DNA of 25,562 nucleotides. Origin: a virus. Positions 1-25,562 of the stretch are shown here, piece after piece. The stretch spans positions 1 through 25,562 of IMG/VR virus record IMGVR_UViG_3300021420_000114. The stretch is one strand, 5' to 3'. The notes below the pieces were generated by a model, which saw only the letters and a program-made list of their open reading frames with translations, was not told where the DNA came from and did no database searches. Both the position numbers and the translations under genes were made by a program. Within the stretch, counting starts at the first letter, position 1, and each line of letters starts with the position of its first letter.

Positions 1-1
1 C

Positions 2-112
2 TCCGGGAGGCCGAAGTCCAAGAGCCCGCGCAAGCTCGCCGCGACAAGCAACATTCGCGAGTTGATCTTCGACGACGAGGATGTGACCGGGCAGCGGTGG
101 GCCGATGGGTGA
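2..112 (+). CDS. C-terminal fragment of unknown protein
   Basis: An open frame enters from the left edge and stops at TGA 110-112, giving 36 residues of a Lys/Arg-rich stretch (GRPKSKSPRKLAATS) followed by an acidic end (LIFDDEDVTGQRWADG). The next gene starts inside its last codons (ATGGGTGA overlap), the same tight coupling used throughout the window, which supports it being a real C-terminus. The function cannot be judged from this fragment. Confidence 0.55.
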   Translation, partial: SGRPKSKSPRKLAATSNIRELIFDDEDVTGQRWADG

Positions 113-320
113 GATTACAGGCGACCCCAATCAGTTCGTGATCCACCGGCTGCGCGCGAAGCCAATCGAGTACACGGTGAAGATCAGACATTTCGTCAGC
201 GGCGGTCGATGGATGATCGGCGTGCAGGTCAACGATCTTGAAGACAGCGACCGCGCTCGCCTGTCCGTCGCGGATGACCTGCGCCGCGTAGCGGATATCG
301 TGGAGGACGACGCGAAGTAA
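105..320 (+). CDS. hypothetical protein, 71 aa
   Basis: Small soluble protein with alternating strands in the middle (EYTVKIRHFVSGGRWMIGVQVND) and a polar helix rich in Asp/Arg at the end. I do not recognise a family. The start ATG overlaps the stop of the preceding gene by eight bases and is preceded by a weak GGTGGG. A hairpin and a promoter-like region follow, so it probably ends a transcription unit. Confidence 0.6.
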   Translation: MGEITGDPNQFVIHRLRAKPIEYTVKIRHFVSGGRWMIGVQVNDLEDSDRARLSVADDLRRVADIVEDDAK

Positions 321-333
321 TCCTTATGGCGAA

Positions 334-352
334 TTGGCCCTTGTGGGGCCAA
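334..352 (+). terminator. hairpin, possible terminator
   Basis: TTGGCCC (334-340), loop TTGTG, GGGCCAA (346-352) form a perfect 7-bp stem 14 bases after the stop codon of the previous gene. No T-run follows, so it may be a weak or factor-dependent terminator or an RNA-stabilising stem. It lies just before a TTGACA box. Confidence 0.4.
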
Positions 353-358
353 AACGAC

Positions 359-388
359 TTGACAATTACTCTCGAACGCGGGTAGGTT
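359..388 (+). promoter_or_regulatory. sigma70-like promoter for the secreted-protein gene
   Basis: A perfect TTGACA (359-364) is followed after 18 bases by TAGGTT (383-388), which matches the -10 consensus in three of six positions. It lies in a 162-base gap upstream of the gene starting at 483. It lacks the GTTAACC box seen in other promoters of this window. Confidence 0.4.
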
Positions 389-418
389 TGCCGCCGGGTT
401 GGTTTAAGGATCAAACCT
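384..418 (+). promoter_or_regulatory. leader inverted repeats
   Basis: AGGTTTG (384-390) can pair with CAAACCT (412-418). The inner GGTTT (401-405) can pair with AAACC (413-417) instead. The two stems exclude each other and lie at the -10/leader of the gene at 483. Function unknown; they may simply be an RNA leader structure. Confidence 0.3.
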
Positions 419-482
419 TGCGGTCGCGAACGGTGGGTCACGATTTCCCACGGCTGGCCCGACGAATTCAACGGAGCGCACT

Positions 483-881
483 GTGTCAAAGATGAAGCCC
501 ATGACTGCGCGGAACCGTGCGAGTGCCATTGTGATCGCGCTCCTCGGCGCGGTGTTGTTTCTCGCCTACGCGTGTTCGGCGAAGGCCGACTCGATGCTCG
601 GCAAATTGTCCGACCCGCAATTCATGGGTGTCAAGCCCGGCGACGCACCGGAGCCCGAGCGGTGGGTCATTCAGGTGATGGGCTCTGTTGACGGCAGGTT
701 CATCGGCGCTGGCGCGCAGTGGGGCCACGCCGAATACCCGTCGAGCAAAGCGTGTGCTGACGCGGTATTGGCGACTCCCGAGCTTAACGATAGCGCCGCG
801 AACGCAGCGCAGGCGCTTAAGTTGCTCCACCCCGACAAAGATGTTGGGACCTTGATTGTCTGCGCGATGAAGGTGGACTAA
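483..881 (+). CDS. secreted small protein with signal peptide
   Basis: Starts at GTG 483, six bases after GGAG. Residues 1-12 are basic, 14-30 are hydrophobic (AIVIALLGAVLFLAYAC), and SAKA-D near residue 36 is a good signal peptidase I site. The mature part of about 96 residues has a GRFIGAGAQWGHAEYPSSKACADAVLA segment and three cysteines if the signal-peptide one is counted. The signal cysteine is in a poor lipobox (AYAC), so periplasmic export is favoured over a lipoprotein. Another exported protein with a similar layout lies at 12288. No family recognised. The next gene starts on the A of the stop codon. Confidence 0.7.
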   Translation: MSKMKPMTARNRASAIVIALLGAVLFLAYACSAKADSMLGKLSDPQFMGVKPGDAPEPERWVIQVMGSVDGRFIGAGAQWGHAEYPSSKACADAVLATPELNDSAANAAQALKLLHPDKDVGTLIVCAMKVD

Positions 882-1228
882 TGGCGACGCAATCTCCTCC
901 CCCGAAGGTAGCGAAGACCACGACGGTTGCCAACCTCTCGACGACACAACGCTTCCCGGTCGAGCGTTCGAGCGCGGCGAAGCCGCCGCCGGTCACGCGG
1001 CCAGTCGTGCCACCGAAGCCGCAGGTCGCGATCCCGCAGGAAGCGAAGCAAGGTATCTCAAAAGCGCCGACGCCACTGCGCGCGTCGCTTGAGGCGTTGA
1101 GGCACCCTCGGCCCGGCGTGCCGGTAGCGCCGCGCGTGTTGCGCGTTCCCACTTACAACAATCCGGGCGATCCGCCGGAAGGTATCGGCTCCGGCGGCGT
1201 GCCGCCGGGCGGCGTGAAGGTGCGTTAA
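881..1228 (+). CDS. proline-rich hypothetical protein, 115 aa
   Basis: Low-complexity protein dominated by Pro, Ala, Val and Lys (KPPPVTRPVVPPKPQ near residue 34) with a Gly/Pro tail (GIGSGGVPPGGVKVR). It probably lacks a stable fold. The start overlaps the previous stop (TAATG), implying co-translation with the secreted protein. The stop codon TAA lies inside the GTTAACC box of the next promoter. Function unknown. Confidence 0.6.
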   Translation: MATQSPPPKVAKTTTVANLSTTQRFPVERSSAAKPPPVTRPVVPPKPQVAIPQEAKQGISKAPTPLRASLEALRHPRPGVPVAPRVLRVPTYNNPGDPPEGIGSGGVPPGGVKVR

Positions 1229-1276
1229 CCGAACCGGAGCGCGACGCTTGACAGCCCCTTCGACTCCCCGTAGACC
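1224..1276 (+). promoter_or_regulatory. GTTAACC-type phage promoter, copy 1
   Basis: GTTAACC (1224-1230), 17 bases, TTGACA (1248-1253), 17 bases, TAGACC (1271-1276). The box-to--35 distance of 24 recurs at 2760, 10001, 10873 and 14619. The stop of the previous gene is within the box. The ATG of the next gene comes only seven bases after the -10, pointing to a leaderless transcript. Confidence 0.5.
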
Positions 1277-1283
1277 CGGCTAC

Positions 1284-1508
1284 ATGACGAAAGTCCCCTC
1301 AGTAGCGGAGCACGCGCGGCGCAGCGCGAGTTTCTGTGTGCGCGACCGCCTCGGCACCGGATGCTTCTGCGATCTAAAACGTGCGAAGACGTGCGGCAAC
1401 TTTCAGCCGCCGCAAATCAGCATCTACGATTTGCTCGAAGGCTATGCGCACGTCATCAAGCGCAAGGTCCTTTTTAGCAATAAAACCTCGCGAGCGGTTC
1501 CAGAATGA
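1284..1508 (+). CDS. hypothetical protein, 74 aa, possibly leaderless
   Basis: Begins MTKVPSVAEHARRSASF and contains three cysteines in CVRDRLGTGCFCDLKRAKTC, which may hold a metal or a disulphide. No Shine-Dalgarno precedes ATG 1284, but a promoter -10 ends seven bases upstream, so the mRNA may start at or near the ATG. An in-frame TTG at 1248 has a GGAG upstream, but it is the -35 hexamer of the promoter, so I prefer 1284. The stop overlaps the next ATG (ATGA). Family unknown. Confidence 0.5.
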   Translation: MTKVPSVAEHARRSASFCVRDRLGTGCFCDLKRAKTCGNFQPPQISIYDLLEGYAHVIKRKVLFSNKTSRAVPE

Positions 1509-2029
1509 AGAAGATCACGCTCACGCCCTACGGTACGCCCGACGATATCAAGCGCGGCGTCTATCGCGGGCGGAAGACCATCCTCGTCAACGGTGTTGTG
1601 CACGGCATGATCCTCATGCTCAGTGAGGGTCGGAACGGGTCAAGATATCTGATCAAACAAAACTCGCACGGTTCGGCGCTTGCCGAATTGTGGAGCGATG
1701 CTCGCGCGCACCAACACTGGCGTTACGCCGGAGCGAAAGGCGAGCGGCCCGGCCCACTGGCCCTGCGGCTCGAAAATGAAATTCGCAACCTTCTCGACCA
1801 AGGCAAGCTCGTCAGTCCGACAGTGTTGCGCCAGCGTGCACAGCACGCGGCGAAGATGCACATACGCAAGAAGGTGCGTGAGACCACGAGGCGACATAAT
1901 AGGATGCGACGCAAAGCGCGCTCGCTCTTGCTCGTAGCCTTCCCGCCGGGCACCATCGGGTATGAAATGCGGGACGCGCTCGAACCCATCTTTATCGAGG
2001 CAATGGAATACGCGCGGAGTCACTACTAA
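1505..2029 (+). CDS. basic hypothetical protein, 174 aa
   Basis: Overlaps the preceding stop by ATGA. The N-terminal third looks like beta structure (RGRKTILVNGVVHGMILMLSEGRNGSRYLIK). The middle is helical and strongly basic (KMHIRKKVRETTRRHNRMRRKARS, about residues 118-141), as in nucleic-acid-binding proteins. It ends in an amphipathic helix (DALEPIFIEAMEYARSHY). No known domain recognised; RNA or DNA binding is only an inference from charge. Confidence 0.65.
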   Translation: MKKITLTPYGTPDDIKRGVYRGRKTILVNGVVHGMILMLSEGRNGSRYLIKQNSHGSALAELWSDARAHQHWRYAGAKGERPGPLALRLENEIRNLLDQGKLVSPTVLRQRAQHAAKMHIRKKVRETTRRHNRMRRKARSLLLVAFPPGTIGYEMRDALEPIFIEAMEYARSHY

Positions 2030-2253
2030 TGAAGAAAGAAAAATCGGTTGATCGCATGGCTGCGACCATGGCTCCCTCCATCACGTTGCTGTGCAAGCTC
2101 GGCAGCATCGCGGTTCACGCCGACGAAATGACGGAGCCCGGCGGCCACGAGTTCGATGTCGTAGCCATGCGACAGTTGCTCAACGATCCCGAAGTGAAGA
2201 TGTGGATCATCGACATGGGCGCTCTGCTTCCTCGGAAACGGAGTGCTCGATGA
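2029..2253 (+). CDS. hypothetical protein, 74 aa
   Basis: Start codon shares its A with the preceding stop (TAATG). The protein has a hydrophobic core stretch (APSITLLCKLGSIAVHADEM), a helix (FDVVAMRQLLNDPEVKMWIIDMGALL) and a basic tail. This spacing of a short strand and a helix ending in WIIDM is common among small phage proteins of unknown role. No function assigned. Confidence 0.6.
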   Translation: MKKEKSVDRMAATMAPSITLLCKLGSIAVHADEMTEPGGHEFDVVAMRQLLNDPEVKMWIIDMGALLPRKRSAR

Positions 2254-2585
2254 GCACGCGCGACACAGCTTGGATGGCAGACTATCGGCCAATGCGAACG
2301 CCGTGGCGCGCGTTCGCCGATTGGTTCCTATGGATGGTCATGCGTTCGCACCGCTATTGTCGCATCGACACCGACAGCATGGGATGCCCGCGCGAAGAAC
2401 ATCCCGGTCGGATCGTTCGACTGTGGACCGCCTCATACGACTCGGCGTGGGACCAGAAGGGATATACCTACGCCATCATCCGCTACGATGACGGCGACGA
2501 TGACCGACATCCGTATCTGACCGCCGACCGGGACAAGTGCATTTTCTTCGACGAGGAAATGCAGCGGTATCAGTACACACGATGA
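2250..2585 (+). CDS. hypothetical protein, 111 aa
   Basis: Starts at ATG 2250 in a four-base ATGA overlap. Aromatic-rich N-terminus (WRAFADWFLWMVMRSHRYC) could be a short membrane-associated helix. The remainder is a beta-rich domain with a run of acidic residues (RYDDGDDDRHPYLTADRDKCIFFDEE). The pattern IVRLWTASYDSAWDQKGYTYAIIRYDDG looks like a small beta-barrel. Family unknown. Confidence 0.6.
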   Translation: MSTRDTAWMADYRPMRTPWRAFADWFLWMVMRSHRYCRIDTDSMGCPREEHPGRIVRLWTASYDSAWDQKGYTYAIIRYDDGDDDRHPYLTADRDKCIFFDEEMQRYQYTR

Positions 2586-2764
2586 TCGGCTATCAGATAA
2601 AGCTCGTCCCCAACACGGAGCCGAACGCTGACGGCACATGGGTCGATGTCATTGATCCGCCGCCGCGCGGCGAGCGAAGCTGGCTTATGACCGAACAATT
2701 CTACAAGCCGTTCATCCCGAGCGGCTACCACATGGTCGCGATCCAAACGGTAACCGGGCGTTAA
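2582..2764 (+). CDS. hypothetical protein, 60 aa
   Basis: ATGA overlap with the previous gene. Beta-rich small protein (MIGYQIKLVPNTEPNADGTWVDVIDPPP, then FIPSGYHMVAIQTV). Its stop codon lies inside the GTTAACC box of the following promoter. No recognised family. Confidence 0.55.
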   Translation: MIGYQIKLVPNTEPNADGTWVDVIDPPPRGERSWLMTEQFYKPFIPSGYHMVAIQTVTGR

Positions 2765-2811
2765 CCACCCCGAGCGACCGAGCTTGCACCCGGCTCCCGG
2801 CGGCGTATGTT
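2760..2811 (+). promoter_or_regulatory. GTTAACC-type phage promoter, copy 2
   Basis: GTTAACC (2760-2766), 17 bases, TTGCAC (2784-2789), 16 bases, TATGTT (2806-2811). It sits in the 71-base gap before the GTG start at 2836, which has its own Shine-Dalgarno. Same spacing as the other members. Confidence 0.5.
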
Positions 2812-2835
2812 CTCGCCGACAGAGGAGAGCGTGCT

Positions 2836-3009
2836 GTGAACGGCCTGAATGAAATCCGCGAAGCGAACCGGGGCACTCCGGCGAAGGCGAAAGCCGACCC
2901 GCGTGTGCAACGGGACCGCCTTGCGCAGTGCCTTCGCCGCGTGCTCGCCAATGAGACCGGGGCGGCGGACACCGCCCAAAAAGTCCTCACGGAGATATAC
3001 GGAAAATGA
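2836..3009 (+). CDS. hypothetical protein, 57 aa
   Basis: GTG start eight bases after GAGGAG (2822-2827). The peptide MNGLNEIREANRGTPAKAKADP continues into an amphipathic helical part (RDRLAQCLRRVLANETGAADTAQKVLTEIYGK). The Shine-Dalgarno, the promoter upstream and the ATGA overlap with the next gene all support this frame over the competing basic reading frame. Function unknown. Confidence 0.55.
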   Translation: MNGLNEIREANRGTPAKAKADPRVQRDRLAQCLRRVLANETGAADTAQKVLTEIYGK

Positions 3010-3209
3010 AGACTGTCGTGCAGTGCGATCAGCATCGCCGCGACCATGACGCGGTTGTGTCGGCTCAGATCATGGCTGCTAAGGCGCAGCATCATCGCAA
3101 CGCGCTCGAATGGGCGCGTCGCGCGAAGGCGAACCTCATCGACGGCGACCTGAAAATCGCCGCCGCGCAGTTCGTCAAGGCAGTCGAGGAAATGGAGGCG
3201 GCTCGGTGA
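3006..3209 (+). CDS. hypothetical helical protein, 67 aa
   Basis: ATGA overlap start. Opens with a Cys/His patch (VQCDQHRRDHD) and continues as nearly one long helix (AQIMAAKAQHHRNALEWARRAKANLIDGDLKIAAAQFVKAVEEMEAAR). No family recognised. Confidence 0.55.
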   Translation: MKTVVQCDQHRRDHDAVVSAQIMAAKAQHHRNALEWARRAKANLIDGDLKIAAAQFVKAVEEMEAAR

Positions 3210-3475
3210 CGGGCAACGTCACAGCAACGTATCTCTACCGGCGGGAGATTGCGCAAGCAATCTCCCGCTATTCGTTGTCCATCAAGCAAATCTTTGAGGC
3301 GCACGGCTCGCCGATCCCGCCGAGTCCCGAGTGCGCGGGGGCCATGTGCAACGCGTGGGGGACCTGCCGCGTCGATTTCTTCAAGGCCGACTACAGGCTC
3401 GCCGCCCGGCGCGCCGCTGGCGTTGATTTCTGCACCCCCGATTTCCCTTCATCCTATGTTAACCCTTTCGAGTGA
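3206..3475 (+). CDS. hypothetical protein, 89 aa
   Basis: GTG start overlapping the preceding TGA (GTGA). An N-terminal helix (YLYRREIAQAISRYSLSIKQIFEAHG) is followed by a segment with three cysteines (SPECAGAMCNAWGTCRVDFFKADYRLAARRAAGVDFC). The cysteine spacing is not a standard zinc finger. The coding end carries the GTTAACC box of the next promoter (codons for Val-Asn-Pro). Family unknown. Confidence 0.55.
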   Translation: MTGNVTATYLYRREIAQAISRYSLSIKQIFEAHGSPIPPSPECAGAMCNAWGTCRVDFFKADYRLAARRAAGVDFCTPDFPSSYVNPFE

Positions 3476-3509
3476 TGCTTCGGCAGCGGGTCTCCGCTCG
3501 TGCTATATC
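3458..3509 (+). promoter_or_regulatory. GTTAACC-type phage promoter, copy 3
   Basis: GTTAACC (3458-3464) and an extended -10, TGC-TATATC (3501-3509), lie 46 bases apart, the same as in copies at 2760, 10001 and 14619. The -35 position (3482) is a poor match (GGCAGC). A strong GGAGGAG follows before ATG 3529. Confidence 0.4.
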
Positions 3510-3528
3510 AGGCGGAGGAGAACGACCA

Positions 3529-3783
3529 ATGACCGCTAGATCAGTAGTTTGGATTGACGAGGCGAAGACCGCGCTCCCGATGTTCGCGGGGCATGTGTTG
3601 TACCCGTCGCATGACCAGTGCGTCGCCGCCGCTCACGCCGCTCTTGGCGAGACGATGCGGGAAGGACCCGATTTCATCACGACCGAACTTGCGCCGTGCA
3701 CGAAGCCCGGACGCGAGCTTCCCGGCGGATGGATTTGGGAGAGCTTCGTCGCCGCCAAGGAACGCGTGAGGAGAGCAGGATGA
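3529..3783 (+). CDS. hypothetical protein, 84 aa
   Basis: Starts eight bases after GGAGGAG (3514-3520). Sequence elements FAGHVLYPSHDQCVAAAHAALGE and FITTELAPC followed by GGWIWESFVAAKERVRRAG suggest a compact alpha/beta fold. A promoter with an extended -10 lies directly upstream and an ATGA overlap couples it to the next gene. Family not recognised. Confidence 0.6.
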   Translation: MTARSVVWIDEAKTALPMFAGHVLYPSHDQCVAAAHAALGETMREGPDFITTELAPCTKPGRELPGGWIWESFVAAKERVRRAG

Positions 3784-4178
3784 AGCGCCCGTCATATCGT
3801 GAAGCTATCGCTTGGCTCGCCGCCAACGATGATACCGATTGGGTGGAGCACCACCCGGACACGGGACCCGGCACGATGGCCGTGACCGCTTCCCTCATCT
3901 GCGACTTGTTCGATGTCGCGGCAACTCGGCTGCGTGCCGACCTGACCCGCGAGCTTGAGCAGACCCGCGTGCGCGCGACCCGCGACGGTGCCTTTGGCAA
4001 CCCGCCGTCGCCCGTTTATCGCGGCGAGTTTTATGCCGCCGGTCGGTGGGCGGTGGTTGAGAACCAACTCGGTCTCAAGGTCGCGTACATGACCGAAGAC
4101 GCGGCTCGCGCCGGAGCGAGGCTCCGGCTCAAGGAATTCTTGGCAAGAGGACAGCAATGCGCAAACCCCGCCGCGTAA
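3780..4178 (+). CDS. hypothetical protein, 132 aa
   Basis: ATGA overlap start. The N-terminal half has REAIAWLAANDDTDWVEHHPDTGPGTMAVTASLICDLFDV, and the C-terminal half is a putative small domain RWAVVENQLGLKVAYMTEDAARAGARLRLKEFL. Sequences of the first kind (short helix, D/N-rich turn, then VTA(S/C)LICDLF) look like small accessory phage proteins. No known function. Confidence 0.6.
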   Translation: MKRPSYREAIAWLAANDDTDWVEHHPDTGPGTMAVTASLICDLFDVAATRLRADLTRELEQTRVRATRDGAFGNPPSPVYRGEFYAAGRWAVVENQLGLKVAYMTEDAARAGARLRLKEFLARGQQCANPAA

Positions 4179-4621
4179 CACAGGCTGACTACCACGCCGC
4201 CGGTCGCGGGCTTGCCCGTGATGTGAGTGAGGGCCTTGCGGCTATCGAGCGCCGCAAACTCGCACACGGCCGCGTGGCGGACGCTGACGGGCGCTTCCCG
4301 CCGGAAGCGCCGTATCCGGGCATGTCAATCCGGCAACAGCATTTCATTCGCGGCGTGAGCACCGCGACCGCCGAGGATTTCGGCGACGTGCGGATCATGG
4401 ACTACGGCGCGGACTCAAAGACCCGCTATCGCGTCGCGTCCTTCTGCCCGGGCTACGAGACCAGCTATCCCGGCGATACACCGAAGATGAACCCGGAGCG
4501 CGACGATTGGTGCGCCACGCTTGAGGAGGCGAGCGATTTCTTCGACATCTACGTCGCCGACGCGAAGCTCCGAGGATGGACGGCCGTGTCGCCGACCGGC
4601 CGCACTCTCGATGCCGCTTAG
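4157..4621 (+). CDS. hypothetical protein, 154 aa
   Basis: Overlaps the previous gene by 22 bases; AGAGGA precedes the ATG. Composition is mixed: a polar N-terminus, GMSIRQQHFIRGVSTATAEDFGDVRIMDYGADSKTRYRVASFCPG in the middle and a C-terminal EEASDFFDIYVADAKLRGWTAVSPTGRTLDAA. It looks like a single globular domain. No family recognised. Confidence 0.6.
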   Translation: MRKPRRVTQADYHAAGRGLARDVSEGLAAIERRKLAHGRVADADGRFPPEAPYPGMSIRQQHFIRGVSTATAEDFGDVRIMDYGADSKTRYRVASFCPGYETSYPGDTPKMNPERDDWCATLEEASDFFDIYVADAKLRGWTAVSPTGRTLDAA

Positions 4622-4715
4622 ATCGCGATGGAGTTGGCTGCGCCTCGGACTGTGGCGCATGGCGCTATTCAACGACCGCCGCTATTGGAGGACTACGTGG
4701 ACCGCGATGCAGTGA
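4611..4715 (+). CDS. Trp/Arg-rich mini-protein, 34 aa
   Basis: Starts inside the end of the preceding gene (11-base overlap) and reads MPLRSRWSWLRLGLWRMALF, then NDRRYWRTTWTAMQ. Five tryptophans and seven arginines make it a cationic amphipathic peptide that could sit on a membrane. A peptide of similar character occurs at 12638. No clear Shine-Dalgarno; translation by coupling is plausible. Low confidence that it is expressed. Confidence 0.4.
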   Translation: MPLRSRWSWLRLGLWRMALFNDRRYWRTTWTAMQ

Positions 4716-4798
4716 CGATGGAAGACCAGTTCATGATCCTCGGCATCATTGTCGGGGCTCTTGCGCTGTACGTGATGTACTCGCCACTCGGGATTTGA
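4697..4798 (+). CDS. single-pass membrane mini-protein, 33 aa
   Basis: GTG start six bases after a GGAGG. A short acidic N-terminus (MDRDAVTMEDQF) precedes one hydrophobic helix (MILGIIVGALALYVMYSPLGI), so an N-out/C-in or reverse single membrane segment is predicted. It overlaps the previous mini-gene by 19 bases. It resembles the tiny membrane proteins found among lysis or superinfection genes, but no role can be assigned. Confidence 0.5.
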   Translation: MDRDAVTMEDQFMILGIIVGALALYVMYSPLGI

Positions 4799-4799
4799 C

Positions 4800-5018
4800 A
4801 TGGCCGTCGATGTCGAGCAACTACATCGGCGGCGCGAGGAGCTTCGTGCGCAGGGTTACGTTGTTTGCTCGTCGCAACTCTACTTTCCGAGGGGCACCAA
4901 ACTTGGATGGACCGGCGGCCTCGCCAGCTATTCGACGGCGGACCTTGAAGCAGAACTGAAACGTCGGCAGGCGAGAACGCCGATTGCGGCAGAGGAATTT
5001 GGAGCGGACCCGTTATGA
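4800..5018 (+). CDS. hypothetical protein, 72 aa
   Basis: Follows the previous stop by one base. An N-terminal helix (VDVEQLHRRREELRAQGYVVCSSQLYF) and a C-terminal helix (STADLEAELKRRQART) flank a glycine-rich loop. ATGA overlap with the SWIM protein gene suggests a shared role. Not recognised. Confidence 0.55.
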   Translation: MAVDVEQLHRRREELRAQGYVVCSSQLYFPRGTKLGWTGGLASYSTADLEAELKRRQARTPIAAEEFGADPL

Positions 5019-5383
5019 AGACTAAGCATGAGGCCAACGTCGAAGCCGTCGCCGAGCAGATCGGCGGCAAGTTGGTGCCAAACAACGATACGTGGACTAA
5101 CCGCTTTCAGATCAAATCGTCCTCGTCATCGCGGTTCTACATCATCGCGCAGCGGCGTTCCGACAAAGTGTGGGGTTGCTCGTGCCCAGGGTGGATCAAC
5201 TACCGCAAGTGCAAGCATCTGACGGACGTGCTCAAGCGGCTCTCCGCCGTCGCCGCGTCGCCCGCATATGACTCGGATACGCTCACTATGTTGGCGAGTG
5301 CCCGGAAAGTCTACCTCGATTTGGGGACAGCCAAGAGCGTAGCCGCGCCGAAGACCAAGGCTCCCGAGTTGGATTTCGGATAA
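5015..5383 (+). CDS. SWIM zinc-finger protein, 122 aa
   Basis: Residues 53-70 contain C55-x-C57-x8-C66-x-H68 (WGCSCPGW, then KCKHL), the SWIM zinc-finger signature CxCx(n)CxH. SWIM domains bind DNA or proteins and occur in SNF2 helicases, transposases and recombination factors. Before it comes a strand pair (RFQIKSSSSSRFYIIAQRR) typical of the segment leading into SWIM fingers. The rest is a helical tail. No helicase is fused or adjacent, so this is a stand-alone SWIM protein. Zinc binding is well supported by the residues; the biological role is not known. Confidence 0.7.
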   Translation: MKTKHEANVEAVAEQIGGKLVPNNDTWTNRFQIKSSSSSRFYIIAQRRSDKVWGCSCPGWINYRKCKHLTDVLKRLSAVAASPAYDSDTLTMLASARKVYLDLGTAKSVAAPKTKAPELDFG

Positions 5384-5387
5384 AGCC

Positions 5388-5624
5388 ATGTCTCACTACA
5401 TCGTCGCGACACGGCAAGATTGGATCGCAAAAATTCCCGAAATCCCCGAGCGTGGGATCATGAATTTTAAGCGTGACGGGCTTTCAAAGGCTGACGCACT
5501 CGCCGCAATGACGGCGATGGGCTACGACATGAACGAGTATCATATTCGGGAGCACGGGAGCGTTATGCTCATTGATCGGTTTAGGCGTGTCGAAGGCAAA
5601 ATTCAGCGTCACAGGCTTTGGTAG
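5388..5624 (+). CDS. hypothetical protein, 78 aa
   Basis: Separated by four bases from the SWIM gene. Contains LSKADALAAMTAMGYDMNEYHIREHGSVMLIDRF, which reads as helix-strand-strand. The short Lys/Arg tail (FRRVEGKIQRHRLW) is basic. No family recognised. Confidence 0.55.
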   Translation: MSHYIVATRQDWIAKIPEIPERGIMNFKRDGLSKADALAAMTAMGYDMNEYHIREHGSVMLIDRFRRVEGKIQRHRLW

Positions 5625-5631
5625 GTATGGA

Positions 5632-5880
5632 ATGAAGGTAAAAGCTCCCAAGAAATTCGTCAGCATCAACGGGCAGACGGTCCGCAAACGCGGCGACAAC
5701 CCGATCAGGATCGCGCGGACCCCGAGCGACCAGAAGCCGGAGTACGCGAACGAGGTTGACATTCTCGACGTTTGGGGGAATGTAGCGGCTCGGCTGGTCT
5801 ACGATCCGGGCAAGAAGATCATGCGGTGCGGCGCGCGGCTCGTACTCGAATGCCCGCACGGTTTGAGGAAGACACGATAA
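5632..5880 (+). CDS. hypothetical protein, 82 aa
   Basis: ATG 5632 follows a GGTAGG-containing stretch by several bases; a longer frame upstream overlaps the previous gene and is less likely. Basic N-terminus (MKVKAPKKFVSINGQTVRKRGDNPIRIA), then EVDILDVWGNVAARLVYDPGKK and a Cys pair (CGARLVLEC). It could be a small nucleic-acid-binding beta domain. Family unknown. Confidence 0.55.
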   Translation: MKVKAPKKFVSINGQTVRKRGDNPIRIARTPSDQKPEYANEVDILDVWGNVAARLVYDPGKKIMRCGARLVLECPHGLRKTR

Positions 5881-6077
5881 TGGATGACCGAACCTACCGC
5901 CGTATATTTTTGTCGTGCCCGTGCGGCAAGACGTTCCGGTCGATGGCGGCCGAGGCGATGCACCGACACAATTTTCCCGCGCTCTGTCGGCCGGAGCCGC
6001 AGCGCGTCAAGACGGTGGCCGATCTTCGGTTCATGAAACCCCGGCGTGGAGGATCGAATGCCCCGCAAAACCGCTAA
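5880..6077 (+). CDS. small Cys/His zinc-binding-like protein, 65 aa
   Basis: Begins on the A of the preceding stop (TAATG). Residues 12-36 hold C13-x-C15-GKTF and H28-x-H30, then C36, which resembles a compact C2H2-like finger although the CxC/HxH spacing is unusual. Likely binds zinc. Its end overlaps the next gene, whose GGAGG is inside this gene. Confidence 0.55.
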   Translation: MDDRTYRRIFLSCPCGKTFRSMAAEAMHRHNFPALCRPEPQRVKTVADLRFMKPRRGGSNAPQNR

Positions 6078-6591
6078 GGAACGTGAGTCGGTCGGCGCAG
6101 GCGAAGCCGCGTTGTACGGCAAAGGCTTTGTCAATGTGCCGAGCAAGTGGGACACGCGCGTGCAACACAGCGACGCCCCGACCTATGACATGGATGCAGC
6201 CGCCCGCGTAGCTTACGAGGCGTTCATCCGGCAGCTTGGCCTTAAGGTCGGCGAAAAAGTTTCGGACGCGAGCGGTGTCCACCGCATCCCGGCATGGAGC
6301 GACCACAAGACCTTCGTCAAGGCGCGATGGCGCACGGTAGCACAAGCGGTGATTGACGCCGCGACCGGCGTGCAGCGCAAACAACTCGACTTGACTTCCG
6401 CCCCGAATGTGAAAGGATCGGCCGATGATGTTGCCGAGTATCTGCACAATCGGCGGCAGGAAAGCGGGCGCTCCAATGAGCAAGACATTCAAGTTCGGGG
6501 ACGGCAACGCAACAAACGGCCAGCACGGGCTACACCTCGACGCGCGCAGAGGACTGCGGCGTCCCGCCGTGTGGACGCGAAACGATCTTAA
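6058..6591 (+). CDS. hypothetical protein, 177 aa, long overlap with next gene
   Basis: ATG 6058 lies seven bases after GGAGG. The first 130 residues look globular (AARVAYEAFIRQLGLKVGEKVSD, ARWRTVAQAVIDAATGVQRKQ). The last 38 residues are very basic (GRQRNKRPARATPRRAQRTAASRRVDAKRS) and are encoded in the 116-base overlap with the gene at 6476. Such an overlap is exceptional here, where most overlaps are four bases. The basic tail may be a real nucleic-acid-binding extension or the by-product of a lost stop codon. Function unknown. Confidence 0.55.
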   Translation: MPRKTAKERESVGAGEAALYGKGFVNVPSKWDTRVQHSDAPTYDMDAAARVAYEAFIRQLGLKVGEKVSDASGVHRIPAWSDHKTFVKARWRTVAQAVIDAATGVQRKQLDLTSAPNVKGSADDVAEYLHNRRQESGRSNEQDIQVRGRQRNKRPARATPRRAQRTAASRRVDAKRS

Positions 6592-6811
6592 TTATGCGAT
6601 CCAAGCGTACTGCAAGAACCACACCGCACCGCAAGCGCAGGAAATTTTCTATCATGTCTGTCGCGTCACGCACCCGGACAACATCCCGAGCTACGCCTTC
6701 GGCGCAGTTATCGGAATGCTCGCTACGGAAATGAGCTACAGACCTGACGAGGCGCTCGTCGAACACCGGCCGCCTCTCCGACTCCCACCCGTCAAGAAGG
6801 ACACCGCATGA
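6476..6811 (+). CDS. hypothetical protein, 111 aa
   Basis: Starts MSKTFKFGDGNATNGQHGLHLDARRG. Later residues (LNYAIQAYCKNHTAPQAQEIFYHVCRVTHPDNIPSYAFGAVIGMLATEM) form a helical domain. The start is uncertain because an upstream in-frame ATG at 6425 exists; 6476 is preceded by AGGAAAG at a rather long distance. Overlaps the previous gene by 116 bases. Not recognised. Confidence 0.55.
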   Translation: MSKTFKFGDGNATNGQHGLHLDARRGLRRPAVWTRNDLNYAIQAYCKNHTAPQAQEIFYHVCRVTHPDNIPSYAFGAVIGMLATEMSYRPDEALVEHRPPLRLPPVKKDTA

Positions 6812-7233
6812 GCGACGCTATCCGCCTCCCCGTCTCGGCTTTCCGGCGCGCCCCGCCCGACATCCAAAAGATCAAGCGCGGCGGCACCGGCAAGATCAGC
6901 AACAGTGGCACGGCCGCCGGGCGTTTCCACAATCCGATCCGGCAGCTTCGTAGCCCGAAGGACGGCAAGCAAATCCCGTGGCGTCCGCGTGGCTCGGTCA
7001 TTTGGGACCCGACGCCGACGATCTTCATCAACCCGCACAAGCGCCGCCATCGCCATACCGTGCACGAACGGTTGATGGTGACTGCACCGCGTCCCGATCC
7101 GATCTACGCGCGCAGGCGGGCTCTCCATGCGCAGGGCTTGACCCGGCGTGAGGTTCGGGCGAGACTGGCGGTCGAACTAGCGGCCACCGAGGATTTCAGT
7201 GTCGGCCGGTATTTGTTCGGGGACCGCGCGTGA
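6808..7233 (+). CDS. basic hypothetical protein, 141 aa
   Basis: ATGA overlap start. Very basic and Pro-rich in the middle (RFHNPIRQLRSPKDGKQIPWRPRG, NPHKRRHRHTVHERL). The C-terminal third (DPIYARRRALHAQGLTRREVRARLAVE) looks like a helix-turn-helix, with GLTRREVRARL in the recognition position. DNA binding is plausible but is my inference. Followed by a GTGA overlap with the next gene. Confidence 0.6.
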   Translation: MSDAIRLPVSAFRRAPPDIQKIKRGGTGKISNSGTAAGRFHNPIRQLRSPKDGKQIPWRPRGSVIWDPTPTIFINPHKRRHRHTVHERLMVTAPRPDPIYARRRALHAQGLTRREVRARLAVELAATEDFSVGRYLFGDRA

Positions 7234-7610
7234 GCGAGCTTGAAAACCAGTTGCGCCGACTCGCCGCGAATGGCGAGTTGACCTACCTCTCGATCATCCC
7301 CGTCGTCGGTAAAGGCTATGACGGCGGCAACACGGTCTTCGCGGCGCAGGTATCTCCCGCGTCGCGTTTCGGGCACAGCGAGGGCCGCGATCCCGATCCG
7401 GTCGCGGCGATCTTGAAAGCCATCGCGGGACTGCCCAAGTCATTCGTGAAGGAACCGAAGCCCGAGCGACGCGTGACCGTCAGCGAGCGCATCATGACCG
7501 GGCAGAAAGTGCGACCGGGAGACGGCCCCGGAATTCTCGCCACCGAATTCGGTGGCAAGGACGCGACACAGGACATCGACCGATCAGATAAAGAGCCATG
7601 GGACGAGTAA
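7230..7610 (+). CDS. hypothetical protein, 126 aa
   Basis: GTG start overlapping the previous TGA. Contains LTYLSIIPVVGKGYDGGNTVFAAQVSPASRFGHSEGRDPDPVAAILKAIAGLP: strand, strand, acidic turn, helix. This layout resembles small phage proteins built as a beta-hairpin followed by one helix. The C-terminal 50 residues are polar and probably disordered. No function known. Confidence 0.6.
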   Translation: MSELENQLRRLAANGELTYLSIIPVVGKGYDGGNTVFAAQVSPASRFGHSEGRDPDPVAAILKAIAGLPKSFVKEPKPERRVTVSERIMTGQKVRPGDGPGILATEFGGKDATQDIDRSDKEPWDE

Positions 7611-7954
7611 TAGAAAAAATTTGGGGCACGACGGAGCCGCTTGTCGTCACGCCGATGTTTGAAATGCACCGGCTGCGCATCAAGCCGAACCATCGGTGCT
7701 CGTTCCACGTTCACAGGTTCAAGCACAACGCGTTCTATGTGCTCGACGGCTCGCTTTATATCGACCACGCGGACTCGGACTTCGAGCCGCACGCGGAGCC
7801 GACATTGATTTGGGCCGATCAAGTGTTCGTGGTGCCGCCGGGACTGCACCACCAATTTCGCACCGGCATCGCGCCGTGTGTCGCGCTCGAAATGTATTTC
7901 ACCGAGCCGTTGAGTGAGGATATCATTCGGCGCAACGTAGGAGGGTCTGTGTGA
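7598..7954 (+). CDS. cupin-domain protein, 118 aa
   Basis: Single cupin barrel of the mannose-6-phosphate-isomerase C-terminal type. Motif 1 is around residues 28-52: IKPNHRCSFHVHRFKHNAFYVLDGSLYI, with H37 and H39 as metal ligands. Motif 2 is around residues 74-90: DQVFVVPPGLHHQF, with H84/H85. The usual motif-1 glutamate is not evident (N44 is near its place), so catalysis could be altered or absent. Cupins of this kind bind small molecules or sugars. Possible roles include modification of a phage surface component or of a host metabolite; the context does not decide. Confidence 0.75.
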   Translation: MGRVIEKIWGTTEPLVVTPMFEMHRLRIKPNHRCSFHVHRFKHNAFYVLDGSLYIDHADSDFEPHAEPTLIWADQVFVVPPGLHHQFRTGIAPCVALEMYFTEPLSEDIIRRNVGGSV

Positions 7955-8142
7955 TGGGATTTTTCAGGGACTTTCGCCGCGCATGGAGCGAGGACACGTC
8001 GCTGTCAAACGCGCGTGCCAAGAACCGCATCGCCGATTTCCGCAAGGAAGGGCGCAAGCGCCCGCGCTCGTTGATGGAGGGCATGGGGACGCCCTACGGC
8101 CGCTTCGACCTGTGCTATGGGGAGGATGACGACGATGAGTAG
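7954..8142 (+). CDS. hypothetical protein, 62 aa
   Basis: ATG 7954 is eight bases after GGAGGG (7940-7945); GTG 7951 in the same frame is an alternative. Basic N-terminus (MGFFRDFRRAWSED, FRKEGRKRPRS) and acidic C-terminus (GEDDDDE). No family recognised. Confidence 0.5.
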   Translation: MGFFRDFRRAWSEDTSLSNARAKNRIADFRKEGRKRPRSLMEGMGTPYGRFDLCYGEDDDDE

Positions 8143-8305
8143 ATGGACCTGCATCCTAGGCTCGGAATGCCACTGCGTTCGCGAGCACGGCGAGGTTGAT
8201 CAGTTCTGTGTCAACTCTCGGCGCATGGAGAAACGCAGAGGAGACAACGATGAGGAAGCGGCTCAAGAAGAAAAAGCGGTCATGCCCGCTTTGCAAACCG
8301 CATAA
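8135..8305 (+). CDS. Cys/His-rich mini-protein, 56 aa
   Basis: Starts ten bases after GGGAGG (8120-8125). Residues C6, C12, H13, C14, H18 and C25 (MSRWTCILGSECHCVREHGEVDQFC) make a likely zinc-binding knuckle, and the rest is a charged tail. It overlaps the following gene by 56 bases, so the tail beyond about residue 38 may be under the constraint of the other frame. Confidence 0.45.
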   Translation: MSRWTCILGSECHCVREHGEVDQFCVNSRRMEKRRGDNDEEAAQEEKAVMPALQTA

Positions 8306-8390
8306 GATGCGGGGCGAGAACCGTTGGAGCGCCAAAGAGCGCGACCAACTCGCACGCGACGAACGCCAGATGAGGGAAGCGCGCCCGTGA
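8250..8390 (+). CDS. MRKRLKKKKRSCPLC-type small phage protein, 46 aa
   Basis: Shine-Dalgarno AGAGGAGA lies just upstream. The sequence MRKRLKKKKRSCPLCKPHKM followed by RGENRWSAKERDQLARDERQ has a very basic start, a CxxC with a nearby His, and an acidic/basic helix. From memory, short proteins of this pattern recur in many phage and actinobacterial or proteobacterial genomes without known function. Nucleic-acid binding is likely from charge. Confidence 0.6.
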   Translation: MRKRLKKKKRSCPLCKPHKMRGENRWSAKERDQLARDERQMREARP

Positions 8391-8617
8391 TAACGCACTA
8401 TTTGATTACGGACGCCACTGCGGCGGAGCTTGAAACGCGCACCGGATTGCGGGGCCACGATACGCCGCTCGGCGTTCTCGTGGAGAAGCCCAAACCTTTC
8501 CGACTTGATGTCGAGCTTGAAAAACTAGACCGCGCTCTGCATCCGCGCCTATGTACTTGTGGTCGGTTTGCGATTATTCACCAACCAAACTGTCCCGCGT
8601 GGCTGGCGATCACCTAA
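8387..8617 (+). CDS. hypothetical protein with CxC...H...C site, 76 aa
   Basis: GTG start in a GTGA overlap. N-terminal strand-helix (THYLITDATAAELETRTG) and a C-terminal putative metal knuckle (LHPRLCTCGRFAIIHQPNCPAW). The CTCG and HQPNC residues could hold zinc. Family unknown. Confidence 0.55.
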   Translation: MITHYLITDATAAELETRTGLRGHDTPLGVLVEKPKPFRLDVELEKLDRALHPRLCTCGRFAIIHQPNCPAWLAIT

Positions 8618-8944
8618 ATGGCCGCCCCCACGGAACGCCAACGCTACCTCATGCAGTTCGCTGGTCCGCAGACGCATATCAAAGCGGACAAGCCGCATTC
8701 ATTCTGGATGTTGTCGGCTTGCGGTACGAGCAATCTTATTCGGGCATACGAGTACATGCGGGACGCCGCCGACCGAATTCCGAGTCGCCGCGAGCTAGAC
8801 GCGATGATTGCCGCAGGATGGATCGAGCTAAGACGCGACGACGATCATTGGACCGAGGACACGAGGACTGGTAAGCGCGCATATGGGCACCGTATTTGGC
8901 TCACCGAAGCCGGAAAAATTGCTCGCGACGGACTTTCAGTTTAA
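8618..8944 (+). CDS. winged-helix-like hypothetical protein, 108 aa
   Basis: Begins directly after the previous stop. The C-terminal half (SRRELDAMIAAGWIELRRDDDHWTEDTRTGKRAYGHRIWLTEAGKIARDGLSV) has the helix, beta-wing, 'LTEAGK' ending seen in MarR/wHTH proteins, although the recognition helix is short. DNA binding is a reasonable guess. It is the last gene before a 181-base regulatory gap. Confidence 0.5.
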   Translation: MAAPTERQRYLMQFAGPQTHIKADKPHSFWMLSACGTSNLIRAYEYMRDAADRIPSRRELDAMIAAGWIELRRDDDHWTEDTRTGKRAYGHRIWLTEAGKIARDGLSV

Positions 8945-9030
8945 CTACGATCAAATTTTATTTCTTCAATCCGTGCCGTCGAAAATCTCGGCTAAGTCAT
9001 TGACGAACACAATTGAGCAACAAGTCGCGT

Positions 9031-9059
9031 TCGACATCAATCTTGAAACATGCTATATT
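9031..9059 (+). promoter_or_regulatory. strong sigma70 promoter with extended -10
   Basis: TCGACA (9031-9036), exactly 17 bases, TATATT (9054-9059), with TG one base before the -10 (TGC-TATATT). Five of six matches in each hexamer make it the best host-type promoter in the window. The surrounding gap (8945-9125) is distinctly AT-richer than the genes. Confidence 0.65.
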
Positions 9060-9065
9060 AGTTTC

Positions 9066-9111
9066 ACGATCAAACAAAGATCGTTCGGCGGGTGACGCCG
9101 AGTTGTTTGAT
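9066..9111 (+). promoter_or_regulatory. structured leader with two competing hairpins
   Basis: Long stem: ATCAAACAA (9069-9077) pairs with TTGTTTGAT (9103-9111), enclosing CGGCG-GGTGA-CGCCG (9086-9100). Short stem: ACGATC (9066-9071) pairs with GATCGT (9079-9084). The two share bases and exclude each other. The long stem ends five bases before the GGAG that serves ATG 9126, so switching could alter translation. The +1 predicted from the promoter (about 9066) would place both stems in the mRNA leader. Confidence 0.5.
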
Positions 9112-9125
9112 AAGTGGAGAGCATG

Positions 9126-9710
9126 ATGACAACATACCGTGACATCAACGCGGTGTGGCCCACCCCCTATCCGGTGCCCACATCGCGTGAGGCGATCATC
9201 GGAGCGAAGCGGCTCATCCGCCGAGCACACCGACTCGCCATTGACGACGGCGCAGTTCCGAAATTCGCGAAGCTGCGACGGCGCAAGTTCAAGATCACGT
9301 CGGGGAATAGATACACTGAAATCCGATCCGGCGTGTGGTACGTGAACCCGAACCAAAACGGACATTGGGGCTGGCACCAAATCGTGCATGGCATATCCCA
9401 TTGGGCGCAGCGGCACTACTGGCCGCAAGCGGACGGGCACGGCGCGCTGCACGCGTGGCTTGAGAAAGAACTTGCGGAATATGCGATCAACAACTTCCTC
9501 GCCGGGCAACTCGGAAAAGCCACGCCCCCAAAGGTAGTCGATAAGATCGCAGTGCGTGCGGCGGCAGTTGCCGGGCGCATCAAGGCATGGGAAGCAAAAC
9601 GTCGGCGAGCGGACACAGCACTCCGCAAGCTGCGCAGACAGGAGCGGTACTATGAAAGACGAGTTGGACATCCCGGACTTCTTGGACCTTCGTATCCCGG
9701 AGAACCTTGA
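9126..9710 (+). CDS. His-rich putative metal-binding protein, 194 aa
   Basis: ATG 9126 is chosen over ATG 9123 because it stands at a better distance from GGAG (9116-9119). The core is WYVNPNQNGHWGWHQIVHGISHWAQRHYW, followed by HGALHAWLEKELAEYAINN. H84-x3-H88-x3-H92 and H105-x3-H109-x3-E113 would make a helical metal site similar to zinc peptidases. The first element is HQxxH, with Gln where a catalytic Glu would stand, so peptidase activity is doubtful. From memory, related phage proteins share this His pattern and are unannotated. The C-terminal tail is Arg-rich. Confidence 0.55.
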   Translation: MTTYRDINAVWPTPYPVPTSREAIIGAKRLIRRAHRLAIDDGAVPKFAKLRRRKFKITSGNRYTEIRSGVWYVNPNQNGHWGWHQIVHGISHWAQRHYWPQADGHGALHAWLEKELAEYAINNFLAGQLGKATPPKVVDKIAVRAAAVAGRIKAWEAKRRRADTALRKLRRQERYYERRVGHPGLLGPSYPGEP

Positions 9711-10005
9711 ACGATGGAAGCAGGCGCGCAAGGACTGGCGACCGTCCGGTCGCGCCGCGCGGGAAGCCGCGCCGAAGGTGGAGCGCGACTTCGAGGGCAA
9801 CGCACTACCGCGTAACATGGATGACTCGACGCGAGCCTTCCTCGCGTCGATTGAGAAGGCGCAACGCGACAAGGCCAAGGAAGCCGACGCCAAGAAAGAC
9901 GAACGCTTCCGCGTGCTCGCCGTGCAGCGGGCGGAGAAGGCCGCGATCAAGAAGGCCGCAAAGGAAGCATCCAAGGCATCCCGAGCGGCGTTTACCAAAG
10001 GCTAA
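9652..10005 (+). CDS. Lys/Ala-rich coiled-coil protein, 117 aa
   Basis: ATG 9652 is seven bases after GGAG, inside the previous gene (59-base overlap). Acidic start (MKDELDIPDFLDLRIPENLERWKQ) and a long Lys/Ala helix (EKAQRDKAKEADAKKDERFRVLAVQRAEKAAIKKAAKEASKASRA) that would form a coiled coil or bind nucleic acid. The opening is MKDEL, not the MKDAKGHGS tag. Its stop codon lies in the G(C)TAACC box of the next promoter. Confidence 0.6.
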   Translation: MKDELDIPDFLDLRIPENLERWKQARKDWRPSGRAAREAAPKVERDFEGNALPRNMDDSTRAFLASIEKAQRDKAKEADAKKDERFRVLAVQRAEKAAIKKAAKEASKASRAAFTKG

Positions 10006-10052
10006 CCACGACCGCCGATGCGGGTTGACCCGCTCGGCGGCCGTGCTATGTA
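10001..10052 (+). promoter_or_regulatory. GTTAACC-type promoter (GCTAACC variant) for the structured RNA
   Basis: GCTAACC (10001-10007), 17 bases, TTGACC (10025-10030), 16 bases, TATGTA (10047-10052), with TG before the -10 (TGC). Spacing is identical to the copies at 2760 and 14619. It reads into the 540-base region that has no protein gene, with a start predicted near 10059. Confidence 0.5.
10012..10040 (+). terminator. 12-bp hairpin overlapping the -35
   Basis: CCGCCGA (10012-10018) and GCGGG (10020-10024) pair with CCCGC (10029-10033) and TCGGCGG (10034-10040) around a TTGA loop, with one bulged T. It follows the stop of the Lys/Ala-rich gene by six bases, so it may end that transcript. 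The loop is the TTGA of the -35 hexamer, so it could also be a cruciform or operator site. No T-run follows. Confidence 0.45.
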
Positions 10053-10088
10053 TGCCCGGTCGAGAGCTTGTAGGGCTCCTGACTTTAG

Positions 10089-10250
10089 GCCGATGTAGCT
10101 CAACTGGCGTGGGCGCTTGCGGGGGTAATTGCCCGGGGGCGTTCCAGAGCGTCCCGACAAGAACCGAGTTGACAAAAGCGCGTGGCATGTCACGCCAGTC
10201 GAAAGTAGTAAGGTCGGATCAAGATACGGGTTCGAGTCCCGTCATTGGCA
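10089..10250 (+). ncRNA. tRNA-like domain with the anticodon arm replaced
   Basis: Acceptor strands GCCGATG (10089-10095) and CATTGGC (10243-10249) pair over 7 bp with one G-T wobble. TA follows, then a D-stem GCTC/GGGC (10098-10101, 10111-10114) around AACTGGCGT. The T-arm is canonical: ACGGG-TTCGAGT-CCCGT (10226-10242), then discriminator A. A normal anticodon arm plus variable loop would need about 22 bases; here 110 bases (10116-10225) carry several hairpins, closed by CTTG/CAAG. CCA is not encoded (GCC follows). It may be a tRNA mimic that attracts tRNA-processing enzymes, or a tRNA with an insertion. Confidence 0.45.
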
Positions 10251-10546
10251 GCCTACAAGGTAGCGGCGCAAATGCCGAGCAACTAACACGAGGCGTCTGT
10301 GCACGCCTACTCGACAACGACAGCTTCTCGTGGGGGGCTTTGCAAGCCACTCGCCGATCCGCAAGATGCAGCATAGCGGTCGGAGAAGATGGGAGTACGG
10401 GGAACGCGCGTTCCTTCGTCGCGAGCGCAAGCTCTAAGGCTCCCCGCACGAAAAGCTGTTGATCGAAAGCCGGGCGGCGCAAGACACCGGCACGTCAGTC
10501 GCGCTAACAAGCGAATATCGGCAAAGCGCCGACGCGGGAAAACGTG

Positions 10547-10600
10547 CCGGGGCGTAGCGTGGCAGGCGCAAGCCGAACGACCACTGTTGCGCCCGGTTTC
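10547..10600 (+). terminator. closing stem at the 3' end of the structured RNA
   Basis: CCGGGGCG (10547-10554) pairs with CGCCCGG (10590-10596) over 7 bp with one bulge, followed by TTTC. It encloses the GGC-GCAA-GCC hairpin. It may be the last domain of the RNA or a weak intrinsic terminator before the gene at 10616. Confidence 0.4.
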
Positions 10601-10615
10601 AAAATGGAGAGTGTC

Positions 10616-10810
10616 GTGCCTGATTGGTTGGCGTATCAAGGAACGATCTACGTCTCGCCGTTCGGTGAGACGATCCTGCGCTATACGAGCGGCACCCGCC
10701 GCTTGGGCTACGAGCGTATGCGGCAGCTTTTCTTCTCCCCGTTCGAGTCCGGTTGCGTCAATGAAGGCGGCTGGCGACGCGTGCGGAGGTTCCTTCATGG
10801 CGCGGCCTGA
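10616..10810 (+). CDS. hypothetical protein, 64 aa
   Basis: GTG 10616 lies six bases after GGAG (10606-10609); the in-frame ATG 10604 overlaps that ribosome site and is less likely. The protein MPDWLAYQGTIYVSPFGETILRYTSGTRRLGYERMRQLFF is beta-rich with basic residues and ends in RRVRRFLHGAA. No family recognised. Confidence 0.5.
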   Translation: MPDWLAYQGTIYVSPFGETILRYTSGTRRLGYERMRQLFFSPFESGCVNEGGWRRVRRFLHGAA

Positions 10811-10877
10811 CATGAGCCTGCGCGTTGAGGCGGATCAGTGGGCTGCGCTCTGCTATGACGGCTTAATCATCTGTTAA
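10797..10877 (+). CDS. mini-protein, 26 aa
   Basis: ATG 10797 stands seven bases after a full GGAGG (10785-10789) and overlaps the previous gene by 14 bases. The peptide MARPDMSLRVEADQWAALCYDGLIIC contains Trp and two Cys. The good ribosome site supports translation despite the size. The stop TAA lies inside the following GTTAACG box. Confidence 0.45.
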   Translation: MARPDMSLRVEADQWAALCYDGLIIC

Positions 10878-10922
10878 CGACGTTCGGAGTTCGGGCTTGG
10901 CCCCGGCGGAAAAGGGTATAGG
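10873..10922 (+). promoter_or_regulatory. GTTAACC-type phage promoter, leaderless arrangement
   Basis: GTTAACG (10873-10879), 17 bases, TTGGCC (10897-10902), then TATAGG (10917-10922), with a 14-base spacer, or TAGGAC (10919-10924) with 16. ATG 10931 is six to eight bases beyond the -10 with no Shine-Dalgarno, as at 1284. Confidence 0.45.
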
Positions 10923-10930
10923 ACTGCGCC

Positions 10931-11140
10931 ATGGTAGACACCGAGATTTCACACGAGGACCTTGCGACGGCGGCGCGCGTGATGCGGCTCATGAACGAGC
11001 GCGTCATTGCCCGGATGCAATCCGAGCAAGGTGCGGAGTGGGGCGTCGAGCCGCGCGGTACGCTCGACCCGGATCGGCGCGCCGCGCCGTGTGATCGGCG
11101 CGCCGAAGATCGTGTTACACCGGATCGGAGAGCCGCGTGA
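10931..11140 (+). CDS. hypothetical protein with DRRA repeats, 69 aa
   Basis: N-terminal helix (EISHEDLATAARVMRLMNERVIARMQSEQGAEWG) and a C-terminal tail with three DRRA-type repeats (DPDRRAAPCDRRAEDRVTPDRRAA). The repeats arise from GGATCGGCGCGCC-like units in the DNA, suggesting local duplication. No Shine-Dalgarno; probably a leaderless mRNA. Function unknown. Confidence 0.55.
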   Translation: MVDTEISHEDLATAARVMRLMNERVIARMQSEQGAEWGVEPRGTLDPDRRAAPCDRRAEDRVTPDRRAA

Positions 11141-11391
11141 GCAGCCCCTACATTGACGCCGACGAGGCCAGGGTCTACGAGCCGTACCACGGACAGGCCG
11201 GGTGGAAGCCGCCTTACGAACACGCGCAATGGCAGCGGTGGCGCGATCAAAACCCCGAGCGGGCCAGCAAAGGCTACGGGCCAACCGAGCGGCAGTGGAA
11301 AGCCGCCAAGTACCCGCGCATCAATTGGGGTATGGTGATCGCGGTCGGTTTCTTGATCGTGGTCTTCACCGCGCCGCTGTGGAGCAGATAA
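11137..11391 (+). CDS. tail-anchored membrane protein, 84 aa
   Basis: GTGA overlap start. The polar, Trp/Tyr-rich N-terminal 62 residues (HAQWQRWRDQNPERASKGYGPTERQWKAAKYP) precede one C-terminal membrane segment (INWGMVIAVGFLIVVFTAPLWSR). The topology suggests the bulk stays in the cytoplasm. Possibly a small inner-membrane phage protein; no family recognised. Confidence 0.6.
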   Translation: MSSPYIDADEARVYEPYHGQAGWKPPYEHAQWQRWRDQNPERASKGYGPTERQWKAAKYPRINWGMVIAVGFLIVVFTAPLWSR

Positions 11392-11585
11392 TGGTCACCA
11401 AAACAATCGACCGCGCGTACATCCTCACTGTCGATGAGGTGAAGCAGGCGTTGTGGGACTTCCTGAAAATGAAGCTCGATCAGCCGGTGCCGGATAAGCC
11501 GGAGCAAATCGAATTCACATGGAATGTCCCCGGCGAAGCCTTCGTCAAATTTTCCGAGTCCCAAGTTCTCAGGACGGGCAAATGA
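11391..11585 (+). CDS. hypothetical protein, 64 aa
   Basis: Start shares its A with the previous stop (TAATG). Sequence TVDEVKQALWDFLKMKLDQPVPDKPEQIEFTWNVPGEAFVKFSESQV reads as helix, strand, strand. Similar small alpha/beta proteins with 'EVKQAL..FL' openings are common in phage accessory regions. Unknown function. Confidence 0.6.
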   Translation: MVTKTIDRAYILTVDEVKQALWDFLKMKLDQPVPDKPEQIEFTWNVPGEAFVKFSESQVLRTGK

Positions 11586-11821
11586 AATTCCCGTCGCGCC
11601 GTCATCGCTCGCCTCGGGTTAGCACACGCAAATGCGTGCGTATCGTCGGACAGGGCGTCCCTCACAATTTCTCGAACGCTGACGCACATCGCATCGTCGT
11701 GATTGACAGCGACGGTGAGTATTGCTCGCGGTCGTTCTTCAAAGACTGGCGCAAGAGCTACCCGGAACATCCGGCGCGTTGCCGGATCAATTCGCAAGGA
11801 AGGATCGTCGCCGATGAGTGA
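11582..11821 (+). CDS. basic hypothetical protein, 79 aa
   Basis: ATGA overlap start. Arg/Ser-rich N-terminus (MKFPSRRHRSPRVSTRKC), then a strand pair (VRIVGQGVPHNFSNADAHRIVVIDSDGEYCSRSFFKDWRKSYP). The fold looks like a small beta domain with basic extension. Not recognised. Confidence 0.55.
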   Translation: MKFPSRRHRSPRVSTRKCVRIVGQGVPHNFSNADAHRIVVIDSDGEYCSRSFFKDWRKSYPEHPARCRINSQGRIVADE

Positions 11822-12176
11822 CCCGTTGACTCCCAAATGGTTTTGGTGGACGCATTGGGGTCTCGCCATCGGCTCCTCTCAACGCTACAAGCCGTCATGG
11901 TGGGAACGTCGCGCCTACATCGAGGGCTTGACCGATGCCGCACGCATTGTCGAGTCGCGCCGGTTCGCCGCCCACTACGGCAACGTGCCGCAGGATGACA
12001 ACGAGCTTCGCGCTCGCCGCAGCATGGGCCGCGAGTCGATCATCGAAATCCACAAGTACGTCACGAACTTTTTGGGGCTCCCCAATGACGGAAAGCAATT
12101 CGGACTCGACGACGACGACAGTGCTGTCACGCAAGGAACGGAAACTTTACGTCCTCGCGCTCAAGGGAATGAGTGA
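11814..12176 (+). CDS. hypothetical protein, 120 aa
   Basis: ATG overlaps the previous gene by eight bases. N-terminus is Trp-rich (LTPKWFWWTHWGLAIG, SWWERRAYIEGLTDAARIVES), then a helical region (IIEIHKYVTNFLGLP) and an acidic tail. Possibly a peripheral membrane protein. No family recognised. Confidence 0.6.
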   Translation: MSDPLTPKWFWWTHWGLAIGSSQRYKPSWWERRAYIEGLTDAARIVESRRFAAHYGNVPQDDNELRARRSMGRESIIEIHKYVTNFLGLPNDGKQFGLDDDDSAVTQGTETLRPRAQGNE

Positions 12177-12291
12177 CGACCAGTTGTTCGAGGTTTGGTC
12201 GCACGAATATAATGCTCGACACCCGGTCCACGTCGGGCTTATCATAGCTGAAATGGACTCCCGCTACGGCAACGAGGTTATAGCACTATGA
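12085..12291 (+). CDS. hypothetical protein, 68 aa, start uncertain
   Basis: ATG 12085 gives MTESNSDSTTTTVLSRKERKLYVLALKGMSDDQLFEVWSHEYNARHP with a 92-base overlap. ATG 12169, preceded by AAGGGA, would give only the last 40 residues with an eight-base overlap. The KERKLYVLALKGMSDDQLFEVW part reads like a genuine helical domain, which favours the longer form. No function known. Confidence 0.45.
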   Translation: MTESNSDSTTTTVLSRKERKLYVLALKGMSDDQLFEVWSHEYNARHPVHVGLIIAEMDSRYGNEVIAL

Positions 12292-12638
12292 GCGTTCCTG
12301 AATTTACTCCCCGCGCACGGATGGCGACCCGCGTGTTTGTGCTCGGCGTCATCGGTGCCGCCGCCTTCTGCGTAACGATGGCGATCCATGCAGCGCACGC
12401 CGAGGGCTACATCGTGTCGTGCGATATGTCGGTCGGCGTGACGTGCTTCGCCGGACCAATGCACGATCCTTATGTCCGGCAGGTCCCGCAGCCGACATCG
12501 GAAGACGAGAAAGCCGCCGCGCGAGCCCGCGACGAACAATGGGTCAAGGACTGCGCGCCGACTCTTGTCCGTGACCGCTACGGCGTATCGCGATATCACT
12601 ACAACGATCCGGGTTGCGTGTTCGGAAGCCATCCGTGA
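12288..12638 (+). CDS. exported Cys-containing protein, 116 aa
   Basis: ATGA overlap start. Residues 9-15 are basic, followed by a hydrophobic core (VFVLGVIGAAAFCVTMAIHA) and AHA-EG, a clear signal peptidase I site near residue 38. The mature domain has four cysteines (VSCDMSVGVTCF, DCAPT, PGCVFG) that could form two disulphides in the periplasm. Second exported protein of the window after 483; the mature sequences are not obviously similar. Role unknown, possibly envelope-directed. Confidence 0.65.
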   Translation: MSVPEFTPRARMATRVFVLGVIGAAAFCVTMAIHAAHAEGYIVSCDMSVGVTCFAGPMHDPYVRQVPQPTSEDEKAAARARDEQWVKDCAPTLVRDRYGVSRYHYNDPGCVFGSHP

Positions 12639-12763
12639 TGCGAAATAGTTTTTGGTTCAATGCAGCGAAGGTCTCGCTGTGGCTCAACAAGGCTGCGTGG
12701 CGCGCCTACTCTTTCAGTGAAAAGCTCCGCGTCGCGTGCCTCAACATTTGGCTACGCCCATGA
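12638..12763 (+). CDS. cationic Trp-rich mini-protein, 41 aa
   Basis: Begins on the A of the previous stop (TGATG). The peptide MRNSFWFNAAKVSLWLNKAA and WRAYSFSEKLRVACLNIWLRP is amphipathic, with four Trp and several Arg/Lys, like the 34-residue peptide at 4611. Its stop overlaps the following ATG (ATGA). Membrane binding is plausible. Confidence 0.5.
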   Translation: MRNSFWFNAAKVSLWLNKAAWRAYSFSEKLRVACLNIWLRP

Positions 12764-13065
12764 GTCTAGCTTACGCGCCGCGCCTGACGAAGCCGATCAC
12801 GATCAACTTCAATGATCGCATCCGGCTCAAGATGAACGATTTGGGATGGGAGCTTCATCGCAAATATCACGACGACCTATTCACGCGCGCTTGTCCCGAT
12901 AAGACGAAACGCGATGCGATGTTCCCGTATCGCAAGCCCGAAGTCGGTGCAGATGGCTGCGTGGAATTTCATCTGTGGGATGTGGCGCAGATTTTCGGCG
13001 CGCACCTCTACAACGGCTGCACGCCGCCGTTCGAGTTGTCAGGCGTATTGGTGCCAGCATCATGA
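12760..13065 (+). CDS. hypothetical protein, 101 aa
   Basis: ATGA overlap start. Contains NFNDRIRLKMNDLGWELHRKYHDDL and later GCVEFHLWDVAQIFGAHLYNGCTPPFE. The pattern of a charged helix followed by a hydrophobic helix is similar to small phage 'conserved hypothetical' proteins that modify host transport or enzymes, but no family can be named. Confidence 0.6.
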   Translation: MSLAYAPRLTKPITINFNDRIRLKMNDLGWELHRKYHDDLFTRACPDKTKRDAMFPYRKPEVGADGCVEFHLWDVAQIFGAHLYNGCTPPFELSGVLVPAS

Positions 13066-13565
13066 AACTCACTCTGCAAGACATGCTCGACACGCTCAAG
13101 GGTCAGGCTCGATCCGACGAGGCGATCTTTTGGTTCGCGCTGTTCTGGAACAGCGGCTCACAGAGCGATCTATATCGCATCCTGTGCGAGACCAAGTACG
13201 ATCCGAGCTTGTACGCGCTGCGGCTCAAGCCCGGTTTCAAGATGGAGAAGCGCGAATTCCTCACTCCGGCGAACGACCCCGAGATTGTCTATTGCCACGC
13301 ATTGCTGCGCGAGCAGTACGAGCGCGCGTATGGGCCGCTGCGCGAGTACGCGCTGCGCGCAATCCCATATCTGGATGTCGCCGAGAACGACGTGGTGATT
13401 TGCGGACCCGGCCGACAATTCCCGTGCATCGAAGCCGACTGGCCGTGCCGCGTCTTCAAGCATCATGGTGAGCTTGGCGTTCCGTGCGCGGAGGACCCGA
13501 CGACGCGATCATTTCATCCGTTCAAGGCAGGACCGACCGGGCACATCATTGGATTTCGCCGGTAG
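13062..13565 (+). CDS. hypothetical protein, 167 aa
   Basis: ATGA overlap start. An N-terminal helical region (LTLQDMLDTLKGQARSDEAIFWFALFWNSGSQSDLYRILCE) and C-terminal beta-like parts with four cysteines in all (VICGPGRQFPCIEADWPCRVF). It is one of the larger unrecognised proteins and ends a run of tightly overlapping genes. Function unknown. Confidence 0.6.
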   Translation: MKLTLQDMLDTLKGQARSDEAIFWFALFWNSGSQSDLYRILCETKYDPSLYALRLKPGFKMEKREFLTPANDPEIVYCHALLREQYERAYGPLREYALRAIPYLDVAENDVVICGPGRQFPCIEADWPCRVFKHHGELGVPCAEDPTTRSFHPFKAGPTGHIIGFRR

Positions 13566-13723
13566 CGACCGTAGAGCTATACGAAATAGCTTATCGTAAT
13601 GACTCGGGATTATCAGTTTTAGCTTATATGCGCGACCCGAGAGAGCATTTCTCCGAACACTCGGATTGAGGGACGGCGCGTTTTGTGCGATGGTTCGGCC
13701 TCATTCAAACAGTGGAGGCGGAC
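13566..13723 (+). other. AT-richer intergenic gap with inverted repeats
   Basis: 158 bases with clearly lower GC than the neighbours. AGCTAT-ACGAA-ATAGCT (13575-13591) and CTCGGG/CCCGAG (13603-13608, 13636-13641) are perfect inverted repeats. A short frame runs through it but with AT-ending codons unlike the genes around. A TTATAT at 13624 has no good -35 partner. It may be a regulatory or termination region. Confidence 0.4.
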
Positions 13724-13831
13724 ATGGGCAAGCGGAAGCGCAAGAACGAAGATGACGAGCCGGTCCCGGCAGTACCGGAGACCCCCGAGGACGACAGTGC
13801 GCCGGACCCTCTTGACGACGACGAGGACTAG
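13724..13831 (+). CDS. acidic micro-protein, 35 aa
   Basis: ATG follows GGAGG by five bases. A basic head (MGKRKRKNEDDEPVP) is joined to a Pro/acidic tail (ETPEDDSAPDPLDDDED). About 13 of 35 residues are Asp/Glu, so it is probably disordered and could mimic DNA or act as an inhibitor. The strong ribosome site supports expression. The same frame remains open after the TAG stop. Confidence 0.5.
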   Translation: MGKRKRKNEDDEPVPAVPETPEDDSAPDPLDDDED

Positions 13832-14001
13832 CCGTGCGATCTTGACGGCTCGCGCATCTGCGACGTAAGTGGCGTTCCCGAGTCCCGCGAGGGCCGGGGT
13901 GCCCCGACAAGGAAGGATGCAAGTGGCACATCCATGAAGCCGGTGGAAGCCCGGCCCGGATTTTTCAGGAAGCCCCCGTGCCAAAGCCAGCCTACAAATA
14001 A
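13832..14001 (+). pseudogene. possible frame-disrupted small gene
   Basis: In the frame of the preceding gene, after its TAG, the sequence reads PCDLDGSRICDVSGVPESREGRG. From 13900 a second frame continues as CPDKEGCKWHIHEAGG then SPARIFQEAPVPKPAYK and stops at 13999-14001. Both pieces have GC-ending codons like real genes, and together they would make a Cys/His-rich protein (C, C, C, C, H, H). No start codon serves the second part. A frameshift near 13895 (run GGGGTGCCCC) or recoding would join them. Confidence 0.3.
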
Positions 14002-14028
14002 AGCAAGGACGGCTCTTGGCAATACCCG

Positions 14029-14304
14029 ATGATGAGGGTCGAGTCGTTCGCGTCGTGCTGCGACTGCGGACTTGTCCACAAATACATCATTCAGATCACT
14101 TCCGACGACTTCGCGGTGCGTGACGGTCGCACGAAGAAATGGCGTTACGGCCGTCGCGTGCGCATGAAGGTGTCGCGTGATTATCGTAAGACTGCGCAGG
14201 TCCGGCGCGGAATGGCGAAGCGCAAAGAACTTTTTACGACTCGTGACGGTTGGTACGTTCTGGCGCTCCCGATCCGAGCATCCCGCAAGCTAAGAAAATC
14301 CTGA
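14029..14304 (+). CDS. CCDCG-type conserved phage protein, 91 aa
   Basis: MMRVESFASCCDCGLVHKYI opens the protein: the CCDCGLxH pattern, from memory, is found in a group of small phage proteins without function and suggests a half zinc knuckle. Then come beta strands and a very basic region (RTKKWRYGRRVRMKVSRDYRKTAQVRRGMAKRKE). Either ATG 14029 or 14032 may be the start; no clear Shine-Dalgarno. Nucleic-acid binding is an inference. Confidence 0.55.
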   Translation: MMRVESFASCCDCGLVHKYIIQITSDDFAVRDGRTKKWRYGRRVRMKVSRDYRKTAQVRRGMAKRKELFTTRDGWYVLALPIRASRKLRKS

Positions 14305-14316
14305 CGCATTCTCGGG

Positions 14317-14345
14317 TTGCCTGATTGGTTAATAGGGTCTAAAAG
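14317..14345 (+). promoter_or_regulatory. TTGC-type promoter candidate with TGGTTAAT
   Basis: TTGCCT (14317-14322), 17 bases, TAAAAG (14340-14345). The spacer contains TGGTTAAT (14327-14334), which also occurs in the gaps before 19591 and 24397. It precedes the gene at 14385. Confidence 0.35.
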
Positions 14346-14384
14346 ACGGCCATCCCCCCTCTCATGTTTGCATGGGAGACCATC

Positions 14385-14612
14385 ATGGCCGTATTGACCA
14401 CAAAGGCCCGCAAGCACTTGGCTCCGAGCACTTTCGGGCTCCCGGGCAAGAAGGCGTATCCGATGCCCGACAAGGGCCATGCGGCCGACGCCAAGGGCCG
14501 CGTCACGCAGGCGCTCGCCAAGGGCAACGTGACCCCGGCGGAGGCGGCCGAGGTTCGGCACAAGGCAGACAGCGTGCTCGGCGAGACCGACTCCACCTAC
14601 CACAACAAGTAA
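14385..14612 (+). CDS. small conserved phage protein (LPGKKAYPMPDKGHA), 75 aa
   Basis: ATG 14385 follows GGGAG (14374-14378) by six bases; the frame open from 14364 is not preferred. Sequence MAVLTTKARKHLAPSTFGLP then GKKAYPMPDKGHAADAKGRVTQALAKGNVTPAEAAEVRHKAD. From memory, the FxLPGKRAYPIPDKxHARNALARV pattern is very widespread in phage and host genomes (DUF6582-like) and has no established role. Note that DKGHAADAKG shares letters with the tag of the following genes but is internal and in different order. Confidence 0.65.
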   Translation: MAVLTTKARKHLAPSTFGLPGKKAYPMPDKGHAADAKGRVTQALAKGNVTPAEAAEVRHKADSVLGETDSTYHNK

Positions 14613-14618
14613 CGCTTG

Positions 14619-14670
14619 GTTAACCGAGCCCATGGGTTTCGGTTGGCTGCGGCGCACTCGTTGATATATC
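14619..14670 (+). promoter_or_regulatory. GTTAACC-type phage promoter driving the tagged cassette
   Basis: GTTAACC (14619-14625), 17 bases, TTGGCT (14643-14648), 16 bases, TATATC (14665-14670). Here the box does not overlap a stop codon. ATG 14692 follows with GGAG (14680-14683). It is the only promoter candidate I see before the ten-gene cassette 14692-18891. Confidence 0.5.
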
Positions 14671-14691
14671 CTGCGCGTAGGAGCTACGTCG

Positions 14692-15018
14692 ATGAAGGAT
14701 GCAAAGGGCCATGGCAGCAATCCGCGCAACGGGGACACCCCCGTTGTGCGGCTCGATACTGTCGGAAGCCCGAACCGTAAGACCGGCTACAAGGGCAGCG
14801 CCAAGCAAGAGACGCTCGCCATGCAGCGGGTTTCGGACGAGGGCCGCAACCCGACATCCACGATCACGGATCGGATGGCGGCGATGACCCTCGGGCAAGG
14901 TCATCCGAAGTCGGGCGGCGTACCGTTCGGCTACGGCTTCGAGGCAGCGAAGATGAATTTAGATCGGGGCCGCAATGTTGCGCTCCCGCGCGGTGCAGAG
15001 AACCGGAGGAAGTCGTGA
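14692..15018 (+). CDS. tagged cassette protein 1 (MKDAKGHGSN), 108 aa
   Basis: First of nine proteins that open with M(A)KDA(K/Q)GHGS. After the tag (residues 1-10) the body has RMAAMTLGQGHPKSGGVPFGYGFEAAKMNLDRGRNVALP. The HPKSGGVP element returns as HPKSGQVP in the gene at 18952. No catalytic residues evident; probably a small structural or docking protein. GGAG lies eight bases before ATG. It overlaps the next GTG start (GTGA). Confidence 0.65.
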   Translation: MKDAKGHGSNPRNGDTPVVRLDTVGSPNRKTGYKGSAKQETLAMQRVSDEGRNPTSTITDRMAAMTLGQGHPKSGGVPFGYGFEAAKMNLDRGRNVALPRGAENRRKS

Positions 15019-15263
15019 AGGACGCACAGGGCCACGGTAGCAACAGTCGCGGCGACGCATACTCGACGAGTCGTCCCGCAGGTTCGGGCTTGCCGTTTCA
15101 CGTATCGCAGAATTTCGGCGCGGTCTCGCGTATGAGACCTGACCGCGACTTTAAGACAGACGCGGATCGCACGGTTTCCGATTTGCGTTCGCGCATGAGC
15201 AACACCGGGCCGGGCCACTCGGTTGGACTGTTGCAAGGGATCAAAAATCTTTTGGGAGGCTGA
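15015..15263 (+). CDS. tagged cassette protein 2 (MKDAQGHGSN), 82 aa
   Basis: GTG start preceded by GGAGGA (15005-15010). The tag has Gln for Lys at position 5. The body RDFKTDADRTVSDLRSRMSNTGPGHSVGLLQGIKNLLGG is largely helical with a hydrophobic glycine-bearing end (VGLLQGIKNLLGG) that could interact with a membrane or a partner. Shortest of the tagged set. Confidence 0.65.
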   Translation: MKDAQGHGSNSRGDAYSTSRPAGSGLPFHVSQNFGAVSRMRPDRDFKTDADRTVSDLRSRMSNTGPGHSVGLLQGIKNLLGG

Positions 15264-15264
15264 T

Positions 15265-15708
15265 ATGAAGGATGCAAAGGGCCACGGCTCAGACGCGAGA
15301 GGCGCGCACGCGCAAGGCGTCGAGCAAGTCGGTCAACAGCCTTTGGCCCCGCCGGAGAGCGCAGCGTCACGCGAGCTTCGTTTGTTCGCTGACAACGACG
15401 CCAATCTTCATCGCCAGTCAGAGACGCCGATCCGGCAGAACCTCGGTCAGAAGATGGACAAGGGCGTCTACGACCCCAACAAGGCGCAGACGCTTTGGAA
15501 ATATCACGCCGACCGCGCGGCCGAGTCTTACGGCAAGCAGATGGGCGGCAACGGTAAGGCCATGTTCTCCCCGGACGTGCGTCGCGAAGCGGCGCAGCAT
15601 TGGGAGAGCGAGACCCGTGGTTCGCTCAAGAGTGGCGAGTACGGCAATCCATACCCGGCGCATCAAACAAACCTGCGCGCCGCATGGGACAAGAAGCACG
15701 GGAGCTAA
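15265..15708 (+). CDS. tagged cassette protein 3 (MKDAKGHGSD) with HAQGVEQVG, 147 aa
   Basis: ATG 15265 follows GGGAGG by five bases. Tag residues 1-10; second motif HAQGVEQVG at 15-23. The body (NLGQKMDKGVYDPNKAQTLWKYHADRAAESYGKQM, then MFSPDVRREAAQHWESETRGSL) matches, as I recall it, a small helical module (L...KG.YD...A..LW.Y..D.AA..Y) found in phage and plasmid proteins. Function of that module is unknown. Confidence 0.65.
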   Translation: MKDAKGHGSDARGAHAQGVEQVGQQPLAPPESAASRELRLFADNDANLHRQSETPIRQNLGQKMDKGVYDPNKAQTLWKYHADRAAESYGKQMGGNGKAMFSPDVRREAAQHWESETRGSLKSGEYGNPYPAHQTNLRAAWDKKHGS

Positions 15709-15711
15709 GTC

Positions 15712-16329
15712 ATGAAGGACGCAAAGGGACACGGTAGCGACAAGCGCGGCGGCGACTACGCGCCGAGCGCGTCGAGCAAGACGCCCGTCTACAACCCGAA
15801 GGTTCAAGGCGGCAAGCGCATGTTTGGCCGCCAGCCGACCGCTTCGGAAGCGGCGGCGAATTCGGCGAACGTAAAGGCGTTCTCCGGTTTTGTTCGAGGC
15901 TTGCAGCCGATGACGGCGGAGCAACAGAAAGACCTGTTGGGTCGAACCACTCCGCTCGACAGTGGCGCGCATTCGAGTGGCGTACAGTCGGTCGGTCATC
16001 CCGAGCCCGCACCGAACTTTCGCCTGAATAGCTACACGCACGAAATCGTGTCGCCGTCCGGCGATGTCGCCGCGCGCATGAAGCTCGGCAAGAATAGCGG
16101 CCTCGCTGTCGATTATCCGGCGGGTGCCCGGGCTGCGGGGAAGGGATCGTATGGTCCTCAAATCTCGCGCAGCGGCGGCCCGTCAATCCACGACGCGGTG
16201 TCGATGCCGGACTATCGTGCGACGAAGGCGGGCAGCAACAGTTTTCCGGCAGAGCAGATCGGCGGCCCGCTCCACTACCTCACCGGCAATGATTTTGCCG
16301 GGCACACGGTCCGGCGAGTAAAGGGGTAA
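15712..16329 (+). CDS. tagged cassette protein 4 (MKDAKGHGSD), 205 aa
   Basis: Longest tagged protein. Tag at 1-10, basic Gly/Pro linker to about residue 40, a helix (NVKAFSGFVRGLQPMTAEQQKDLLG), then HSSGVQSVG at residues 87-95, and a C-terminal beta-like domain (RLNSYTHEIVSPSGDVAARMKLGKNSGLAVDYP, then GGPLHYLTGNDFAGHTVRRVKG). The internal place of HSSGVQSVG shows that this motif can be separated from the tag. No family recognised. Confidence 0.65.
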   Translation: MKDAKGHGSDKRGGDYAPSASSKTPVYNPKVQGGKRMFGRQPTASEAAANSANVKAFSGFVRGLQPMTAEQQKDLLGRTTPLDSGAHSSGVQSVGHPEPAPNFRLNSYTHEIVSPSGDVAARMKLGKNSGLAVDYPAGARAAGKGSYGPQISRSGGPSIHDAVSMPDYRATKAGSNSFPAEQIGGPLHYLTGNDFAGHTVRRVKG

Positions 16330-16332
16330 ACT

Positions 16333-16740
16333 ATGGCTAAGGACGCCAAGGGTCACGGCTCCGAAAAGCGTGGCGGGGCGAGCGCGGACGATCTTGTCAA
16401 GCTCGCTTATTCGACGGCTCACCATTTCGGACCCGACGCAAAGGGCGTGGGGCTGGCGCTTCAATCCGCCGCCGCACAATCAGCGAAGGAAATGGGTGTC
16501 ACCCCGATCAGTAACGGTAAGGGTGGTGCCGCGCACCAAGCTGGCGTAAACATGGTCGGCGGCCAAAAGCAGATCACGATCTTTCACCAAGACGGCGAGT
16601 ATGCCGTTCCGATCCCGGGCAACAAAGGTCATTCGTTTACTGACGACAAGGTAGATGCTGAAAACACGGCACGCACGATGCACGGTCAGAACATTGTAAT
16701 CAAGCATCGCGCGAAGTCGTGGGGACCGGAAATGGATTGA
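16333..16740 (+). CDS. tagged cassette protein 5 (MAKDAKGHGSE) with HQAGVNMVG, 135 aa
   Basis: Tag has an extra Ala after Met. The body has a helix (DLVKLAYSTAHHFG), HQAGVNMVG at residues 68-76, and the C-terminal QKQITIFHQDGEYAVPIPGNKGHSFTDDKVDAENTARTMHGQNIVIKHR, which looks like a small mixed domain. AAGGGG precedes the ATG. No known enzyme motif seen. Confidence 0.65.
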   Translation: MAKDAKGHGSEKRGGASADDLVKLAYSTAHHFGPDAKGVGLALQSAAAQSAKEMGVTPISNGKGGAAHQAGVNMVGGQKQITIFHQDGEYAVPIPGNKGHSFTDDKVDAENTARTMHGQNIVIKHRAKSWGPEMD

Positions 16741-16748
16741 GGTAAGTC

Positions 16749-17153
16749 ATGGCAAAAGATGCAAAGGGTCACGGCTCCGACTCGCGCGGCGGCAGCTATC
16801 CCAACATCGACAAGAATTTGCGCGGGCCGGGCAAGCACTCCGGCTATAGCGCCGCAGGCGATGTTTGGCATATCCAGAAATCGAACGGCCCCAAGAGCGA
16901 TTGGTACACGGGCGTCCGGCAAAGCAACGGCGACGTTATCAGCGGCAAGGGGCTTGGCGCAATCTCTCAGCGACTTCAAGCTGACTCCGACGCATGGACT
17001 AAGCAGGCTCTCAGTAGCCCGGCAGTCGGTGTCGCGGCTCAGCACGGCATTGATACGTCGCACCTTAGCGGACGACAGGATATGTGGGGTCGTACTGACG
17101 CCGATCTTGAAAAAGACTACGGTGGTCCGGTTCGACATTTTCAAAAGAGATAA
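16749..17153 (+). CDS. tagged cassette protein 6 (MAKDAKGHGSD), 134 aa
   Basis: Tag with the extra Ala, then DSRGGSYPNIDKNLRGPGK. The middle (AAGDVWHIQKSNGPKSDWYTGVRQSNGDVISGKGLGAISQRLQ) alternates strands with a Trp-containing turn and ends in a helix, consistent with a small alpha/beta domain. It lacks a HxxGVxxVG motif. GAGGTAAG precedes the start. Function unknown. Confidence 0.65.
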   Translation: MAKDAKGHGSDSRGGSYPNIDKNLRGPGKHSGYSAAGDVWHIQKSNGPKSDWYTGVRQSNGDVISGKGLGAISQRLQADSDAWTKQALSSPAVGVAAQHGIDTSHLSGRQDMWGRTDADLEKDYGGPVRHFQKR

Positions 17154-17156
17154 ATC

Positions 17157-17615
17157 ATGAAGGACGCAAAGGGCCACGGCAGCGATGCCCATGGTTCGCA
17201 TTCCGGCGGCGTGGACAAGATCGGTCAGCCGATCAAGTTGCACCCGAAGGTGCTCGACGCGATCCGCAATCAGCCAAACGGTTTCTCGGTGACGCTCGAA
17301 GGAAAGCAGCCGACATCCGGTTACATGGTTGCGAACCCGGGTCACTCCGAAATTCACAACCCGGATGACATCGCGAGCGAACGCGGACCCGGCATCATTC
17401 AGAACTACGTGATGGCGCACGCGGGCGCTCTCATGGAGCCCGGCGCTCACATCGGTGGGTGGACAGACCCCGACTCGAAGAAGACCTATCTCGATGTGTC
17501 GCATAACATCCCGGGACGCTTCGCTGCGATCCAAGCGGGCATCGACCGAAACCAAAAAGCGATCTATGACGTGAAGCGCGGCAAGGACATCAAGACAGGC
17601 GGCACAGGCGAATGA
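17157..17615 (+). CDS. tagged cassette protein 7 (MKDAKGHGSD) with MuF-associated-like domain, 152 aa
   Basis: Tag at 1-10 and HSGGVDKIG at 15-23. The remaining domain runs GFSVTLEGKQPTSGYMVANPG, then GALMEPGAHIGGWTDPDSKKTYLDVSHNIP and NQKAIYDVKRGKDIKTGGTGE. From memory, the GW.DP..GKTYLDVS...A......NQ.AI.D...........TGGTG pattern is a recurring domain in phage proteins, often at the C-terminus of MuF-type head proteins. This is the best link of the cassette to virion-associated proteins. Its biochemical role is unknown. Confidence 0.7.
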   Translation: MKDAKGHGSDAHGSHSGGVDKIGQPIKLHPKVLDAIRNQPNGFSVTLEGKQPTSGYMVANPGHSEIHNPDDIASERGPGIIQNYVMAHAGALMEPGAHIGGWTDPDSKKTYLDVSHNIPGRFAAIQAGIDRNQKAIYDVKRGKDIKTGGTGE

Positions 17616-18019
17616 CCAAATTCCGATCCCACGGCCCCGATGTGATGCCGACTCCGGCGAAGAAGCCGGAGCCGAAGCCCGGCGTATTGAACGAGCACCA
17701 CATCCCGATCTACGATCACAAGGGCCGTATGCGCGGGCACGTCGGCCCGCTGGCGACGGCTTCGACCGTTGCACGTTTCACCGGCCAGCATGGCTCGAAG
17801 CTCGGCAAGAAGGAAGGCAAGACTGCGTGGCTCAGTCCGCCGCCCCCTCCGCCGCCGAAGCCGCAGATTGATCCGACCGCCGTCGCCGTCGCCAAGGCGA
17901 CGCCAAAGCCGTCGAACGAAAGTCATAAGGTCGAGATTTCGGTCAAGCAGGCGATGGGGAGTGCCTCGAAGAAAAAGCCTGACAAGCCGGAGACGCGCGC
18001 TCGCCCGAAGCGGGGGTAA
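17612..18019 (+). CDS. untagged cassette member with polyproline run, 135 aa
   Basis: ATGA overlap start. It begins MTKFRSHGPDVMP, which keeps only SHG of the tag. A beta-hairpin-like part (NEHHIPIYDHKGRMRGHVGPLATASTVARFTG) leads to a seven-proline run (SPPPPPPPKPQID) and a Lys-rich tail (KKKPDKPETRARPKRG). The only gene between the first and ninth tagged genes without the tag. It may be a degenerate member or a specific partner. Confidence 0.6.
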   Translation: MTKFRSHGPDVMPTPAKKPEPKPGVLNEHHIPIYDHKGRMRGHVGPLATASTVARFTGQHGSKLGKKEGKTAWLSPPPPPPPKPQIDPTAVAVAKATPKPSNESHKVEISVKQAMGSASKKKPDKPETRARPKRG

Positions 18020-18022
18020 GCC

Positions 18023-18472
18023 ATGAAGGATGCTAAGGGGCATGGCAGTGATGCTCACTCGACCGGCGTACAGCAAGTCGGTCGCACTCCGCTTACGCAA
18101 ACAGACATCACCGAACGCCCGACCACTCCATTCATCGCAAAGATGCTCAAGGGAACGCTGCGAGGCGAGCGATACCCTAGTGAGATAAAACCAGACGAAC
18201 ATTTCTATCATGGGTCCGCGCAACAATTTGCTCCGGGTGCATTGATTGAGTCGGGTCACCCGGGGAACTTTGTTCGGTCGATGAGCCATGTCTACATGAC
18301 CACGCAGCCCGAAAGGTCGGATCAATACAAGGGCGCTCGGGGTTATGGCAATCACGTCTATGAGGTAAAGCCAACCGGGCCATTCGGACATCGCCGCGAC
18401 GCACGAGACGCGGAGTGGGCTTCGGAGTTTCCGTTGCGGGTGGTTCGTGAAGTCGAAAGCAAAAAGTCATGA
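18023..18472 (+). CDS. tagged ADP-ribosyltransferase-like protein (Arr family)
   Basis: Tag at 1-10, HSTGVQQVG at 12-20, linker, then a C-terminal domain of about 90 residues closely following rifampin ADP-ribosyltransferase (Arr). Matching elements are HFYHGSAQQFAPGALIESGHPGNF (60-83; FYHG with H63), HVYMTTQPERSDQY (89-102), HVYEVKPTGPF (111-121) and EFPLRVVREV (135-144). Arr enzymes transfer ADP-ribose from NAD+ to the rifamycin hydroxyl. The Arr-typical FYHG, VYxT and VxPTGPF are all kept, so the fold is likely intact. In a phage, a protein or nucleic-acid target is as likely as the drug. T4 Alt is a known ADP-ribosyltransferase that is packaged and injected. Fusion to the tag suggests delivery. 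Confidence 0.75.
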   Translation: MKDAKGHGSDAHSTGVQQVGRTPLTQTDITERPTTPFIAKMLKGTLRGERYPSEIKPDEHFYHGSAQQFAPGALIESGHPGNFVRSMSHVYMTTQPERSDQYKGARGYGNHVYEVKPTGPFGHRRDARDAEWASEFPLRVVREVESKKS

Positions 18473-18891
18473 AGGATGCGAAGGGCCACGGCTCCAACAC
18501 ACGCGGCGGCATTGATCCTCGCATCGCTGGCGCGATGAAGCGAGTGGCGGCTGCGCATCAAACGGGCGTACAGGCTGCGGCCGTCAAGAGTACCATGAAG
18601 GCTCTCGTAGATAGCGCGAAGGCGCGCGGGGTCAATCTCGATATCGAAGATTTGGGTACGCCGCTTCAATGGCACCTCGCCTATATCGAGCGGCAGGGTG
18701 GTGCGCCTGGAACTGGCGCGGCCGTTATCAAAGATATCCACGCCGCCGCCGACAAACTCGGCGCGACTGTGCAGGTCGAGCCCATGGGTAACAGTAAGGG
18801 GCTGCATACCTATTACAAAAATCTCGGCTATCGAGACAACGGCGAGCGTGGCGAAGAAGGCGAACCGCACATGGTCCGCAAGCCGCACTAA
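18469..18891 (+). CDS. tagged GNAT-like protein
   Basis: ATGA overlap start. Tag at 1-10. The motif HQTGVQAAA (30-38) is a degenerate HxxGVxxVG. The body resembles the second half of a GCN5-type acetyltransferase: strand plus acetyl-CoA loop (WHLAYIERQGGAPGTGAAVIKDIHAAADKLG, about 68-98) and the closing element (LHTYYKNLGYRDNG, 112-125). The first three strands are short or missing, so activity is uncertain. Possible targets and role are unknown; as with the Arr-like neighbour, a modification enzyme carrying the tag suits an effector. Confidence 0.6.
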   Translation: MKDAKGHGSNTRGGIDPRIAGAMKRVAAAHQTGVQAAAVKSTMKALVDSAKARGVNLDIEDLGTPLQWHLAYIERQGGAPGTGAAVIKDIHAAADKLGATVQVEPMGNSKGLHTYYKNLGYRDNGERGEEGEPHMVRKPH

Positions 18892-18897
18892 CTCGGG

Positions 18898-18924
18898 TTG
18901 CTCTCTGTCCCGAATATGTATACA
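18898..18924 (+). promoter_or_regulatory. promoter candidate after the tagged cassette
   Basis: TTGCTC (18898-18903), 15 bases, TATACA (18919-18924), in the 60-base gap after the GNAT-like gene. The spacer is short, which weakens the call. A GGGAGG follows before ATG 18952. Confidence 0.35.
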
Positions 18925-18951
18925 AACCCGGGACACAAATGGGAGGCCACC

Positions 18952-19107
18952 ATGGCTGACAAGGTAGTGAAGGACGGCGGAGCGCCGTGCAGCGACAAGG
19001 ACGCGGCAGCGTGCCTCGCGCAGAACCATCCCAAGTCCGGTCAGGTCCCGACTGCGTGGGGCCAGAAGGATCAGAACGACTCCGGGCAGAAGTTCACCGG
19101 GCGGTAA
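18952..19107 (+). CDS. hypothetical protein with HPKSGQVP motif, 51 aa
   Basis: ATG 18952 stands five bases after GGGAGG. Reads MADKVVKDGGAPCSDKDAAACLAQNHPKSGQVPTAWGQKDQ with two Cys. The NHPKSGQVPTAWG part is alike to GHPKSGGVPFGYG in the first tagged protein, linking the two transcription units. Function unknown. Confidence 0.6.
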   Translation: MADKVVKDGGAPCSDKDAAACLAQNHPKSGQVPTAWGQKDQNDSGQKFTGR

Positions 19108-19113
19108 CGCGTC

Positions 19114-19335
19114 ATGGCCGCGCAGCACAACAGCGGCTACTTCGGGAAGCCTCGTAAGGCAGGCGGCAAATACACCGGGCCTTCGGGGAAGAAATTTGAT
19201 CTTGCTCAGGTGCAGATGTTTTACGCGCACGGCGGCAAGTTCCCGGGACAGTCAGCGAAGTCGGTTCGCTCCGGGTGGCGCGAAGCCGCGCATCAACGCG
19301 GGGTTCACCACGCAACAGCGGGGAAGTCACTATGA
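19114..19335 (+). CDS. basic hypothetical protein, 73 aa
   Basis: Six bases after the previous stop. Gly/Lys-rich (SGYFGKPRKAGGKYTGPSGKKFDLAQVQMFYAHGGKFPGQSAKSV), ending in a His-bearing basic tail. The FDLAQVQMFYAHGGKFPG element may be a short helix. Not recognised. Confidence 0.55.
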   Translation: MAAQHNSGYFGKPRKAGGKYTGPSGKKFDLAQVQMFYAHGGKFPGQSAKSVRSGWREAAHQRGVHHATAGKSL

Positions 19336-19388
19336 CAATCGTCGGCATCATCATCTTCATAATCATCATCTGTTATTTGTTTCCGTGA
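19332..19388 (+). CDS. 18-residue hydrophobic peptide
   Basis: ATGA overlap with the preceding stop. The peptide MTIVGIIIFIIIICYLFP is almost purely hydrophobic and would span a membrane once. Its stop overlaps a GTG (GTGA) of the next small frame. Such a tiny membrane peptide followed at once by a proline-rich frame recalls compact lysis or spanin-type gene pairs, but the second frame lacks a lipobox. Expression is unproven. Confidence 0.45.
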   Translation: MTIVGIIIFIIIICYLFP

Positions 19389-19486
19389 GCGATAAGCCGC
19401 GTCCGGCACCGCCGGTCGTTGTCATACCGGCGAGCGTTCGCGAGCCGAAACCAACTCCTATCAAGCTCCCGCGTAAACCCACCTAA
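19385..19486 (+). CDS. proline-rich mini-protein, 33 aa
   Basis: GTG start (GTGA) after the hydrophobic peptide. MSDKPRPAPPVVVIPASVREPKPTPIKLPRKPT: ten prolines in 33 residues, no cysteine. It could be a cytoplasmic or periplasmic extension partner of the upstream peptide. The fused pair would look like a membrane anchor plus a rigid arm, but they are in different frames. Confidence 0.4.
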   Translation: MSDKPRPAPPVVVIPASVREPKPTPIKLPRKPT

Positions 19487-19494
19487 TACTCCGG

Positions 19495-19523
19495 TTGCCA
19501 TGGTTAATGCTTTGCGGTAAGGT
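19495..19523 (+). promoter_or_regulatory. TTGC-type promoter candidate with TGGTTAAT
   Basis: TTGCCA (19495-19500), 17 bases, TAAGGT (19518-19523). TGGTTAAT (19501-19508) is in the spacer, as at 14327 and 24356. It lies 68 bases before the gene at 19591, leaving a leader with GGGAGG just before ATG. Confidence 0.35.
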
Positions 19524-19590
19524 CCACCATGGGCCAAGCCCCGAAGTCGCCGCGTTGCGGCTGAAACGATTTCCTTTTTGGGAGGATACC

Positions 19591-20034
19591 ATGGCAGTAC
19601 AAGGCAGCGGACTCGGTGACGGCCCGGACCCGAAGATGGTCGGTCAACAGGGCAACTACGACGCCCGCAAGGGTGCACCCAAGAAGCCCCAAACCTCTTT
19701 CCCCGTCAAGGACACGATGAAGGATCAGAACGCGCCGTCCGGGGTGACGAGCGCGATTTCGCCCATTCATCCGGGCGTCGGCCCGGACGCGTCGGCGAAG
19801 GACGTGCTCGACCCGGAGAGCCCGGCGCAGCGCGGCAAGGTCCTCAAGCGCCAGTCGGGTGTTCTTCAAGCCTCGTGGGGCATGAAGGGTGATCCCGAGC
19901 GCGGCTCCCTCAACTCGGACTTGAGCGGCAAGGTGCTCGGCGAAGCCATCCTCTCGGGCTCGACGAAGCTCCCGTCCGCCGTGAAGTCGGCGAGCGGCCC
20001 GGGTCCGGCGTACACGGGCAAGGACCCGAACTAA
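19591..20034 (+). CDS. Gly/Pro-rich protein with IHPG motif, 147 aa
   Basis: ATG 19591 follows GGGAGG by six bases. Low-complexity, Gly/Pro/Lys-rich; contains SAISPIHPGVGPDASAKDVLDPESPAQRGK and a C-terminal KSASGPGPAYTGKDPN. The (I/V)HPG...(D/E)SPA..G words recur in the genes at 20035 and 20358, so these are diverged relatives. They may be head-associated, given their place just before the packaging genes. Confidence 0.6.
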   Translation: MAVQGSGLGDGPDPKMVGQQGNYDARKGAPKKPQTSFPVKDTMKDQNAPSGVTSAISPIHPGVGPDASAKDVLDPESPAQRGKVLKRQSGVLQASWGMKGDPERGSLNSDLSGKVLGEAILSGSTKLPSAVKSASGPGPAYTGKDPN

Positions 20035-20361
20035 TTGCGCGCCTTTCACGGGGCGCGTCAAGGCACACGGTCGGCAGTAGCAAACCAAGCGCCCGGTTTT
20101 GTTGATCCGGCCAAGGTAGCTAAGACTCCGGCTTCGCAAGGTGCCGAAACGAAAACCGCTGTCGGCTTCGATAAGGTCAATCCTGTCGAAGCCGCAGCCA
20201 CGATGCACAACGATCTTTCCGACAACGCGAAGCAGGTTGCGGACGGATCGAAGAACGTCCCCATCCATCCCGCGCAGGTCCCCACCGAAGGATCAGACAC
20301 TCAAGAAACAGAAGGTGACGGATCGGTGCGCGACCCGAGCGGGAAGGGGTTTGGGACATGA
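20035..20361 (+). CDS. IHP-motif protein, 108 aa, unusual start
   Basis: The frame opens with TTG immediately after the previous TAA, with no evident Shine-Dalgarno, so translation may rely on ribosomes terminating upstream. Key part: KVNPVEAAATMHNDLSDNAKQVADGSKNVPIHPAQVP, alike to a part of the next protein. It ends in SVRDPSGKGFGT, a motif repeated in the gene at 20997 (TVRDRSGKG). Confidence 0.5.
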   Translation: MRAFHGARQGTRSAVANQAPGFVDPAKVAKTPASQGAETKTAVGFDKVNPVEAAATMHNDLSDNAKQVADGSKNVPIHPAQVPTEGSDTQETEGDGSVRDPSGKGFGT

Positions 20362-20831
20362 GACGCAAGGTGAAGCAGAATGGAACGGGATATTCAGGCC
20401 CAAGCTCCACACGTCCGACACAACCGCAAGAGTCGGACGTTGCAAACGAAGGCGGCACTGCGCCGGGCGGTACGGTCGCGTTCATGGGCGCGGCATCCCA
20501 ATGGAGCACGTCCAATGCGGCATCGCGTAACAATTTTCCAACGGGCTCGCCCAACATCGACCCCGTGACCGCCGCGAAGATGCAACACGTCGGCTTGGCC
20601 GACGAGTCGCCCGCCGAGAAGGGCGACGTACCAGTTCATCCGGGAATTATGCCCGGGAAGTTTCGGACGGCCGCCGACGCAAATCCAAACGCGCCGGATG
20701 GCGAGGTGCCCGCCGCGCACTCGACGGGTATCAACAAGATCAGGAACGATCCCACGGCCAACGACGGTCGCGGGTTTCGAGGTGAGAGCCCCGAGGTTCT
20801 CAAGAATTCGCGCGGAGCGTATCGCAGATGA
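20358..20831 (+). CDS. VHPG-motif protein, 157 aa
   Basis: ATGA overlap start. Basic start (MRRKVKQNGTGYSG), then NIDPVTAAKMQHVGLADESPAEKGDVPVHPGIMPGKF, the same plan as the preceding gene (DPV.AA.M....L.......VP(I/V)HP). HSTGINKIR at residues 121-129 resembles the HxxGVxxVG motif of the tagged proteins, which ties the two clusters together. Function unknown. Confidence 0.6.
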   Translation: MRRKVKQNGTGYSGPSSTRPTQPQESDVANEGGTAPGGTVAFMGAASQWSTSNAASRNNFPTGSPNIDPVTAAKMQHVGLADESPAEKGDVPVHPGIMPGKFRTAADANPNAPDGEVPAAHSTGINKIRNDPTANDGRGFRGESPEVLKNSRGAYRR

Positions 20832-20995
20832 CACAGGTCCTCGCAGTGTGGGGAGTGTTTCTAACCGGCGCGCTCTTTCTGCGCTACCGCAGGCGCGTCA
20901 TCCGTGAAGTCGTGATGGCGTATCGCCACTGCGGCGAAGTCGGGTGGGGATATCACCGCGCCTCGTATTGGGGCGAGACGAAGGACGGAGAGTGA
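20828..20995 (+). CDS. membrane-anchored mini-protein, 55 aa
   Basis: ATGA overlap start. MTQVLAVWGVFLTGALFLRY is one membrane segment, followed by a basic stop-transfer run (RRRVIREVVMAYRH) and an aromatic tail. By the positive-inside rule the C-terminus is cytoplasmic. Possible phage membrane factor; no family. Confidence 0.55.
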   Translation: MTQVLAVWGVFLTGALFLRYRRRVIREVVMAYRHCGEVGWGYHRASYWGETKDGE

Positions 20996-20996
20996 C

Positions 20997-21323
20997 ATGG
21001 CAGACGATGTTGTCGGCTCAAAGTTGCCCGCGAATAACGGGTACGGGCAGAACGGCTTTCCGGGTCCGTCGAGTGACGAGCCGGGCAAGAACACGACTTC
21101 GGGTTTCCTCCCGGGCATCACCGATGCAGACTTGTCGTCGGCGCTCGACCGCGTGAACCCGAAGGATCGCGACACCGTGCGCGACCGTTCGGGCAAGGGC
21201 AATCCGGCCTCCCCCAAGGACTTCAAGCAGCCCAAGTTCGCTGCGCCGCAGACGCGGACGGTCTCGGACGAGTCCTATCCGCTCAGCTTCGGCATGGATC
21301 AACGCACCTCGCGTAAGAGCTAA
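20997..21323 (+). CDS. Gly/Pro-rich protein with VRDRSGKG motif, 108 aa
   Basis: One base after the previous stop, with GGAG just before. MADDVVGSKLPANNGYGQNG and a helix ITDADLSSALDRVNPKDRDTVRDRSGKGNPASPKDF. The RDRSGKG words match the end of the protein at 20035. The C-terminal (SYPLSFGMDQRTSRKS) is polar. A stem-loop terminator follows. Confidence 0.6.
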   Translation: MADDVVGSKLPANNGYGQNGFPGPSSDEPGKNTTSGFLPGITDADLSSALDRVNPKDRDTVRDRSGKGNPASPKDFKQPKFAAPQTRTVSDESYPLSFGMDQRTSRKS

Positions 21324-21327
21324 CGGG

Positions 21328-21350
21328 GGTGCTCTTGAGAGCACCTTAAG
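21328..21350 (+). terminator. stem-loop terminator candidate
   Basis: GGTGCTC (21328-21334), TTGA loop, GAGCACC (21339-21345), a perfect 7-bp stem five bases after the stop codon, followed by TTAAG. The short T-stretch makes it a moderate intrinsic terminator. The TTGA loop is shared with the hairpin at 10012-10040. Confidence 0.5.
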
Positions 21351-21352
21351 CC

Positions 21353-21394
21353 ACTTAACGATGCCTCAAGGCAACATTAGAGGACTTAACGATG
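21353..21394 (+). repeat. 11-bp direct repeat at two start-like sites
   Basis: ACTTAACGATG occurs at 21353-21363 and 21384-21394, 31 bases apart. The second copy holds the real ATG (21392), with AGAGGA before it. The first copy holds an ATG of a different frame. It may be a small duplication of the translation start region. Confidence 0.5.
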
Positions 21395-21667
21395 GCCTTC
21401 GCTCCGAACCCGAACCCGAACACCGCACCTCCGGCTCCCCCGGCTCCGGCCCCGCAGGGTAAGACCCTCGCGGACGTATCCGCGCAGGGCACGACTCAGG
21501 GCGCGCCGGTCGCGCAGATCACCAAGGGGCCGCCCGCGCCAGCGGGCGGACCAGTCCCGGCTCGGCCGGTCGTCGCCGCGCACGGCGGCGCGCCGTCAGT
21601 CGGCACGCACCCGCCCGCGTCGCCTAACGCGCAAGGCAATCCGACCTACGGGATGGGCAATGGCTAA
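21392..21667 (+). CDS. proline/alanine-rich protein, 91 aa
   Basis: MAFAPNPNPNTAPPAPPAPA then PQGKTLADVSAQGTTQGAPVAQITKGPPAPAGGPVPARPVV. An intrinsically disordered Pro/Ala/Gly polypeptide, with no predicted fold. AGAGGA precedes by eight bases. Such proteins near head genes may be scaffolding-like or linker proteins, but this is only a guess. Confidence 0.6.
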   Translation: MAFAPNPNPNTAPPAPPAPAPQGKTLADVSAQGTTQGAPVAQITKGPPAPAGGPVPARPVVAAHGGAPSVGTHPPASPNAQGNPTYGMGNG

Positions 21668-21681
21668 TACACGAGGCGGAC

Positions 21682-21855
21682 ATGCGTCAGCCGGTCATTT
21701 GCGTTCACGCGTTGAACGGTCGGACGATGTTTGTTCGGCTCGGCGAGGATAACATTCTGTGGTCGAAGAAGCCGTTGGTCGCGGTGATCCGGGGCCAGCG
21801 GTACGAGATAAAGGAAAATCGCAAGGAAGTTGAGAAAATCATCCGGGAGGCGTGA
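21682..21855 (+). CDS. hypothetical protein, 57 aa
   Basis: GAGGCGG precedes ATG. MRQPVICVHALNGRTMFVRL then GEDNILWSKKPLVAVIRGQRYEIKENRKEVEKIIREA: beta strands followed by one helix, resembling small beta-barrel phage proteins. Family not recognised. Confidence 0.6.
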   Translation: MRQPVICVHALNGRTMFVRLGEDNILWSKKPLVAVIRGQRYEIKENRKEVEKIIREA

Positions 21856-21950
21856 TGACACGCACTCAGATGAAATGCCCGCGCGGATGGCCGCGCACGT
21901 CGGAATGGTCCGGCGCGTTGAGAACGGAGACTTGTCATGGGACAAGATGA
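21855..21950 (+). CDS. possible mini-protein, 31 aa
   Basis: Starts on the last base of the previous stop (TGATG), with GGGAGG four bases before. MTRTQMKCPRGWPRTSEWSG then ALRTETCHGTR. It overlaps the TerS start by 14 bases. It could equally be a translated leader that couples the previous gene to TerS. Low confidence. Confidence 0.35.
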   Translation: MTRTQMKCPRGWPRTSEWSGALRTETCHGTR

Positions 21951-22659
21951 GCAGCCGCCCATCAATGGCGGCGACAAGAAGCCAATTCCCGGACGCGAGC
22001 TATCGCGTAACCGCGCTTCCTACATCACCGAGACGCCTCGCGGCGGCGTGGTGGGGAAGAAGAACAACCCCGAACGTCTCACCAAATTTCTCGACCGGCT
22101 CGTCCAATTCCCGGAAGTCACCAAGGCGTGTCTGTTCGTCGGCATGAGCTACACGACTCTGCGCTACTACCTCGCCAAGAGCGAGACCGGCGCGCCCGGC
22201 GACGGCTTCGACCTGACCTACGGCGAGGAGACAAAGCGATTTCACCTCCACTATGCCGACGCGCTCGACGCGGGCATTCAGATGGTGGAGGACGCGTACA
22301 CGCAGCGCGCTCTCAAGGGCTACTACGAAGTCCTCTCCGACAAGGGTCGCGTGATCTATCAGATTGATCCCGAGCTTGCGGGCTTGGGCTTCACCGGGCC
22401 GGATGCCTATCTTCTCGACGAAGACGGCAAGCCGATCCCCGAGCGCATTCAGCACCAAGACCCCGAAGTCATGCTCGCAGTTCTGCGCGCGTTCCGTCGT
22501 GATCGTTGGGGCTCGAAGGAAACGCTCGATGTCAGTGTGCGCGGCGGCGTCATGGTCGTCGGCGTGCGCGCAAAGAGTTCGGAGCTAAACGAGCAGAGCG
22601 AAGCGAAGGCGTTGTCCGAGCCGCTCGACGTTGAATTCCGCGAAGTCGAGGAGGAATAA
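21937..22659 (+). CDS. terminase small subunit
   Basis: 240 residues directly upstream of the large terminase, with no gap. The N-terminal third has a helix-turn-helix (LTKFLDRLVQFPEVTKACLFVGMSYTTLRYYLAKS, about 48-82), followed by a helical region (FHLHYADALDAGIQMVEDAYTQRALKGYYE) typical of DNA-recognising small subunits. The C-terminal part has EVMLAVLRAFRRDRWGSKETLDVSVRGGVMVVGVR, possibly the large-subunit contact. Small terminases recognise the packaging site and regulate the motor. Assignment rests on the fold pattern and position. Confidence 0.8.
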   Translation: MGQDEQPPINGGDKKPIPGRELSRNRASYITETPRGGVVGKKNNPERLTKFLDRLVQFPEVTKACLFVGMSYTTLRYYLAKSETGAPGDGFDLTYGEETKRFHLHYADALDAGIQMVEDAYTQRALKGYYEVLSDKGRVIYQIDPELAGLGFTGPDAYLLDEDGKPIPERIQHQDPEVMLAVLRAFRRDRWGSKETLDVSVRGGVMVVGVRAKSSELNEQSEAKALSEPLDVEFREVEEE

Positions 22660-24330
22660 ATGTTTCTCCCCGAGGAAGACCGCTCGCCGCAAGTCCCCCG
22701 CCAGATCATCAAGGCATTCGTGAAAGACGGTAACGAGTATTTCCCGATTGTCCTTGATGATTATGGCCGCGAGAAGCAGGTCGTGTGGGCTCCGCTTCCA
22801 TGGTCACAGCAATACTTTCTCAGCGCCCCGGAGTTCGAGGCGCTGTACGAAGGAACGCGCGGCCCGGGCAAGACGCTCGCGCTCTTGATGGATTTCTGTC
22901 AAGAAGTCGGCAAGGGCTACGGCGCTGAATGGAAGGGCATGATCATTCGGCGCACGTACCCCGAACTGGCGAACATCATCACGGAAAGTAAAAAGTGGAT
23001 CAGGCGCATGTGGCCTGACGCGTTCTACAACGAGATTAAATACTTCTGGCAATTCCCCACGGGTGAACTTCTCTATTTCCGGCCGGTCGCGACCGTCGAT
23101 GACTCGGACTCGCACCTCGGCACCAACTACACATGGCTCGGGTGGGAGGAGTTGACGCTGTGGCCCGACGACAAGGCGTTCAAGCGAATGCAAGCCGTCG
23201 TTCGATCCACGTTGAAAGGAATTCCTCTGCGCGTGCGCGCGACGACAAACTCCTACGGCAAGGGGCACAATTGGGTGCAGGCGCGCTACGGCCTGATCAA
23301 TTGGCCCATCAAGGTCGGCGAGGACCCGAAGGCGACGCACCCGTGTCTCAAGGATATTTGGAAGATCATGGGGCCGCTCATCACCGGGACGGTCGATGAG
23401 AACGGCATCCCCGAGCGCCCGCGCCGCGCGTATCACGGATCGCTGCGCGAGAACATCATCCTGTTGCGCGTGCAGCCGCAGTACATCAATCAGCTTTACA
23501 CGTCGGCTCGTAACCAAGCCGAGCTTGACTCGTGGCTCTACGGATTGTGGGACATCACCGCAGGCGGCATGTTCGACGATATTTGGGCCACGCACCGCAA
23601 GTGCATTGTGGTCGGCGATTTCGAGGTGCCGCTGAATTGGAATATATATCGCGCATATGACCATGGCTCGACGAAGCCGTGGTCGTGCGGTTGGTACGCT
23701 GTGAGCAACGGCGAAGACTTGACGTTCAATGACGGCACGGTCATGTCTACGATGAAGGGCGACTATTTCCGTTGCGGTGAGATTTACGGCAACCTGAAAA
23801 ACTCGTCGGACCCGAATACTGGCCGCCGTCAGCTTATCCCGGACATCAAGAAAGAAATCATCGAATACGAGCTTGCACGCGGCTGGCGCGATCCAAACAC
23901 CGGCAAGTCGCGCGTTCGGCGCGGACCCGCCGATACGAGCATCTTCGCCGAGGAGGATGGTCGGCCGTCTGTAGCGAGCGACTTCGAGACGCCCGTCACC
24001 ATCAACGGCCATCGCTGGCGCGGCATCATTTGGGAGCGCGCTGACAAGCGCCCCGGTTCCCGCGAACAAGGATGGGAGCAAGCGCGCAAGCGGCTTAAGG
24101 CCACCAAGCGACCGCCGGGCGGCGTGCGCGAGGAGAAGGGCCTTTTCATTGTCGGCGAGCGTTGCCCGCACTGGATACGGACTGTCCCGTCTCTGCCTCG
24201 CGACGACGGCGGCGGCGGTCGAGTAGCTCACCTTGACGACGTTGACACCGACTCGGAAGACCACATCGGCGACGAAATGCGGTACATGCTGCGCTACGAT
24301 GTGGGAACGATGAAATCGTACCGTGTTTGA
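22660..24330 (+). CDS. terminase large subunit
   Basis: 556-residue packaging ATPase and nuclease. Walker A is EGTRGPGKTLALLMDF at about 64-79, with K71/T72 (the G-x-R-G-x-GKT form common in phage terminases). Walker B is YTWLGWEELTLW at 157-168, with catalytic E near 163-164. The nuclease domain begins with IYRAYDHGSTKPW (D334) and ends with VAHLDDVDTDSEDHIGDEMRYMLRY, the late acidic cluster that coordinates metal. ATPase and nuclease signatures are complete, so it is likely functional. It starts right after TerS and is followed by a promoter and the portal. Confidence 0.9.
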   Translation: MFLPEEDRSPQVPRQIIKAFVKDGNEYFPIVLDDYGREKQVVWAPLPWSQQYFLSAPEFEALYEGTRGPGKTLALLMDFCQEVGKGYGAEWKGMIIRRTYPELANIITESKKWIRRMWPDAFYNEIKYFWQFPTGELLYFRPVATVDDSDSHLGTNYTWLGWEELTLWPDDKAFKRMQAVVRSTLKGIPLRVRATTNSYGKGHNWVQARYGLINWPIKVGEDPKATHPCLKDIWKIMGPLITGTVDENGIPERPRRAYHGSLRENIILLRVQPQYINQLYTSARNQAELDSWLYGLWDITAGGMFDDIWATHRKCIVVGDFEVPLNWNIYRAYDHGSTKPWSCGWYAVSNGEDLTFNDGTVMSTMKGDYFRCGEIYGNLKNSSDPNTGRRQLIPDIKKEIIEYELARGWRDPNTGKSRVRRGPADTSIFAEEDGRPSVASDFETPVTINGHRWRGIIWERADKRPGSREQGWEQARKRLKATKRPPGGVREEKGLFIVGERCPHWIRTVPSLPRDDGGGGRVAHLDDVDTDSEDHIGDEMRYMLRYDVGTMKSYRV

Positions 24331-24335
24331 TAGGG

Positions 24336-24364
24336 TTGCGCCCGGCCTCGAAACGTGGTTAATA
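24336..24364 (+). promoter_or_regulatory. TTGC-type promoter candidate before the portal gene
   Basis: TTGCGC (24336-24341), 17 bases, TTAATA (24359-24364). TGGTTAAT (24356-24363) overlaps the -10 position. It lies in the 66-base gap between terminase and portal and suggests separate expression of the head genes. Confidence 0.35.
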
Positions 24365-24396
24365 GGCCGCCGCCGCGTCCCCCCGGAGAGACGACC

Positions 24397-25562
24397 ATGG
24401 CTATTGATGACAAGCACCCGGAATACGTCGCCAAGGTGGGCGAGTGGATACAGATGGCGGACACCTATTCGGGTGAGCGCGCGGTCAAGCGCAAGCGTCT
24501 CGACTACCTGCCCCCGTCCGAAGCCATGATCCAAGACGGCATGGTCACGCCGACATCCCCGGGTTGGAAGGACTACGAAGCCTATCTGACCCGCGCGTAT
24601 TTCCACGACGTTGTTCGCGACGCCGTGAAGGCCATGCTCGGCATCATGCACATGAAGCCCGCTGTCATCAAGTTGCCCGGTCGGCTCGCGCCGATGGTGG
24701 ACAAGGCGACGATCCAAGGCGAAGGCTTGCAGATGCTTTTGCGCCGGATCAACGAAGCACAACTCGTCAAGGGCCGCTGTGGATTGCTGGTCGATGCACC
24801 GACCGGCGTGGACCCGTACAAGACGATGCCATACATCGCGTTCTATGATCCCGAGCGCCTGATCAATTGGGACTCGGGTCGGCGCGACGAGGGTCGCAAC
24901 ATTCTCGATCTTGTCGTGCTCGACGAGTCGGGCTTTCAGCGTGAAGGCTTCACATGGGTTGCGGAGCGCAAGCATCGCATCCTGACGCGCGGCACGCCGG
25001 AGAGCTTGGAAAGCGGTTGGACGCGTCCGCCGCTCAACGCGCCGTATCAGGTGTGCGTCAAGGTCAACGATATGTCGATGCCGATCCCGGACGATTTCAT
25101 TATGCCGTCCATCGGCGGTCGCACCATGCCGGAAATCCCGTTCGTATTCGTCGGCGCAAACGATCTTGTGCCCGAGCCGGACGAAGCACCACTCCTCGGC
25201 TTGAGCAATCTTTCGCTCTGCATTTATCGCGGCGAAGCGGACTACCGCTCGACGCTCCACTATCAGGGCCAGCAAACTCTCGTCATCATCGGCGGCAACG
25301 TGTCGGACGTTGACGAAAACCAACAGCTTCGCATCGGCAACAAGGGCGTCATCGACTTGCGCATTGGCGGCGACGCGAAGTACATCGGTATCAGTTCGGC
25401 GGGTCTCAGCGAAATGCGCGAGTCCCTTAAGACTGACCAAGAAGTCGCCGCAGGTTTCGGCGTTCAATTCATGGATGTCGGCAGCGCACGCGGCGCTTCG
25501 GGCGAGGCGCTGCGCATTCGCGTGGCCGCGCGCACGACCACCATCCAACAAATCGCTGTCGC
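24397..25562 (+). CDS. portal protein, DUF4055 type (partial)
   Basis: ATG 24397 follows GGAGAG by seven bases; 388 residues are visible and the frame is open at the window edge. The N-terminus (EWIQMADTYSGERAVKRKRLDYLPPSEAMIQDG), the helical clip region (FHDVVRDAVKAMLGIMHMKPAVIKLP), RINEAQLVKGRCGLLVDAPTGVDP and PYIAFYDPERLINWDSG match the DUF4055 portal-like family as I recall it. The portal forms the dodecameric DNA channel where terminase docks. Position after TerL supports it. Confidence 0.85.
   Translation, partial: MAIDDKHPEYVAKVGEWIQMADTYSGERAVKRKRLDYLPPSEAMIQDGMVTPTSPGWKDYEAYLTRAYFHDVVRDAVKAMLGIMHMKPAVIKLPGRLAPMVDKATIQGEGLQMLLRRINEAQLVKGRCGLLVDAPTGVDPYKTMPYIAFYDPERLINWDSGRRDEGRNILDLVVLDESGFQREGFTWVAERKHRILTRGTPESLESGWTRPPLNAPYQVCVKVNDMSMPIPDDFIMPSIGGRTMPEIPFVFVGANDLVPEPDEAPLLGLSNLSLCIYRGEADYRSTLHYQGQQTLVIIGGNVSDVDENQQLRIGNKGVIDLRIGGDAKYIGISSAGLSEMRESLKTDQEVAAGFGVQFMDVGSARGASGEALRIRVAARTTTIQQIAV

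Follow-up and report, generated by a model that had tools for sequence, protein, structure and literature searches.

The window, a virus record of 25,562 bases, carries terminase genes at 21937-24330 and, at 10006-10603, an intergenic region of some 600 nt with no convincing gene, flanked by ORFs of 117 aa (9652-10005) and 68 aa (10604-10810), as an earlier note on this DNA had described when it reported a long non-coding stretch. The stable structure claimed there is borne out by the fold energy of 10050-10620, which was lower than in any dinucleotide shuffle (z -3.5, 0/100 shuffles as good; opposite strand z -2.3), and the two GCAA tetraloop hairpins are present at 10427 (4-bp stem) and 10568 (3-bp stem). 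Elsewhere in the window, about nine ORFs follow one another in tandem at 14692-18891; each carries M(A)KDAKGHGS at or near its start and varies after it, which suggests paralogues that have an N-terminal tag in common. Within the intergenic stretch the conserved unit spans 10059-10315 (257 nt), and its elements and surroundings are as follows.

10012-10040 (+), strong upstream hairpin, placed by sequence, containing the -35 box
10025-10030 and 10047-10052 (+), weak promoter-like boxes TTGACC and TATGTA with a 16-nt spacer; predicted start near 10059
10059-10064 (+), 5' strand of P1, GTCGAG, pairing with CTCGAC at 10310-10315 (6/6); 4/6 pairs covary in 32 homologues
10065-10066 (+), 2-nt joint AG between P1 and P2, invariant
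10067-10074 (+), 5' strand of P2, CTTGTAGG, pairing with CCTACAAG at 10252-10259 (8/8 across 177 nt); 6/8 pairs covary
10089-10095 (+), 5' strand of the acceptor-like stem, GCCGATG, pairing with CATTGGC at 10243-10249
10098-10114 (+), D-arm-like hairpin with GG in the loop; 4-bp stem by inspection of the sequence
10115-10225 (+), expanded region of about 110 nt in place of the anticodon arm
10159-10212 (+), module common to L019 and L023, with a hairpin at 10180-10195
10226-10242 (+), T-arm ACGGG-TTCGAGT-CCCGT; TTCRA loop in 24/40 distinct homologues
10260-10263 (+), joint J2/7, GTAG; class form G[T/G/A]AG
10264-10277 (+), variable hairpin P7, CGGCG-CAAA-TGCCG; perfect 3-7 bp stem in 40/40 homologues, with many different sequences
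10278-10291 (+), joint J7/8, AGCAACTAACACGA; no other unpaired strand of the class is as conserved
10292-10307 (+), hairpin P8, GGCGT-CTGTGC-ACGCC; GGCG/CGCC nearly invariant, fifth pair T-A, C-G or an A/G apposition
10308-10309 (+), invariant TA before the 3' strand of P1
10310-10315 (+), 3' strand of P1, CTCGAC, closing the RNA
10318-10461 (+), second folded stretch, closed by CGACAGCTT/AAGCTGTTG; fold only, no homologue found
about 10466-10600 (+), third folded stretch, closed by AAGCCGGGC/GCCCGGTTT; fold only, no homologue found

The phage promoter that had been placed in front of this RNA is weak: TTGACC and TATGTA are positioned correctly for a start near P1, but a consensus scan returned no promoter and the -35 box is buried in the strong hairpin. 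Better TTGACA boxes lie upstream of P1 in the relatives L002, L004 and L021.

A BLAST search of the region against phage records matched only 10222-10312, in 52 phages (Erwinia, Serratia, Pectobacterium, Salmonella and others), where the matching segment is mostly unannotated or entered under 'tRNA-OTHER/Undet' within tRNA clusters. We then searched with the shared block GAGCAAnTAACACGAGGCG...CGCCTACTC as a pattern, against IMG/VR and subsequently against genomes, which yielded 18 and then 37 IMG/VR contigs and four genome matches, with Limoniibacter (L053) the sole clear member among the latter. The remaining genome matches (L051, L052, L054) and one viral match (L048) lack the rest of the architecture, scored 15-23 bits and were not counted. 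BLAST with the relatives as queries added Klebsiella RaK2 and K64-1, Pectobacterium CBB, Serratia 2050HW/Moabite, the T5-like phages KEY and AAS21, and Chaseviridae EaPF9, FKP3, Kashira, Yersinia P778 and Aeromonas phiA050; a match on a Bradyrhizobium plasmid, just before a Mu-type transposase gene, was discarded (core missing, chance-level E 0.1), and a search for relatives via the upstream protein (9114-9710) found none.

Alignment of 40 distinct sequences revealed a single plan, consisting of P1, AG, an 8-pair P2, an insert of 57-192 nt, P2', G[TGA]AG, P7, AG[CAT]AAN-TAACACGA, P8 with GGCG/CGCC, TA and P1', over a class length of 130-270 nt. P1 ends inwardly in GAG/CTC (or GTG/CAC) and extends outwards with changing sequence, P2 is exactly 8 bp whatever the length of the insert, and the almost invariant strand between P7 and P8 is AGnAAnUAACACGA. 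In six of the 40 (L040, L044, L063, L067, L071, L072) the segment GTAG-P7-AG is replaced by AAG-AACC-loop-GGTT-AC. The window itself carries P1 with the GAG/CTC end, the AG joint, an 8-bp P2 abutting G[TGA]AG, AGnAAnUAACACGA, the GGCG/CGCC hairpin, UA and P1'.

The covariation check that the earlier note had called for was run on a composite alignment of 32 distinct sequences, in which P1, P2 and the 3' domain were joined and the inserts left out, and P1 and P2 were found to covary; P7 covaries across the 40 homologues. In P1, P2 and P8 of these homologues, 99.3% of cells were paired, compared with 77.8% in column shuffles and 31-55% in slid-partner controls, 110 cells carried double-sided changes and the covariation score was 0.543 versus 0.115; these figures are to be read knowing that P2 was placed wherever it matched best downstream of the GAG.AG anchor, and that the shuffles ignore the tree. 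The slid controls, together with the many different sequences of P2 and P7, make chance pairing untenable. A pattern lacking P8 matched 27 contigs, of which only three were new loci, so the invariance of P8 is not merely a search artefact. The core varies in length without preserving a reading frame, and neither P7 nor insert lengths are multiples of three, which argues against coding. Folding of the single window sequence recovered P1, P2 and the T-stem and missed the acceptor stem, P7 and P8 (ensemble probability about 0.02); in the window these three elements are accordingly assigned by comparison with homologues only. Taken as aligned, P1, P2, P7 and P8 are predicted to form a four-way junction. 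We are close to certain that 10059-10315 is a conserved structured RNA of an undescribed class.

The single RNA of about 540 nt proposed in the earlier note does not hold up, as comparative support stops at 10315, where P1 closes, and 10318-10603 is separate; the conserved unit is half as long as claimed. The downstream half folds more stably than expected (z -3.1), and BLAST, patterns and direct comparison found no homologue of 10318-10603. These folds may be co-transcribed partners of the 10059-10315 RNA, or they may be unrelated to it. The phage of L019 also has long noncoding, apparently structured stretches on either side of its copy (L056:1660-1945, 2380-2520), whose resemblance to 10318-10603 was at shuffle level.

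The tRNA-like 5' domain noted earlier is real and belongs to the class, in which it sits in the P2 loop. In the window the 7-bp acceptor stem (10089-10095/10243-10249) lies flush with the 5-bp T-stem of the T-arm at 10226-10242, which carries a 7-nt TTCRANN loop, and a possible D-arm is found at 10098-10114. Two unpaired bases (N, G) follow the acceptor, then P2', with no CCA. In an independent parse of the inserts, 25 of 40 distinct homologues have an acceptor that measures 7 bp or more and directly abuts the T-arm, and the short forms (L014, L017, L024, L042, L053) keep the acceptor-like stem, a small side arm and the T-arm-like hairpin. A substantial minority (L014, L016, L017, L021, L024, L042) lacks the canonical T-loop or the full acceptor, so the mimicry may be dispensable or may be replaced by something that we do not see. 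No full cloverleaf with a 7-nt anticodon loop was found in the window: ARAGORN called no tRNA anywhere in its 25,562 bases, and the Rfam tRNA model scored the domain at 17.5 bits against a cut-off of 29. An intron-containing tRNA was considered and rejected, since removal of the insert restores no normal anticodon arm and ARAGORN was negative. About half of the roughly 110-nt replacement of the anticodon arm is a conserved module of about 54 nt (GAACCRAGTNGRCAMAARCGCGTGG...CACGCYAGYCGAAMGTASTAAG) in the position of the anticodon loop, which occurs in only three phages, those of the window, L019 and L023.

A stack of acceptor and T-arm is the minimal substrate of bacterial RNase P, and this geometry, together with the invariant, unpaired, purine-rich strand, raises the prospect of a processing or catalytic element in which the junction acts as a ribozyme, or RNase P or RNase Z matures or splits the RNA with the tRNA-like part as substrate. 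We consider this improbable, because P2 would form a leader-trailer helix beside the acceptor that should impede cleavage, and a conserved cleavage-site signature was not seen.

Carriers of the class are found in Ounavirinae, Markadamsvirinae, Stephanstirmvirinae, Vequintavirinae, Chaseviridae and jumbo phages (RaK2, CBB, 2050HW), besides one alphaproteobacterial genome and many IMG/VR contigs, and the location is often a tRNA cluster. Among 398 sampled Pseudomonadota genomes the class model matched only the genome already known, which argues for a phage RNA and not a host RNA. Some phages have two copies (L041 and L060 on one contig; L045 at 9001-9080 and 9370-9457). In CBB-like jumbo phages (L069, L011, L046) the RNA adjoins a gene called tRNA-Pyl with a CTA anticodon, probably an amber suppressor. 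Public records (L004, L063-L067, L199) label the RNA variously as tRNA-OTHER, tRNA-Undet, tRNA-Phe, tRNA-Gln or short hypothetical proteins.

Occurrence in tRNA clusters of very different phages, with the top half of a tRNA kept and no decoding role, would also suit a counter-defence decoy, in which the tRNA-like domain lures a tRNA-attacking host nuclease or toxin and the stable junction shields the decoy from decay; tRNAs are indeed attacked by many bacterial defences (PMC12851939). Most such nucleases, however, cleave at the anticodon loop or at the CCA tail, both missing from this RNA, and the junction strand is more conserved than the tRNA mimic, so that we regard a decoy as unlikely.

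We instead favor, with a probability of roughly 0.38, a trans-acting non-coding phage RNA that combines a junction platform with a tRNA mimic docking on the translation or tRNA-handling machinery of the host. The joints AG, GUAG, AGnAAnUAACACGA and UA would build a compact, conserved platform at the four-way junction, and the domain in the P2 loop retains the acceptor/T-stem stack and T-loop of the tRNA elbow, its decoding end being lost or replaced and CCA absent. A host component that binds tRNA, most likely the ribosome or translation apparatus, would recognize the elbow and the acceptor stack while the junction presents its conserved strand to that component, and the phage would thereby occupy or retune host machinery during infection. 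The RNA would be made from its own promoter or within tRNA arrays. The near-invariance of the joints across unrelated phage families and hosts suggests a conserved host target, and the distribution over phages and prophages, the tRNA arrays, the apparent own promoters of several relatives and the host-independent core likewise point to an RNA that acts in trans on such a target. From the tRNA elbow we infer that translation or tRNA handling is the likeliest target; since it is the junction, rather than the tRNA-like part, that is most conserved, the key partner could nonetheless be unrelated to tRNA.

A looser core, UAAAACGAGGCG, widens the class to lambdoid late leaders and to molecules with a tRNA-like domain outside the junction. 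Searched as TAAAACGAGGCG-N-CGCCTA, it occurs in at least 120 IMG/VR contigs (looser members L079-L198), and the class model gave 66 matches at E<=0.1 in 80 looser-core loci; the hybrids L182 and L156 connect the window group with the looser group. With the class model, the IME10 late leader (L061:1355-1600), from a lambdoid phage outside the training set, scored 47 bits (E 3e-10), and the IME10 type is present in 113 of 5,426 E. coli genomes at >=80% of the query. The looser layout runs from a Leu-type D-arm GGCGGAAnnGGTAGACGC through a linker TAATCAG, a P1 of about 8 bp, the junction and P1' to a T-arm and acceptor, such that in many looser members an outer tRNA-like domain has P1 as its elongated anticodon stem; this tmRNA-like arrangement also speaks for the favored reading. 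In this layout all eight P1 pairs covary and 97.9% of cells are paired versus 57% when shuffled, in an alignment from which P8 loop letters were trimmed. P1 reached 8 bp or more in 27% of 92 looser members versus 3% with permuted partners, the picks per member being greedy and partly due to chance. By a strict automatic test, 10 of the 92 looser members carry the outer domain, compared with 2 of 455 control places, and none of the 49 window-group members does; some of the acceptor picks are coincidental, and inspection identified further cases. It is conceivable, although we hold it to be doubtful, that a single junction (UAAMACGA-GGCG...CGCC-UA-P1) underlies a large superfamily of phage RNAs, previously undescribed and including that of the window. 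Its tRNA-like domain would lie either in P2 or, in lambdoid and other phages, outside, as in tmRNA-like molecules used on the host ribosome. As a separate observation, the Rfam sRNA mcrA (RF03010) lies at L098:8509-8559, just downstream of a looser-group member.

Looser members occur commonly in the late leaders of lambdoid phages, which separate Q from the lysis genes; such a placement would fit a cis-acting leader controlling downstream genes by antitermination or attenuation. We give this only a slim chance, because most members lie among tRNA genes or varied neighbours, the RNA is closed on itself by P1 and there is no conserved downstream gene.

Several looser members hold a nearly complete tRNA inside the junction beside the core (L161:2092-2161, L107:5376-5484 and, on the minus strand immediately upstream of the core, L190). 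These near-complete tRNAs in the P2 loop, along with one in L012 that is called tRNA-Val, and the tRNAs at times held by GOLLD linkers (PMC12286853), would agree with a GOLLD-like scaffold, perhaps multimeric, that protects or delivers an embedded tRNA. Such a carrier is distinctly unlikely in our estimation, given that a usable anticodon arm is missing from most embedded domains, that the window group has no CCA and ARAGORN finds no window tRNA, and that the class, at 130-270 nt, is far below the size of cage-forming RNAs.

Under the favored reading of a trans-acting tRNA mimic, the RNA is probably an undescribed viral tool acting on the protein-making machinery of the host, missed because it was annotated as tRNA-OTHER, as a spurious small protein or as nothing. 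Its core is nearly unchanged across unrelated phage families, whether on 25-kb contigs, in 380-kb jumbo phages or in E. coli prophages, and must therefore be worth keeping. The alignment is a ready annotation model, and some carriers infect ordinary E. coli. If the RNA is a tRNA mimic, it offers a direct test of how phages turn RNA, and not protein, on host translation or on defences that target tRNAs.

The earlier note had offered two classifications, a divergent member of GOLLD or ROOL, or a possible new class of structured phage RNA. Covariance-model searches with Rfam 15 gave no family at gathering score in the window and, at E<=10 on 9990-10700, three sub-threshold, chance-level matches, none of them GOLLD or ROOL; the relatives' loci returned only ordinary tRNAs and the one unrelated sRNA near L098. 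GOLLD and ROOL are thus excluded as families, and the new class is strongly supported by the homologues, the covariation and the absence of an Rfam family. Neither the core motif in a relevant context nor a description of the RNA or its architecture was found in the CC-licensed PubMed Central literature, subscription journals lying outside that scope.

A group I intron, considered because AAGATA resembles an S element, was rejected, as Rfam gave no match. The acceptor, the T-arm and, in some members, a D-arm with GG are shared with tRNA; the class differs in having no usable anticodon arm, no CCA in the window and a position embedded in P2. tmRNA likewise joins a tRNA-like acceptor and T-arm to a large structured insert, which in the looser relatives replaces the anticodon arm, whereas the tRNA-like part of the window is internal rather than terminal, no tag reading frame was recognized, and neither Rfam nor ARAGORN called a tmRNA. 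The T4 species 1 and 2 RNAs (rnaC, rnaD) are also stable small RNAs in a phage tRNA cluster, and RNA C has a GGTTCGA T-arm; homology was rejected, as the core motif is in neither gene, with one chance-level 3-mismatch match outside both, and the class model did not match the T4 locus (L055). ROOL is a phage RNA that, like the class, is often close to tRNA islands (PMC12286853), and differs in that the window and its relatives have no Rfam match to it, the class is much smaller and no pseudoknotted ROOL core is seen. GOLLD, at about 800 nt compared with the 257-nt conserved unit, has other conserved sequences, but it too is a structured RNA of phages and prophages that lies near tRNA arrays, has a conserved 3' part and a variable 5' part, and in its linkers sometimes holds tRNAs (PMC12286853), as do the looser relatives L161, L190 and L107.
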